A stretch of 64,000 bases of DNA from Streptomyces lienomycini. Its GTDB lineage: Bacteria > Actinomycetota > Actinomycetes > Streptomycetales > Streptomycetaceae. A program made the translations under genes and the position numbers. Below, piece by piece: positions 1 to 64,000 of this stretch (positions are counted from its first letter, which is position 1; every line of letters begins with the position of its first letter). The stretch is taken from positions 5,764,001-5,828,000 of the forward strand of contig NZ_CP116257.1 of the NCBI RefSeq assembly GCF_027947595.1, written 5' to 3'. The notes beneath the pieces are model-generated. The model did no database searches. It was not told where the DNA came from and worked only from the letters and a program-made list of their open reading frames with translations.

Positions 1-666
1 GACGGCGGCCAGCCCGGCGGCAACATCCGCCAGGCGTTCCTGTTCAACCCCGAGCGGGTCTCCTTCACCGACCGCGCGGGCGGCGACGCCACCACCGCGA
101 CCGGTGTGCGCACGGTGCGCGGCAAGGCGGCGCTGACCCTCTCCCCCGGCCGGGTGGACCCGGCGAACCCTGCCTGGGAGGACAGCCGCAAGCCGCTGGC
201 GGGCGAGTTCGTCTTCCGCGGCCGGACGGTCTTCGTCATCGCCAACCACTTCAACTCCAAGGGCGGCGACCAGGGACTGACGGCGCAGTACCAGCCGCCG
301 TCACGCAGCTCGGAGACGCAGCGGCACGCCCAGGCGAAGGTGGTGAACACCTTCGTCAAGGAGGTCCTGGCCGCCCAGAAGAACGCGGACGTCGTCGCCC
401 TCGGTGACATCAACGACTTCGAGTTCTCGACGACCGCCCGCATCCTGGAGGGCGACGGCGCCCTGTGGTCGGCGGTCAAGTCGCTGCCGCGGAGCGAGCG
501 TTACTCGCACGTCTACCAGGGCAACAGCCAGGTCCTGGACCAGATCCTGGTCAGCCCGTCGGTCCGGCACGGCGGCCGGCTGTCGTACGACAGCGTGCAC
601 GTCAACGCGGAGTTCCACGACCAGATCAGCGACCACGATCCGCAGGTGCTGCGCTTCCGCCCGTGA
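1..666 (+). CDS. endonuclease/exonuclease/phosphatase family nuclease, C-terminal part (5' end outside window)
   Basis: The frame is open from the first base, so the gene begins upstream of the window. The visible 221 residues read like the C-terminal catalytic half of ExeM/NucH-type extracellular nucleases: a segment with FLFNPERVSF, then NHFNSKGG, GDINDFEFS (the metal-binding GD-x-N-D motif of the exonuclease-endonuclease-phosphatase fold), LDQILVS and a final SDHDPQVLRF, which supplies the catalytic Asp-His pair. In this family the protein is normally exported and degrades DNA or, less often, phosphodiesters in the medium. The signal peptide would lie outside the window, so export is inferred. 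The gene converges on the monooxygenase gene with only 22 bp between the stop codons. Confidence 0.85.
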   Translation, partial: DGGQPGGNIRQAFLFNPERVSFTDRAGGDATTATGVRTVRGKAALTLSPGRVDPANPAWEDSRKPLAGEFVFRGRTVFVIANHFNSKGGDQGLTAQYQPPSRSSETQRHAQAKVVNTFVKEVLAAQKNADVVALGDINDFEFSTTARILEGDGALWSAVKSLPRSERYSHVYQGNSQVLDQILVSPSVRHGGRLSYDSVHVNAEFHDQISDHDPQVLRFRP

Positions 667-688
667 CCGGCGGGCCCTGGGGGCGGGT

Positions 689-1396
689 TCAGCGGGGCAC
701 CAGGCCGAGGGCGTGGTCGTAGCGGTTGACCGTGCTGCTCTTCAGGCCCGGCCAGTTCCGCACCCGTTCCCACGGCGCGGTCCCCGACCCGACGCCCTCG
801 CCCGGTGCGGCCAGGGCGTCGCGGTGGGCCCGGGCGCTCTCCCACTCGGCGTAGTTGAGGACGCGGGTGCCGTCGGTGCTGAGGTGGAAGTGGGCGGCGA
901 TCCCGCCGGGGCGGGGTGCCGGCTCGCTCTCCAGGGCCTCGAGGACGGCGTCGACCCAGGCGCGCTGCCGGTCGGGGTCGGGTCCCTCGAACTCGACGTC
1001 GACGATCACCACGCATCCCGGTACGGCGGGTGCCGCCCCGTGCGCGCGGCTCGCGCTGCGGTAGTGCCGGTACCGGCCGAGGCCGAGCCGCTCGATGCCC
1101 GGCACGGCGGTGTCGATCTCGTCGACGCGCTCCTGCCGGTGCGTCTTGACGAACGCCTCGTACGCCTGCTCGCTCGCCCACTGGGAGTGGTGCAGCAGGG
1201 TGCTGCCGTCGTGGCCGGTGTAGACGTGGTAGCCGCGCAGGCCGTCGGCGGGCCAGGGCCGGCGTTCCCAGGTGCGGGCGATGGCGTCGACGGTCTGCCG
1301 CTGCCGCTGCGGGGTGCCCACGGACCAGGTGCTGAAGAAGGGCGCCCGGACGTCGGGGCGGGCGAATTCGGGATGGGCGTCGGTGCGGCGGGTCAT
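689..1396 (-). CDS. antibiotic biosynthesis monooxygenase (ABM) domain protein, SoxR-box promoter
   Basis: 235-residue cytosolic protein with two tandem ABM-like ferredoxin folds: the first around residues 20-100 (HVYTGHDGSTLLHHSQWAS), the second around 125-215 (HFHLSTDGTRVLNYAEWES). The repeated H-x-S-x-DG-x-x-L-x-x-x-WxS pattern is typical of this fold. ABM proteins act on quinones or other aromatics without a cofactor; the substrate here is unknown. The ATG at 1396 has GGAGG eight bases upstream; frame further upstream lacks coding character. A SoxR-like palindrome lies about 75 bp upstream. In S. coelicolor the SoxR target SCO1909 is, from memory, a monooxygenase of this kind at this chromosomal position, so this is probably its orthologue, induced by redox-active compounds. 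Confidence 0.85.
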   Translation of the reverse strand: MTRRTDAHPEFARPDVRAPFFSTWSVGTPQRQRQTVDAIARTWERRPWPADGLRGYHVYTGHDGSTLLHHSQWASEQAYEAFVKTHRQERVDEIDTAVPGIERLGLGRYRHYRSASRAHGAAPAVPGCVVIVDVEFEGPDPDRQRAWVDAVLEALESEPAPRPGGIAAHFHLSTDGTRVLNYAEWESARAHRDALAAPGEGVGSGTAPWERVRNWPGLKSSTVNRYDHALGLVPR

Positions 1397-1467
1397 GCCG
1401 GCCTCCAGTGGTCGGTGGTCGTCGGGTGCGTGGTGCGTGCACCGCGAGGGCACGCACCACCCTCCGG

Positions 1468-1489
1468 CCTCGACCAAGGTTGAGGTCAA
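1468..1489 (-). promoter_or_regulatory. SoxR box and long-spacer promoter of the ABM monooxygenase
   Basis: The + strand shows CCTCGACCAAGGTTGAGG (1468-1485), an 18-bp palindrome matching in 7 of 9 base pairs and close to the SoxR/MerR-family operator CCTCAA..TTGAGG. Read on the minus strand, a -35 TTGACC (1484-1489) is followed by 19 bp and a weak -10 (GAGGGT, 1459-1464), with the palindrome inside the over-long spacer. That is how MerR-family activators such as SoxR work: they untwist a 19-20 bp spacer. Assignment to SoxR itself is inference. Confidence 0.75.
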
Positions 1490-1508
1490 GCCCCTCCCGG
1501 TGGCGGCA

Positions 1509-1537
1509 CGGCACTGGCGGCACGGCACTGGCGCCAC
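1509..1537. repeat. two tandem copies of a 14-bp GC repeat
   Basis: TGGCGGCACGGCAC is repeated head to tail twice and starts a third time (TGGCGCC). It lies between the SoxR-box promoter and the DUF3618 gene; no function can be read from it. Confidence 0.6.
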
Positions 1538-1599
1538 GACGCACGGGGCGAGGGGCCCCGCCCGGAGCCCCTCGCCGCACCGCGTGCTCGGCAGTGCTC

Positions 1600-2064
1600 T
1601 CAGCAGTGCCCGTGCTGACGGCGCAGCACGAGACCCGCCGCGACCACCGCGCCCGCCGTCGCTCCGGCGACCAGCACGGCGCGTGGGTGCCCGAGTCCCG
1701 CGCGTACCGCGCCCCGGGCCCGCCCCGGCGGCGTGTGCCGCTCCGCGCCGTCCGTGGCCCGTCCCGCCTTGTGCCGCGCGGCGTGTCCGGCGCGGCCCGC
1801 CCTGTCCTGCGCGGTCTGCCCGGCGTGCGCGGCGGAGCTGCGCAGTTGCACGGTCATGGCACCGGCCTTGTCCTTCAGGTCGGCGGCCCGGGCCTTGGCG
1901 CGGCCCTTCACGTCGGCCCTGCCCGCCAGTTCCTCCACGGTGTCGCCGAGTTCCCCGCGGGTCCGTTCGATCTGCTGCCGCAGCTCGTCGGGGCCCTTGG
2001 CCCCGCCGACCGGCTGCACGGTGGAGCCGCTCCTCGTCCCGTCCCGGCCCGTCGCGTCGGTCAT
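1600..2064 (-). CDS. DUF3618-type small membrane-associated protein
   Basis: 154 residues. Residues 25-47 (ELRQQIERTRGELGDTVEEL) are the DUF3618 signature. An alanine/arginine/lysine-rich linker follows, then a hydrophobic segment around 128-146, so it is probably anchored by a C-terminal helix. It overlaps the upstream gene by ATGA (start 2064, stop of neighbour 2061), which implies translational coupling. The pair holin-superfamily III protein plus DUF3618 protein is a recurrent actinobacterial cassette, thought from context to concern the envelope; no biochemical role is established. Confidence 0.8.
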   Translation of the reverse strand: MTDATGRDGTRSGSTVQPVGGAKGPDELRQQIERTRGELGDTVEELAGRADVKGRAKARAADLKDKAGAMTVQLRSSAAHAGQTAQDRAGRAGHAARHKAGRATDGAERHTPPGRARGAVRAGLGHPRAVLVAGATAGAVVAAGLVLRRQHGHC

Positions 2065-2480
2065 CGATGTGCCCTTTCCCTGATCTGGTCCACGTCGGCC
2101 CGGACGCTGCCGAGGGTCTCCTCGGGCTTGGCCGGCACGGCCCGGCGCAGTTGCGTGCGACCGGTCATGGCCAGGACGCCGGCGATCACGAAGAGCGCCC
2201 CCGTCACGATGAGCGCCGCGGCCCAGACGGGCAGCACCAGCGAGAGCGCGGCGACGGCCGTGCCGGCCAGGGCGAAGAGGCCGACGTAGGCGATGGCGCC
2301 CGCCGCACCGAGCATTCCGCCGCCGCGCCCGGCGCGCTTGCCCTTCTCGGCCAGTTCCATCTTGGCGAGGGCCACTTCCTGGCGCACGAGCCGGGAGAGC
2401 TGTTCGGTGGCCTGGCCGACGAGTTCGCCCACGGAGTGCTGCTCGTCGCGCACCGGCCTGGTGTGCAGGGTTCCGGTCAC
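2061..2480 (-). CDS. phage holin family / DUF1469 (holin superfamily III) membrane protein
   Basis: 139 residues from a GTG at 2480, chosen because GAGGAGG lies upstream and the preceding codons are Arg/Gly rich. Residues 15-50 form an amphipathic helix with RQEVALAKMELAEKGKR, typical of DUF1469, followed by two transmembrane segments (about 60-80 and 88-108). Although named after a holin family, such chromosomal copies sit in host operons and are not lysis genes. It is the first gene of a two-gene unit with the DUF3618 protein. Confidence 0.85.
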   Translation of the reverse strand: MTGTLHTRPVRDEQHSVGELVGQATEQLSRLVRQEVALAKMELAEKGKRAGRGGGMLGAAGAIAYVGLFALAGTAVAALSLVLPVWAAALIVTGALFVIAGVLAMTGRTQLRRAVPAKPEETLGSVRADVDQIRERAHR

Positions 2481-2613
2481 GGTGTTCCCGCCTCCTCTCG
2501 GTTCGGAGCACCCCGGGTACCCCGGGCCGAGCGGCGCTACCCCTGCCCGCGCCCGCGCCCGGACACCCGAGGCCACTGAAGCAGTACTTACAGGTACCTC
2601 GTAGGAGAATTAA

Positions 2614-3570
2614 GTGGAGCTACACCATGCGGCGGCCGACACTACTCCCATGACGACAGACGACGACCGCCCCGCCCCCTTCGGCCGCGCCCTGTGCGCC
2701 ATGGTCACGCCCTTCACCGAGTCCGGTGCGCTCGACCTCGACGGTGCCCGGCGGCTCGCCGAGCGGCTGGTCTCCCGGGGGTGCGACGGCCTCGTGCTGT
2801 CCGGCACCACGGGCGAGTCGCCGACCACCACGGACGCGGAGAAGGCCGCGCTGGTGACGGCGGTCCGGGAGGCGGTCGGGGACCGCGCCGCCCTGGTCGC
2901 CGGGGTGGGCACCGCGGACACCCGGCACACCGTGGAGCTGGCCCTGGCCGCCGAGAAGGCCGGCGCGGACGGCCTGCTGGTGGTCGCGCCGTACTACAGC
3001 AGGCCCCCGCAGGACGCCCTGGAGGCGCATTTCCGCGAGGTCGCCGACGCGAGCGGCCTGCCCGTGATGCTGTACGACATCCCGGGCCGCACCGGCACCC
3101 GCATCGAGCCCGACACCGTCGTCCGCCTCGCCGAGCACCCGCGGATCGTCGCCGTGAAGGACTGCTCCTACGACCTCCTCGGCATCCAGCGGGTGCTCTC
3201 CCGCACCCGTCTTGCCTACTACGCGGGCTGCGACGAGCAGGTTCTCGCCCTGTACGCGATCGGCGCGACGGGATACGTCAGCACCGTCGCCAACGTCGTA
3301 CCGGAACTGTTCCGGTCCGTCCTCGACGCCTTCGACGCGGGCGACACCGGGCGGGCCGCCCTGCTGCAGCGGCGGGCGGTGCGGCTCGTCGAGCCGATGA
3401 TGGCGGGCGGCCTGCCCGGCACGGTCACCACCAAGGCCCTGCTCGGCGCGCTGGGCCTGCCGGCGGGTCCGGTCCGCGCACCGCTGCGGCCCGCGGACCG
3501 GACGGCGACAACCGCTCTGCTGGCGGCCTACGGGGACGTGGCCGCCCCCGCCGGTCAGTCCCAGGCGTAG
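2614..3570 (+). CDS. dapA: 4-hydroxy-tetrahydrodipicolinate synthase (DapA paralogue)
   Basis: 318 residues, full length for the family. It condenses pyruvate with aspartate semialdehyde, the first committed step to diaminopimelate and lysine. Visible landmarks are the GTTGES loop (64-69), Tyr154 in YDIPGRTG and the Schiff-base lysine Lys182 in VAVKD. The GTG start has GGAGA five bases upstream; an ATG twelve codons later is possible. dapD lies only 0.6 kb away in the opposite orientation, which supports a role in the same pathway. Streptomycetes carry more than one dapA; which copy supplies lysine cannot be told here. Other members of the aldolase family (for example N-acetylneuraminate lyase-like) look similar, so the exact substrate is inferred. 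Confidence 0.88.
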   Translation: MELHHAAADTTPMTTDDDRPAPFGRALCAMVTPFTESGALDLDGARRLAERLVSRGCDGLVLSGTTGESPTTTDAEKAALVTAVREAVGDRAALVAGVGTADTRHTVELALAAEKAGADGLLVVAPYYSRPPQDALEAHFREVADASGLPVMLYDIPGRTGTRIEPDTVVRLAEHPRIVAVKDCSYDLLGIQRVLSRTRLAYYAGCDEQVLALYAIGATGYVSTVANVVPELFRSVLDAFDAGDTGRAALLQRRAVRLVEPMMAGGLPGTVTTKALLGALGLPAGPVRAPLRPADRTATTALLAAYGDVAAPAGQSQA

Positions 3571-3797
3571 CCGTCGCCGAACAGCAGGGTGTGCTCCAGT
3601 ACGTCCTCCGCCGGGTCGTCGATCTGCCCGACGTGGACGTTGAGGAGCCCGACCCGGGGGCCGTTGTGCGAACCGGTCGTCGTCTCGTCGGCGTGCGCGG
3701 TCCCCGCGGCCCCCACCGCGGCACAGCACACCAGCACCGCGGCGCCCGCCCCTGCCAGTAGGCGCCCCACGGCCCTCACCCGCTCGTTCGTCGTCAT
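3555..3797 (-). CDS. small secreted protein of unknown function
   Basis: 80 residues from the ATG at 3797, preceded by GAGGGG. The N-terminus has the charged-hydrophobic-polar plan of a Sec signal peptide (basic MTTNERVRAVGR, then Ala/Val/Leu-rich stretch) ending in AHA, a good signal peptidase I site near residue 35. The mature part is about 45 acidic residues (DETTTGSHNGPRVGLLNVHVG). I do not recognise a domain. Its last 16 bp overlap the 3' end of dapA convergently. Confidence 0.7.
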   Translation of the reverse strand: MTTNERVRAVGRLLAGAGAAVLVCCAAVGAAGTAHADETTTGSHNGPRVGLLNVHVGQIDDPAEDVLEHTLLFGDGYAWD

Positions 3798-3918
3798 CCC
3801 AGGCCCCTCGTCTCGTCGGATCGGCGTCTGATCGGACTCTGCGTCCACCCGTTCATCCGCCAAGACCACCGGAAAGTCACGGGCGGTCATCCGTACGTGC
3901 GGGTTACGGTGGCCCGCC

Positions 3919-4107
3919 ATGAGCAGAAGACGCTACGTGGCCCGGGGCGTTACGGGCGGTTACCGCATCTGGGACGACAGGGGCCGCCGCTGGTGGGGCG
4001 ACCTCTACGAGCTGTGCCCCGACGACCTCCTGACCGAGCTGAACGGCCCGGCCGACCAGACCCGCGTCACCGCGCTGCTGAAACGGTACCGGGCCCTGAA
4101 ACGGTGA
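3919..4107 (+). CDS. small basic hypothetical protein
   Basis: 62 residues, rich in Arg, Trp and Tyr (GGYRIWDDRGRRWWGDLYE). No family recognised. It starts at an ATG 9 bp after a TACGGT that may be its -10 element, so the mRNA may be leaderless. The stop codon lies in the left arm of a strong hairpin shared with dapD. Small W/R-rich proteins like this are common and conserved in streptomycetes, which is the main support for coding. Confidence 0.6.
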   Translation: MSRRRYVARGVTGGYRIWDDRGRRWWGDLYELCPDDLLTELNGPADQTRVTALLKRYRALKR

Positions 4108-4140
4108 GCGCCCTCCCCGCGACGGGCGGGAAGGGCGCTC
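4106..4140. terminator. bidirectional terminator between small ORF and dapD
   Basis: GAGCGCCCTCCCCGC and its near-perfect reverse complement (14 of 15 pairs) with a 5-base loop. It lies between two convergent genes, as expected for a shared Rho-independent-like stop in a GC-rich actinomycete (no U tract). Confidence 0.75.
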
Positions 4141-4157
4141 GGCGGATCGGCGTCCGC

Positions 4158-5159
4158 TCAGTTGTGGCTGTGCAGCACCTCGTTCAGGCCGCCCCAGACC
4201 GCGTTGTTCGGGCGGGCCTCGACCGTGCCGGTGACCGAGTTGCGGCGGAAGAGGATGTTCGAGGCGCCGGAGAGTTCGCGGGCCTTGACGATCTGGCCGT
4301 CGGGCATCGTGACGCGGGTGCCCGCGGTGACGTAGAGGCCGGCCTCGACCACGCACTCGTCGCCCAGCGCGATGCCGACGCCCGCCTCGGCGCCGACCAG
4401 GCAGCGTTCGCCGATGACGATGCGGACGTTGCCGCCGCCGGAGAGGGTGCCCATGGTGGAGGCGCCGCCGCCGATGTCGGAGCCGTCGCCGACGACGACG
4501 CCCGCGGAGATGCGGCCCTCGACCATCGAGGTGCCGAGCGTGCCGGCGTTGAAGTTGACGAAGCCCTCGTGCATGACCGTGGTGCCCGCGGAGAGGTGCG
4601 CGCCGAGCCGGACGCGGTCGGCGTCGGCGATGCGGACGCCCTTGGGGGCGACGTAGTCCGTCATGCGGGGGAACTTGTCGATCGAGGTGACCTGGAGGTG
4701 CAGGCCCTCGGCGCGGGCGTTGAGGCGGACCTTCTCGATGTCGTCCACGGCGACCGGGCCCAGCGAGGTCCAGGCGACGTTGGCGAGGTGGGCGAAGATG
4801 CCGTCCAGGTTCTGGCCGTGCGGCTGGACCAGGCGGTGCGAGAGCAGGTGCAGGCGCAGGTAGACGTCGTGCGTGTCGACCGGCTTCTCGTCCAGCGAGG
4901 AGATGACCGTGCGGACCGCGACCACCTCGACGCCGCGGCGGGCGTCCGGACCGACCGCGGCGGTGGCGCCGCCGCCCAGGAGTTCGGCGGCCTGTTCGGC
5001 GGTGAGGCGCTCGGTGCCGGACGGGCCGGGCCCCTCGGCAGTCGCAGTGGACAGTTCGGGGGCCGGGAACCAGGTGTCGAGGACGGTGCCGTCGGCGGCG
5101 ATCGTGGCGAGGCCGGCGGCCACGGCGCCGGTGGTGCGGGGAGCAGTCGTGTCGGTCAT
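4158..5159 (-). CDS. dapD: 2,3,4,5-tetrahydropyridine-2,6-dicarboxylate N-succinyltransferase
   Basis: 333 residues, the usual length of the actinobacterial (mycobacterial-type) DapD. It transfers succinyl from succinyl-CoA to tetrahydrodipicolinate on the route to meso- or LL-diaminopimelate. The C-terminal half is a left-handed beta-helix made of hexapeptide repeats (for example [35 protein letters not shown]), followed by [15 protein letters not shown]. The N-terminal 110 residues form the family's alpha/beta cap. ATG at 5159; the gene is divergent from nothing and is separated by 9 bp from the TetR gene upstream. Confidence 0.93.
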
Positions 5160-5168
5160 GAGGGCAAC

Positions 5169-5762
5169 CTAACCGGCGGTCGCGGGTGGAAGCGAGCCGG
5201 GACCGCGGCCGTCTCGGGGACGGGGCGCGGGGATCAGCCGAGTCAGTACGTCCCGCGCGTAGTCCTCGTCGTACGGCGTGTCCGTGAGCAGGACCTGCAG
5301 GCAGATGCCGTCGAGTACGGCGACCAGGGCGCGGGCCGTCGTGGGGTCGGTGCGGGCGGCGAGCAGGGCGCCCACTCCCTCGGCCCACTCGGCGGCCACC
5401 GGGCGCAGGGCGGGGCGGCGCAGGGCGGCGAGGTACAGCTCGTACTCCAGCTCCACGCCGGTGCGGTCGCCGCCAAGCCATGCGCCGAGGACGCGGGCGA
5501 GTTCGGCGGGCAGGTCGGCCTCCGGGTCCAGGAGGGCGGGGTGGGCGGCGACGACCTTGGCGAAGCCCTCGTTGGCCTGGCGCAGGGCGGCGACCATCAG
5601 GTCGTCGAGGGTCGCGAAGTGGTACGTCGTGGAGCCCAGCGGCACGTCCGCCTCGGCGGCGACGGTGCGGTGGCTGAGCCCGGCGATGCCCTTCTGCCCG
5701 ACGACGCGGATCGCCGCGTCGATGAGGCGCTGGCGGCGCTCGGGGTCGTGGCGGCGGGGCAT
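5169..5762 (-). CDS. TetR-family regulator of the SMR efflux gene
   Basis: 197 residues. The N-terminal helix-turn-helix is residues about 10-55, with the recognition part SHRTVAAEADVPLGSTTYHF and the TetR hallmark YHF-x-x-x-DDL. The remainder is the helical ligand-binding domain with a PHD-like C-terminus. The start codon shares one base with the stop of the SMR gene (TGATG), so the two are translationally coupled. The likely job is autorepression of the pair, with release by the exported compound; a candidate operator lies just upstream of the SMR start. Confidence 0.88.
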   Translation of the reverse strand: MPRRHDPERRQRLIDAAIRVVGQKGIAGLSHRTVAAEADVPLGSTTYHFATLDDLMVAALRQANEGFAKVVAAHPALLDPEADLPAELARVLGAWLGGDRTGVELEYELYLAALRRPALRPVAAEWAEGVGALLAARTDPTTARALVAVLDGICLQVLLTDTPYDEDYARDVLTRLIPAPRPRDGRGPGSLPPATAG

Positions 5763-6082
5763 CAGTGGGCCCCGCCCAGATTGAGGACGACGACCCCGAG
5801 GATGATCAGCGCGATGCCGGCGGCCTTGGTGAGTGTCATCCCCTCGCCCATGAAGGCCACGCCGATGGCGGCGATGGCGGCCGTGCCGACCCCGGCCCAG
5901 ATCGCGTACGCCGTGCCCATGGCGAGGATCTTCAGGGTCTGGGCGAGGAGCGCGAAGGAGAGGACGTAGGCGAGGGCCGTCAGGAGCGACGGCACGAGCC
6001 TGCTGAAGCCCTCGCTGTACTTCATGGCGGTGGTGCCGGCGACCTCGGCGGCGATGGCTCCGGCCAGGAGCAGATATCCCAT
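5762..6082 (-). CDS. small multidrug resistance (SMR/EmrE-type) transporter
   Basis: 106 residues in four transmembrane helices, exactly the SMR plan. Glu13 in AAEVAGTTAMKYSEGF is the membrane glutamate that couples proton entry to export of cationic drugs, and the GMTLTKAAGIALIILGVVVLNL fourth helix closes the protein. SMR proteins work as dual-topology dimers. No Shine-Dalgarno precedes the ATG, and a -10-like TATGTA lies only about 12 bases upstream, so the mRNA is probably leaderless or nearly so. It forms an operon with the TetR gene. Confidence 0.9.
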   Translation of the reverse strand: MGYLLLAGAIAAEVAGTTAMKYSEGFSRLVPSLLTALAYVLSFALLAQTLKILAMGTAYAIWAGVGTAAIAAIGVAFMGEGMTLTKAAGIALIILGVVVLNLGGAH

Positions 6083-6099
6083 GTGTACGAGCGTACATA
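6082..6099 (-). promoter_or_regulatory. TetR-type operator overlapping the SMR promoter
   Basis: TGTACG, 2 bp, CGTACA (6084-6097) is a perfect inverted repeat touching the start codon and the putative -10. Position and symmetry fit an autoregulatory TetR operator; the protein assignment is inference. Confidence 0.65.
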
Positions 6100-6125
6100 A
6101 CGAGGAACGGGGGCGGGCCCGAACA

Positions 6126-6161
6126 CGGGAACGGCGGCACCCGAAGGTGCCGCCGTTCCCG
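6126..6161 (-). terminator. terminator of the suf operon
   Basis: A perfect 16-bp stem (CGGGAACGGCGGCACC) with CGAA tetraloop, 22 bp past the last suf-operon stop codon. Confidence 0.85.
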
Positions 6162-6183
6162 AAACCCGTGCTGCCGGTGTGGC

Positions 6184-6516
6184 TCAGACGTTGAACCCGA
6201 GCGCGCGCAGCTGCTCGCGGCCGTCGTCCGTGATCTTGTCCGGGCCCCACGGCGGCATCCAGACCCAGTTGATGCGCAGCTCGTTGACGAGGCCGTCCGT
6301 GGCGGACTTGGCCTGGTCCTCGATCACGTCGGTCAGCGGACAGGCCGCCGACGTCAGGGTCATGTCGATCGTCGCGATGTTCGCGTCGTCGATGTGGACG
6401 CCGTAGATGAGGCCCAGGTTGACGACATCGATGCCCAGCTCGGGGTCCACGACGTCCAGCAGGGCCTCACGGACCTCCTCCTCGGAGGCGGGCTTCATTT
6501 CCACGGTCTCGCTCAT
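6184..6516 (-). CDS. DUF59 / MIP18-family Fe-S assembly protein (SufT-like)
   Basis: 110 residues, nearly all one DUF59 domain: EALLDVVDPELGIDVVNLGLIYGV, then TLTSAACPLTDVIEDQ with the conserved cysteine, and the C-terminal WMPPWGPDKITDDGREQLRALGF. Proteins of this family (SufT, PaaD, eukaryotic Cia2) help mature Fe-S enzymes. ATGA overlap with sufU places it as the last gene of the suf operon, supporting that role. Confidence 0.9.
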   Translation of the reverse strand: MSETVEMKPASEEEVREALLDVVDPELGIDVVNLGLIYGVHIDDANIATIDMTLTSAACPLTDVIEDQAKSATDGLVNELRINWVWMPPWGPDKITDDGREQLRALGFNV

Positions 6517-6983
6517 GCCGTCGTCTCCTTCTCGGCGTCGGCGCCGTCCAGTGCCTGGGCCGTCGCGTCCTTCCAGGCCATCCAGCTCAGCAGGGCGCAC
6601 TTGACCCGGGCCGGGTACTTCGAGACCCCGGCGAACGCGACCGCGTCCTCCAGGACCTCCTCCATCGCGTCGTCGGGCTCGACCTTGCCCTTGGACTGCA
6701 TCAGTTCCAGGAAGGTCTCCTGGATCCGCTGCGCCTCGGCCAGGTCCTTGCCGACCAGCAGGTCGTTCAGCACGGAGGCGCTCGCCTGGCTGATGGAGCA
6801 GCCCTGGCCCTCGTAGCTGACGTCGCTGATCGTCGTACCGTCGTACTTCACGCGGAGCGTGATCTCGTCCCCGCAGGTGGGGTTGACGTGGTGGACCTCG
6901 GCGTCGCCATCCCGCAAGCCCCGCCCGTGCGGGTTCTTGTAGTGGTCCAGGATGACTTCCTGGTACATGGAGTCCAGCTTCAT
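6513..6983 (-). CDS. sufU: Fe-S cluster assembly protein SufU (zinc-dependent sulfurtransferase)
   Basis: 156 residues, IscU-like fold. Cys37 (NPTCGDE), Asp39, Cys62 (GQGCSIS) and Cys129 (RVKCALLSW) are the SufU zinc and persulfide ligands, and the roughly 20-residue insertion between the second and third cysteines separates SufU from IscU. It accepts persulfide sulfur from SufS. The gene follows sufS by 17 bp and overlaps the DUF59 gene by 4 bp. Start at the ATG 6983; only a weak GAAGAG precedes it, so translation may depend on coupling from sufS. Confidence 0.93.
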   Translation of the reverse strand: MKLDSMYQEVILDHYKNPHGRGLRDGDAEVHHVNPTCGDEITLRVKYDGTTISDVSYEGQGCSISQASASVLNDLLVGKDLAEAQRIQETFLELMQSKGKVEPDDAMEEVLEDAVAFAGVSKYPARVKCALLSWMAWKDATAQALDGADAEKETTA

Positions 6984-7000
6984 GCTCTTCGCTCGTCCCG

Positions 7001-8257
7001 TCAGCCGAAGAAGTTCCGTACGTGCTCCAGGCCGTCGACCAGCGCGTCGATCTCGGCCGGCGTGGAGTACAGATAGAACGACGCTCGCGTGGTCGCAGGA
7101 ATTCCGTACCGCAGGCACACGGGGCGGGCGCAGTGGTGGCCGACCCGGACCGCGATGCCCTGCTCGTCGAGGACCTGGCCCACGTCGTGCGGGTGGATGT
7201 CGCCCAGCGTGAAGGAGATCGCCGCGCCGCGCTCCTCGGCCGTGGTGGGGCCGATGATGCGCAGGTCCGGGACCTCCAGCAGGCGCTTGACGGCGTACTC
7301 GGTCAGCGCGTGCTCGTGGGCGAGGATCTTGTCCATGCCGATCGAGTTCAGGTAGTCGATGGCCGCGCCCAGGCCGACCGCGCCCGCGATCGGGGGCGTG
7401 CCCGCCTCGAACTTGTGCGGGGCCGGGGCGTAGGTGGAGGAGTGCATCGAGACGGTCTCGATCATCTCGCCGCCACCGAGGAACGGCGGGAGGTCCTCAA
7501 GGAGCTCCTGGCGGCCCCACAGCACGCCGATGCCGGTCGGGCCGCACATCTTGTGGCCGGTGAAGGCCACGAAGTCGGCCTGGAGGGCCTGTACGTCCAG
7601 CGGCATGTGCGGCGCGGCCTGCGAGGCGTCGATGCACACGAGCGCGCCGACCTCCTGGGCGCGGCGCACGATCGCCTCGACCGGGTTCTGGGTGCCCAGG
7701 ATGTTGGAGACCAGCACGAAGGAGACGATCTTCGTCTTCTCGGTGATGACCTCGTCGATGTTGGACAGGTCCAGGCGGCCGTCGTCGGTGAGGCCGAACC
7801 AGCGGAGCTTCGCACCGGTGCGCTGCGAGAGCAGCTGCCACGGCACGATGTTGGAGTGGTGCTCCATCTCCGTGATGACGATCTCGGTCTCGTGGTCCAC
7901 GCGGTACGGGTCGTCGGCCCAGCCCAGCATGTTCGCTACGAGGTTGAGGGACTCCGAGGCGTTCTTGGTGAAGATCACCTCGTCGCGCGAGGGCGCGTTG
8001 ACGAACTCCGCGACCTTGTCACGCGCGCCCTCGTACAGCGCCGTGGCCTCCTCGGCGAGGACGTGCACGCCGCGGTGGACGTTGGCGTTGTAGCGCTCGT
8101 AGTACTCGCTGAGCGCGTCCAGCACCTGCCGCGGCTTCTGGCTGGTCGCCGCGTTGTCCAGGTACACGAGCTTGTGCCCGTCGTGGACCTGGCGGTCCAG
8201 GATGGGGAAGTCCTTGCGGATCGCCTCGGTGTCGAGGAGGCCCGGCAGCTGTGTCAC
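7001..8257 (-). CDS. sufS: cysteine desulfurase SufS
   Basis: 418 residues, PLP-dependent class V aminotransferase fold. It removes sulfur from cysteine, giving alanine and an enzyme-bound persulfide. Lys236 (FTGHKMCGPTG) forms the Schiff base, HH at 133-134 lies in the EMEHHSN motif, and Cys376 (RVGHHCARP) is the persulfide-carrying residue of the short group II loop. The GTG start overlaps the sufC stop (GTGA), so translation is coupled. Confidence 0.95.
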   Translation of the reverse strand: MTQLPGLLDTEAIRKDFPILDRQVHDGHKLVYLDNAATSQKPRQVLDALSEYYERYNANVHRGVHVLAEEATALYEGARDKVAEFVNAPSRDEVIFTKNASESLNLVANMLGWADDPYRVDHETEIVITEMEHHSNIVPWQLLSQRTGAKLRWFGLTDDGRLDLSNIDEVITEKTKIVSFVLVSNILGTQNPVEAIVRRAQEVGALVCIDASQAAPHMPLDVQALQADFVAFTGHKMCGPTGIGVLWGRQELLEDLPPFLGGGEMIETVSMHSSTYAPAPHKFEAGTPPIAGAVGLGAAIDYLNSIGMDKILAHEHALTEYAVKRLLEVPDLRIIGPTTAEERGAAISFTLGDIHPHDVGQVLDEQGIAVRVGHHCARPVCLRYGIPATTRASFYLYSTPAEIDALVDGLEHVRNFFG

Positions 8258-9018
8258 TCGGATGCGCCGCCCTTCGTGTATGCCTCGTAGCCCTCGGCCT
8301 CCAGCTTGTCGGCCAGCTCGGCGCCGCCGGACTCGGCGATGCGGCCGTTGGCGAAGACGTGGACGTAGTCGGGCTTGATGTAGCGCAGGATGCGCGTGTA
8401 GTGCGTGATCAGCAGCGTGCCGACCTCGCCGGTCTCGCGGACGCGGTTGACGCCCTCGGAGACGACGCGCAGGGCGTCGACGTCCAGGCCGGAGTCGGTC
8501 TCGTCGAGGATCGCCATCTTCGGCTTGAGCAGCTCGAGCTGGAGGATCTCGTGGCGCTTCTTCTCACCGCCGGAGAAGCCCTCGTTGACGTTGCGCTCGG
8601 CGAAGGCGGGGTCCATGTTGAGGCGCTCCATGGCCTCCTTGACCTCCTTGACCCAGTGCCGCAGCTTGGGGGCCTCGCCGCGCACCGCGGTGGCGGAGGT
8701 GCGCAGGAAGTTGGAGACGGAGACGCCGGGGACCTCGACCGGGTACTGCATGGCGAGGAAGAGGCCGGCGCGGGCGCGCTCGTCGACGGACATCTCCAGG
8801 ACGTCCTCGCCGTCGAGGGTGACGGTCCCGCCGGTGATCGTGTACTTGGGGTGACCCGCGAGGGAGTAGGCGAGGGTCGACTTGCCGGAGCCGTTGGGGC
8901 CCATGATGGCGTGCGTCTCGCCCTGCTTCACGGTGAGGTCGACGCCCTTGAGGATCTCCTTCGTGGCGTTGTCGGCCTCGACGGTGACGTGCAGGTCTCG
9001 GATTTCAAGCGTTGCCAT
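8254..9018 (-). CDS. sufC: Fe-S cluster assembly ATPase SufC
   Basis: 254 residues, ABC ATPase fold. Walker A is GPNGSGKST (40-48), the signature FSGGEKKRHE and Walker B MAILDETDSGLDVD follow. SufC is soluble and drives conformational change in the SufB-SufC-SufD scaffold rather than transport. The ATG at 9018 has a GAGG box; the frame extends upstream but the extra residues are not family-like. Confidence 0.95.
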   Translation of the reverse strand: MATLEIRDLHVTVEADNATKEILKGVDLTVKQGETHAIMGPNGSGKSTLAYSLAGHPKYTITGGTVTLDGEDVLEMSVDERARAGLFLAMQYPVEVPGVSVSNFLRTSATAVRGEAPKLRHWVKEVKEAMERLNMDPAFAERNVNEGFSGGEKKRHEILQLELLKPKMAILDETDSGLDVDALRVVSEGVNRVRETGEVGTLLITHYTRILRYIKPDYVHVFANGRIAESGGAELADKLEAEGYEAYTKGGASE

Positions 9019-9025
9019 GGGTGCC

Positions 9026-9355
9026 TCAGGACTCCTGGGTGAGGGAGGCGCGTACGTCAACGAGGACGCTGCCCCCTTCGATCTTTACGGGGTAAACGGG
9101 GACGGGGCGCGTCGCCGGAAGGCTGTCGGGCTTGCCGGAACGGAGGTCGAAGCGCGAGCCGTGCAGCCAGCACTCGATGTGGCAGTCGTCGACCTCGCCC
9201 TCGGCCAGGGAGACGTTCGCGTGCGAGCAGATGTCGTTGATCGCGAAGACCTCGCCCTCGGTCCGCACGACGGAGATCGGCGTGCCGTCGAGTTCCACCC
9301 GCTTCGGGGTGTCCTCTTCCAGCTCGTCCGCTCCACAGACGCGTACGAAGGTCAT
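9026..9355 (-). CDS. Rieske-type [2Fe-2S] ferredoxin of the suf operon
   Basis: 109 residues, similar to NirD/biphenyl-dioxygenase-type ferredoxins. Cluster ligands are Cys43 and His45 (CSHANVSL) and Cys62 and His65 (CWLHGSRF); no disulfide cysteines, so this is the soluble low-potential class. It is wedged between sufD (ATGA overlap) and sufC (7 bp), a conserved actinobacterial arrangement. A role as electron donor or as early client of the machinery is inferred from this position. Confidence 0.9.
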   Translation of the reverse strand: MTFVRVCGADELEEDTPKRVELDGTPISVVRTEGEVFAINDICSHANVSLAEGEVDDCHIECWLHGSRFDLRSGKPDSLPATRPVPVYPVKIEGGSVLVDVRASLTQES

Positions 9356-10536
9356 GCGACCGACGCCTCCAGCTCCTCCGCGATCTTGGCGAGGAGCCGC
9401 TCCTCGATGTCCGCGACGCCGATCTGCTGGACCAGCTCGGCGAAGAAGCCGTGGACCACCAGGCGGCGGGCGTCCAGCTCGGGGATGCCGCGCGCCATCA
9501 GGTAGAAGAGCTGCTCGTCGTCGAAGCGGCCGGTGGCGGAGGCGTGACCGGCGCCGACGATCTCGCCGGTCTCGATCTCCAGGTTCGGCACCGAGTCGAC
9601 CCGCGCGCCGTCGGTGAGGACGAGGTTGCGGTTCATCTCGTAGGTGTCGGTGCCCTCGGCCGCGGCCTCGATGAGCACGTCGCCGATCCACACCGCGTGC
9701 GCGTCGTCGCCCTGGAGGGCGCCCTTGTAGACGGCGTTGGACTTGCAGTGCGGGACGTTGTGGTCGACCAGGAGGCGGTGCTCCTGGTGCTGGCCGGCGT
9801 CGGTGAAGTACAGACCGAACAGCTCGGCCTCGCCGCCGGGACCGGCGTAGGCCACGCGCGGGTGCAGGCGGACCAGGTCGCCGCCGAAGGTGACCACGAA
9901 GGACTTGAAGGTCGCGTCGCGGCCGATCAGCGCGTTGTGCTGGCCGACGTGCACGGCCTTGTCGTCCCAGTCCTGGACGGAGACGACGGTCAGCTTGGCT
10001 CCGTCGCCCAGGACGTAGTCGACGTTGGCTGCGAGCACCGCGTCGCCGGTGTGGTCGATGACGACCACGGCCTCGGCGAAGGCGCCCAGCTCGACGACCT
10101 GGTGGGCGTAGGCGGTGCCGCCCTCGCCGTGCACGGCGATGCGGATCGGCTCGGTGAGGACCGTCTCCTTGGGGACGGTGATCACGCCGGCCTTCTCGAA
10201 CGCCGAGTAGGCCTGCGCGGCGACCCGGTCCACGGGGGTGCCGGCCCTGCCGATGCGCGCGTCGTCGCGGCCGACGGTCTCCACGACGACGCCCTCGGGC
10301 GCCTCGATGTCGACCTTCACGCCGTCGCCGGTGGCGACGGCGGTGCCGTCGTGCAGCCCGCGCAGCCGCTCCAGCGGGGTGAACCGCCACTCCTCCTCGC
10401 GGCCGTGCGGGACCGGGAAGTCCGCCACGTCGAAGGACGCGGGCGCGCTCATGCGCGTGGCGACGGTCGACTCGGCGGCCACCGCGATCTGGCCCGCGGT
10501 GGTCGACCCCACGGGGATGTTCTGAGCCTCAGCCAT
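9352..10536 (-). CDS. sufD: Fe-S cluster assembly protein SufD
   Basis: 394 residues with the right-handed beta-helix core typical of SufB/SufD and the conserved C-terminal block GHASATGRFDDEQLFYLMARGIPELDARRLVVHGF. It forms the SufBC2D scaffold. ATG start; 61 bp separate it from sufB, long for this operon but without a visible terminator. Confidence 0.94.
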   Translation of the reverse strand: MAEAQNIPVGSTTAGQIAVAAESTVATRMSAPASFDVADFPVPHGREEEWRFTPLERLRGLHDGTAVATGDGVKVDIEAPEGVVVETVGRDDARIGRAGTPVDRVAAQAYSAFEKAGVITVPKETVLTEPIRIAVHGEGGTAYAHQVVELGAFAEAVVVIDHTGDAVLAANVDYVLGDGAKLTVVSVQDWDDKAVHVGQHNALIGRDATFKSFVVTFGGDLVRLHPRVAYAGPGGEAELFGLYFTDAGQHQEHRLLVDHNVPHCKSNAVYKGALQGDDAHAVWIGDVLIEAAAEGTDTYEMNRNLVLTDGARVDSVPNLEIETGEIVGAGHASATGRFDDEQLFYLMARGIPELDARRLVVHGFFAELVQQIGVADIEERLLAKIAEELEASVA

Positions 10537-10597
10537 GGCTGTCGGTCTGCTCTCTTCCTACGTCGGAAATCTGGCGACTGCTTCGAGGGTGCGGGTC

Positions 10598-12019
10598 CTA
10601 ACCGACCGCGCCCTCCATCTGCAGCTCGATCAGCCGGTTGAGTTCGAGGGCGTACTCCATGGGCAGCTCCTTGGCGATCGGCTCGACGAAGCCGCGCACG
10701 ATCATCGCCATCGCCTCGAACTCGCTCAGACCGCGGCTCATCAGGTAGAAGAGCTGGTCCTCGGAGACCTTGGAGACGGTCGCCTCGTGCCCCATGGACA
10801 CGTCGTCCTCGCGGACGTCCACGTAGGGGTACGTGTCGGAGCGGGAGATGGTGTCGACGAGCAGCGCGTCGCACAGCACGTTCGACTTGGAGCCGTGGGC
10901 GCCCTCGCCGATCTCGACGAGCCCGCGGTAGGAGGTGCGGCCGCCGCCGCGCGCCACGGACTTCGAGACGATGTTGGAGGAGGTGTTCGGCGCCATGTGG
11001 ACCATCTTGGAGCCGGCGTCCTGGTGCTGGCCCTCGCCCGCGAAGGCGATGGACAGGGTCTCGCCCTTGGCGTGCTCGCCCATCAGGTAGACGGCCGGGT
11101 ACTTCATCGTCACCTTGGAGCCGATGTTGCCGTCGATCCACTCCATGGTCGCGCCCTCGTACGCCACGGCGCGCTTGGTGACCAGGTTGTAGACGTTGTT
11201 CGACCAGTTCTGGATGGTCGTGTAGCGGCAGCGGGCGTTCTTCTTGACGATGATCTCGACCACGGCGGAGTGCAGCGAGTCCGACTTGTAGATCGGCGCG
11301 GTGCAGCCCTCGACGTAGTGCACGTAGGCACCCTCGTCGACGATGATCAGGGTCCGCTCGAACTGGCCCATGTTCTCCGTGTTGATACGGAAGTAGGCCT
11401 GGAGCGGGATCTCCACGTGCACGCCCTTCGGCACGTAGATGAAGGAGCCGCCGGACCACACGGCGCTGTTCAGCGACGCGAACTTGTTGTCGCCGACGGG
11501 GATGACGGTGCCGAAGTACTCCTTGAAGAGCTCCGGGTGCTCCTTGAGGGCCGTGTCGGTGTCCAGGAAGATGACGCCCTGCTCCTCCAGGTCCTCGCGG
11601 ATCTGGTGGTAGACGACCTCGGACTCGTACTGGGCCGCGACACCGGCGACGAGGCGCTGCTTCTCCGCCTCGGGGATGCCGAGCTTGTCGTACGTGTTCT
11701 TGATGTCCTCGGGCAGGTCCTCCCAGGACTCCGCCTGCTTCTCCGTGGAGCGCACGAAGTACTTGATGTTGTCGAAGTCGATGCCCGACAGGTCCGAGCC
11801 CCAGTTCGGCATGGGCTTCTTCTCGAAGAGGCGCAGGCCCTTGAGACGGAGCTTGGTCATCCACTCCGGCTCGTTCTTCTTCGCGGAGATGTCGCGGACG
11901 ACGTCCTCGTTGATGCCGCGCTTGGCAGAGGCGCCGGCCGTGTCGGAGTCGGCCCAGCCGTATTCGTACTTGCCCAGGCCCTCGAGCTCGGGGTGAGCAG
12001 TCTCCGTGGGGAGAGTCAT
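10598..12019 (-). CDS. sufB: Fe-S cluster assembly scaffold SufB
   Basis: 473 residues, full length. Beta-helix core plus SufB-specific N-terminal segment; conserved C-terminal block [22 protein letters not shown] and the [18 protein letters not shown] stretch that holds a cluster-ligand cysteine. SufB is the site of nascent cluster assembly. Its ATG overlaps the sufR stop by 4 bp (12016-12019). Confidence 0.95.
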
Positions 12020-12774
12020 GCGGGGTTCCTCCCGGCCGTGCTTGCAGATGCGTTAGCGGTGTTCTTGGACGCGTGCGCCGTGGGTGGCGCGTGCGAAGTC
12101 TTCGGAATGAACGTGGTGCAGACCCCGTCGCCGTGCGCGATGGTCGCGAGTCTCTGTACATGCGTACCGAGCAGCTCGGCGAAAAATTCCGTCTCCGCCT
12201 CGCACAGCTGCGGAAACCGCTCCGCGACGTGGGCGACCGGGCAGTGGTGCTGGCACAGCTGCTCGCCCTGCTGGGGGTGGGGTGCGCTCCGCGCGGTAGC
12301 AGCGTACCCGTCGCCGCTCAGGGCCTTGGCCAGCGCTTCCGCGCGCTTCTCGGCGGGGACGGACTCGACGGCCTCGCGGTACGCACCCGACTGGGTGGCG
12401 ATCCGGGCGCGGGCGAAGGCGGCGATCGCCTGTTCCCCGCCCTCCTGCTCGGCGATCCAGCGCAGGGCGTCGACGGCCAGCTTGTCGTACGACTGGTCGA
12501 AGGCGTCCCGGCCGCAGTCGGTGAGCGCGAAGACCTTGGCGGGCCTCCCGCGCGTGCGCGCGCCGTAGACCCGCTGCTCGCGGGCCTCGACCACGGCGTC
12601 GGCGACCAGCGCGTCGAGGTGGCGCCGGACGGCGGCCTGGGTCAGGCCCAGGCGTCCGGCGAGCTCGGCGACGGTCGACGGCCCGTGGTCCAGGATGGAG
12701 CGCGCGACGCGGTTGCGGGTGGACCGCTCACCGGTCGCGAGTTCCTCCTGCGGAGCCTCGCCAACGTTTTTCAC
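12016..12774 (-). CDS. sufR: SufR, Fe-S-sensing repressor of the suf operon
   Basis: 252 residues. An N-terminal winged helix (about 15-65, [29 protein letters not shown]) is followed by a C-terminal domain with C-x3-C-x12-C (Cys174, 178, 191), the [4Fe-4S] ligands of actinobacterial SufR. The GTG at 12774 is preferred over an upstream TTG (12810): that TTG is the first codon inside what looks like the -35 box, and the extension contains a rare TTA codon. With the GTG, the -10 ends 6 bp upstream, so the mRNA is leaderless. In S. avermitilis SufR binds CAAC-N6-GTTG at its own promoter; the same motif is present here. Confidence 0.92.
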
Positions 12775-12810
12775 AACGCCATTGTTGCGTAATTCATCGG
12801 GGGCGGGCAA
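12774..12810 (-). promoter_or_regulatory. sufR promoter with SufR operator CAAC-N6-GTTG
   Basis: On the minus strand: -35 TTGCCC (12805-12810), 18 bp, -10 AACAAT (12781-12786), six bases, then GTG. The palindrome CAAC-N6-GTTG (12774-12787) covers the -10 and the transcription start, the classic place for a repressor. Confidence 0.8.
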
Positions 12811-12841
12811 GCCGCGTCCCGATCACCGAACGGTGCCCTGC

Positions 12842-12860
12842 GTCACTTAGGCATACCTAA
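12842..12860. promoter_or_regulatory. putative iron box (DmdR/IdeR type) between sufR and AAC(3) gene
   Basis: TTAGGCATACCTAA (12847-12860) is a perfect inverted repeat of TTAGG and matches 12 of the last 14 positions of the DtxR-family 19-mer consensus; the outer left quarter (GTCAC) does not match. It lies 70-90 bp upstream of the sufR start and about 90 bp upstream of the divergent AAC(3) gene. Confidence 0.55.
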
Positions 12861-12945
12861 CGTGACCTGCGGAAACGATCTCCGGTCGATCGGGCACGGG
12901 GCAATTCGCTGGCGTTCCGGGACGGCGTCGGGGACACTCCCCCGC

Positions 12946-13734
12946 ATGCCCACACCCCCTCCGACCGGCCCACTCGTCACCCGGGGCACGATCGCCGCCG
13001 GACTGCGCGAGCTGGGCGTGCGCACGGGTGACACCCTCCTCGCGCACTCCTCCCTCAGCTCGCTCGGCTGGGTCTGCGGCGGCCCCGTCGCGGTCGTCCA
13101 GGGACTTCTCGACGCCCTCGGCCCGGGCGGCACCCTGGTGGTTCCGACCCAGACCGGCGACCTCTCGGACCCGGCACTGTGGCAGAGCCCGTCGGTGCCC
13201 GAGGCGTGGTGGAACACCGTGCGGACCGCGATGCCCGCCTACGACCCGCTGATCACTCCCTCGCGCGGTGTCGGCGTGGTCCCCGAGACGGTGCGCACCT
13301 GGCCCGGCGCCCGGCGCAGCGCGCATCCCCAGACCTCCTTCGCGGCCCTCGGCGCCCGCGCCGCCGAGGTCGTCGCCGGCCACGCGACCGACTGCCGGCT
13401 GGGCGAGCGCAGCCCGCTGGCCGCGCTGGAACGGCTGGGCGCGCGGGTCCTGCTGCTCGGCGCCGGGTACGAGGCGTGCACCGCCTTCCACCTCGCCGAG
13501 TACCGGATCCCCGCCCCGCTGGTGGAGGTGGGGCGCCCGGGGCCGGTGGGCTGGGAGCGGGTGACCGAGGTGTCGATCACGTCGGACCGCTTCGACGAAC
13601 TGGGCCACGACTTCGAGCGCGACCGGCCCGTCCTGCGCGGCACCGTGGGCGCCGCCGGCGTGCGCCTGTTCTCCCTGCCGGACGCGGTCGCGTACGCCGA
13701 GCGGTGGCTGCCGGTGCATCGCCCCCGCGAGTGA
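12946..13734 (+). CDS. AAC(3)-family N-acetyltransferase (aminoglycoside 3-N-acetyltransferase-like)
   Basis: 262 residues, the usual length. Recognisable family features are LLAHSSLSSLGWVCGG near the N-terminus (acetyl-CoA phosphate loop), GTLVVPTQTGD, HPQTSFAALG (catalytic His in the RSAHPQTSFAA block) and LLLGAGYEACTAFHLAEYRI. Antibiotic-type AACs acetylate the 3-amino group of 2-deoxystreptamine, but many chromosomal members, like YokD of Bacillus, have no known substrate, so resistance should not be assumed. The ATG lies 7 bp after a possible GACACT -10 element. Single gene, divergent from sufR. Confidence 0.85.
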   Translation: MPTPPPTGPLVTRGTIAAGLRELGVRTGDTLLAHSSLSSLGWVCGGPVAVVQGLLDALGPGGTLVVPTQTGDLSDPALWQSPSVPEAWWNTVRTAMPAYDPLITPSRGVGVVPETVRTWPGARRSAHPQTSFAALGARAAEVVAGHATDCRLGERSPLAALERLGARVLLLGAGYEACTAFHLAEYRIPAPLVEVGRPGPVGWERVTEVSITSDRFDELGHDFERDRPVLRGTVGAAGVRLFSLPDAVAYAERWLPVHRPRE

Positions 13735-13810
13735 GTCCGCTCCCGGCGGCGAGGGGGTTTTCCACACCCCCGCGCCCGGCCGGTCCGCCGCCTACCTAGA
13801 CTCGTGACCC

Positions 13811-14734
13811 ATGCGAAGCGAGCCCGTGGTCCAGGTCCAGGCCCTGGTGAAGCGGTACGGCACGAAGACCGCGGTGGACGGCCTCGACCTGGTGGCCCGG
13901 ACGGGTGTCACCGCCGTCCTCGGCCCCAACGGGGCGGGCAAGACCACCACGGTGGAGACCTGCGAGGGGTACCGCAGACCGGACTCCGGGACGGTGCGCG
14001 TGCTCGGCCTGGACCCGGTGCGACAGGGTGCCGAGCTGCGCCCGCGCATCGGCGTGATGCTCCAGTCCGGTGGCGTCTACTCCGGCGCCCGCGCCGACGA
14101 GATGCTGCGCCACGTCGCGAAGCTGCACGCCCACCCGCTGGACGTCGACGCGCTGATCGAGCGGCTCGGGCTCGGCTCGTGCGGCCGGACCGCGTACCGC
14201 AGGCTCTCCGGCGGGCAGCAGCAGCGGCTCGCCCTCGCGATGGCCGTGGTCGGGCGCCCCGAGCTGGTCTTCCTCGACGAGCCGACCGCCGGCCTCGACC
14301 CGCAGGCCCGCCGCGCCACCTGGGACCTCGTGCGGGACCTGCGCGGCGACGGCGTCTCGGTGATCCTCACCACGCACCACATGGACGAGGCCGAGCAACT
14401 GGCCGACGACGTGGCCATCATCGACACCGGCCGCGTCATCGCGCAGGGCGCACCGGAGGAGCTGTGCCGCGGCGGCGCCGAGAACACCCTGCGGTTCTCC
14501 GGCCGGCCGGGGCTGGACGTCGCGTCCCTCCTCAAGGCGCTCCCCCCGGACTCCTCGGCCGCCGAGCTGACCCCGGGCTCCTACCGGGTGAACGGCGAGG
14601 TCGACCCGCAGCTCCTCGCGACGGTGACCTCCTGGTGCGCCCAGCACGGGGTGATGCCGGACCGGATCTCGGTGGAGCGGCACACACTGGAGGACGTCTT
14701 CCTGGAGCTGACTGGCAAGGAGCTGCGCGGGTGA
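13811..14734 (+). CDS. ABC transporter ATP-binding protein (DrrA/NodI-type exporter)
   Basis: 307 residues. Walker A GPNGAGKTT, signature LSGGQQQRLALAMA, Walker B LVFLDEPTAGLDPQ and H-loop LTTHHMDEAEQLADDV are all intact. The C-terminal 90 residues are the DUF4162-like extension seen in drug and polyketide exporters. A TAGACT 8 bp before the ATG may be the -10 element. It is coupled by GTGA to the permease gene, with which it forms a two-component exporter. Confidence 0.92.
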   Translation: MRSEPVVQVQALVKRYGTKTAVDGLDLVARTGVTAVLGPNGAGKTTTVETCEGYRRPDSGTVRVLGLDPVRQGAELRPRIGVMLQSGGVYSGARADEMLRHVAKLHAHPLDVDALIERLGLGSCGRTAYRRLSGGQQQRLALAMAVVGRPELVFLDEPTAGLDPQARRATWDLVRDLRGDGVSVILTTHHMDEAEQLADDVAIIDTGRVIAQGAPEELCRGGAENTLRFSGRPGLDVASLLKALPPDSSAAELTPGSYRVNGEVDPQLLATVTSWCAQHGVMPDRISVERHTLEDVFLELTGKELRG

Positions 14735-15513
14735 CCACCACGACAGGGACGCCGGGGGCGTACGCGCCCAGGCCCGGTGCCGCACCGCTCGGGCGCATGA
14801 TCGCGGCGCAGGCCGTGCTCGAGACCAGGATGCTGCTGCGCAACGGCGAGCAACTACTGCTGACGGTGATCATCCCGACGCTGCTGCTGGTCCTGTTCAG
14901 CTCCGTCGACATCATCGACACGGGAGCCGGCGAGTCCGTCGACTTCCTCGCCCCCGGCGTCCTCGCGCTGGCGGTGCTGTCGACGGCGTTCACCGGTCAG
15001 GCCATCGCCACCGGCTTCGAGCGCCGGTACGGGGTGCTGAAGCGGCTGGCCGCCTCCCCGCTGCCGCGCTGGGCCCTGATGACCGCGAAGACGGCGTCGG
15101 TGCTGGTCACCGAGGTGCTCCAGATCATCCTGCTGACGGCGATCGCCTTCGGGCTCGGCTGGTCGCCGCACGGCAACCCGGCGGCCGTGCTGCTGCTCCT
15201 GGTCCTCGGCACCGCCGCCTTCTCCGGGCTCGGGCTGCTGATGGCGGGCACGCTGAAGGCGGAGGCCACGCTGGCTGCGGCCAACCTGGTGTTCCTGCTG
15301 CTCCTCGTGGGCGGCGGGGTCATCGTGCCGCTGGACAAGTTCCCCGACGCGGCACAGAGCGTGCTGGGGCTGCTGCCGATCTCCGCCCTGTCGGACGGAC
15401 TGCGGGACGTGCTCCAGCATGGGGCCGGGATGCCCTGGGGCGACCTGGGCATCCTCGCCGTGTGGGCGGTCGCGGGGCTCGCGGCCGCGGGGAAGTTCTT
15501 CCGCTGGGAGTAG
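14731..15513 (+). CDS. ABC-2 type permease
   Basis: 260 residues with six predicted transmembrane segments and the ABC-2 signature region around residues 120-200 (ATGFERRYGVLKRLAASPLPRW is the typical cytoplasmic loop). GTG start overlaps the ATPase stop by 4 bp. Substrate unknown. In this chromosomal position it lies beside ctaA, but exporter function in haem or cytochrome biogenesis is only a guess. Confidence 0.9.
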   Translation: MTTTTGTPGAYAPRPGAAPLGRMIAAQAVLETRMLLRNGEQLLLTVIIPTLLLVLFSSVDIIDTGAGESVDFLAPGVLALAVLSTAFTGQAIATGFERRYGVLKRLAASPLPRWALMTAKTASVLVTEVLQIILLTAIAFGLGWSPHGNPAAVLLLLVLGTAAFSGLGLLMAGTLKAEATLAAANLVFLLLLVGGGVIVPLDKFPDAAQSVLGLLPISALSDGLRDVLQHGAGMPWGDLGILAVWAVAGLAAAGKFFRWE

Positions 15514-15562
15514 GGACACGATGCCGGACACCGACCCTCGTGAAAGCGTGCACAAGCGGGCG

Positions 15563-15580
15563 CCTACGATGGACGGCGTG
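15563..15580 (+). promoter_or_regulatory. candidate internal promoter for leaderless ctaA
   Basis: TACGAT (15565-15570), seven bases, then GTG at 15578. The spacing is that of a leaderless transcript. A -35-like GTGAAA (15540-15545) lies 19 bp upstream. An alternative ATG at 15521 preceded by AGGGA is possible. Confidence 0.5.
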
Positions 15581-16591
15581 CCAAACGTGACCCGCGACGA
15601 CGCCGCAGCCGCCGTGCGCAACCCCCTCGCCTTCATCGCCGCGCGCTGGACCCCGCACCCCCGGACGGTCCAGCGGGCGGCCCTCCTCGCGCTCGCCATG
15701 GCGGTCGTCATCGTCGTCACCGGCGGTGCCGTACGCCTCACCGGCTCGGGTCTCGGCTGCCCGACCTGGCCCAAGTGCACCGACGACTCGCTCACCACCA
15801 CGAGCGAGATGGGCTTCCACGGCATCATCGAGTTCGGCAACCGCCTGCTGACCTACGTGCTGTGCGCCGCGGTCGGCTGGGCGATCATCGCCGCCCGGTC
15901 GCAGAAGCCGTACCGGCGCAGTGTGACCCGGCTGGGCTGGCTGCAGTTCTGGATCGTGATGGGCAACGCGGTCCTCGGCGGCATCGTGGTCCTGGTCGGC
16001 CTCAACCCGTACACCGTCGCGGCCCACTTCCTGCTGTCCACGGCCCTGATCGCGGTCGCGACCGTGATGTGGCAGCGCACCCGGGAGGGCGACACGGCAC
16101 CGCGCCCCCTGGTGGGCAAGGCGGTCCAGCAGCTGACGTGGGTGCTGACCGGCGTCTCGGTCCTGCTGATCGCGCTCGGCACCGTGGTGACCGGCGCGGG
16201 ACCGCACGCGGGTGACTCCAGCGACGTCCCGCGGATGCCGATCGACTGGGAGATGGTGAGCAAGGCCCACGCGGTCCTGGCGTGGATCGTGGTGACGCTG
16301 ACGTTCGCCCTGTGGTTCGTGCTGAAGGCGGTCGACGCGCCCAGGGGCCCGCTGGCCCGCACCCGCGACCTGTTCCTGGTGCTGCTGGCGCAGGGGGCGG
16401 TGGGCTACATCCAGTACTTCACCGACCTGCCCGAGGTCCTCGTCGGCCTGCACATGTTCGGCTCGTGCCTGATGTGGATCGCGGTGCTGCGGGTGCTGCT
16501 GGCGCTGCGCGAGCGGCCCGAGGAGACGGTCTCCGGGCTGCCCTCTCAGGAGTACGACGCCACCAGCGTGTCGATGGCCGGCCCCAGGTAG
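15578..16591 (+). CDS. ctaA: haem A synthase CtaA
   Basis: 337 residues, eight transmembrane helices. It oxidises the methyl on haem O to the formyl of haem A for cytochrome aa3 oxidase. Conserved histidines are visible in HGIIEFGNR, AHFLLS, KAHAVLAW and LHMFGSCLMW, in two four-helix halves that repeat each other. The cysteine pair in GLGCPTWPKC is the extracytoplasmic redox pair of the Gram-positive type. The start is uncertain: GTG 15578 follows a -10-like box, while ATG 15521 would add 19 non-conserved residues. The 3' end overlaps the convergent nucleotidyltransferase gene by 46 bp. ctaB, the preceding enzyme of the pathway, is 2.5 kb away. Confidence 0.92.
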   Translation: MPNVTRDDAAAAVRNPLAFIAARWTPHPRTVQRAALLALAMAVVIVVTGGAVRLTGSGLGCPTWPKCTDDSLTTTSEMGFHGIIEFGNRLLTYVLCAAVGWAIIAARSQKPYRRSVTRLGWLQFWIVMGNAVLGGIVVLVGLNPYTVAAHFLLSTALIAVATVMWQRTREGDTAPRPLVGKAVQQLTWVLTGVSVLLIALGTVVTGAGPHAGDSSDVPRMPIDWEMVSKAHAVLAWIVVTLTFALWFVLKAVDAPRGPLARTRDLFLVLLAQGAVGYIQYFTDLPEVLVGLHMFGSCLMWIAVLRVLLALRERPEETVSGLPSQEYDATSVSMAGPR

Positions 16592-17289
16592 CTCCGGGTC
16601 AGCTCGGCGCGGCGGGCTGCCCACTCCCCCGTGGCCGCGGGCCGCGCGCCCTCTCCGTACCGCCGCTCGGTGATGTCCCCGACGACCTCGCCGGGTGCGC
16701 CCAGGGCGGGGAGTTCCTCCAGCGCCTCCCGCTTGGTGATCAGGCGGCCCTCCCGCAGCGTGACGGTGGCGCGGGCGAAGGTGATCAGACCCAGGTCGAC
16801 CCAGACGTCCTGCCGCCACAGCTCCGCCCTGCGCACGTTCGGCCGCCAGAATTCCCGCTGGTCGCGGACGACGAACGCGTCCAGTTCCGGGTCCGGCACC
16901 GGCGGCAGCAGGTGGCCGGGCGTCGCGCCGTGCAGGACACGGCCGAAGCTGTGGAGTTCGCGCCGGGTGACCGGGGTGACCGGCCGCTTGAACAGCTGCT
17001 CGTGGGCCCAGGTCAGGTGCCGCAGGGCCGGGTCGGCGAGGGTGTCCGGCGACAGGTACGTGCAGTGCAGCAGTCCGGCCAGGGGCTCGGCGCGCAGCCG
17101 GGCGTGGAGCAGCCCGAGGCGCCAGGCCGTGCGGGCGGTGGCCGGCCGGGGCAGGACCGCGACCAGGTCGAGGTCGCTGCGGCCCTCCTGGTAGTCGCCC
17201 GCGCCCAGTGAACCGTGCGCCCAGACGGCGACGGGGTCGAGGGGCAGCAGGCCGGTGAGAAAGCGGTCGAGCAGGGCGTCGGTCGGCAT
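16546..17289 (-). CDS. nucleotidyltransferase-domain protein (aminoglycoside adenylyltransferase-like)
   Basis: 247 residues. The N-terminal motif GSLGAGDYQEGRSDLDLVAV is the pol-beta-type G-S-x(n)-D-x-D nucleotide-binding site. The middle and C-terminal helical parts resemble AadA/ANT(9)-type enzymes (DUF4111). Many chromosomal members are not resistance genes; substrate unknown. The ATG at 17289 lies 7 bp downstream of GACAAT, a plausible -10, so a leaderless mRNA is likely; an ATG three codons upstream falls in that promoter. Confidence 0.8.
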   Translation of the reverse strand: MPTDALLDRFLTGLLPLDPVAVWAHGSLGAGDYQEGRSDLDLVAVLPRPATARTAWRLGLLHARLRAEPLAGLLHCTYLSPDTLADPALRHLTWAHEQLFKRPVTPVTRRELHSFGRVLHGATPGHLLPPVPDPELDAFVVRDQREFWRPNVRRAELWRQDVWVDLGLITFARATVTLREGRLITKREALEELPALGAPGEVVGDITERRYGEGARPAATGEWAARRAELTRSYLGPAIDTLVASYS

Positions 17290-17309
17290 GCGCCCCATTG
17301 TCGACGACG

Positions 17310-17391
17310 CGCTCCGGTCCGTACAGGCGTCGCCCGGTCCGTACAGACGTCGCTCCGGTTCGCACAGCGGTCGCTCCGGCCCGTACGAGCT
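17310..17391. repeat. four degenerate 20-21-bp tandem repeats
   Basis: The units start CGCTCCGGTCCGTACAGGCG (17310), with variants at 17331, 17351 and 17372. They fill the 115-bp gap between the amidohydrolase stop and the nucleotidyltransferase start and read on the strand opposite to both genes. Each contains CCGGTCCGTAC or a near copy. Confidence 0.75.
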
Positions 17392-17404
17392 CGCCCCGCA
17401 CCCG

Positions 17405-18511
17405 TCACTCCAGCCCGTAGACCCGCCCCGCGTTCCCCGAGGCGATCATCCCCGCGACCCGTCGCGCGTCCGCGAGCGACCACGCCCCCTCGGCCGCCCA
17501 GGTGCCCAGCACCCGGCCGAGGGCCTCGCGGAACAGGCGGGCTGCGACCACGTGCAGCTCGGGCAGGCCCTGGGCACCGCTGGAGAACAGGACCTTGCCG
17601 AAGGGCGCCAGCTCCAGGATCTCCGCGAGGACCGTCGCGGCCCGGGCGCCAGTGCGCACCAGGGCGGCGCCCGAGTCGGCGTAGACGTGCGGGAAGACGC
17701 CGGCCAGGTGGGCGGCGTGGCGGTGGTACGGGTAGCCGTGCAGCAGGACCAGGTCGGTGCCGAGCCCCGCGGTGGCCCGAGCGAAGTCGGTGAGCAGGAC
17801 CGGGTCGGTGCGGTCGATGCGCAGGCCCGGTTCGCCGAGGCCCGCGTGCAGTTGGAGCGGCAGGCCGGAGGCGACGGCGGCCCACAGCAGGTGACGCAGC
17901 AGGACCGGGTCGCTCAGCTCCCCGCCGACCTCCCGCCCGGACAGCCAGCGGGCGGCGGCCCCGCGGACCTCGCCCGCGCCGGGCGGTTCGGGAGCGAGGG
18001 CCAGCCCGTGCCGTACGCCCGCGACGGAGGTGAAGGCGACCGCGTTCGCGGCGGCGCCGTGCACGGCCTCGGCGAGGTTGGCGAGGAAGGACTCGACGGT
18101 GCCGGAGGTGTCGGCGACCTGCTCGGCGAGCAGTTCCAGGCGCACGATCTCGCGCGTGTCCGCGTCCGCCGCGGAGGCCATCTCGGCGGGCCCGGTGAGG
18201 TCGCCGGGCAGGCCCGCGTCGACCAGGTAGGTGGTGATGCCGCTGCCGCGCAGCAGCCTGCGGTCGGCCTCCATGACGCCCAGTTCGCGGCGCCGGGCCA
18301 GGTAGCGGGCGGGCGGGCAGTGCGGTTCCAGGCCGAGCAGGGGCGGGCACCAGCGGCGTACCGCGAAGCCGGTCTGGGTGTCGAAGAGGGTGGTGCCGGG
18401 GGCGGGCGGCCCCTCGGTGCGGGCCAGCTGGGCCTCGAAGGTGCCGAGGCCCAGCTCCGTTCTCAGGACGCCGTGGCAGTACTGGTCGACCAGGGACGGC
18501 GTTTCGATCAT
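17405..18511 (-). CDS. amidohydrolase-family protein (TIM-barrel)
   Basis: 368 residues. It starts IETPSLVDQYCHGVL, where the D-x-x-C-H replaces the usual H-x-H metal motif, and carries LQLHAGLGEPG, DLVLLHGYPYHRHAAHLAGVFPHVYADSG and FSSGAQGLPELH, the last in the place of the conserved Asp-containing SSD motif. It resembles the amidohydrolase part of fungal FluG and streptomycete homologues. The missing second histidine and the atypical last metal ligand mean that catalysis of a standard type is not certain. Start at ATG 18511. Substrate unknown; no operon partner. Confidence 0.75.
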   Translation of the reverse strand: MIETPSLVDQYCHGVLRTELGLGTFEAQLARTEGPPAPGTTLFDTQTGFAVRRWCPPLLGLEPHCPPARYLARRRELGVMEADRRLLRGSGITTYLVDAGLPGDLTGPAEMASAADADTREIVRLELLAEQVADTSGTVESFLANLAEAVHGAAANAVAFTSVAGVRHGLALAPEPPGAGEVRGAAARWLSGREVGGELSDPVLLRHLLWAAVASGLPLQLHAGLGEPGLRIDRTDPVLLTDFARATAGLGTDLVLLHGYPYHRHAAHLAGVFPHVYADSGAALVRTGARAATVLAEILELAPFGKVLFSSGAQGLPELHVVAARLFREALGRVLGTWAAEGAWSLADARRVAGMIASGNAGRVYGLE

Positions 18512-18606
18512 CCGGGCTCCCCGTGCTCCGTGCGCCTCGCGGCTCGCGGCCCTTTCCGGCCCGTGCGCCTCGTGGCTTCCTACGGTCCTAACGGGTGAAC
18601 CGGGTC

Positions 18607-18975
18607 TCAGGTGTTGCTCGGGCCGCCGACCTGGATGCCCGCCATGCGCGACCACTCGTAGCGGCCGGTGGTGACCTTGGCGGCGAACTCGCCGTCGAAG
18701 TCCTCGTGGACGGTGATCCCGGACCGCTCGACGGCCTCGCGGGCCCTCTCGTGGGTGCGGGCGACCAGGTCGCCCCAAGCGCCGTCCTCGCCGACGAGCA
18801 CGATCCGGGCGCCGCGCTCGCCGAGGTAGGCCACCTGGGCCCCGGCGCCGCCGTGGGCCTTGGCGAAGGCTTCGATCCGCCCGGCCATCCGGGTCACCTC
18901 GTACGCGGCCCACCGGTCGGCCCAGCCGCCCTTCGCGCCGGTCCGCTCCGTGTCCACCTGCTGCGTGTCTGCCAT
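18607..18975 (-). CDS. conserved hypothetical protein
   Basis: 122 residues, soluble. No family that I can name; the central part (AQVAYLGERGARIVLVGEDGAWGDLVA) looks like a small alpha/beta domain and the C-terminus ends TTGRYEWSRMAGIQVGGPSNT. TAGCAT lies 7 bp before the ATG, so the mRNA is probably leaderless. Single gene between the ctaB terminator and the amidohydrolase gene. Conserved context in Streptomyces supports coding. Confidence 0.75.
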   Translation of the reverse strand: MADTQQVDTERTGAKGGWADRWAAYEVTRMAGRIEAFAKAHGGAGAQVAYLGERGARIVLVGEDGAWGDLVARTHERAREAVERSGITVHEDFDGEFAAKVTTGRYEWSRMAGIQVGGPSNT

Positions 18976-19008
18976 GACCAGGATGCTACCGACGGGTAGA
19001 TCGAACGG

Positions 19009-19052
19009 CGACGGGCGGGGTGCGTGGCCTTGGCCACGCACCCCGCCCGTCG
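19009..19052 (-). terminator. terminator of ctaB
   Basis: A perfect 21-bp stem (starts CGACGGGCGGGGTGCGTGG) with a 2-base loop, 20 bp past the ctaB stop codon. One of the strongest hairpins in the window. Confidence 0.9.
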
Positions 19053-19072
19053 GACGGCTTCGCCGGAGGCGC

Positions 19073-20020
19073 TCAGCGCAGGAAGGGGTCCACCGCGATC
19101 GCCAGGAACAGCACCGACACGTAGGTGATCGACCAGTGGAACAGCCGCATCTCCTTGAGCTTGCCGCCCGTGACCTCGGCCTTGGCGCGGTTCTGCAGCC
19201 CGTGTGCCTCCCACAGCCACATGCCGCCGGCGGCCAGGGCCACCGCCGTGTAGAACCAGCCGGTGTAGCCGAGCGGCTGCAGCAGCAGCGACACCGCGAC
19301 CATCGCCCAGCTGTAGATCACGATCTGCCGGGCCACGACCTTGTTGGAGGCGATGACCGGGAGCATCGGCACGCCGACGCGCGCGTAGTCGTCCTTGACC
19401 TTCATGGACAGCGGCCAGTAGTGCGGCGGCGTCCAGAAGAACATCACCGCGAAGAGGATGATCGGCGCCCAGGACATCGAGTTGGTCACGGACGACCAGC
19501 CGATGAGCACCGGCAGGCAGCCGGCGATGCCGCCCCAGACGATGTTCTGCGCGGTGCGGCGCTTGAGGATCATCGTGTAGACGACGACGTAGAAGAGGAG
19601 CGCGCCGAGCGAGAGCCAGGCCGACAGCCAGTTGACGGTGAGGCCGAACAGCAGCGTCGAGACGATCGCCAGGGCGATGCCGAAGATGAGGCATTCCACC
19701 GGACTGACCATGCCGGTCACCAGCGGACGCTGCGAGGTCCGGTCCATCAGCGCGTCGATGTCGCGGTCGATGTACATGTTGAGCGCGTTGGCGCCGCCGG
19801 CCGACAGGTATCCGCCGACGCAGGTCAGCAGCACCAGTTTCAGATCCGGAACACCCTGCTCGGCGAGGAACATCACCGGAACGGTGGTGATCAGCAGAAG
19901 CTCGATAATCCGCGGCTTGGTCAGCGCCACGAACGCCTTGACACGGGCCCCGAACGGCCGGTGACTCGGGCTCTGGCTCGTCCCGATAACCCCCGCAGGA
20001 CGGGATTCAACGGCCGTCAC
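19073..20020 (-). CDS. ctaB: protohaem IX farnesyltransferase CtaB (haem O synthase)
   Basis: 315 residues, UbiA superfamily, nine transmembrane segments. It adds a farnesyl group to haem B, giving haem O. The first Asp-rich motif [20 protein letters not shown] and the second ([19 protein letters not shown]) are intact. The GTG at 20020 has AGGGG five to six bases upstream; another GTG two codons earlier is possible. It is divergent from tkt, as in other streptomycetes. Confidence 0.94.
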
Positions 20021-20397
20021 GCACACCCCTGACAGAGACTCCCAGCAAGCCCTCGCCGTGTGAAGCGGCGGTAAAGGCTCGCGCGTACCACGCCACTTTA
20101 GACGTTGCCCATACCTTGGCCTTCGCGGGGGTGGGGTCGTGTTGGAAGGGGCGCTCCGACGTGCGTTCGGAGAGTCGATTGAGCAGTCAGATGAGCGGCT
20201 CCGTATTCACTTGCCGAATGCGGTTTCACCCAGTCGGCAGGCGGATCGCGAAGAGTCCCGGCAGTCTGGTTTCCAGGGGAAAAGCGCACGTACTTACGGG
20301 GGTAGGCTCGACAACGGCCGGCCGACTCACGGACGCGCCGGCAGCCGGTGCACCCGTGCACCGGCATCCGACATGTGGAGAGGAGCCCTGACTCAGG
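20021..20397. other. 377-bp divergent intergenic region ctaB-tkt
   Basis: It should hold the promoters of both genes. On the tkt side TAGGCT at 20303-20308 is a good -10, but I see no convincing -35. The tkt ribosome binding site GGAGAGGAG (20377-20385) lies 12 bp from the GTG. No operator palindrome is evident. A short open frame at 20116-20391 has no coding character. Confidence 0.5.
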
Positions 20398-22485
20398 GTG
20401 AGCACCAAGCCGACCACCACAGACCTCGAGTGGACCGAACTGGACCAGCGGGCCGTGGACACCGCCCGCGTCCTGGCCGCCGATGCCGTACAGAAGGTTG
20501 GCAACGGCCATCCGGGTACGGCGATGAGCCTGGCGCCCGCCGCCTACACCCTCTTCCAGAAGGTGATGCGGCACGACCCCGCCGACGCGAACTGGGTCGG
20601 GCGCGACCGTTTCGTGCTGTCCGCGGGTCACTCGTCCCTGACCCTCTACACCCAGCTGTACCTGGCCGGCTTCGGCCTGGAGCTGGCGGACCTGGAGTCC
20701 TTCCGCACCTGGGGCTCGAAGACCCCCGGCCACCCGGAGTACGGCCACACCACGGGCGTGGAGACGACGACCGGCCCGCTGGGCCAGGGTGTCGCCAACG
20801 CGGTGGGCATGGCCATGGCCGCCCGCTACGAGCGCGGTCTGTTCGACCCGGAGGCCGCCGAGGGCACCTCCCCGTTCGACCACTTCGTCTACTGCGTCGC
20901 CGGTGACGGCTGCCTTCAGGAGGGCATCTCCGCCGAGGCGTCGTCGATGGCCGGTCACCAGAAGCTCGGCAACCTGGTGCTGCTGTGGGACGACAACCAC
21001 ATCTCCATCGAGGGCGACACCGAGACCGCCGTCTCCGAGGACACCTGCAAGCGGTACGAGGCGTACGGCTGGCACGTGCAGCGCGTCGCCCCGAAGCCGG
21101 ACGGCGACCTGGACCCGAACGCGATCTACGACGCGATCGAGGAGGCGAAGAAGGTCACCGACCGGCCGTCCTTCATCGCCATGCGCTCGATCATCGCCTG
21201 GCCCGCCCCGCACGCGCAGAACACCGAGGCCGCGCACGGCTCGGCGCTCGGTGACGACGAGGTCGCCGCGACCAAGCGGGTCCTGGGCTTCGACCCGGAG
21301 AAGACCTTCGAGGTCTCCGACGAGGTCATCGGGCACACCCGCAAGGCCCTGGAGAAGGGACGGGCGGCCCGCGCGGTGTGGGAGAAGTCCTTCCAGCAGT
21401 GGCGGGACAACAACCCGGAGCGCGCCGCCGAGTACGAGCGTGTCGCCAAGGGTGAGCTGCCCAAGGGCTGGGAGGAGAAGATCCCGGTCTTCGAGACGGA
21501 CAAGGGTCTCGCCACCCGTGCCGCGTCCGGCAAGGTGCTCCAGGCGCTCGGCGCGGTGGTTCCGGAGCTGTGGGGCGGCTCGGCCGACCTGGCCGGCTCG
21601 AACAACACGACGATCGACAAGACGTCGTCCTTCCTCCCGGCGGGCAACCCGCTGCCCGAGGCGGACCCGTACGGCCGCACCATCCACTTCGGCATCCGCG
21701 AGCACGCGATGGCCGCGGAGATGAACGGCATCGCGCTGCACGGCAACACCCGCATCTACGGCGGAACGTTCCTGGTCTTCTCCGACTACATGCGCAACGC
21801 GGTGCGGCTGTCGGCGCTGATGCACCTGCCGGTGACGTACGTGTGGACGCACGACTCCATCGGGCTGGGCGAGGACGGCCCGACCCACCAGCCGGTCGAG
21901 CACCTGGCGTCGCTGCGCGCGATCCCGGGTCTGAACGTGGTCCGTCCGGCCGACGCCAACGAGACGGCGATCGCCTGGCGCGAGATCCTGCGCCGCTGGA
22001 CGAAGGAGTTCGGCAAGGGCCAGCCGCACGGTCTGGCGCTGACCCGCCAGGGCGTGCCGACGTACGCGCCCAACGACGACGCGGCCAAGGGCGGCTACGT
22101 GCTGTTCGAGGCGGACGGCGGCGACGCCGAGGTCGTGCTGATCGCGACCGGTTCCGAGGTGCACGTCGCCGTCGGGGCGCGCGAGCAGCTCCAGGCCGAC
22201 GGTGTGCCCACCCGTGTGGTGTCCATGCCGTCCGTCGAGTGGTTCGAGCAGCAGGACCAGGGGTACCGGGACAGCGTGTTGCCCCCGTCCGTGAAGGCTC
22301 GTGTCGCGGTGGAGGCCGGCATCGGTCTGACCTGGCACAAGTACGTGGGGGACGCCGGTCGCATCGTCTCCCTGGAGCACTTCGGTGCTTCGGCGGACGC
22401 CAAGGTGCTCTTCCGCGAGTTCGGCTTCACCGCCGAGAACGTGGCCGCCGCCGCGCGGGAATCCCTCGCCGCGGCCCGGCGCTGA
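20398..22485 (+). CDS. tkt: transketolase
   Basis: 695 residues, full length. It transfers two-carbon units between sugar phosphates in the non-oxidative pentose phosphate pathway, using thiamine diphosphate. GNGHPGTAMSLAP near the start, the ThDP motif GDGCLQEGISAEASSMAGH, and HDSIGLGEDGPTHQPVEHLASLRAIPG are all present. GTG start. First gene of tkt-tal-zwf-opcA-pgl; the gap to tal is 33 bp. Confidence 0.96.
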   Translation: MSTKPTTTDLEWTELDQRAVDTARVLAADAVQKVGNGHPGTAMSLAPAAYTLFQKVMRHDPADANWVGRDRFVLSAGHSSLTLYTQLYLAGFGLELADLESFRTWGSKTPGHPEYGHTTGVETTTGPLGQGVANAVGMAMAARYERGLFDPEAAEGTSPFDHFVYCVAGDGCLQEGISAEASSMAGHQKLGNLVLLWDDNHISIEGDTETAVSEDTCKRYEAYGWHVQRVAPKPDGDLDPNAIYDAIEEAKKVTDRPSFIAMRSIIAWPAPHAQNTEAAHGSALGDDEVAATKRVLGFDPEKTFEVSDEVIGHTRKALEKGRAARAVWEKSFQQWRDNNPERAAEYERVAKGELPKGWEEKIPVFETDKGLATRAASGKVLQALGAVVPELWGGSADLAGSNNTTIDKTSSFLPAGNPLPEADPYGRTIHFGIREHAMAAEMNGIALHGNTRIYGGTFLVFSDYMRNAVRLSALMHLPVTYVWTHDSIGLGEDGPTHQPVEHLASLRAIPGLNVVRPADANETAIAWREILRRWTKEFGKGQPHGLALTRQGVPTYAPNDDAAKGGYVLFEADGGDAEVVLIATGSEVHVAVGAREQLQADGVPTRVVSMPSVEWFEQQDQGYRDSVLPPSVKARVAVEAGIGLTWHKYVGDAGRIVSLEHFGASADAKVLFREFGFTAENVAAAARESLAAARR

Positions 22486-22518
22486 CGCTCGTAACGACAT
22501 ATAGGAGATGCATTTTCC

Positions 22519-23637
22519 ATGACAGACGCACTCAAGCGCCTCTCCGACGAAGGCGTCGCGATCTGGCTGGACGACCTGTCGCGCAAGCGGATCACGTCCG
22601 GCAATCTCGCCGAGCTGATCGACCAGCAGCACGTCGTGGGCGTCACGACCAACCCGTCGATCTTCCAGAAGGCGATCTCGCAGGGCGACGGCTACGACCA
22701 GCAGCTCTCCGACCTCGCTTTCCGCAAGGTCACGGTCGAAGAGGCCATTCGAATGATCACCACGGCGGACGTCCGTGACGCCGCCGACATCCTGCGCCCC
22801 GTCTTCGACGCCACCGGCGGCAAGGACGGGCGGGTCTCCATCGAGGTGGACCCGCGTCTGGCGCACAACACCAAGGCGACGGTCGCCGAGGCCAAGCAGC
22901 TCGCCTGGCTGGTGGACCGTCCCAACACGCTGATCAAGATCCCGGCGACCGAGGCCGGTATCCCGGCGATCGCCGAGACGATCGGCCTGGGCATCAGCGT
23001 CAACGTCACGCTGATCTTCTCCCTGGAGCGCTACCGCGCGGTCATGGACGCCTTCCAGACCGGCCTGGAGAAGGCCAAGGAGCGCGGCCTGGACCTCTCG
23101 CAGATCCACTCCGTGGCGTCCTTCTTCGTGTCCCGCGTGGACACCGAGATCGACAAGCGGATCGACGCGCTCGGCACCGACGAGGCCAAGGCCCTGCGCG
23201 GCAAGGCCGCCGTCGCCAACGCCCGCCTGGCCTACCAGGCGTACGAGGAGGTCTTCGGCACCGACCGCTGGGCCGCCCTGGAGAAGGCCGGCGCCAACAA
23301 GCAGCGTCCGCTGTGGGCGTCGACGGGCGTCAAGGACAAGGCGTACAGCGACACCATGTACGTCACCGACCTGGTCGCGCCGAACACGGTGAACACGATG
23401 CCGGAGGCGACCCTGTTCGCCACCGAGGACCACGGCGAGATCACCGGCAACGCCGTCGCCGGTACGTACGAGCAGGCCCGCGCCGACCTCGACGCGGTCG
23501 AGAAGCTCGGGATCGGCTACGACGAGGTGGTCCAGCTGCTGGAGAAGGAGGGCGTCGACAAGTTCGAGGACGCCTGGAAGGACCTGCTGAAGTCGACCGA
23601 GGCGGAGCTGAAGCGCCTCGCCCCCTCGGAGGGCTAA
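22519..23637 (+). CDS. tal: transaldolase
   Basis: 372 residues, the length of the actinobacterial/cyanobacterial-type transaldolase. Lys140 in [12 protein letters not shown] forms the Schiff base with the dihydroxyacetone unit; [13 protein letters not shown] near the N-terminus is the other family signature. AGGAG precedes the ATG. Four bases separate it from zwf. Confidence 0.96.
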
Positions 23638-23641
23638 AACA

Positions 23642-25165
23642 TTGTCAAGCAGCAACCCGCTGCGTGACCCCGCAGACCGACGGCTCCCGCGTATCGCGGG
23701 GCCGTCGGGTCTGGTCATCTTCGGCGTCACCGGCGACCTCTCCCGCAAGAAGCTCATGCCCGCCGTGTACGACCTCGCCAACCGGGGTCTGCTGCCGCCG
23801 GGCTTCTCGCTCGTCGGGTTCGCCCGCCGCGACTGGGAGCACGAGGACTTCGCCCAGGTCGTGCACGACGCCGTCAAGGAGCACTCCCGCACCCCGTTCC
23901 GAGAGGAGGTCTGGCAGCAGCTCATCCAGGGGATGCGCTTCGTCCAGGGCACCTTCGACGACGACGACGCGTTCGAGCGGCTGCGCGGCACCATCGAGGA
24001 GCTGGACAAGGCGCAGGGTACGGGCGGCAACTTCGCCTTCTACCTGTCTGTGCCGCCGAAGTCCTTCCCGGTGGTCATCCAGCAGCTGAAGAAGCACGGC
24101 CTCGCCGACCAGTCGAGCGGCTCCTGGCGCCGCGCGGTGATCGAGAAGCCGTTCGGCCACGACCTGAAGTCGGCCGAGGAGCTGAACGCGATCGTCCACG
24201 AGGTCTTCGCCCCGGACCAGGTCTTCCGCATCGACCACTACCTGGGCAAGGAGACCGTCCAGAACATCCTGGCGCTGCGCTTCGCCAACACGATGTTCGA
24301 GCCGATCTGGAACCGGTCGTACGTGGACCACATCCAGATCACGATGGCCGAGGACATCGGCATCGGCGGCCGGGCCGGCTACTACGACGGCATCGGCGCG
24401 GCCCGTGACGTCATCCAGAACCACCTGCTCCAGCTGCTCGCGCTGACCGCGATGGAGGAGCCGGCCTCCTTCGACGCGGACGCGCTGGCGGCGGAGAAGA
24501 CCAAGGTGCTCGGCGCGGTCCGCATCCCCAGGGACCTGGGCCGGGACACGGTGCGCGGCCAGTACGCGGCCGGGTGGCAGGGCGGCGCCAAGGCCGTCGG
24601 CTACCTGGAGGAGGACGGCATCGACCCCAGGTCGAAGACCGACACCTACGCCGCGATCAAGGTCGGCATCGACAACCGCCGCTGGGCGGGCGTCCCCTTC
24701 TACCTGCGCACCGGCAAGCGTCTGGGCCGCCGGGTCACGGAGATCGCGGTCGTCTTCCAGCGGGCCCCGCACTCCCCCTTCGACACGACGGCCACCGAGG
24801 AACTCGGCTCGAACGCGATCGTCGTCCGCGTCCAGCCCGACGAGGGCGTCACCGTCCGCTTCGGCTCCAAGGTGCCGGGCACGTCGATGGAGATCCGGGA
24901 CGTGTCCATGGACTTCGCCTACGGCGAGTCCTTCACGGAGTCGAGCCCGGAGGCGTACGAACGCCTGATCCTCGACGTCCTCCTGGGCGACGCCAACCTC
25001 TTCCCGCGCACCGAGGAGGTCGAGCTGTCCTGGAAGATCCTCGACCCGATCGAGGTGTACTGGGACGAGCACGGCACCCCGGCCCAGTACCCGGCCGGCA
25101 CCTGGGGGCCGGTCGAGGCGGACGACATGCTGGAGCGAGACGGACGGAGCTGGCGGCGGCCATGA
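23642..25165 (+). CDS. zwf: glucose-6-phosphate 1-dehydrogenase
   Basis: 507 residues. NADP-binding GVTGDLSRKKLMPAVYDL at about 27-44 and the substrate motif RIDHYLGKETVQN are intact. Starts with TTG at 23642, supported by GGAGGG within the end of tal; weak start plus tight spacing suggests coupled, moderated expression. Makes NADPH and 6-phosphogluconolactone. Overlaps opcA by ATGA. Confidence 0.95.
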   Translation: MSSSNPLRDPADRRLPRIAGPSGLVIFGVTGDLSRKKLMPAVYDLANRGLLPPGFSLVGFARRDWEHEDFAQVVHDAVKEHSRTPFREEVWQQLIQGMRFVQGTFDDDDAFERLRGTIEELDKAQGTGGNFAFYLSVPPKSFPVVIQQLKKHGLADQSSGSWRRAVIEKPFGHDLKSAEELNAIVHEVFAPDQVFRIDHYLGKETVQNILALRFANTMFEPIWNRSYVDHIQITMAEDIGIGGRAGYYDGIGAARDVIQNHLLQLLALTAMEEPASFDADALAAEKTKVLGAVRIPRDLGRDTVRGQYAAGWQGGAKAVGYLEEDGIDPRSKTDTYAAIKVGIDNRRWAGVPFYLRTGKRLGRRVTEIAVVFQRAPHSPFDTTATEELGSNAIVVRVQPDEGVTVRFGSKVPGTSMEIRDVSMDFAYGESFTESSPEAYERLILDVLLGDANLFPRTEEVELSWKILDPIEVYWDEHGTPAQYPAGTWGPVEADDMLERDGRSWRRP

Positions 25166-26217
25166 AGACAGACCTCACGGACACCACCGCCAGCAAGATC
25201 AACAAGGCGCTGGTGCTGGGCCGCCGGGCGATCGGCACTCCGGCCATCGGCATGGTCCTCACCCTGGTCATCGTCACCGACGAGGAGAACGCCTACGACG
25301 CGCTGAGGGCCGCGAGCGACGCCGCGCACGAGCATCCCTCGCGCACGCTCCTGGTCATCAAGCGCGTCTCCCGCTCGCCCCGGGACCGCACCCAGTCCCG
25401 GCTGGACGCCGAGGTGCGCCTCGGCGCGGACGCGGGCACCGGCGAGACGATCGTGCTCAGGCTGTACGGCGACGTCGTCGACCACGCCCAGTCGGTGGTC
25501 CTGCCGCTGCTGCTGCCGGACGCGCCGGTCGTGGTGTGGTGGCCGGTGAACGCGCCGCTGGACCCGGCGAAGGACCCGCTGGGCGCGCTCGCCCAGCGCC
25601 GGGTCACCGACACCTACGCCTGCGAGGAGCCGATACGGGAGCTGGTGGCCCGTGCCGACGCCTACGCGCCGGGCGACACGGACCTGTCGTGGACCCGCAT
25701 CACGCCGTGGCGCTCGATGCTGGCGGCGGCCCTCGACCAGGTCGACTGCCAGGTGCAGGCGGTCGAGGTGGAGGGCGAGGAGTTCAACCCGAGCTGTGAG
25801 CTGCTCGCGATGTGGCTCGCGGACCGGCTGGACGTGCCGGTGAAGCGTTCGGTGTCGAGCGGGCCGGGTCTGACGGCGGTCCGGATGGACACGGACTGCG
25901 GTCCGGTCGTCCTGGACCGGGCCGACGGCTCGCTGGCGAACCTCTCCATCCAGGGGCAGCCGGCCCGCGCGGTCGCGCTCAAGCGCCGTGAGACGGCGGA
26001 GCTGATCGCGGAGGAGTTGCGGCGGCTGGACCCGGACGACACGTACGCCTCGGCGCTGCGGTACGGGGTGGACCGGCTCGACGCGCCGGCCCGGGCGGAC
26101 GCGGTCGACGGTGACGACTCCGGCGCGGTCTCCGCTCCCGTCCCCACGGCCGCGAAGGCCCCGGCGAAGGACGCCACGCGCAAGAAGGCACCGGTGAGAA
26201 AGGCGGCGGCGAAATGA
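25162..26217 (+). CDS. opcA: OpcA, glucose-6-phosphate dehydrogenase assembly protein
   Basis: 351 residues. OpcA is the allosteric or assembly partner of Zwf in actinobacteria and cyanobacteria, and the gene order zwf-opcA-pgl is diagnostic. Characteristic segments are SRTLLVIKRVSR, PDAPVVVWWPVNAP and RITPWRSMLAAALDQ. The last 40 residues are an Ala/Lys/Pro-rich basic tail (TAAKAPAKDATRKKAPVRK) without fold, not needed for the domain. ATGA overlaps on both sides. Confidence 0.93.
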   Translation: MKTDLTDTTASKINKALVLGRRAIGTPAIGMVLTLVIVTDEENAYDALRAASDAAHEHPSRTLLVIKRVSRSPRDRTQSRLDAEVRLGADAGTGETIVLRLYGDVVDHAQSVVLPLLLPDAPVVVWWPVNAPLDPAKDPLGALAQRRVTDTYACEEPIRELVARADAYAPGDTDLSWTRITPWRSMLAAALDQVDCQVQAVEVEGEEFNPSCELLAMWLADRLDVPVKRSVSSGPGLTAVRMDTDCGPVVLDRADGSLANLSIQGQPARAVALKRRETAELIAEELRRLDPDDTYASALRYGVDRLDAPARADAVDGDDSGAVSAPVPTAAKAPAKDATRKKAPVRKAAAK

Positions 26218-26999
26218 CTGACACCCCGCAGCTGGTCGTGCACCGCGACAAGGAGCTGATGGCCGAGGCCGCGGCGGCCCGGCTGATCACGAAGATCGTG
26301 GACGCGCAGGCCTCCCGGGGCAGCGCGTCCGTGGTCCTCACCGGCGGCCGCAACGGCAACGGCCTGCTCGCGGCGCTGGCCGCCTCCCCGGCCCGGGACG
26401 CCGTCGACTGGGCCCGCCTCGACCTGTGGTGGGGCGACGAGCGCTTCCTGCCGGAGGGCGACCCTGAGCGCAACGTCACCCAGGCGCGCGAGGCGCTGCT
26501 CGACGCGGTGCCGCTGGACCCGAAGCGGGTGCACGCGATGGCACCGTCCGACGGCCCGTACGGTTCGGATGTGGAGGCGGCGGCCGCCGCCTACGCGCAG
26601 GAGCTGGCCACGGCGTCCGTGCCGGAGAACCACGCCGCGGTCCCGTCGTTCGACGTCCTGCTCCTCGGTGTCGGCCCGGACACCCACGTGGCATCGCTCT
26701 TCCCTGAGCACCCCGGGGTCCGGGAGACGGAGCGCACGGTGATCGGCGTCCACGGCTCCCCCAAGCCGCCGCCCGTCCGTATCTCCCTGACCCTGCCCGC
26801 GATCCGGGCGGCCCGTGAGGTGTGGCTGCTCGCGGCGGGCGAGGACAAGGCGAACGCGGTCGCGATGGCCCTGTCCGGCACGGGCGAGATCCAGGCCCCG
26901 GCGGCGGGGGCGCGGGGCCGCGCCCGCACCCTGTGGCTCCTGGACTCCGCGGCGGCGTCGCGGTTGCCGAGGTCGCTGTACCCGCCGGCGTCGGCGTGA
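26214..26999 (+). CDS. pgl: 6-phosphogluconolactonase
   Basis: 261 residues, DevB/SOL family. VVLTGGRNGNGLLAALA, DLWWGDERFLPEGDPERN and FDVLLLGVGPDTHVASLFPEHP are the family blocks, the last with the catalytic GPDGH-like motif reading GPDTH. It hydrolyses the Zwf product. Last gene of the operon; a perfect hairpin follows. Confidence 0.94.
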   Translation: MTDTPQLVVHRDKELMAEAAAARLITKIVDAQASRGSASVVLTGGRNGNGLLAALAASPARDAVDWARLDLWWGDERFLPEGDPERNVTQAREALLDAVPLDPKRVHAMAPSDGPYGSDVEAAAAAYAQELATASVPENHAAVPSFDVLLLGVGPDTHVASLFPEHPGVRETERTVIGVHGSPKPPPVRISLTLPAIRAAREVWLLAAGEDKANAVAMALSGTGEIQAPAAGARGRARTLWLLDSAAASRLPRSLYPPASA

Positions 27000-27024
27000 C
27001 TCGGCCGTCCTGCGTCTGAGACGG

Positions 27025-27064
27025 GAAGGGGCGGCGGGAGGTGAGGACCTCCCGCCGCCCCTTC
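27025..27064. terminator. bidirectional terminator pgl/pgi
   Basis: GAAGGGGCGGCGGGAGGT (18 bp) with its perfect reverse complement and a GAGG loop, placed between convergent pgl and pgi. Confidence 0.9.
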
Positions 27065-27071
27065 GGCGCGT

Positions 27072-28727
27072 TCAGGCCCGCCCGCGCGACTCCCGGTAGG
27101 CGGCGACCAGCGCCGCGGTGGAGGCGTCGAGACCCGGTACCTCCGCCCCTTCGGTGAGGGCCGGCTCGACGCGCTTGGCGAGCACCTTGCCGAGCTCGAC
27201 GCCCCACTGGTCGAAGGAGTCGATGTTCCAGACCGCGCCCTGGACGAACACCTTGTGCTCGTAGAGCGCGACGAGCTGCCCGAGCACCGACGGAGTCAGC
27301 TCGCGCGCAAGAATGGTGGTCGTCGGGTGGTTGCCGCGGAACGTCTTGTGCGGGACGAGTTCCTCGGGCACCCCTTCGGCGCGTACCTCGTCGGGGGTCT
27401 TGCCGAAGGCGAGTGCCTGGGTCTGGGCGAAGAAGTTGGCCATCAGCAGGTCGTGCTGGGCCTGGAGTTCGCCGCTCAGTTCGGCCGCGGGCCGGGCGAA
27501 GCCGATGAAGTCGGCCGGGATCAGCTTGGTGCCCTGGTGGATCAACTGGTAGTACGCGTGCTGCCCGTTGGTGCCCGGCGTGCCCCAGACCACCGGCCCG
27601 GTCTGCCACTCCACCGGGTCGCCGTCACGGTCGACGGACTTGCCGTTGGACTCCATGTCGAGCTGCTGGAGGTAGGCCGTGAACTTCGACAGGTAGTGCG
27701 AGTACGGCAGCACCGCGTGCGACTGGGCGCCCAGGAAGTTGCCGTACCAGACGCCCAACAGGCCCATCAGCAGGGGCACGTTGGACTCGGCGGGGGCGGT
27801 GCGGAAGTGCTCGTCGACGAGGTGGAAGCCGTCGAGCATCTCGCGGAAGCGGTCCGGGCCGATGGCGATCATCAGGGAGAGCCCGATCGCCGAGTCGAAG
27901 GAGTAGCGGCCGCCGACCCAGTCCCAGAACTCGAACATGTTGGCCGTGTCGATGCCGAAGCCGGAGACCTTCTCGGCGTTCGTCGACAGGGCCACGAAGT
28001 GCTTGGCGACCGCCTTCTCGTCACCGCCCAGCCCGGCCAGCAGCCACGAGCGCGCCGACGTCGCGTTCGTGATCGTCTCGATGGTGGTGAAGGTCTTGGA
28101 GGCGATGACGAACAGCGTCTCGGCCGGGTCCAGGTCGCGGGTGGCCTCGTGCAGGTCGGCGCCGTCCACGTTGGAGACGAAGCGGAACGTGAGCGAGCGG
28201 TCGGTGAAGGCGCGCAGTGCCTCGTAGGCCATCGCCGGGCCGAGGTCCGAGCCGCCGATGCCGATGTTGACGACGTTCCTGATGCGCCTGCCGGTGTGGC
28301 CGGTCCACTCGCCGGAGCGGATCCGGTCGGCGAAGCCGGCCATCCTGTCGAGGACCGCGTGCACCTCGGGGACGACGTTCTCGCCGTCGACCTCGATCAC
28401 CGCGTCCCGCGGGGCACGCAGCGCGGTGTGCAGGACGGCCCGGTCCTCGGTGATGTTGATCCGCTCGCCGCGGAACATGGCGTCGCGCAGCCCGAACACG
28501 TCGGTGGCGGCGGCCAGCTCCTGGAGCAGCCGCAGGGTCTCGTCGGTGACGAGGTGCTTGGAGTGGTCGACGTACAGGTCTCCCACGCGGAGCGTGCAGT
28601 CGGTGCCGCGCCCCGGGTCGGCGGCGAACAGCTCGCGCAGTCGCACCTCGCCGAGTTGCTCGCGGTGCTTGGCCAGCGCGGCCCATTCGGGCGTCTGGTG
28701 GAGCCTGGTACGGCCGTCTGCGGTCAT
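27072..28727 (-). CDS. pgi: glucose-6-phosphate isomerase
   Basis: 551 residues, normal length for the bacterial/eukaryotic-type enzyme. [49 protein letters not shown] and [14 protein letters not shown] are intact. It interconverts glucose 6-phosphate and fructose 6-phosphate, joining glycolysis to the facing pentose phosphate operon. The ATG at 28727 is preferred; the long upstream frame is the antisense-like overlap with the RbpA-family gene. Confidence 0.95.
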
Positions 28728-28821
28728 GTCGGACGTCAGCCTTCTTCCTTGGGTGTCCCAGCTGTCCCGGCTGTTCCAACCTATGTGATCAGGAGATGAA
28801 GGCGATCGACGGAGAGGGGAG

Positions 28822-29157
28822 CTAGATCTCGCCGCGCAGTTTCGCGAGTGCCTCGGCGAGGATCGCCTCGCCGTCCGCGTCGCTGCGGCGCTCGCGCACG
28901 TACGCGAGGTGCGTCTTGTAGGGCTCGGTGCGCGGCGGGTCCGGCGGGTTGTCCCGGTCCTGTCCGGCGGGGAAGCCGCAGCGCGGGCAGTCCCAGGTGT
29001 CCGGGACCTGGGCGTCGCTCGCGAAGCTCGGCTGTGTCTCGTGTCCGTTGGAGCACCAGAAGGAGATGCGCAGACGCGGCGCGGACTCGCCGCGCTCGGC
29101 CTCGCCCATCGGCCCCGCCCCGACCCGGCTTCCCCGGATCGCGTTGCCACTTGCCAC
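28822..29157 (-). CDS. rbpA: RbpA-family RNA polymerase-binding protein
   Basis: 111 residues from a GTG. The protein starts with the RbpA basic segment IRGSRVGAG, has a zinc-site pattern Cys35-x3-His39 ... Cys57-x2-Cys60, then the linker and the sigma-interaction region [25 protein letters not shown]. RbpA binds principal sigma factors and stabilises open complexes in actinobacteria. The sequence differs from the best-known RbpA (S. coelicolor SCO1421 as I recall it), so this is probably the second streptomycete paralogue; the symbol is therefore given for the family. GGGAG lies 7 bp upstream of the start. The 5' leader holds two hairpins. Confidence 0.85.
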
Positions 29158-29183
29158 GGTGTAACTCCCTGCGTGATGGTGCC

Positions 29184-29210
29184 GCGAAGCGAGTCGGCGT
29201 TTCGCTTCGC
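29184..29210 (-). other. 9-bp hairpin in the rbpA leader
   Basis: GCGAAGCGA ... TCGCTTCGC, perfect 9-bp stem with a 9-base loop, 27 bp upstream of the GTG. Could be a leader structure or a site for a dimeric regulator. Confidence 0.5.
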
Positions 29211-29284
29211 TGCGAGCGCCTCAGTCTACGTAAGGCCCAACGCGCGTCCAGTGATTGGAGTTACAAGCTCCAGCGCGCAGACGC

Positions 29285-29333
29285 AAGCCCCATGATAGGC
29301 GGCGCCGTGGGGCGCGTACCGGACATGGGGCTT
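29285..29333 (-). terminator. long hairpin downstream of secG
   Basis: AAGCCCCATG and its perfect complement (29324-29333) enclose a second GC-rich stem (GGCGCC..GGCGC). It lies 36 bp after the secG stop, so it can end that transcript. Confidence 0.6.
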
Positions 29334-29369
29334 TACGTGCACAAGTGTGTGACGGGTCGGTGGGACCGG

Positions 29370-29606
29370 TCAGTTGTTGGCCTTCATCACCAGACCGAGC
29401 ACCATGATGCACGCGAACCAGCACAGACCGACCACCACGGTGATGCGGTCGAGGTTGCGTTCGGCGACCGAGGAGCCGCCGACGGACGACTGCATGCCGC
29501 CACCGAACATGTCGGAGAGGCCGCCGCCCTTCCCCTTGTGCATCAGCACCAGCAGCATCAGCAGCAGGCTGAAGACGATCAGGGCGATCGAGAACCCCAA
29601 AACCAC
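29370..29606 (-). CDS. secG: preprotein translocase subunit SecG
   Basis: 78 residues, two transmembrane helices (about 3-23 and 54-74) around the conserved cytoplasmic loop HKGKGGGLSDMFGGG. It associates with SecYE. The GTG at 29606 is chosen because it opens directly into the first helix and GAGGAAG lies upstream. The gene follows tpiA by 135 bp, the usual actinobacterial neighbourhood gap-pgk-tpi-secG. Confidence 0.94.
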   Translation of the reverse strand: MVLGFSIALIVFSLLLMLLVLMHKGKGGGLSDMFGGGMQSSVGGSSVAERNLDRITVVVGLCWFACIMVLGLVMKANN

Positions 29607-29741
29607 GGCTGGACCAACTTCCTCGGATTCGGATGAACGACGGGGGCACGGTGACAGCAGGCCACCATGCCCCCGCAAGGGTACGACGTATCGCCGCCGG
29701 AGCATACTCACCGGTCGATCCGCCCTCGACCGGCGGCCCGG

Positions 29742-30518
29742 CTACTGGTCGCGGAAGCGGACGATCTTGACGAACTCGTCCGAGTCCAGCGAGGCGCCGC
29801 CGACCAGGGCGCCGTCGATGTCGGGCTTCGCCATGATCTCGGCGACGTTGCCGGACTTCACGGAGCCGCCGTACTGGATGCGCACCCGGTCGGCCAGCTC
29901 CTGCGAGTACAGCTCGGCGAGCTTGCCGCGGATCGCCGCGCAGACCTCCTGGGCGTCGTCGGCGCCGCAGACCTTGCCGGTGCCGATGGCCCACACGGGC
30001 TCGTAGGCGATCACGACGGTCTCGGCCTGCTCGGCCGGGAGGTCCTTCAGAGCGCCCTCGACCTGGGTGAGGGTGTGCTCGACGTGGTGGCCGGCCTCCC
30101 GGACGTCCAGCTCCTCGCCGACGCACAGGATCGGGGTCAGGCCGTGCTTGTAGGCGGCCTTGACCTTGGCGTTCACCAGCTCGTCGGTCTCGGCGTGGTA
30201 CTGCCGGCGCTCGGAGTGGCCGATCGCGACGTAGGTGCAGCGCAGCTTGGCCAGCATGGGGCCGGAGATCTCGCCGGTGTAGGCGCCGCCGTCGTGGGCG
30301 GAGACGTCCTGCGCGCCGTACTTGATCTTGAGCTTGTCGTGCTCGACCAGCGTCTGCACCGAGCGCAGGTCGGTGAAGGGTACGAGGACGGCGACCTCGA
30401 CGGCGTCGTAGTCCTTGTCCGCGAGGGCGAAGGCGAGCTTCTGGACGTGGGCGATGGCCTCGAGGTGGTTGAGGTTCATCTTCCAGTTGCCCGCCATCAG
30501 CGGCGTGCGGGTGGTCAT
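29742..30518 (-). CDS. tpiA: triosephosphate isomerase
   Basis: 258 residues, TIM barrel. The active-site residues are visible: Asn-Lys in GNWKMN (start), His in GHSERR and Glu in [14 protein letters not shown] 30518 lies 4 bp after the pgk stop; there is GGACTGA rather than a strong Shine-Dalgarno, consistent with coupling to pgk. Confidence 0.96.
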
Positions 30519-30522
30519 CGGG

Positions 30523-31734
30523 TCAGTCCTCCAGTGCGGCGAGGCCGGGGAGCGTCTTGCCCTCGAGGTATTCGAGGGAGGCGCCGCCACCGGTCGAGAT
30601 GTGGCCGAATGCGTTCTCGTCGAAGCCGAGCGTACGCACGGCCGCGGCGGAGTCTCCGCCGCCGACCACGGTGAAGCCCGGGGCGTCGAGGAGTGCCTGG
30701 GCGACCGCTCGGGTGCCCTCGGCGTAGTCGGGGTGCTCGAAGACGCCCATGGGCCCGTTCCAGAAGACGGTGGCGGCGTCGGCGAGCTTGGACGCGTACA
30801 GCTTGCGGGACTCGGGGCCGATGTCCAGGCCCATCCGGTCGGCCGGGACGGCGTCCGCGGCGACGGTGGTGGCGTCGGCGGGGGCCTTGGTCTTCAGGTC
30901 CGGGAATCCGGGCCCGACGACGACGTCGACGGGGAGCACCAGCTCGACGCCGTTCTTCTCGGCGCGCTCCATGTACTCCTTGACGGTCGGGATCTGGTCC
31001 TCCTGGAGGAGGGAGATGCCGACCTCGTACCCCTTGGCCTTGAGGAACGTGTACACCATGCCGCCGCCGATGAGGAGCCGGTCGGCCTTGCCGAGCAGTT
31101 CGTCGATGACGGCGAGCTTGTCGGAGACCTTGGCGCCGCCGAGGACGACGACGTAGGGCCGCTTGACGTCGTCGGTGAGCTTCTTCAGGACGCCGACCTC
31201 GGTGGCGATGAGGTAGCCGGCGTAGTGCGGCAGGCGCTTGGGGAGGTCGTAGACCGAGGCGTGCTTGCGGTGGACGGCGCCGAAGCCGTCGCCGACGTAG
31301 ACGTCGGCGAGGCCGGCCAGCCTGTCGGCGAAGGCGGCGCGCTCGGCGTCGTCCTTGCTGGTCTCTCCGGCGTTGAAGCGCAGGTTCTCGATGACGGCGA
31401 CGCCGCCGTCGGCGAGGCCGGACACGGCGGCCTCGGCGGAGGTGCCGACCGTGTCCTCGGCGAAGGCGACGTCGGCGCCGAGCAGCTCACCGAGGCGGGC
31501 GGCGGCCGGGGCGAGGGAGAAGGCGGGGTCCGGGGCGCCCTTGGGGCGGCCCAGGTGCGAGGCGACGATCACGCGGGCGCCCGCGCCGGCCAGGGCCTTG
31601 ACGGTGGGCAGCACGGCGCGGATGCGGCCGTCGTCGGTGATGGTGGTGCCGTCCAGCGGCACGTTCAGGTCGGCGCGGACGAAGACGCGCTTGCCCGCGA
31701 CGCCTTCGGAGAGCAGTTCGTCGATCGTCTTCAA
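30523..31734 (-). CDS. pgk: phosphoglycerate kinase
   Basis: 403 residues, two Rossmann-like domains. [32 protein letters not shown] and [10 protein letters not shown] with the C-terminal GGGDSAAAV are intact. It starts with TTG, five bases after GGAG. Operon pgk-tpiA; 134 bp follow gap without a clear hairpin, so gap-pgk-tpiA may also be cotranscribed. Confidence 0.95.
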
Positions 31735-31868
31735 GAGGGCTCCTGGGTTCTCGGATCGCTCGTGATCCTACGAGGGCTGGTCGCGGTGGACGCGACGCAG
31801 GGCCCGGACAGCGCGACCTTGCGCTGCCCGAGCCCTGCTACCGCATCGAGGTGCCTTGCTGAAGTCGA

Positions 31869-33093
<1,225 letters not shown>

Positions 33094-33106
33094 CGCACAC
33101 CGGAAT

Positions 33107-36088
33107 TCACTCGTCCAGGGCACGCAGCGCCTGCCGGACCAGTGCCGCGCGGTCGGCCGGTTCGGCGAGGTGCTCCAGGCCGAAGCCCAGCAGCACGGTG
33201 TCGTCCGTGGTGACGGCGCCGTAGGTCTGGAACAGCGTCCCGGTGCGGGTCCAGTCCTTCAGGACGGCGGGGCTGCCCTCCGGGGGCCCGGAGGGCAGCC
33301 AGGCGCCCAGCGAGGTCTCGAAGCCCTCGGTCTGCGTCGCCGTGCCGCCCACGACGAGGGAGGCCTCGTCGGCGAGGACGCCGCGGCCGCCGCTGCCCGG
33401 GTCGGTGACGTAGGCGATCGAGACGTCCACGGACTTCCCGGCGTACGCGCTCAGGTCGAACTCGACCTGCTTCCAGCCGCCGGAGGAGCCGGTGAGGCTG
33501 TTCCACTGCCCGCTGGTGCCGGTCGCGGTGCAGCCGTCGTCGGACAGGGTGAGGTAGTGCCCGAGCCAGGGGTGCCCGGCCAGGTAGAACCCGGCCGCGC
33601 ACTCGGCGGGCACGGCCGTGCCGGTCGTGCCGTTGGCCTCGGGGAGCGTGGTCCAGTCGTCGGCGCCGGTGGTGTGGGCCTCGACCAGGGCGTGGTCGTA
33701 GCCGCGCTCGGTGTCCCACAGCAGTTGGGTGCGGAGCGTGGGGCGGTCGGAGGCGGTGACGCCGGTGAGGTCGACGGTGCGGGTGAGGCGCTTGTAGGCG
33801 TCGTCGGTGTGGACGGCGGCGGCCATCCACTCCCCCGCGTAGGGCCCGTACGGGTTGACCGTCCCGGCGAACTTCCCGGCGCCCGCGCTCGCGAACTGCG
33901 GGTAGGTGCCGGGGTCGAGTTCGTCGGAGGTCACGCTGTAGGTGCCGGCGCCGTCCAGGGGGTTGCCGGGGGCGTCGCCGAGGGTGCCGCCCGCCTTGTC
34001 GAGCGTGCCGGAGCCGGTGAAGCCGGTGGCGCCGGAGGTGGCGGTGCGGGTGTAGGCGCCCAGGTAGTACTGGCTGAAGTCGTCGGAGAGGGTGCCGCCG
34101 CCGAGGTCGACGTCGCCGCCGGCCTGCTCTCCGGCCTCGATCAGCTTGCCGCCCTCGTTGAGGAAGGCGCGCAACTGGAGCTGGGTGGCGTTGCCGGGCA
34201 CCGCGGCGCCCGTGTAGTGGACGACGGTGTCGAAGTGGCCGAGGACGCCGAGCGCGTCGGGGGCGCCCTGGGTGGCGACGTCCCAGAGGGCGGCGCGGTG
34301 GCCGCCGGCCTTGAGGGCGTCCACGTACGTCTGGGTCTGCGTGGCCTTCGCGCCCTCCTCGGCGACGACGAGGACGTCGGCGCGGGGCCGCTCGGCGACC
34401 GAGTACGTGAAGTGCTCGCTCTCGGTGCGCTTGCCGTGCTTGCCGTGCCGGTCGTGGGTGCCGCGCGGTGTCTCGCCGGTGAACCAGACCTCGACGCGGT
34501 CGCCGGGGCCGGCGCCCCGGACCTTGGCCCGGTACTCGTCGAAGTACAGGTTGTCCTCGCCGCCGTACGTCTCGCCGCCCCGCCAGGGCCGCAGCGTCGC
34601 GTCGTGGGTGCGTCCGCCGTTGACCCGGTACTTCAGCTCCCTGTCGCGCACGGACTTGCGGACGACGACGGAGACCTCCTGGTCGGCGCCGCGCGCGTAG
34701 GAGGTGGTGAAGGGGGACGGGGTGAAGTCGGCGGCGTCCAGGCCGACCGAGGAGGAGGGCCGGTCGGGGTGGGCGGCGGTCTCGGCGACGGAGAGCGCGA
34801 ACGGGATGTTCTTGGCGAACTCCTGCTGGATCAGCTTCTCGTCGTCGGGGAAGTTGAAGCCGGACTGGCAGTCCCGCGCGTTCCACTGGTCGTCGGGGTC
34901 CACGTCGGAGGCCGTCTTGCAGGTCGACATCTCCGGGGTGAACATCGCCATGCCGTTGACGTTGGCCGCGTGCCCGTCGGCCTCGCCGTTGGTGGTGTAC
35001 AGCTCCGAGGAGACCTGCGGGTGGTAGCCGGGGATCGCCGAGTTGTCGGGGGTGCCGGCCAGCGCTTTGTAGAGGACGTCGTCCGGGGTGTTGGTGGCCA
35101 CCTGCCAGCCGACGCCGTAGAGGAGGAGTTCGGCGGCGGAGTGGTAGTTGATGCCGTAGGTGAAGCCGATCCGCTTCTGGAAGGCGTCCAGGGCCTTCGT
35201 CTCGGGCTCGGAGCCGGGGCTCGCGCCGCGGTAGGTCTCGCTGGTGGGGTTGGGGGAGGAGCCCTCGTCGTCGTAGCCCCACTTGTAGGCGAAGTTCCGG
35301 TTGAGGTCGACGCCGTCGCCGGTGCTGATGGCGCCGTCTCCGTTGACGTCGCGCAGGTTCTTGCGCCAGAGGCGGTTGTCGGTGCTCTCGAAGGTGTAGT
35401 CGTAGCCGTCGGGATTGGCCGACAGGACGAACCACAGCTCGGTGGAGTCGACGATCTTCCTGATCCGCCGGTCCTTCTCGTAGTTGTCCAGGTAGTGGTG
35501 CATCAGCCGCCGCGTCATCTCCGGGGTGATCCACTCGCGCGCGTGCTGGTTGGACATGTAGAGGACGGAGGGCTTGGAGCCGTCCTTCGACTTCTTCGCG
35601 TGCTTGGTGAGCTTGAGCGCCAGGATGTCCTGGCCCTTCACCGTCTTGCCGATGGAGACGACCTTGGTCAGCCCGGGGTTCTCCTGGGCGGTGCGCAGGA
35701 TCTCCTCGCGCAGGCCGCCGCTGCCGCTGTAGGGGCGGAAGACGCCGTCGGCGGCACTCTCGACGCGCTTCTCGGCCTGGGTGGACAGGGTGTGCTCGGT
35801 GAGGTCGACGCCCTGCTTCTGGAGCGTGCCGGCCTGCTTCTCGGTGAGGTACAGCTCGACGGCGGCGGTTCCCCGGTCGGGTACCTGCTCGCCGAGTTCG
35901 TGGCCGTCCTGGCCGGTGGCCAGCAGCAGGGGTACCTGCTCCTTGGTGACGTCGGCGCGGAAGACCTTCACTTCGTTCGCGTCCGGGGTTGCCGGGTCCG
36001 CGGGTTGTGCCTGGGCGACGGGTGCGAAGCCCGCTCCGCCGAGCAGGAGCGCGCCGACGGCGAGGATCGATCTCGCTCTTCGTCTCAT
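33107..36088 (-). CDS. secreted M14 zinc carboxypeptidase, multidomain
   Basis: 993 residues. A Sec signal peptide (RRRARSILAVGALLLGGAG, cleavage near AQA at 28) is followed by a propeptide-like region to about 115 and the M14 catalytic domain. Zinc ligands: His182 and Glu185 in QHAREWITPE and the later His in INYHSAAELLLYG; LNRNFAYKWG carries the Asn-Arg substrate clamp. After the catalytic domain come beta-rich modules including a ThuA/glutamine-amidotransferase-like segment and a MAM-like or M6-associated C-terminal module (GWKQVEFDLSAYAGKSVDVSIAY). It should degrade extracellular peptides. The start has GGGGGG nine bases upstream; a 7-bp inverted repeat GGCCTGT/ACAGGCC (36105-36121) lies in the promoter region. 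Confidence 0.9.
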   Translation of the reverse strand: MRRRARSILAVGALLLGGAGFAPVAQAQPADPATPDANEVKVFRADVTKEQVPLLLATGQDGHELGEQVPDRGTAAVELYLTEKQAGTLQKQGVDLTEHTLSTQAEKRVESAADGVFRPYSGSGGLREEILRTAQENPGLTKVVSIGKTVKGQDILALKLTKHAKKSKDGSKPSVLYMSNQHAREWITPEMTRRLMHHYLDNYEKDRRIRKIVDSTELWFVLSANPDGYDYTFESTDNRLWRKNLRDVNGDGAISTGDGVDLNRNFAYKWGYDDEGSSPNPTSETYRGASPGSEPETKALDAFQKRIGFTYGINYHSAAELLLYGVGWQVATNTPDDVLYKALAGTPDNSAIPGYHPQVSSELYTTNGEADGHAANVNGMAMFTPEMSTCKTASDVDPDDQWNARDCQSGFNFPDDEKLIQQEFAKNIPFALSVAETAAHPDRPSSSVGLDAADFTPSPFTTSYARGADQEVSVVVRKSVRDRELKYRVNGGRTHDATLRPWRGGETYGGEDNLYFDEYRAKVRGAGPGDRVEVWFTGETPRGTHDRHGKHGKRTESEHFTYSVAERPRADVLVVAEEGAKATQTQTYVDALKAGGHRAALWDVATQGAPDALGVLGHFDTVVHYTGAAVPGNATQLQLRAFLNEGGKLIEAGEQAGGDVDLGGGTLSDDFSQYYLGAYTRTATSGATGFTGSGTLDKAGGTLGDAPGNPLDGAGTYSVTSDELDPGTYPQFASAGAGKFAGTVNPYGPYAGEWMAAAVHTDDAYKRLTRTVDLTGVTASDRPTLRTQLLWDTERGYDHALVEAHTTGADDWTTLPEANGTTGTAVPAECAAGFYLAGHPWLGHYLTLSDDGCTATGTSGQWNSLTGSSGGWKQVEFDLSAYAGKSVDVSIAYVTDPGSGGRGVLADEASLVVGGTATQTEGFETSLGAWLPSGPPEGSPAVLKDWTRTGTLFQTYGAVTTDDTVLLGFGLEHLAEPADRAALVRQALRALDE

Positions 36089-36300
36089 GAACCCCCCTAG
36101 ATGGGGCCTGTCCGACAGGCCTGGGTCCGCCACAGTGGCGAACAGATGCCAGGCTCATGACAGCTCATGATCGAGTCAAGGGTGCGGCAAGGACACGCGA
36201 AAGCCGGTGCCGGTCACCCAAGTGGGGGCTCGCACCGGCCTGTTGGCTGCCGCTTCGCGATCCGGACGCCAGGTGGCCGACGACCGGCGGCCGGGATCAC

Positions 36301-36674
36301 CGGCCGTCCGTGGTCGGATCGCCGGCCGTCCGTGGTCGGATCACTGGCCGTCCGTGGTCCGGACGCATCGGCCGCCCGTGGTCCGGACAGCATCGGCTGT
36401 CCACGGTTCGGGCCCTTCGGCTGGCCCGGTCGGTCCGGGCATTTCGGCTGTCCCGACCCGGACCCATCGGCTGTCCCGGTCCGGACCCCTCGGCTGTCCC
36501 GGTCCGGACCCCTCGGCCGTTCCGGTCCGGGTATCCGAGTGGCCCCGGTCGGTCCGGGCGTCCAGCTGGCCCGGCATGGGCGCCCGGCCGTCCCGGGTCC
36601 GGGCGTCCGACAGTCCCGGCCCGGGCGAACGGCCGTCTCGGCCCGGGCGAAGGGCCGTCTCGGGCCGGACTCGC
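36301..36674. repeat. degenerate minisatellite, about 16 units of 22-27 bp
   Basis: Units begin CGGCCGTCC or CGGCTGTCC. Two adjacent units (36468-36490, 36491-36513) are identical (CGGCTGTCCCGGTCCGGACC plus CCT). Others start at 36301, 36323, 36346, 36369, 36394, 36418, 36445 and 36514 and become more diverged towards whiA. Most units contain GGTCCGGACC or GGTCGGTCCGGGC, itself palindromic. It fills the 586-bp gap between whiA and the M14 gene; open frames across it on both strands are by-products of the repeat. Confidence 0.85.
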
Positions 36675-37667
36675 TCAGCCGACGAGGTTGTCGGCCAGTT
36701 CCTCCTCGCCGAGGTTGGCGTCCGTGCCGGCGATGCCGAGGTCGGAGGCCCGCTTGTCGGCCATGGCCAGCAGGCGGCGGATGCGGCCGGCGACGGCGTC
36801 CTTGGTCAGCGGCGGGTCGGCGAGGGCCCCCAGCTCCTCCAGGGAGGCCTGCTTGTGCTCCATGCGGAGTCGGCCCGCGGCGGCGAGGTGCTCGGGAACG
36901 TCGTCGGCGAGGATCTCCAGGGCGCGCTGGACCCGGGCACCGGCGGCGACGGCCGCGCGGGCCGAGCGGCGCAGGTTGGCGTCGTCGAAGTTGGCGAGGC
37001 GGTTGGCGGTGGCGCGGACCTCGCGCCGCAGCCTGCGCTCCTCCCAGGCCAGCACCGCGTCGTGGGCGCCGAGCCGGGTCAGCAGGGCGCCGATCGCGTC
37101 GCCGTCGCGGACCACGACCCGGTCCACGCCGCGCACCTCGCGCGCCTTGGCGGGGATCGACAGCCGACGGGCGGCGCCGACCAGGGCGAGCGCCGCCTCG
37201 GGGCCCGGGCAGGTCACCTCGAGGGAGGAGGAGCGGCCGGGCTCGGTGAGCGAGCCGTGGGCCAGGAAGGCCCCGCGCCAGGCGGCCTCGGCGTCGCAGG
37301 TGGCCCCCGAGACCACCTGCGGCGGCAGGCCCCGGATCGGGCGGCCCCGGCCGTCCACCAGGCCGGTCTGCCGGGCCAGCTGGTCACCGCCCGCAACCAC
37401 CCGTACGACGTAACGCGAACCGCGGCGCAGCCCGCCCGGCGCCATCACGATCAGCTCAGAGCTGTGCCCGAAGATCTCCAGGATGTCCTGCTTGAGCCGG
37501 CGTGCCGCCCGTGAGACGTCCAGCTCCGCCTCGATCACGATGCGCCCGCTCACCAGGTGAAGGCCGCCGGCGAATCGCAGAATTGCGGAGACCTCCGCCT
37601 TTCTGCAGCAGGTCCGGGTGACGGGGAGCCGGGAGATCTCGCTCTTCACCGCTGCCGTCATCGCCAT
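36675..37667 (-). CDS. whiA: sporulation regulator WhiA
   Basis: 330 residues, near identical in plan to S. coelicolor WhiA. The N-terminal part is a degenerate LAGLIDADG homing-endonuclease fold (about 20-215; [16 protein letters not shown]), the C-terminal part a helix-turn-helix of the sigma-region-4 type (about 225-320; [30 protein letters not shown]). WhiA with WhiB switches on ftsZ and other genes for sporulation septation. It overlaps yvcK by 10 bp and is the last gene of uvrC-rapZ-yvcK-whiA. In S. coelicolor whiA also has its own promoter inside the preceding gene. Confidence 0.96.
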
Positions 37668-38749
37668 GGGCCGATCCTTCCATGCATCCGAAAAATACGG
37701 TCGTACGCGGCGGCCAGCAGCTCCGGGTCGTGCCTCGGGGTCCCGTCGGTCCGGGCGACCGGAGCCAGTTCGACCGCGGCGCCGAACCGTTTCGCGGCGT
37801 CGGTGAGTGAGTCACGGTCGGGCACGGCGGCCTCGTCGGCCAGCACCACGTCCAGAGCGAGTTTAGGGGCGTGTCGTCCCAAAACCTCCAAATGACGCTG
37901 CGGAGAGAAGCCCTCGGTTTCTCCGGGCTGGGGGGCGAGGTTCAGCGAGAGCACCCGGCGGGCCTTCGTCTCGACCAGCGCGTCCAGCAGATCGGGCACC
38001 AGCAGGTGCGGGATGACCGAGGAGAACCAGGAGCCGGGGCCCAGCACCACCCAGTCGGCGTCCAGGACGGCGTCGACCGCGTCGACGACGGCGGGCGGGT
38101 CGTTGGGCACCAGGTGCACGGACTGCACCTCGCCGGGCGTCAGTGCCACGGTCGCCTGTCCGCGGACGGTGTCCACCTCGTCGGGCCGGTCCGGGTCGTG
38201 GCCCTTGACCAGGGCCTGGAGCTCCAGCGGGACCGCCGACATGGGCAGCACGCGCCCGTGTGCGCCGAGCAGCTTGCCCACCAGGTCCAGCGCCTGCACA
38301 TGGTCGCCGAGCTGCTCCCACAGGGCCACGATCAGCAGATTGCCGACCGCGTGTTCGTGCAGGTCGCCCTGGGACTGGAAGCGGTGCTGGATGACGCGGG
38401 CCCAGGTCTGCCCCCAGTCGTCGTCGCCGCACAGCGCGGCCAGCGCCTTGCGCAGGTCGCCGGGCGGCAGGACGCCCAACTCGTCGCGCAGCCGCCCGCT
38501 GGAGCCGCCGTCGTCGGCCACGGTGACGACGGCGGTGAGGTCGCCGGTGATCCGGCGCAGTGCGGCGAGCGAGGCGGACAGGCCCATGCCGCCGCCGAGG
38601 GCGACGACCTTGGGCTGGGCGCCCCGGCGACGCGGCTTGCCGCCGCGTGTCTGCTCGGGCCTGGCGGCGCGGGCGTCGGCGGGTCTGCCGCCGCGCCCTT
38701 CCGGCACCACCCGGCGCAGCCTGCTCAGCCGCGGAGTACGTCCTGTCAT
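37658..38749 (-). CDS. YvcK/CofD-like gluconeogenesis factor (UDP-GlcNAc-binding)
   Basis: 363 residues. After a 45-residue basic N-terminal extension comes the conserved [36 protein letters not shown], and the [11 protein letters not shown] block. Family members bind UDP-GlcNAc and affect cell wall or carbon balance, and are related to CofD phospholactyl transferases. ATG 38749, 7 bp after the rapZ stop. The rapZ-yvcK-whiA order is conserved across Gram-positive bacteria. Confidence 0.92.
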
Positions 38750-38756
38750 TCCCCTG

Positions 38757-39719
38757 TCATTCCCGTCCCATGTCCCGGTGGACGACCACCGTCTCCACGC
38801 CCTCGGCGGCGAGCCGTGCGGCGAGCTTCTCCGACATGGCCACGGACCGGTGCTTGCCGCCGGTGCAGCCGACGGCGACGGTCACATAGCGCTTGCCCTC
38901 CCGACGGTAGCCCGCGGCGATCAGCTGGAGCAGCTCGGCGTAGCGGTCGAGGAACTCCTTGGCGCCGGGCTGGTTGAGGACGTAGCTGGACACCTCCTCG
39001 TTGAGGCCGGTGAAGGGGCGAAGCTCCGGGACCCAGTGCGGGTTGGGCAGGAAGCGCATGTCGACGACGAGGTCGGCGTCGACCGGGAGGCCGTACTTGA
39101 AGCCGAAGGACATCACGGTGGCCCGCAGCTCGGGCTCCTCGTCGCCCGCGAACTGGGCGTCCATCTTGGCGCGCAGTTCGTGCACGTTGAGGCTGGAGGT
39201 GTCGATCACCAGGTCGGCGTCGCCGCGCAGCTCGCGCAGGAGTTCGCGCTCGGCGGCGATGCCGTCGACGATGCGGCCGTCCCCCTGGAGGGGGTGCGGG
39301 CGGCGCACCGACTCGAAGCGGCGCACCAGGGCGTCGTCGGAGGACTCCAGGAAGACGATCCGCCGGGTGACGCCGCGGGCGTCGAGGTCCGCGAGGGACT
39401 CGCGCAGATTGTCGAAGAAGCGCCGGCCGCGGACGTCGACCACGACCGCGATGCGGGCCACGTTGCCCTGGGACCGGGCGCCGAGCTCCACCATGGTGGG
39501 GATCAGCGCGGGCGGGAGGTTGTCGACGACGAACCAGCCCAGGTCCTCCAGACACTTGGCGGCCGTCGAGCGGCCGGCCCCGGACATGCCGGAGATGATC
39601 ACCAGCTCGGGGATGGCCGCCTCGTGCGCCCCGGCCGTTTCCTTGCCCGTACTCACCTGTGCTCCGTCGTCGCGGGTCTGTTCTCGTCCGACTGTGGGTT
39701 CTGTCTCGTGCTCGGTCAT
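38757..39719 (-). CDS. rapZ: RapZ/YvcJ nucleotide-binding protein
   Basis: 320 residues. P-loop [20 protein letters not shown] (about 43-62), Walker B-like [10 protein letters not shown] and the C-terminal [20 protein letters not shown]. In E. coli RapZ guides RNase E to the sRNA GlmZ; in actinobacteria its role is undefined. A 35-residue non-conserved N-terminus precedes the domain. ATGA overlap with uvrC. Confidence 0.93.
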
Positions 39720-41866
39720 CTCTCCTGCCCCCGTCGTTCGTCCGGGGTGCCCGCGGTCACGGGCTCCCCCGGGGCATCCGCCCTCGTCTCGGGTGCCCCG
39801 TCCTCGTCGTCCATGATCTCTCCGGTCGCCGTGTTCACGGCGGGTGCGGCCGGGGTGGCGCCGGCGAGGGCCACGGCGACGGTCTCGGCCGTCTTGCGGC
39901 CTATGCCGGGTACCTCGCAGATCTGGTCGATCGTCGCCGACCTCAGCTTCTTCACCGAACCGAAGTGCTTGATCAGCGCCTGTTTGCGCGTCTCGCCCAG
40001 GCCCGGCACGTCGTCCAGCGGGCTGGAGCGGAAGCGCTTGGCGCGCTTGGCGCGCTGGTAGGTGATCGCGAAGCGGTGGGCCTCGTCGCGGACCCGCTGC
40101 AGCAGATACAGGCCCTCGCTGGTGCGGGGCAGGACGACCGGGTCGTCCTCGCGGGGCAGCCAGACCTCCTCCAGACGCTTGGCGAGGCCGCAGACGGCGA
40201 TGTCGTCGATGCCCAGCTCGTCCAGCGCCCGCTGGGCTGCCGCGACCTGCGGCTGCCCGCCGTCGACGACGACGAGCTGAGGCGGGTAGGCGAAGCGCTT
40301 GGGGCGACCGTCGTCGTCCTTGAGCGCCGGTCCCTCCGTGAGGGCCCGTCCCTCGCCCGCGGCGGCCGGGCCGCCGGTGCCCCGCTCTCCCTCGGTGCCC
40401 CGCTCTCCCTCACTGCCCTGCTCGCCGGCGGGGAGTTCCTCGCCGTCCACCCACTCGCCGGTCTTCTCCTTCTCGGCGAGGTAGCGGCGAAAGCGCCGGG
40501 TGATGACCTCGTGCATGGAACGGACGTCGTCCTGTCCGCTGAAGCCCTTGATCTGGAACCGGCGGTATTCGCTCTTCCGGGCCAGCCCGTCCTCGAAGAC
40601 GACCATGGAGGCGACGACGTCGTCGCCCTGGAGGTGCGAGATGTCGTAGCACTCGATCCGGAGCGGGGCGCTGTCGAGACCGAGGGCCTCGGCGATCTCC
40701 TCCAGGGCGCGCGAGCGCGTCGTCAGGTCGGAGGCCCGCTTGGTCTTGTGCAGGACGAGGGCCTGCTGGGCGTTGCGCTGGACGGTCTCCATCAGCGCCT
40801 TCTTGTCGCCGCGCTGCGGGATGCGCAGCGACACGCCCGAGCCGCGCCGGTCGGTCAGCCACTGCTGCACGGGCTCGACCGGGTCGGGCAGGGCGGGGAC
40901 CAGGACCTCCTTGGGGACGGCGTCCCCGCTCTCCTCGCCGTACAGCTGCTGGAGGGCGTGCTCGACGAGGGCGCCGGTGGTGATCTCCTCCACCTTGTCG
41001 GTGACCCAGCCCCGCTGGCCGCGCACGCGTCCGCCGCGTACGTGGAAGATCTGGACGGCGGCCTCCAGCTCGTCCTCGGCGACCGCGATCAGGTCCGCGT
41101 CGGTGGCGTCGGCGAGCACGACCGCGCTCTTCTCCATGGCTTTCTTCAGGGCACTGATGTCGTCGCGCAGCCGCGCCGCCCGTTCGTACTCCATGTCGTC
41201 GGCGGCCTCGGCCATCCGGCGTTCCAGGCGGCGCAGGTAGGTGCCCGTGCGCCCGGCCATGAAGTCGCAGAACTCCTCGGCGAGGTCACGGTGGTCCTCG
41301 GCGGAGATCCGCTCCACGCAGGGGGCCGAGCACTTGCCGATGTAGCCGAGCAGGCAGGGGCGGCCGGTGCGGGCGGCGTTCTTGAAGACGCCCGCGGAGC
41401 AGGTGCGCACCGGGAAGACGCGCAGCAGGAGGTCGACGGTGTCGCGGATCGCCCAGGCGTGCCCGTAGGGCCCGAAGTAGCGCACGCCCTTCTTCTTGTG
41501 GCCGCGCATCACCTGCACGCGCGGGAACTCCTCGTTCATCGTCACCGCGAGGTACGGGTAGCTCTTGTCGTCGCGGTACTTGACGTTGAACCGGGGGTCG
41601 TACTCCTTGATCCAGGAGTACTCCAGCTGGAGCGCCTCGACCTCCGTGGACACCACCGTCCATTCGACGGACGCCGCCGTGGTGACCATGGTGCGGGTGC
41701 GGGGGTGGAGGTTCGCCAGGTCCTGGAAGTAGTTCGCCAGGCGCTGGCGCAGGCTCTTCGCCTTTCCGACGTAGATCACCCGGCGGTGCTCGTCACGGAA
41801 CCTGTACACCCCCGGGGAGTCCGGGATCTCTCCCGGCCTGGGGCGGTAGCTGGAGGGGTCGGCCAT
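39716..41866 (-). CDS. uvrC: excinuclease ABC subunit C
   Basis: 716 residues. GIY-YIG nuclease domain at 12-95 ([20 protein letters not shown]), UVR UvrB-binding domain near 205-240, RNase H-like 5' nuclease domain, and tandem helix-hairpin-helix at the C-terminus ([16 protein letters not shown]). Between the catalytic C-terminal blocks is a Glu/Gly-rich insertion with a [16 protein letters not shown] repeat, not part of the fold. It makes both incisions in nucleotide excision repair. The ATG is exactly 7 bp after TAGGGT, so the mRNA is leaderless; a DNA-damage promoter motif lies there. Confidence 0.96.
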
Positions 41867-42216
41867 GACTCACACCCTACTGGCGCGGACCGACACTTCG
41901 GCGGGGCTGTGGACGACGGGCCGGGCCCCCTGTGGACGGCCGGACGGGACGGCCGGGGAGGACGGTGCGGGGCCGGTCGGTCACTCCGGGTGCCCCGGGG
42001 ACGACGGGCCCGTGCGTTCTCGGCCAGGAGCGCGTGACGGTCGGGCGCAAAGTGTTGTCGGGACTTTGTCAACACGCTTCAATGCGGGGGGACTCGGGGC
42101 CCTGAAGCGTGGCGTACGGATGTGAAGACCCCTGCGCCGCGAGCGGGGGGACGGCCCCGGCCGATCCGTGTCGACGGCCTGACCAGCCGTCGTGAACTTC
42201 ACAGGAAGGCCCCTGC
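41867..42216. other. 350-bp intergenic region uvrC / HTH-like gene
   Basis: Besides the uvrC promoter it holds a + strand promoter candidate, TTGTCG (42055-42060), 17 bp, TTCAAT (42078-42083), overlapped by the inverted repeat GTGTTG ... CAACAC (42052-42075). In the 130-base leader, TGTGAAG (42121-42127) can pair with CTTCACA (42197-42203), which abuts the AGGAAGG ribosome binding site. Confidence 0.5.
41874..41896 (-). promoter_or_regulatory. RecA-ND/PafBC-type promoter of uvrC operon
   Basis: Minus strand: GTGTCGGTC, 8 bp, TAGGGT, 7 bp, ATG. It agrees in 7 of 9 positions with the TTGTCRGTG box of mycobacterial LexA-independent damage promoters, at the exact 8-bp spacing. Weaker than the uvrA and uvrB sites. 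Confidence 0.6.
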
Positions 42217-43167
42217 ATGCCGCACGCCACACCGCACGCGGACGTCGCCACCGCGCAACTCGACTCGGCCCTGCGCGGTGGCCCCTTCCACGTCGCCCTG
42301 CGCGCCGCGATCGCCGCTCGCGGACTGCCGCTGCAGCGCGTGCAGCACCACCTCTCGCGCCACGGGGTGAAGGTCGGCGTCACGAGCCTGAGCTACTGGC
42401 AGCAGGGCGCCCGGCGTCCGCAGCGACCGGAGTCCCTGCGGGCCGTGCGGGCCCTGGAGGAGATACTCCAGCTGCCCGAGGAGTCGCTGATCCGCCTGCT
42501 CGCCGAGGCCGACGAGGAGATTTTGGAGCGGCGGCCCGCGGCCCGTTCCTACCGCGCCCACCTGGCGGCCACGGGCGTTCTCGACCGGCTGCTGGCCGAT
42601 CTGGACCAGCCCGCCCCGGACGGCGGGGTGCACACCCTCGGGCACCACGAACGCGTCCGGATCGGGCCGCGCCGCGAGCTGGCGGGGCGGGAGTCGCAGC
42701 ACATCGTGCGCGCCCACCGCGACGGCGTGGACCGCTTCGTCGCCGTCCACTACGGCGATCCCGGGTGCGCTCCCGCCCGGATGACCGTCCACGCGCTGGA
42801 GAACTGCCGCACGGGGCGGGTCCGCACCCACGAGGACACGGGTGTGCTCGTGACCGAGCTGCTCTTCGACACGCGGCTGCGGGCCGGCGACACCCACCTG
42901 TTCCGCTACGGCGTCGAGGACGGCACCGCCGGGGTGTCGCGGGAGTACGTCCGCGGGTTCGCCACGGCGGGCGGACAGTACGCGCTCCAGGTGCGGTTCG
43001 ACTCCGGGGTGCTGCCGGTGCGCTGTCACCGGTTCACTCAGCACTCGCCGGCGGCGCCGCGCGGCGGCCGGCAGGAGCTGGCGCTCAGCGGGCGGCACCA
43101 CTCGGTGCTCCTCGTGGAGCCGCGGGTCAGGTCGGGGATGCTGGGGATCGGCTGGGACTGGGAGTAG
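42217..43167 (+). CDS. XRE/HTH-like conserved hypothetical protein
   Basis: 316 residues. The N-terminal 25-90 region (LRAAIAARGLPLQRVQHHLS ... SLSYWQQGARRPQRPESLRAVRALEEIL) reads like an XRE-type helix-turn-helix in which the protein matches rules and partner position as in cro/CI proteins. The remaining 220 residues are mainly beta with no recognised domain (conserved-looking AHRDGVDRFVAVHYGDPG, LLFDTRLRAGDTHLFRYGVE). DNA binding is inferred. ATG eight bases after AGGAAGG. The inverted repeat over its promoter may be its own operator. Confidence 0.75.
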   Translation: MPHATPHADVATAQLDSALRGGPFHVALRAAIAARGLPLQRVQHHLSRHGVKVGVTSLSYWQQGARRPQRPESLRAVRALEEILQLPEESLIRLLAEADEEILERRPAARSYRAHLAATGVLDRLLADLDQPAPDGGVHTLGHHERVRIGPRRELAGRESQHIVRAHRDGVDRFVAVHYGDPGCAPARMTVHALENCRTGRVRTHEDTGVLVTELLFDTRLRAGDTHLFRYGVEDGTAGVSREYVRGFATAGGQYALQVRFDSGVLPVRCHRFTQHSPAAPRGGRQELALSGRHHSVLLVEPRVRSGMLGIGWDWE

Positions 43168-43185
43168 GACGCCGGCCCGCCCCGG

Positions 43186-43611
43186 TCAGGTCGCCGGGCT
43201 CGCGACGATCCGGCCCTGCTTCACCTCGACCGGCAGTTCGGTGAGCGGCACGGTCGCCGGGGCGTGCAGCACCTCGCCGGTACGGGCGTCGAACTCGCTG
43301 CCGTGGCAGTTGCACACGAGTTTGGTCCCCTCCAGCTTCTTGATGGGGCACCCCGCGTGCGTGCAGACGGTGCTGTACGCCTTCAGGGAACCGTCATCGG
43401 CCCGGCTGACCACGACGTTCCCGTCCGGGAAGAGCTTGGTCGCACCCTTGGCGACCTCCCCGTCGGCACCGAGGTCCACGGGCGCGGTCGGCGTGGCCGG
43501 CGCGGCGCCGTCGTCGCCCGGCGAGCAGGCGGCGAGGCCGAGCCCGGCGACGGGCGTGAGCGCCGCCGAGCGCAGGACGGTACGGCGGCTCGGGACGGGA
43601 CGGCCGGACAT
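43186..43611 (-). CDS. Tat-exported Rieske [2Fe-2S] lipoprotein
   Basis: 141 residues. Twin-arginine signal SRRTVLRSAALTPVAGLGL (residues 8-26) with lipobox LAAC, so Cys29 is probably lipidated. The Rieske domain has Cys83-Thr-His85-x2-Cys88 and Cys100-x-Cys102-His103-Gly-Ser: two Cys and two His bind the cluster, and Cys88-Cys100 form the disulfide found in high-potential Rieske centres. Function unknown; it may donate electrons to an extracytoplasmic oxidase. It is divergent from the LacI gene, with the operator palindrome between them. Confidence 0.9.
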   Translation of the reverse strand: MSGRPVPSRRTVLRSAALTPVAGLGLAACSPGDDGAAPATPTAPVDLGADGEVAKGATKLFPDGNVVVSRADDGSLKAYSTVCTHAGCPIKKLEGTKLVCNCHGSEFDARTGEVLHAPATVPLTELPVEVKQGRIVASPAT

Positions 43612-43717
43612 GGCATCTCCACTGGTCGGAGCGGGGGTGTGCGGGTGCAGGGCGACGATATCCGGCGGCCCGGCTGGTCCCGTGGACCGGGTGACCGGAA
43701 GGCGGGAGAGTCGAGGG

Positions 43718-43751
43718 GGCACGTAAACGCTTGCGCAAGCGTTTACGTGCC
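43718..43751. promoter_or_regulatory. 34-bp perfect palindrome, LacI-family operator
   Basis: GGCACGTAAACGCTTGC followed by its exact reverse complement. The core AACGCTTGCGCAAGCGTT is a textbook LacI/GalR-family operator with central CG. On the + strand TTTACG (43742-43747), 18 bp, TACGGT (43766-43771) forms the lacI-gene promoter, so the palindrome covers its -35. Confidence 0.9.
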
Positions 43752-43854
43752 TCTGTGCGATGGGGTACGGTCCGGCCAGTGCGCGCGGCAAGGACACCCG
43801 GGACGACGTGTGCCCGCAGGCGCCGCGGCCGTACGCGAAGGGGGTGGGCGGGTG

Positions 43855-44946
43855 GTGACCATGGCCGATGTGGCGCGGAGCGCCGGGGTCTCGGTGGCTA
43901 CGGTCTCGCACGTGCTCAACGACACCCGCCCGGTGCTGCCGCACACCCGTCAGGCCGTCCTCGACGCCGTCGAGGAGCTGGGCTACACCCCGAACACCCT
44001 GGCCCGTTCCCTGGTGACCTCCCGCACCCGCTCCATCGGGCTCGCGGTGTCGGCGATCAGCAACCCGTACTTCACGGAGATCCTCCAGGGCGTCGAGGCC
44101 CGCGCCCTGGAGCACGGTTACAGCCTGCTCATCGCCGACCCGCACGACGATCCCGGGCACGAGCGCAAGGTCGTCCAGTTGCTGCACGAGCGGCGCGTAG
44201 ACGGCATGATCGTCGCACCGTCCGCGGACCCGCGCGCCCTCCTCGCCTATCTCGGACGCCACCGTGTGCCGGCCGTGCTCCTCGACCGGGTCGTCGACGT
44301 GCCCGAGGGCGAAGCGGCGCCGCGCCTCGACCAGATCTGCGCCGAGAGCACCGAGCCGACGGCCCGGCTGGTCGGCCATCTCGCCGGACTCGGCCACCGC
44401 AGGATCGGCCTGGTCGCGGGCCGGCCGGGGCTCAGCACCACCCGTGAGCGGATCACCGGGTACCGGCACGGCCTCGCCGCGGCGGGGCTGCCCTTCGACG
44501 AGCGGCTGCTGGTCCACGGCGACTCCGAGGCGGCCGGCGGCGAACGGGCCGCGTCGGACCTGTTGTCCCTGGCGGTGCCGCCCACCGCGCTGGTCACCGC
44601 CAACAACGCCATGACCATCGGCGCGCTGCGCGCCCTGCGGGACCGGGGCCTGTCCGTGCCCGGTGACCTCGCGCTGTGCTGCTTCGACGACTTCGCCTGG
44701 GCGGACCTCTTCTCGCCCCGGCTCACCGCCGTCGCCCAGCCCAGCAGGGACCTCGGCGCGCAGGCGGTGCGGCTTCTCCTGGAACGCCTCGCCGCGCCGG
44801 ACCGGCCCGCGCGGACCGTGCGGCTGCCCTGCACCTTCGTCCACCGCACCTCCTGCGGCTGCGCCGAACGGTCCGGTCGGCCCGGACACTCCCCCGGTCC
44901 GTCCGGGAAAGCCCACGCCAAGGCCCACGAAAGGACCCTCCCGTGA
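43855..44946 (+). CDS. LacI-family regulator
   Basis: 363 residues. N-terminal LacI helix-turn-helix ADVARSAGVSVATVSHVLN (residues 4-22), hinge helix near 45-55, then a periplasmic-binding-protein-like sensor domain. About 35 residues at the C-terminus are a basic, low-complexity tail. Start is chosen as GTG 43855; GTG 43852 and ATG 43861 are equally close to the GGGGGTGGGCGG ribosome binding site. It overlaps the sugar kinase gene (GTGA), so it almost certainly controls sugar use by that kinase and itself. Confidence 0.9.
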   Translation: MTMADVARSAGVSVATVSHVLNDTRPVLPHTRQAVLDAVEELGYTPNTLARSLVTSRTRSIGLAVSAISNPYFTEILQGVEARALEHGYSLLIADPHDDPGHERKVVQLLHERRVDGMIVAPSADPRALLAYLGRHRVPAVLLDRVVDVPEGEAAPRLDQICAESTEPTARLVGHLAGLGHRRIGLVAGRPGLSTTRERITGYRHGLAAAGLPFDERLLVHGDSEAAGGERAASDLLSLAVPPTALVTANNAMTIGALRALRDRGLSVPGDLALCCFDDFAWADLFSPRLTAVAQPSRDLGAQAVRLLLERLAAPDRPARTVRLPCTFVHRTSCGCAERSGRPGHSPGPSGKAHAKAHERTLP

Positions 44947-45851
44947 TCGTCGTCGCCGGTGAGGCACTGATCGACCTGGTACCGCGGGGCAGGGGCGCCC
45001 TGGCCGCGCTGCAGCCGGCGCTCGGCGGCGGTCCGTACAACACGGCCGTCGCGCTGGGCCGCCTCGGCTCGCCCGTCGCGTTCTGCTCGCGGGTGTCGTA
45101 CGACGCGTTCGGCGAGGCGCTGCTGGACCGGCTGCGCGAGACCGGCGTGGACGTCTCGCCGGTGCAACGCGGGGCCGAGCCGACGACCCTCGCCGTGGCC
45201 TCGCTCGACGCGGACGGCTCGGCCGCGTACTCCTTCTACGTGGACGGGACGGCCGACCGGCTGTTCGCGCTGCCCGTCGGTCTGCCGTCCGGTACCCGGG
45301 CCGTCTCGTTCGGGACCTGTTCACTGGTCCTGGAGCCGGGCGCGAGCGCGTACGAGGAGCTGCTGCGCGAGACGGCCGCGCGGGGCGTGTTCACGGCACT
45401 GGACCCGAACATCCGGGCCGGGCTGATCCCGGACCCGGACGCCTACCGGGCCCGCTTCAGGAGCTGGCTGCCGTCGGTGTCGCTGCTGAAGCTGTCCGCC
45501 GAGGACGCCGAGTGGCTCGGCGGCACGCCGCGGGAGTGGCTCGCGGCGGGCCCTGCCGCGGTGGTGGTCACCCGGGGCGGTGCGGGGCTGACGGCGTTCA
45601 CCCGTGACGGGGGCGAGTACTCGGTGCCGGGCGAGCGCGTGGCGGTGGTGGACACGATCGGCGCGGGTGACACGGTCAACGCGGCGCTGTTGCACGGCCT
45701 CGCGGTGAGGGGTGCCCTCGGTGAAGCGGCCGTGGCCGGTCTGGGCGCGGACGGCTGGGCCGGGCTGCTGGGCTTCGCCGCCCGCGCGGCGGCGGTCACC
45801 TGCTCCCGCGCGGGCGCGGAACCGCCGTACGCCCGCGAAGTCGCCGGCTGA
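44943..45851 (+). CDS. PfkB-family carbohydrate kinase (fructokinase-like)
   Basis: 302 residues. Ribokinase-fold signatures are GGGPYNTAVALGRLG near the N-terminus and VDTIGAGDTVNAALL at the C-terminus, where Asp of GAGD is the catalytic base. The pattern GEALIDLVP at the start fits fructokinases; substrate is inferred. GTG start, coupled to the LacI gene. Confidence 0.88.
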   Translation: MIVVAGEALIDLVPRGRGALAALQPALGGGPYNTAVALGRLGSPVAFCSRVSYDAFGEALLDRLRETGVDVSPVQRGAEPTTLAVASLDADGSAAYSFYVDGTADRLFALPVGLPSGTRAVSFGTCSLVLEPGASAYEELLRETAARGVFTALDPNIRAGLIPDPDAYRARFRSWLPSVSLLKLSAEDAEWLGGTPREWLAAGPAAVVVTRGGAGLTAFTRDGGEYSVPGERVAVVDTIGAGDTVNAALLHGLAVRGALGEAAVAGLGADGWAGLLGFAARAAAVTCSRAGAEPPYAREVAG

Positions 45852-45893
45852 GGGAGGCCGGTCGGCACCGGTGGCCGGGCAGGTGGGGCCAAT

Positions 45894-45941
45894 GGACGGC
45901 GCCGGGCCCCACGGGATCACCCGTGGGGCCCGGCGCCGTCC
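45894..45941. terminator. bidirectional terminator sugar kinase/uvrA
   Basis: A perfect 22-bp stem (GGACGGCGCCGGGCCCCACG plus GG) with an ATCA loop between convergent genes; the longest perfect hairpin of the window. Confidence 0.92.
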
Positions 45942-45945
45942 GGAC

Positions 45946-48978
<3,033 letters not shown>

Positions 48979-49033
48979 GCCGGTCCGCACCTTTCTTGAG
49001 AGAAGTGACAGGGGCGGGGCCCCCGTCTTTCTC

Positions 49034-49056
49034 AGACTAGGGGGAGCCACTGACAA
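49034..49056 (-). promoter_or_regulatory. RecA-ND/PafBC-type promoter of uvrA
   Basis: Minus strand TTGTCAGTG, GCTCCCCC (8 bp), TAGTCT: a full match to the mycobacterial RecA_NDp box TTGTCRGTG-N8-TANNNT. A separate TTGACA lies 20 bp further upstream and may serve a basal promoter. Confidence 0.85.
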
Positions 49057-49201
49057 CGCCGGTCGGATTCACCGGTTGTCAACAAACCCCGACTTCCCAG
49101 CATGCCCGACGCCGCAGTCGAGCTTATAGCACGTGCATTCGATTTACGGGGGTCGGCCACAACCTTCACCCGAAGGTGTGGTGCGGTCTAGGGTCAGCAG
49201 C

Positions 49202-49888
49202 ATGATTGATCACGCTCATGACCTGGCGTCTGTACGTGACGCTACCGAGCGGCTGCTGACCGCGGTCGGGAAACTGGACAACGCGTCCGTGACGGAGTCG
49301 TCACGGCTGCCCGGCTGGAGCCGCGGTCACGTCCTCGCCCACCTCGCCCGCAACGCCGACGCCCTCGTGAACGTCCTCGAAGGACGCCCCATGTACGTCT
49401 CCGGCGAGGCCCGGGACGCCGACATCGAGCGGGACGCCCCCCGCCCCCTCGACGGCCAGCTCGCCGACGTGCGCGAGAGCGCGGACCGGTTCCAGCAGAC
49501 GGGGGCGGCCCCCGCGGACTGGTCACGCACGGTGGAGCTGCGCAACGGGGTCACCGACTCGGCCTCCAGGGTGCCGTTCCGGCGGTGGGCCGAGGTGGAA
49601 CTGCACCACGTGGACCTGGGCGTCGGCTACGAGCTGGAGGACCTTCCGGCGGAGTTCACCGAGCGGGAGACGGCCTTCCTCGCCGCCCGGTTCACCGGGC
49701 ACCCCGACGTGCCGCCCACCCGGCTCACGGACGGCACGCGCGCGTGGCGCACGGGACGGGAGGCCGACGCCCCCGCGGTGACCGTCACCGGTCCCCCGGC
49801 CGACCTGCTCGGCTGGCTCGCCGGTCGCCGCGAGGGCACCGCGCTCACGGTGGAGGGCGGAGCGCTGCCGGCGCTGCCTCCCCTGTAG
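49202..49888 (+). CDS. maleylpyruvate isomerase-like, mycothiol-dependent enzyme family (DinB superfamily)
   Basis: 228 residues. N-terminal four-helix DinB-like domain (MDMPI_N) with SSRLPGWSRGHVLAHLARNADAL, where His-x3-His and a later RWAEVELHHVDLGVGY would bind the metal. C-terminal alpha/beta part (about 150-228). Members use mycothiol in isomerisation or transfer; the substrate is not evident. TAGGGT lies 7 bp before the ATG and TTCACC 18 bp further, so the mRNA is leaderless. Confidence 0.88.
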   Translation: MIDHAHDLASVRDATERLLTAVGKLDNASVTESSRLPGWSRGHVLAHLARNADALVNVLEGRPMYVSGEARDADIERDAPRPLDGQLADVRESADRFQQTGAAPADWSRTVELRNGVTDSASRVPFRRWAEVELHHVDLGVGYELEDLPAEFTERETAFLAARFTGHPDVPPTRLTDGTRAWRTGREADAPAVTVTGPPADLLGWLAGRREGTALTVEGGALPALPPL

Positions 49889-49949
49889 GCAGGCAGAAGG
49901 CGCCCGGGAGGCGGCTTGCGGGCACCCTCCCGGCGCTAGGCTGGCCGTC

Positions 49950-50606
49950 ATGACGTACAGCGGAGAGGTGCGGGTCGGCGGCCCCGCCGACGTGCACGAG
50001 CTCAAGGACCTGATGATCACCAAGGTCGCGGTCGGTCCGATGGACAACAACGCCTATCTGCTGCGCTGCCGGGCCACCGACGAGCAGCTGCTGATCGACG
50101 CGGCCAACGACGCGCACACCCTGCTCGGCACGATCGGTGACGACGGCATCGCGTCCGTCGTCACCACCCACCGCCACGGCGACCACTGGCAGGCGCTCGC
50201 CGAGGTCGTCGCGGCCACCGGCGCCCGCACCCACGCCGGCCGGCACGACGCCGAGGGCATCCCGGTGCCGACCGACGTCCTGGTCGACGACGGCGACACG
50301 ATCCGGGTCGGGCAGGTGGAGCTCACCGCGCGCCACCTGGTCGGACACACGCCGGGCTCCATCGTCCTGGTCTACGACGACCCGCACGGGCATCCTCACG
50401 TGTTCACCGGGGACTGCCTCTTCCCGGGCGGTGTGGGCAACACCCACAAGGATCCGAAGGCGTTCGCGAGCCTGATCCACGACGTGGAGACCAAGGTCTT
50501 CGACACGCTCCCGGACGAGGCATGGGTCTACCCGGGGCACGGCAACGACACCACGCTCGGCGCGGAGCGCCCCCACCTGCCGGAATGGCGGGCGCGCGGC
50601 TGGTGA
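49950..50606 (+). CDS. metallo-beta-lactamase-fold hydrolase
   Basis: 218 residues. The motif TTHRHGDHWQALA (H-x-H-x-D-H), a later GHTPGSIVL, FTGDCLFPGGVGNT and a final YPGHGNDTTLG are the metal ligands of the glyoxalase II/persulfide dioxygenase-like group. The function could be a thioesterase; not determined. TAGGCT lies 7 bp before the ATG. It follows the mycothiol-family gene by 61 bp in the same direction, which could hint at thiol chemistry. Confidence 0.88.
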   Translation: MTYSGEVRVGGPADVHELKDLMITKVAVGPMDNNAYLLRCRATDEQLLIDAANDAHTLLGTIGDDGIASVVTTHRHGDHWQALAEVVAATGARTHAGRHDAEGIPVPTDVLVDDGDTIRVGQVELTARHLVGHTPGSIVLVYDDPHGHPHVFTGDCLFPGGVGNTHKDPKAFASLIHDVETKVFDTLPDEAWVYPGHGNDTTLGAERPHLPEWRARGW

Positions 50607-50816
50607 CAGCCGGGCACGGTCCACGGGCGACCGGCGCCGTGCATGCCCCGTGTGAAGCGTTCGCACGCACCAGTGAGCCGCGCGCGCTCCCGGGACACGG
50701 GTGCGGCGCGGTCGACTGGTGACTGCCCCGCGCAGGGCGACGGCTCCTGGGCGGCACGGGCCGTCGGCCTCCCCATCCCCGCCCCCGGCCGGCGGCCCCG
50801 GCGCGTCAGGGGTGCG

Positions 50817-51290
50817 TCAGGCCCTGGCCGATCCGGCCCCGGCCAGGGCCGCGATGCGCTCCACGCCGAACACGTACCCCTGTACGCCGCATCCCGCGAC
50901 GACCCCGTCGGCGCGCTGCGAGACGTAGGAGTGGTGCCGGAACGGCTCACGCTGGTGGATGTTGGAGATGTGGACCTCCACCACCGGCAGCCCGTCGCAG
51001 GCGTTGAGCGCGTCCAGGACGGCGACGGACGTGTGCGAGTACGCGGCCGGGTTGATCACGATGCCGCAGTGGTTCAATCGGGCCTCGTGGATCCAGTCGA
51101 CCAGTTCGCCCTCGTGGTTGGACTGGCGGAAGTCCACCGTGCCGCCGTGCGCGGCCGCCGCCTTCACACAGAGGGCCTCGACGTCGGCGAGGGTGTCGGA
51201 GCCGTAGATCTCCGGCTGCCGCTGGCCCAGCAGGTTCAGGTTGGGGCCGTTGAGGATCATGATCGGGGCGTTGGCCAGGGTGCGGGGCAC
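50817..51290 (-). CDS. aroQ: 3-dehydroquinate dehydratase, type II
   Basis: 157 residues, normal for the dodecameric type II enzyme of the shikimate pathway. [17 protein letters not shown] with the catalytic Arg and Tyr, [13 protein letters not shown] and [19 protein letters not shown] with the catalytic His. GTG start 4 bp after GGAGGAA. The upstream antiporter frame runs into this gene on the same strand. Confidence 0.95.
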
Positions 51291-52413
51291 GGTTCCTCCG
51301 GTCCGTGAGGGGTGCGGCGGCCCGTGCGCGACCGCTGCTCGGCCCCCGGTCTATCACGGTGCGCCGCGGCGACGGCGTGCCGGACCTCGCGCGGAGGACG
51401 GCTGTCGCGTTCCCACGTCGCGTGCCCGCCCGAGCCCTCGCCCCGGTCCGCCCGGTCCAGGGGTTGACGGCCAGTTCCAGGTACGCCGCGAACAGCACCA
51501 GGTGGACGCCGCCCTGCAAGGGGGTGGCCCGGCCGGGTACGACCGTCAGCGAGGCCACGACCACGGTCAGGGCGAGCAGCACCATGTGGAGGGAGCTGAG
51601 GCCGAGGACCAGTGGCCCCGAGAGCCACACGGAGGCCAGGGCGACCGCCGGGATGGTCAGGCCGATGCTGGCCATGGCCGAGCCGAGCGCGAGGTTCAGG
51701 CTGGTCTGCACCCGGTCGCGGCGCGCGGAGCGCACCGCGGCGATGGTCTCGGGGAGCAGGACCAGCAGCCCCAGGCTGGTCAGAGCGGTGCGGGAGGACG
51801 GTGCGTGGGCGTGCTCCTCGGCCGTGATCACCTCCCCCTGGCGGGTGATCGGCAGGAAGTAGTCGCGGTGGCGCACGGTCAGGGTCGCGACGAACAGGCC
51901 GTAGAGGGCGAGCGAGGACAGCGCCGCGAAGGTCAGCTGCACGGTCGAGAACTCCGGGCCGGGCGCGCTGGTGGTGAACGTCGGCAGGACCAGGCTGAGT
52001 GTGGCGAGGGTCGCCACCGTGGCGAGGGCGGCCCCGGTGCCCTCGGTGTTGAACACGGCGGTCCCGTGCCGCGGTGAAGCGACCAGCAGGCCGAGGCCGA
52101 CCACCCCGTTGCAGGTGATCATGACGGCTGCGAAGACCGTGTCCCTGGCCAGGGAGGCGCTCTTGTCGCCGCCGTCCGCCATCAGGGTCACGATGAGCGC
52201 GACCTCGATGACCGTGACGGCGACGGCGACGGCGAGGACCAGGGAGCCGAAGGGCTCCCCGACCCGGTGGGCGACCACCTCGGCATGGTGCACGGCGGCC
52301 AGGACGGACGCCGCCAGAACGATCGTGAGCAGCGCGACGACCACCCCGGGCAGGAAGCGGCCCCAGGTCAGGACGAGCAGGACGACGGCGATCACGGCAC
52401 GGCGGTCGTCCAC
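50947..52413 (-). CDS. calcium/proton antiporter (ChaA/CaCA family), apparent stop-codon loss
   Basis: 488 residues as written. Residues 1-318 form a complete cation antiporter of about ten helices with the two family repeats ([10 protein letters not shown] near 67-76 and [26 protein letters not shown] near 215-240; each with the acidic ion-binding residue). The natural end LELAVNP is followed by TGG (51457-51459) where TGA would end the protein. The frame then runs 170 Arg/Pro/Gly-rich codons, 344 bp of them inside aroQ in a different frame. I believe the real protein ends near 51460. Start taken at GTG 52413; no good ribosome binding site. Confidence 0.75.
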
Positions 52414-52519
52414 TGTGCGAGGAGCGCCCTGGGTCCGGTGACCATGCGGCGATCGTCGCAGAGAGCGACGGGCGTCGTACTCCGGGTTCCCGGCCGGCCC
52501 TCTCGCCCCTCCCGGCACG

Positions 52520-52558
52520 CCGGAGCGGCGAACGGCTGGGCGCCGTTCGCCGCTCCGG
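52520..52558 (-). terminator. terminator of terC
   Basis: CCGGAGCGGCGAACGGC with perfect complement (17 bp) and a 5-base loop, 12 bp after the terC stop. Confidence 0.88.
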
Positions 52559-52569
52559 GACCCGGTGGT

Positions 52570-53571
52570 TCAGGCCTCGACGCTGTCCTTCGAGGTGTCG
52601 CCGCTCGCGGCGGCGGCCGCCTCCGCCTCGGCCTGCTTCTTCGAGGCGCGGAGGCTGGTGATCGTGGTGACGATCAGGACGGAGCAGATCACGCCGAGCG
52701 AGACCGGAATGCTGATCTCGGGGACGTGGACGCCGGACTCGTGCAGCGCGTGCAGCACCAGCTTGACGCCGATGAAGCCCAGGATCACGGACAGGCCGTA
52801 GGAGAGGTGGACCAGCTTCCTCAGCAGGCCGCCGATGAGGAAGTACAGCTGCCTGAGGCCCATCAGGGCGAACGCGTTGGCCGTGAACACGATGTACGGG
52901 TCCTGCGTCAGGCCGAAGATCGCCGGGATGGAGTCGAGCGCGAAGAGCACGTCGGTGGTGCCGATCGCGAGCATCACGACCAGCATCGGGGTCATGATCC
53001 GCTTGCCGTTCTCCTCGATCCACAGCTTGGTGCCGTGGTACCGGTCGGCGACGCCGAAGCGGCGCTCGGCGGCCTTGAGGAGCTTGTTCTCCTCGAAGTC
53101 CTCGTCCTCCTCGTCGGCCCGCGCCTCCTGGATGAGCTTCCAGGCGGTGTAGATGAGGAAGGCGCCGAAGATGTAGAAGACCCAGGCGAAGCTGGCGAGG
53201 ATCGCGGCACCCGCGGCGATGAAGATGGCCCTGAGGACCAGGGCTATGAGGACACCGATGAGCAGAACCCGCTGCTGGTACTGCGAGGGCACCGCGAACT
53301 TCGCCATGATCAGGACGAAGACGAAGAGGTTGTCCACGCTCAGCGACTTCTCGGTGATGAAGCCCGCGAAGAACTCGCCCCCGGGTTCACCGCCGCCGAA
53401 GAGCAGCAGGCCGAGCCCGAAGAGGCCCGCCAGGGCGATCCACACACCGGTCCAGATGCCGGCTTCCTTGATCGATACGTCGTGCGGTTTGCGGCCGATG
53501 AAGAAATCGACCGAGATGAGGGCGGCGAGGCCCACGATGGTCAGGACCCACAGGGTCACGGAAACTTCCAC
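52570..53571 (-). CDS. TerC-family integral membrane protein
   Basis: 333 residues, about nine transmembrane helices. Family motifs are FAGFITEKSLSVDNLFVFVLIM, with the acidic residues implicated in metal transport, and the second repeat IGTTDVLFALDSIPAIFGLTQDPYIVFTANAFALMGLR. TerC/Alx/MeeF-type proteins export manganese or metallate exported enzymes. A cytoplasmic acidic loop lies at about 145-165 and an Ala-rich C-terminus ends the protein. GTG start with GGAGG four bases upstream. The leader has the features of a manganese riboswitch. Confidence 0.93.
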   Translation of the reverse strand: MEVSVTLWVLTIVGLAALISVDFFIGRKPHDVSIKEAGIWTGVWIALAGLFGLGLLLFGGGEPGGEFFAGFITEKSLSVDNLFVFVLIMAKFAVPSQYQQRVLLIGVLIALVLRAIFIAAGAAILASFAWVFYIFGAFLIYTAWKLIQEARADEEDEDFEENKLLKAAERRFGVADRYHGTKLWIEENGKRIMTPMLVVMLAIGTTDVLFALDSIPAIFGLTQDPYIVFTANAFALMGLRQLYFLIGGLLRKLVHLSYGLSVILGFIGVKLVLHALHESGVHVPEISIPVSLGVICSVLIVTTITSLRASKKQAEAEAAAAASGDTSKDSVEA

Positions 53572-53619
53572 TACGCCTCCGGCAGTACGTCACACGGCAG
53601 ATGTCAGCGTCGTCGCTGC

Positions 53620-53748
53620 CGGAGGTCTCTTCCACCCGGGCGTCCGGGACACGTGACGCGTCCGGAAGCCACGGGCCGACGCCCCGGGATCTGGCCTGAT
53701 CCGTATTGACGGGTACGCCGCAGCAGATAGGGAGTACTCCCCTCCGTA
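53620..53748 (-). ncRNA. yybP-ykoY-type manganese riboswitch candidate (terC leader)
   Basis: Minus strand: P1 CGGAGG (53741-53746) followed by GGAGTAC, then about 100 nt, then GGAAGAGA and the P1 partner CCTCCG (53620-53625). This mirrors the yybP-ykoY consensus, in which P1 is followed by GGAGUA and preceded on the 3' side by GCAAGA. A promoter fits just upstream. The 3' P1 strand CCTCCGGCAG is the perfect complement of CTGCCGGAGG (53576-53585), the terC ribosome binding site. Confidence 0.8.
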
Positions 53749-53754
53749 CGGACG

Positions 53755-53784
53755 ACAGTACCCCAATCCCCAAGGGAAGGTAAA
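53755..53784 (-). promoter_or_regulatory. terC promoter
   Basis: TTTACC (53779-53784), 18 bp, TACTGT (53755-53760) on the minus strand; transcription would start near 53748, at the base of the riboswitch P1. Confidence 0.6.
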
Positions 53785-53825
53785 GAGATTTGCAAATAAA
53801 GCTCAAAAGCCCAGCTCGGAGGCGT

Positions 53826-55870
53826 CTACCTGCCCCATGGTCGGCGGGCCGACGCGACCTGTGCGAGGACCTGCTGAAGCACCTGGCTGCCGGGTGGCAC
53901 GAGCGAGGGCTCGTACGTCCAGGCATGCCCGACCCACGGGTCGGCGAGGTGGTCGTCGGCCACCGGCGTCAGCCGCAGCAGCGAGCGCCACAGCGGGTCG
54001 AGCAGCGGTCCGTACCCGGCGGACTCCTCGCGGTCGGCGACGATCATCAGATGGACGCCGACGGCCGGGCCCTCGTCGGCCAGGTAGCGCAGCTGGTTGA
54101 CCGCGCGGTCGTCGAAGCCGTGCGGGAACTCGTTGACGATCAGTAGCTGCTGGGAGGTGTCGAGGCCGGGCGGGAGTGCGTCGGGAGCACCTGCGCGCAA
54201 CGCCATCTGCACCAGGTCGACACGCTGGGTGAGACGGGCGAGTACGTCCGCGGCCCCCGCCGCACCGTGGGCGGGCGGCGCGGCGAGCACCCCGCTCCGC
54301 ACCAGCGGCGCCAGTGCCTGCGTCCCGGATCCGGCGGGGTCGATGACGTGCACGGTGAACTCGCCCGCCGGGTAGACGGCGAGCAGCCGGGCCGCGTGGG
54401 CGACGGCCGCCTCCAGGCCCAGGCGGCGCATCTCGTGGGAGTCGGCCGACGAACCGTCGGTCGAGGTGGAGCGCCCGCTGTCGATCCACAGCCCGCGCTC
54501 CAGCGGCAGCCTCATCAGCATCGGAACGCGTATGCCGTCGGCCTCGGGCAGATGGAGATCGCCCAGCCGCAGGGCCATGGGGATCTCCATGGGGACGCGG
54601 TAGGCGTGCCAGACGGGGTTGTCCCAGCGCGCGAAGGCGGCCGGCAGGGCGGGTTCGACGACCCCGGCCTCCGCGACGAGCTGGGCGACGTCCCGGTCCA
54701 GGACCTCCCTGGCCTGCGACACCAACTGGCCGTGCCGGGCGCGCGCCGCTTCCCGGGCGGCGTCGCCCTGCCCGCCGATCCGGTTGCGCGGGTCGGACAG
54801 GGCCTGGTCGAGTTCCTTCTCCATGCGGGAGTCGGCGAAGTCGACGGCGCTGCGGTAGGCGGCCGCGGTGCGGGCAAGGTCCTCGAACATGCCCCACACC
54901 TGGTTGTAGAGCCGCTCCTCCATGGACCAGCCGGTGGCGTCACCGGCCACGGGCCGGGCGGGCTGTCCCGGCTCGGCCGGGGGCGCGGTCGGCGGGGGCG
55001 GGGGCGGTGCCGCGTTCTGTCGCCTGGGGTGGCTGTAGTCGATCGGGCCGCCCGCGGCGGGCGTGGACGGCCGGCCGGCGTGGGCGGGGTCCGGGGCCCG
55101 TCCGGGCAGGGCTGTTGCGTCCCGTGCTGTCCAGGCGCCCCGGGCGGCTGCGGGGCGGGCGCGGGGGCACCCTGGGCGTCGTACGGAGAGGCCGGAGCTA
55201 CGGGGCCGGAGCCGGCCTGGGGCGCGGTGCCGTGGTCCGGGCCGTGTGCCGGGGTGGCCGCCGGGCGGGCGCGGTCGCCGTCCGCGGCGCGTGCCGGAGG
55301 GGCCGGCACCGAACGGGCCAGGCCGCTCGCCACCGCCTCCTGGATGCGGCCCGCGAGCTGATGGGCCTGGGGCAGGTTCTGGTCGGTCAGCAGCTCGGGG
55401 AGGCCCCCCGCGTAGCCCTGGCCGACGGCGCGCACCTTCCAGGTGTCCTGTCGCCGGTAGAGCTCCAGCGCGACGACGGCGGACTCGGCGTCCAGGCCGG
55501 TGATGGTGTAGCTGGCGACCTCGTCGCCGTCGAGGCCGGTGACCGAGACGAAGGGGGCTGCGACGGCCCCGAACCGGACCGGGCCCGCCCCGCCGACGGG
55601 CAGGGCGAGCAGCACGCTGACGCGGTGTACGGCGTCCGGCACGGCGTCGAGGTCCACGGCGAGGCGGTGGTCTGCGGCGGCCTGGCGGGAGACTTCCAGG
55701 CCCGGCAGGGTGGGGCTGCCCGGGTGGGCCACCTGCTCGACGCCGTGGACGGTGCCGTTCTCGTCGCCGAGCGTGGCCCCGGCCACGACCGGTGTGCCGG
55801 CCGAGACCCGGATCTCGAGACGGGCCCGGGGAAGCGGGTGGTTCTGTCCCCGCGTCAGCTCGGCCGTCAT
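53826..55870 (-). pseudogene. TerD-domain / large cytosolic protein, frameshifted
   Basis: Two frames that belong together. From ATG 55870 the first 255 residues contain a TerD domain (RLEIRVSAGTPVVAGATLG ... SYTITGLDAESAVVALELYRRQ) and a proline-rich linker. The second part, in the -1 frame from about 55100, continues IDYSHPRRQNAAPPPPPP, GWSMEERLYNQVWGMFEDLARTAAAYRSAVDFADSRME and ends at 53826 with a conserved domain (LIVNEFPHGFDDRAVNQLRYLADEGPAVGVHLMIVADR) that resembles FtsK/SpoIIIE-like ATPase C-lobes. In relatives I recall these as one protein of about 680 residues. One base appears to be missing in the GGGCCCC run at 55093-55099; adding it restores one frame. The reading may be a real lesion or a sequence error. 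Confidence 0.8.
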
Positions 55871-55973
55871 CGCCTTCCCCCTGTGTCACTCGTGTCGCTC
55901 GCGCGTCTCCCGCAAGACGTCGTGCGGGAATCGCCGGTCCCGCGTACGGGACCGGCCGGTTGGTGTCGGACTG

Positions 55974-56552
55974 CTACAGGACCGGCAGGATCGCCGGCAT
56001 CAGGTCCTGGAAGGTGCGGCCGTTGGCCGGGGTGCCGATGGCGGTCATGGCCCAGCCCTGGCCCGCGCGGTGCACCTTGGCCATGATCTGGGCCGTGAAG
56101 GCCCCGCCTCCGGCCAGGGTGTAGCGGGCGAGTTCCTGGCCGTTGGTCTCGTCGACCAGACGGCAGAACGCGTTCTGCACTTCTTGGAAGGTCTGGCCCG
56201 TGAACGAGTTCACGGTGAAGACGATCTGGTCGATGTGGACCGGAACGCGCTGCAGGTCGACGAGGATCGCCTCGTCGTCGCCGCCCTGGCCGACACCGCC
56301 GACGAGGTTGTCCCCGGTGTGGCGGACCGATCCGTCGTCGCTCACCAGGTGGCGGAAGAAGACGACGTCCACCGGCTGCTTGTCGGCGAAGAGGACCGCG
56401 GAGGCGTCCAGGTCGATCTCCCGGGTGCGCGAGCCGAACAGGCCGCGCCGGGGAGCCGCCTGCCAGCCGAGACCCATGCGCACCGACGTCAGGCTGCCGC
56501 CGTCGCTCTTCTGCAGACTGATGGCCTGACCCTTGGTCATGTTGACGGTCAC
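55974..56552 (-). CDS. terD: TerD-family protein (tellurium resistance/stress)
   Basis: 192 residues, a single TerD domain, calcium-binding beta sandwich. Key regions: MTKGQAISLQKSDGG, DLDASAVLFADKQPVDVVFFRHL, DDEAILVDLQRVPVHIDQIVFTVNS (acidic Ca-binding loops) and ARYTLAGGGAFTAQIMAKVHR. GTG start at 56552, seven bases after GAGGGG. TerD proteins work in metal and oxidative stress, in association with TerC in several bacteria; the terC gene is 2.4 kb away. Upstream lies a weak damage-promoter-like site. Confidence 0.93.
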   Translation of the reverse strand: MTVNMTKGQAISLQKSDGGSLTSVRMGLGWQAAPRRGLFGSRTREIDLDASAVLFADKQPVDVVFFRHLVSDDGSVRHTGDNLVGGVGQGGDDEAILVDLQRVPVHIDQIVFTVNSFTGQTFQEVQNAFCRLVDETNGQELARYTLAGGGAFTAQIMAKVHRAGQGWAMTAIGTPANGRTFQDLMPAILPVL

Positions 56553-56691
56553 GCGCTGATCCCCTCTCGAACTGTCCCCTGTTGCCGCGGTGCTCGCGGT
56601 TGACCAGAACCCTACGCAGGGGCGCTGACAGTGACCCACCCCGGTTCGCACTTTGTGTCGGTGTTGCAACACAGCGCTGACCGGCGCACGG

Positions 56692-58830
<2,139 letters not shown>

Positions 58831-58837
58831 GTGTTCC

Positions 58838-58860
58838 ACCGTACGACCCCGCACTGACAA
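58838..58860 (-). promoter_or_regulatory. RecA-ND/PafBC-type promoter of uvrB
   Basis: Minus strand TTGTCAGTG, CGGGGTCG (8 bp), TACGGT, 7 bp, ATG: a full consensus match with leaderless geometry. Confidence 0.85.
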
Positions 58861-58870
58861 CGGGTCCCGA

Positions 58871-59746
58871 TCAGTGGTTCTGCGGGGTGCGGGGGCGCCG
58901 GTGGGCGAGGGGGCGGCGGAGGCGCGCGGGGTGGTGTGCCGGGTGCCGGATCGCGCGGGGGGCTCCGGTGTGGGCGGGGATGCCGGGCTTGCGCTCCGCG
59001 GGTGCCGCCGCGGGCTTCCCCATGACCATCAGCGGGTCGAACAGGACGACGACGCCGGCCACGAGGAGGAAGGCGAGGGGGCCGATCAGCATGGGGGCGA
59101 GCAGTTCGGCGGAGGACCCGTCGAGCGAGGGCTCGGACGTGCCGCTGAGATGGACGTCGAGGGCGGCCATGCCCGTGTAGTGCATGCCGGTGACGGCCAG
59201 CCCCATGACCAGGGCGGCGCCGACGCTCCACAGGAAGCCCCGGACCTGTCCGGCCGCCCACAGGGCGGCGGTGGCGGCGGCCATGGCTATGGCGACGGAC
59301 ACACCGACGGTGAAGGTGTTGTAGGTCAGCCGGCCGTCCAGATGCATCCCGGCCATCCCCAGGTAGTGCATCGAGGCGATGCCCAGACCGGTGACGGTGC
59401 CGCCGGTGAACAGGGCCGTCCCGCGCGCGCCCCGGTAGCCGACGATGAAGATTCCGACGCCCACCATGACGATGGCGACGGCGAGGCTCGCGAAGGTCAT
59501 GGGCCCGTCGTAGCGGATCGGCGTGTGCTCGATGGAGAACCCCATCATGGCGACGAAGTGCATGGTCCAGATGCCGGAGCCGATCGCCGCCGAGCCGAGG
59601 GCCAGCCAGCCGGGGCGCCAGGAGCGGGTGACCAGCATGGCCCTGGTGGTGCAGCGCAGACCGAGGGCACCGCCGAGGCAGGCCATGAGGTAGGCCACCA
59701 GCGGTGTGACGAGCCCGTAGCTGAATCCGTCGACCGTGCTTTGCAT
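58871..59746 (-). CDS. MHYT-domain integral membrane protein
   Basis: 291 residues, seven transmembrane segments. Three MHYT-type repeats are visible: [16 protein letters not shown] and MHYTGMAA, proposed to bind copper and sense O2, CO or NO. No GGDEF, EAL or kinase domain follows, only a 45-residue Pro/Arg/His-rich cytoplasmic tail, so the output is unknown. ATG after GGAAGGG. The gene stops 11 bp before the uvrB -35 element. Confidence 0.9.
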
Positions 59747-59979
59747 GTGCGGCTGCCCTTCCGCCTTCTTACGCCCCGGTTGTGTCCCGGATTCTCCTGA
59801 TGTGCGCACCCTCCCAGGACCGCGCGAACGATCAGGGTCGAGGCAGAGAGTATGGCTTCCACCGGAATGGTCGAACGATTCTCCGGCAAAGAATCACGGT
59901 CTCGCCCCACTTGTGCCGCCTCCGTGAGCGTAGTTGAGCAACTCCATTCAGCCTGTGGCCACTCTGCACCCCTCTTTCG

Positions 59980-60008
59980 TTGACTCTCTGATGTCACAGT
60001 GGTGCTGT
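59980..60008 (+). promoter_or_regulatory. promoter of the glycerophosphodiesterase gene
   Basis: TTGACT, 17 bp, TGCTGT. The 290-bp region upstream holds no other structure I can read except a single weak PHO-box-like unit. Confidence 0.5.
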
Positions 60009-60036
60009 CCGTGATCGTCAGACGCGAGGAGTACGC

Positions 60037-60906
60037 ATGTCTGTGCGCGCAGTTGCCGTCACGACCACCGCTCTGCTGGGGGTCGCCCTCACGGCTCCCC
60101 TCTCGCACGCCCGAGCCGACGGGGCGGGCGGCGACGGGCCCAGCGTCGTGGCGCACCGGGGTGCTTCCGGATATGCGCCGGAGAACACCCTGGCCGCCGT
60201 GGACCGGGCGGCCGACCTGGGCATCCGATGGGTGGAGAACGACGTCCAGCGCACCAGGGACGGCGAACTCGTCGTCGTCCACGACGAGAGCCTGAAGCGT
60301 ACGACCGACGTGGAGGAGGTCTTCCCGGACCGGTCCCCGTGGATGGTGAAGGACTTCACCGCCGCGGAGATCGCGCGGCTGGACGCGGGGAGCTGGTTCG
60401 GGTCGGAGTACGCGGGCGCGCGCGTGCCGACGCTGAAGCAGTACGTGGACCGCCTGGACCACAACCACCAGAAGCTGCTGCTGGAGCTGAAGAGCCCCGG
60501 CCTGTATCCGGGGATCGAGCAGCAGACCCTCAAGGTCCTCGCCAACGAGGGCTGGCTCGACCGGCGGCACGTGGCGGGGCGGCTGGTCGTGCAGAGCTTC
60601 GACGCCGACAGCATCCGGACGGTCCACGACCTCAAGCCCGCCGTCAAGACCGGGTTCCTCGGCACTCCGGCCGTGTCGGAGCTGCCGGCGTACGCGGAGT
60701 TCGCCGACCAGATCAACCCGTCGTACGGCTCCCTGTCCATGAGCTACGTGTCCTCGGTCCACGCCTTCACGGGGCCGCACGGCAGGCCGCTGGAGGTCCT
60801 CGCCTGGACGGTGAACGACGCGGACACCGCGCGCCGGGTCGCCGGGTACGACGTCGACGGCATCATCACCAACAAGCCCGACGTGGTGCGGGGCGCCGTG
60901 GACTGA
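60037..60906 (+). CDS. secreted glycerophosphodiester phosphodiesterase
   Basis: 289 residues. A Sec-type signal peptide ends around SHARA (27). The GDPD fold starts with VVAHRGASGYAPENTLAAV (two catalytic His/Arg) and ENDVQRTRDGELVVVHDE (metal ligands), followed by LLLELKSPG. It frees glycerol 3-phosphate from deacylated lipids or teichoic acids. From memory S. coelicolor SCO1968 (glpQ2) at this position is PhoP-controlled; I see no convincing PHO box here. GAGGAG precedes the ATG. Confidence 0.92.
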   Translation: MSVRAVAVTTTALLGVALTAPLSHARADGAGGDGPSVVAHRGASGYAPENTLAAVDRAADLGIRWVENDVQRTRDGELVVVHDESLKRTTDVEEVFPDRSPWMVKDFTAAEIARLDAGSWFGSEYAGARVPTLKQYVDRLDHNHQKLLLELKSPGLYPGIEQQTLKVLANEGWLDRRHVAGRLVVQSFDADSIRTVHDLKPAVKTGFLGTPAVSELPAYAEFADQINPSYGSLSMSYVSSVHAFTGPHGRPLEVLAWTVNDADTARRVAGYDVDGIITNKPDVVRGAVD

Positions 60907-60914
60907 TCCGGGCG

Positions 60915-60937
60915 GTGTCAGTGGCGGGCCGTACCGT
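60915..60937 (+). promoter_or_regulatory. RecA-ND/PafBC-type promoter of ogt
   Basis: GTGTCAGTG, GCGGGCCG (8 bp), TACCGT, 6 bp, ATG. 8 of 9 positions match the box; leaderless geometry. Confidence 0.75.
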
Positions 60938-60943
60938 GGGCGC

Positions 60944-61498
60944 ATGGACAGCCATGGGCAGTACGAACAGCGGCTCGTGTGGACCGTCGTCGGCACCGGC
61001 ATCGGTCCCCTGCTGCTGGCCGCCACCCGCGAGGGTCTGGTCAACGTGGTCTTCCATGCCACGGACGCCGTGCGCGACCGGGCGCTTCACGGGCTCGCGG
61101 CCCGGCTGGGCACGGAGCCCGTCGAGGCGCCCGGCTCCCCGCTGCTGGCCGAGGCGACAGGCCAGGTGGAGGCGTACTTCGCGGGCAGGCGACGCGACTT
61201 CGACCTGCCGTTGGACTGGTCGCTGATCTCCGGTTTCAACCGGCAGGTGCTGCGCGAACTGGCGTCCGGCGTGCCCTACGGATCGGTCGTCGGCTACGGG
61301 GACCTGGCCGACCGGGTGGGCCGGTCAGGCGCCGCGCAGGCGGTGGGCATGGCCATGGGCGCCAATCCGCTGCCGGTCGTCGTGCCGTGCCACCGGGTCG
61401 TCGAGAGCGGCGGTGGCATCGGCGGGTTCGGCGGCGGCGTGGACACCAAGAGGCTGCTGCTCGCGCTGGAGGGCGTACTGCCCGAGCCGTTGTTCTGA
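60944..61498 (+). CDS. ogt: methylated-DNA-[protein]-cysteine S-methyltransferase
   Basis: 184 residues. Active site PCHRVV with the acceptor Cys149; upstream helix-turn-helix SVVGYGDLADRVGRSGAAQAVGMAMGANPLP and Arg-finger region. It repairs O6-alkylguanine by suicide transfer of the alkyl group. The N-terminal domain (1-85) is the Ogt type without the Ada DNA-binding half. Start ATG 6 bp after TACCGT. Confidence 0.94.
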   Translation: MDSHGQYEQRLVWTVVGTGIGPLLLAATREGLVNVVFHATDAVRDRALHGLAARLGTEPVEAPGSPLLAEATGQVEAYFAGRRRDFDLPLDWSLISGFNRQVLRELASGVPYGSVVGYGDLADRVGRSGAAQAVGMAMGANPLPVVVPCHRVVESGGGIGGFGGGVDTKRLLLALEGVLPEPLF

Positions 61499-61531
61499 GG
61501 CGCCGCGGGGGTCGGGCGCGGCCAGTCGTGG

Positions 61532-61960
61532 CTAGTCGTAGTGTCGGGCCTCGACGATGTTGCCGTCCGGGTCGCCGAAGTAGAAGCTTCGCCTGGCCGT
61601 GCCGCGGGCGCCGTAGGAGTCGTACGAGAGGTCCGAGACCGGGACGGACCGCTCCTCGAGGCGGGTGCGCAGTGCGTCGAAGTCGTGCGCGGGCAGGGAC
61701 ACGCAGATGTGGTTGACGGGGTGCCCCGCGCTGGCGTCGGCGCCGGGAACCACGCGCATCCGTTCCACCATGGAGTGCGGTGCGAGGTCGAGGAGGGTCT
61801 CGTCGTTGAGGCGTACGGAGGGGAAGCTCACGGTCCCCGCGGCGTACTCGGTGATCCGCAGGGGTTCGAGCCCCAGGGTCTTCTCGTAGAAGTCGGCCGC
61901 GGCCACCGGGTCGCGCACCCAGAGGACGACGTGGTCGAGACGTGTCGTGTTGTCCGTCAT
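61532..61960 (-). CDS. VOC-family (glyoxalase/bleomycin resistance) protein
   Basis: 142 residues with two beta-alpha-beta-beta-beta units: RLDHVVLWVRDPVAAADFYEKTLG and NHICVSLPAHDFDALRTRLEE, ending FYFGDPDGNIVEARHYD with a metal-ligand Glu. Function cannot be set by sequence alone; the chain could be a dioxygenase, glyoxalase or binding protein. It converges on ogt with 33 bp between. Confidence 0.88.
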   Translation of the reverse strand: MTDNTTRLDHVVLWVRDPVAAADFYEKTLGLEPLRITEYAAGTVSFPSVRLNDETLLDLAPHSMVERMRVVPGADASAGHPVNHICVSLPAHDFDALRTRLEERSVPVSDLSYDSYGARGTARRSFYFGDPDGNIVEARHYD

Positions 61961-62097
61961 GGTCCCAGGCTCGTGGGCTGCCGCGCGAGCCGCAAGGGCC
62001 CGTTCCGGCTCCGGCGGGGTTTGGTCCGGTGCCCCGCCCGCCAGAGATGTGAGGGAGACCGGAGCCGAGGGAGATCCGTCGGACAGGAGGCAGGCAC

Positions 62098-63006
62098 GTG
62101 ATGCTGGTGGTGTCGGAAGAGGTACGGGAAGCGGTCGAGGCGCGTCGCCCCGTGGTGGCCCTGGAGTCCACGATCATCGCGCACGGCCTGCCGCGCCCGC
62201 GCAATCTGCTGGTGGCTCGGGAGTTGGAGGAGGCGGTGCGCCAGGAGGGCGCCGTACCGGCGACGATCGCCGTGCTGGACGGGCGGCCCCGTGTCGGCCT
62301 GGACAAGGAGCAGCTGGAGCGGGTCGCGAACGAGGACGGCGTCCGCAAGCTGGGGCACCGTGACCTGCCTCTCGCGGTGGCCCGTGGCGCGAGCGGCGCG
62401 ACCACCGTGTCGGCGACCGCCCTGCTGGCGTCCCTGGCGGGCGTGCGGGTGTTCGCGACGGGCGGGCTGGGCGGTGTCCATCGGGAGTGGACGGTGACGC
62501 AGGACGAGTCGGCCGATCTGGGCGTGCTGGCGCGCACCGGGATCACGGTGGTCTGCGCGGGGGTGAAGTCCGTCCTGGACGTGCCGGCGACCCTGCAACG
62601 GCTGGAGACGCTGGGGGTCTCGGTGGCCGGTTACCGGACGGACCGCTTCCCGGGCTTCTACCTGTCCGACTCGGGGCATCCGGTGGACTGGACGCTGGAC
62701 GACCCGGAGCAGGTGGCGGCGGTGATGCGGGCGCAGGACGCGCTGGGTGGGCCGCGGTCCGCGCTGGTGGTCGCCCGTCCCGTCGCCGAGGAGGAGCAGC
62801 TCGATCCCGCGCTCCACGCGCGCGTGCTCGCCGACGCGCTCGCCGCGTGCGAGGCGGAGGGGGTCACGGGCCAGGCGGTGACGCCGTTCCTCCTCGATCG
62901 TCTGGTACGCCTCACCGACGGCGCCTCGCTGAGCGCCAACCTGGCGGCGGTGCGTGGGAACGTACGGCTGGCCGCCCGTGTCGCGGCGGCCTGGGCCGGG
63001 GCATGA
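62098..63006 (+). CDS. psuG: pseudouridine-5'-phosphate glycosidase
   Basis: 302 residues. It cleaves the C-C bond of pseudouridine 5'-phosphate into uracil and ribose 5-phosphate. Typical segments: VALESTIIAHGLPRP, GASGATTVSATALLA, VFATGGLGGVHR, CAGVKSVLDVPATLQRLETLGV and GFYLSDSG. GTG start seven bases after GGAGG. Coupled by ATGA to a PfkB kinase, the usual psuG-psuK unit. Confidence 0.94.
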   Translation: MMLVVSEEVREAVEARRPVVALESTIIAHGLPRPRNLLVARELEEAVRQEGAVPATIAVLDGRPRVGLDKEQLERVANEDGVRKLGHRDLPLAVARGASGATTVSATALLASLAGVRVFATGGLGGVHREWTVTQDESADLGVLARTGITVVCAGVKSVLDVPATLQRLETLGVSVAGYRTDRFPGFYLSDSGHPVDWTLDDPEQVAAVMRAQDALGGPRSALVVARPVAEEEQLDPALHARVLADALAACEAEGVTGQAVTPFLLDRLVRLTDGASLSANLAAVRGNVRLAARVAAAWAGA

Positions 63007-63947
63007 TCACGGGTCCCACGGGTCCGGGAGGTGCGCTGCTCGTCGTGGGGGACGTCGTCACGGACGTCGTCGCCCGGCACCGGGGCCCGCTGGCCGCCGG
63101 TACGGACACCGCGGCCTCCATCCGGCGGCTGCCCGGCGGAGCGGGCGCCAACGTGGCGTGCTGGGCCGCGTACGGAGGGTGCGGGGACGTGCGGCTGCTG
63201 GGCCGGGTCGGCGCCGACGCGTCCGTCTGGCACGAACGGGAGCTGGTGGCGCACGGTGTGCGTCCGCTCCTGGTCGTCGACGTGGCGGCCGCCACGGGGA
63301 CCGTGATCTGCCTGGTCGACACCAAGGACTCGGCCGAGCGGACGTTCCTGACGGACAGTGGGGCCTCGCTGCGGCTCGGGCCGGGCGACTGGGCGGACGC
63401 GCTGCTCGACGGGGTGGGCCGGCTGCACCTCTCGGGCTACCTCCTCTTCTCGGAGCCGGGCCGGGCTCTGGTGCCGGTCGCCGTGACGGCGGCCCGCGCG
63501 CGTGGGGTGCCGGTCAGCCTGGACCCGGCGTCGGCCGGTTTCCTCGCCGGACTGGGCGTCGAGCGCTTCCTGAGCCTCGTCGAGGGCGTGGACGTGTTGC
63601 TGCCCAGTCGTGACGAGGCGTGCCTGCTCACCGGCCTGCCCGACGCGTCGGACGCCGCCGCGAAGCTCAGCCGGCACGTTCCACTGGTGGTCGTGAAGCA
63701 GGGCGCGGACGGGGCCCTGGTGGCCCGGTCGGGCGCCGTGGGCGCGCGGATCGCCGCCGTCAGGGCGTCGCCGCGGGACAGTACGGGCGCCGGTGACGCC
63801 TTCACCGGCGCGTTCCTAGCGGCGCTGCTCACGGGCGCGGAGCCCGGGGAGGCGGCGGCCGCGGGATGCCGGGCGGGCGCGCGGGCGGTCGAGCGGGTGG
63901 GCGGGAGACCTCCGCGCTCGGACCGTCGGCGACCGGACGACGGATAG
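63003..63947 (+). CDS. psuK: PfkB-family kinase, probable pseudouridine kinase
   Basis: 314 residues. LPGGAGANVACWAAYGG near the N-terminus and RDSTGAGDAFTGAFLAALL near the C-terminus are the ribokinase-fold signatures. Operon position with psuG makes pseudouridine the likely substrate; by sequence alone a sugar kinase of other specificity is possible. The end is basic and non-conserved. Confidence 0.85.
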   Translation: MITGPTGPGGALLVVGDVVTDVVARHRGPLAAGTDTAASIRRLPGGAGANVACWAAYGGCGDVRLLGRVGADASVWHERELVAHGVRPLLVVDVAAATGTVICLVDTKDSAERTFLTDSGASLRLGPGDWADALLDGVGRLHLSGYLLFSEPGRALVPVAVTAARARGVPVSLDPASAGFLAGLGVERFLSLVEGVDVLLPSRDEACLLTGLPDASDAAAKLSRHVPLVVVKQGADGALVARSGAVGARIAAVRASPRDSTGAGDAFTGAFLAALLTGAEPGEAAAAGCRAGARAVERVGGRPPRSDRRRPDDG

Positions 63948-64000
63948 ACGCGGTCTCCCGTGTGCTTCCCCGGCGCGCACTACCCCTTGCACCCCCACGC

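Follow-up and report, generated by a model that had tools for sequence, protein, structure and literature searches.

How is terC switched on in this part of the Streptomyces lienomycini chromosome, and does a strand of its own leader make the choice? The window, meaning the whole 64,000-nucleotide stretch of DNA under analysis, carries terC on the minus strand behind a leader that an earlier note had read as a yybP-ykoY manganese riboswitch with a built-in clamp on the ribosome binding site.

Anatomy of the terC leader

The features of the locus are given below in window coordinates; A1 denotes an alignment of Streptomyces leaders and A3 a class-level alignment, each of 76 rows.

52570..53571, minus strand: terC, GTG start, encoding a 333 aa membrane protein of the TerC family (PF03741 at 179.6 bits, cut-off 27.8)
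53576..53585, minus strand: terC ribosome site CUGCCGGAGG, partner strand of the predicted clamp
53605..53618, minus strand: P5 hairpin CAGCG-ACGA-CGCUG, paired in 95.7% of the cells of 76 rows, with double-sided changes at 2 pairs
53616..53625, minus strand: P1.1 3' strand CCUCCG with flank GCAG, the anti-ribosome-site strand of the predicted clamp
53626..53629, minus strand: L1 3' side GAGA (from the alignment)
53630..53633, minus strand: P1.2 3' strand GGAA (covariation)
53635..53675, minus strand: P4, with base CCCG/CGGG and a variable apical part (compensatory changes)
53677..53686, minus strand: P3.1 3' strand (covariation)
53687..53702, minus strand: P3.2 hairpin GGAUC-AGGCCA-GAUCC (compensatory changes)
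53703..53709, minus strand: L3, UCAAUAC, in which the A at 53707, the third base, is the counterpart of A41, the Mn contact of L. lactis (UCA41AUUC)
53710..53720, minus strand: P3.1 5' strand (covariation)
53721..53730, minus strand: linker without hairpin at the place of helix P2, 5-17 nt in A1 and 4-10 nt in A3
53731..53734, minus strand: P1.2 5' strand CUCC, with an upstream GGAG/GGGA as alternative partner (candidate anti-aptamer hairpin)
53735..53740, minus strand: L1 5' side GGAGUA, found in 76/76 A3 rows
53741..53746, minus strand: P1.1 5' strand CGGAGG, its letters identical to the core of the ribosome site (pairing and covariation)
53755..53784, minus strand: promoter-like pair TTTACC (53784-53779), 18 nt, TACTGT (53760-53755), from which the RNA would start a few bases before P1

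On the minus strand, the P1 5' strand CGGAGG (53746-53741) runs into GGAGTAC, and GGAAGAGA (53633-53626) is followed by CCTCCG (53625-53620), so that the two sides of L1 read GGAGUA and AGAGACC in the window. The L1 3' side reads AGAGA in 38, GGAGA in 22, CGAGA in 12 and GAAGA in 4 of the 76 A3 rows. L3 is UCAAUAC in 62, UCAGUAC in 13 and UCAUCAC in 1 of the 76 A1 rows; at class level, all but 2 of the 64 terC-type rows conform to UCANYAC, and ACACACU (8) or ACAUACU (4) stands in the 12 rows that precede GDT1- or exchanger-type genes. The adenosine at the third L3 position is present in 76/76 rows of both alignments. A C.A mismatch adjoins L1 in 73/76 Streptomyces leaders. Helix P2 is absent, which reduces the four-way junction to a three-way one, and the linker that takes its place reaches 13-17 nt in only 3/76 A1 rows.

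The GGAGG of the ribosome site ends 4 bases upstream of the terC GTG. Among the 75 distinct aligned relatives, 67 share this spacing, 4 have 5 bases and 4 have 7; GTG is the start codon in 74. Further upstream, the GGTANNNT box is kept in the leaders of 59/76 relatives, with 9 bases between box and GGAGG. A sigma-70 consensus scan of the leader gave no match; the promoter call comes from conservation, and its -35 element (TTTACC) was assigned by eye. Because the box is conserved, the unmapped start of the terC RNA probably lies just before P1. An intrinsic terminator was sought in the leader and none was found.

Two observations concern the flanks. Directly after terC lies a perfect 17-bp hairpin (window 52520-52558; fold -40.3 kcal/mol, z -5.55), which precedes an ORF of the Na/Ca-exchanger family (PF01699, 52518-50947, minus strand) and is perhaps a transcription end, though it lacks a T run. 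The gene upstream of terC (window 53826-55889, minus strand) looks split across two frames: a TerD domain lies in ORF 54515-55870, and a plausible C-terminal part, recognised by eye and with no Pfam match, lies in the frame of ORF 53826-55889, a possible frameshift or sequencing error.

A leader that the Rfam model does not recover

The kinship with the yybP-ykoY family cannot be read from its Rfam model: RF00080 gave no match to the leader at E<=10 in the scanned stretches, nor anywhere in the genome of the window. The lack of a covariance-model match, which the earlier note had named as a refutation, is thus the outcome as far as RF00080 is concerned. The link is made instead by purpose-built covariance models and by loci that these have in common with RF00080 below its threshold. 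Model R1 draws only on terC leaders of Streptomyces (26 rows, 25 of them distinct, window included) and R2 is a wider model; E-values of both are rough, their calibration having been short, and searches over more than 40 genomes, including that of RF00080 in 394 genomes of the class, used stricter filters. Over its gathering cut-off (45 bits), RF00080 found nothing in 150 Streptomyces genomes, 12 of which held weaker matches, and nothing in the 394 class genomes, which were drawn in the same way as those for R1 and of which 10 had a match with E<=0.01. With permissive filters it still gave no match at E<=0.1 in 20 of the 60 class-level loci fetched, and none at E<=0.5 in five Streptomyces terC loci. 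Other Rfam families gave the leader sub-threshold chance matches, such as DUF3800-XI at 13.4 bits against a cut-off of 37.8, and were rejected.

R1, in contrast, matched 208 of 394 class genomes (about 40 of them Streptomyces) in 69 of 137 genera, and 178 of 199 Streptomyces genomes, the other 21 being without a match. It also recovered, at 46-56 bits, all 12 Streptomyces loci that RF00080 had seen below threshold, and of the 10 class loci with a weak RF00080 match R2 recovered 8; the Rfam and the purpose-built models thus meet on the same RNAs. Across the phylum R2 matched 97/396 genomes, and 60 of the matches lie outside the class. P2 belongs to the RF00080 consensus, and its absence explains why that model misses the leader. 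Since R1 matches 208/394 genomes where RF00080 matches 0/394, annotation probably understates manganese control among antibiotic producers and related bacteria.

Conservation and covariation of the fold

A contig search with the TerC protein yielded 80 related terC loci, and 77 of these genes are preceded by the same leader (75 distinct ones, the duplicate L068, and L052, whose motif has a 1-base deletion and which still scores 65.6 bits with R2). This frequency takes the observation of the clamp beyond chance. The leader is missing in L048, L073 and L075, where R2 gave no match at E<=1 either. Alignment A1 comprises the window leader and 75 others, with GGGGAGTA serving as a selection criterion; the three loci without leader were left out, as were L052, L068, which duplicates L060, and L093, which repeats the window region. 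In a further alignment, A2, L018 is present twice.

In A1, 95.5% of the cells of the fold are paired and double-sided changes occur in 34 cells against 9.4 after shuffling, a value that 0/500 shuffles reached. P1.1 itself is nearly invariant within Streptomyces; at class level, both P1.1 and P1.2 covary. In A3, 97.1% of the cells are paired against 76.4% when shuffled, 21/27 pairs are changed on both sides, and the covariation score is 0.566 against 0.188 for shuffled and at most 0.132 for slid partners, all counts that are somewhat inflated toward structure by the fitting of A3 to the model and that include the second matches L156:10-117, L185:100-208 and L143:1504-1650. The predicted helices P1.1, P1.2, P3 and P4 are supported by covariation.

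As for these second matches, L185:100-208 (minus strand, 47.2 bits) and L143:1504-1650 (plus strand, 35.4 bits) are aptamer-like and lie divergently beside a terC leader, which suggests divergent gene pairs under one leader type. L156:10-117 (minus strand) lies downstream on the same strand.

One strand, two partners

The earlier claim that an exact 10-base complement to the terC ribosome site is built into the leader is confirmed: on the minus strand, CCTCCGGCAG (53625-53616) complements CTGCCGGAGG (53585-53576). Strand 53625-53620 is common to P1.1 and to this predicted clamp, and the two pairings are therefore mutually exclusive. The ten clamp pairs are 97.0% paired across the 76 Streptomyces leaders of A1. 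Whether leaders covary across Streptomyces, a check that the earlier note had put forward, has a divided answer: the fold does, but the clamp, which shows hardly any variation, does not do so above shuffled expectation (128/500 shuffles reach the observed value). The class level is therefore the informative test.

Pairing was first measured as the longest Watson-Crick run that the P1 3' strand can form with the 24 bases preceding the start codon. This run was at least 7 long in 42 of 58 terC loci (window in; L147 out, for want of a placeable start); 1000 permutations that swapped leaders gave 16.0 such loci on average and 25 at most. A few mis-picked start codons, e.g. in L158, lower the observed value. 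A second measure needs no start picking and may reach into coding bases: an exact 7-base complement of the P1 3' strand lies 3-95 bases after the aptamer in 38 of 58 loci (window out, L147 in), against a mean of 14.6 and a maximum of 22 for swapped leaders. A further test was confined to the loci whose strand is not CCTCCG. An exact 6-base complement lies 3-95 nt after the locus's own aptamer in 11/21 of them; the same test in leaders of other types gave a mean of 0.51 and a maximum of 5. Matched pairs include CCTTCGG/CCGAAGG (L165, L179), CCTCCAG/CTGGAGG (L152), CCTCGAA/TTCGAGG (L143, L158, L172, L176, L185, L191) and CCTCCGA/TCGGAGG (L183, L192, L193). As the loci are related, they represent fewer independent events than their number.

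These data bear on the reading that the complementarity is a by-product, the P1 5' strand resembling a ribosome site so that its partner comes to resemble an anti-ribosome site. The P1.1 5' strand does usually end in GG before GGAGUA, and GGAGG is found in many ribosome sites. The match nevertheless runs past P1.1 (GCAG/CTGC), and the ribosome-site region tracks the altered strands CCTTCGG, CCTCGAA, CCTCGGG, CCTCCAG and CCTCCGA (beyond P1.1). With 11/21 loci against a mean of 0.51 in leaders of other types, a by-product is highly improbable. We conclude that the clamp is supported, at the level of sequence comparison, by covariation among three strands, namely P1 5', P1 3' and the ribosome-site region; the earlier proposal of a choice between P1 and a ribosome-site duplex thus has support at class level. 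The P1.1 3' strand is without an exact 6-base complement downstream in 20/58 loci, and the clamp is therefore common rather than universal. Leaders without the complement may use another platform.

One Streptomyces terC leader, L033, has lost nearly everything between the clamp strands, leaving CCTCCGGT-loop-ACCGGAGG. L084 has the same U-A for C-G at clamp pair 8 as L033, a compensatory change.

Genes downstream of the aptamer

A TerC gene lies just after the aptamer in 58 of the 60 class-level loci fetched, a set hand-picked for diversity among the better-scoring matches listed rather than at random and including one locus, L142, that is itself from Streptomyces; among the 58, L147 encodes a distant TerC with 27% identity. 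Because the search used the RNA alone, the position of terC is an independent check. The yybP-ykoY hallmarks noted earlier, right in letters and coordinates, are thereby supported by gene context as well as by covariation of the fold. In the two other loci, from two genomes of one genus (L141:346-1326 and L189:381-1295), the aptamer precedes a small uncharacterised protein with no Pfam match above cut-off and a common ADRAAIARYDYL...RVEQIH motif, a candidate manganese-linked gene.

Of the 12 Streptomyces loci that RF00080 detected below threshold, 11 lie before a GDT1/UPF0016 gene and one, L003, before a Na/Ca-exchanger gene. In the genome of the window, R2 found two more places, C1:4177067-4177172 and C1:4178645-4178741 (minus strand; L209, C1:4174000-4180500). 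The second copy is intact, scores 59.3 bits and lies before a GDT1/UPF0016 gene (PF01169). The third match, at 38.3 bits, lies before the neighbouring Na/Ca-exchanger gene (PF01699) and is probably a degenerate copy, with no GGGGAGUA and hence no 5' side to L1; an intact exchanger-gene copy exists in another Streptomyces (L003). Together, the terC, GDT1 and exchanger leaders suggest a small manganese regulon. Downstream of the GDT1 and exchanger copies in the same genome, the platforms look unlike the terC clamp. The genome also encodes a second TerC paralogue, 79% identical to that of the window (L094, C1:3221436-3222389), at whose locus R2 gave no match at E<=1, i.e. no such leader.

YrbG is an exchanger. 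In Vibrio, yybP-ykoY is predicted to control mneA (UPF0016/TMEM165), terC and yrbG, and mneA and terC are Mn-induced (PMC13274385, in excerpt). The kinds of gene found here downstream of the aptamer are those predicted under Mn riboswitches in that source, and the core letters of L1 and L3 that contact Mn2+ are retained; both argue against the same RNA switch answering another signal, be it a different divalent metal or a combination of pH and Mn2+, the latter as reported for E. coli mntP/alx. Reporters of the mntP and alx riboswitches do answer alkaline pH and Mn2+ together (PMC9603457, in excerpt), and loss of P2 could change docking and selectivity, yet on balance we regard a different signal as quite unlikely.

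Energetics and a proposed kinetic switch

RNAalifold and single-sequence folding both pick the clamp together with a 5' hairpin over P1.1. In minimum-energy folds the clamp occurs in 74/76 leaders and P1.1 in 0/76. When constrained, the OFF fold is the stabler one in 76/76 Streptomyces leaders, by 13.7 kcal/mol on average, in fold energies that leave out Mn2+, the non-canonical pairs of L1 and the docking of L1 to L3. Given this computed gap, a simple equilibrium choice would not explain the switch, which is probably kinetic and co-transcriptional. What had been called a simple translational switch therefore keeps its two alternative partners, P1 and the ribosome site, and loses its simplicity. 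The computed ON folds also count against a clean picture: at least 3 of the 5 ribosome-site bases are paired elsewhere in 37/76 leaders. The pairing on which the 5' hairpin would depend is widespread, local GGGA being able to pair with UCCC/UCCU just 3' of it in 76/76 A1 rows, and GGGA/UCCC or GGGG/CCCC pairing being possible in 61/76 A3 rows. As a correction to the earlier reading, P5 and this hairpin probably take part too.

In our view the terC leader very probably belongs with the yybP-ykoY Mn2+ riboswitches, as a variant that lacks P2, has a three-way junction and switches terC translation on. That it binds Mn2+ and regulates terC in response is what we infer; the ON direction would follow from which fold frees the ribosome site, and it fits an exporter. 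The aptamer would be complete before the ribosome site exists, which would set up a co-transcriptional race. Mn2+ would dock L1 onto L3 and hold P1.1 during RNA synthesis, and with P1.1 held the ribosome site would stay free and TerC be made. Without Mn2+, P1.1 would open as the ribosome site emerges, the 10-bp clamp would form and translation would be off. P5 (CAGCG/CGCUG) would lock CAG away from the clamp and may help to hold the ON fold, and the 5' GGGA/UCCC hairpin may help to hold the OFF fold.

The same Mn2+ aptamer could in principle have transcription as its main output, with Rho cutting the untranslated, clamped message and the clamp acting mainly in this way. E. coli mntP is said to combine a translational Mn riboswitch with Rho (PMC11647493, in excerpt), and as the terC leader has no intrinsic terminator, any termination would need Rho. 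A clamp that covers the ribosome site and covaries with it is, in contrast, the signature of translational control, to which Rho would add a second layer; we find Rho as the main output unlikely and retain translational control of terC as the preferred reading.

A broader reading, which we hold to be likely though with clearly less assurance than that of the terC leader itself, extends to the Actinomycetota. The phylum would possess a separate subclass of Mn2+ riboswitches that Rfam overlooks, with a three-way junction and docking without P2. It would normally control terC and, in certain Streptomyces, a GDT1-type and a Na/Ca-exchanger-type gene as well. Switching would be kinetic and involve three strands, with P1 and the ribosome site as rivals for a single CCUCC strand, and the 5' hairpin would disarm the aptamer.

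Comparison with known manganese riboswitches

Two elements of this picture are already in print: Mn-riboswitch annotations before terC (PMC3890552, in excerpt) and a translational Mn riboswitch, as the E. coli mntP one is called (PMC11647493, in excerpt). As far as titles and abstract openings show, what is new is the form with a three-way junction, how broadly it occurs in Actinomycetota and the covariation of three strands; among the matches listed, none of those on the yybP-ykoY or manganese riboswitch, or on TerC and manganese in Streptomyces, describes the leader in title or abstract opening. A 'terC RNA motif' reportedly figures in a 2017 motif survey. With L1 and L3 but no P2, this form puts to the test which elements of the four-way junction are required for sensing Mn2+, and a strand common to P1 and the anti-ribosome-site helix offers high-GC hosts a translational switch that is simple and open to mutation.

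Alx is a member of the TerC family. In E. coli, the genes alx and mntP, likewise of exporter type, follow yybP-ykoY family leaders that respond to Mn (PMC9603457, in excerpt); in the terC leader, the 3' strand of its own P1 would cover the ribosome site. In Vibrio, the riboswitch gave no sign of terminating transcription (PMC13274385, in excerpt). The cg2157 (terC) leader of Corynebacterium glutamicum is again of the Mn-riboswitch type before terC in an actinobacterium; it differs from the present one in reaching the Rfam score, with RF00080 at 49 bits (PMC3890552, in excerpt).

In the solved structures, Mn2+ is contacted via an invariant L3 adenosine, A41 in L. lactis (UCA41AUUC) and A48 in X. 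oryzae (ACA48UACU), L1 is used for docking and P2 forms part of a four-way junction (PMC6754395, in excerpt). The terC leader has the same L1, GGGGAGUA...AGACC, in the internal loop above P1.1 as the L. lactis (4Y1I) and X. oryzae (6N2V) yybP-ykoY RNAs, the same seven-base L3 bulge with the Mn-contacting A, and the same order P1.1, P1.2, P3.1, P3.2, P4. As in the family, P1.1 is the proposed switch helix and the site lies before exporter genes of the terC/mneA type. The two L3 types of Streptomyces resemble the two crystallised loop types: UCAAUAC of the terC leader is one base apart from UCAAUUC of L. lactis with the Mn-contacting A retained, and ACAUACU of the GDT1/exchanger type is identical to the X. 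oryzae loop. From the RF00080 family at large, the terC leader differs in the absence of P2, replaced by a 4-17 nt linker, in its three-way junction, in its C.A mismatch and in scoring below the cut-off.
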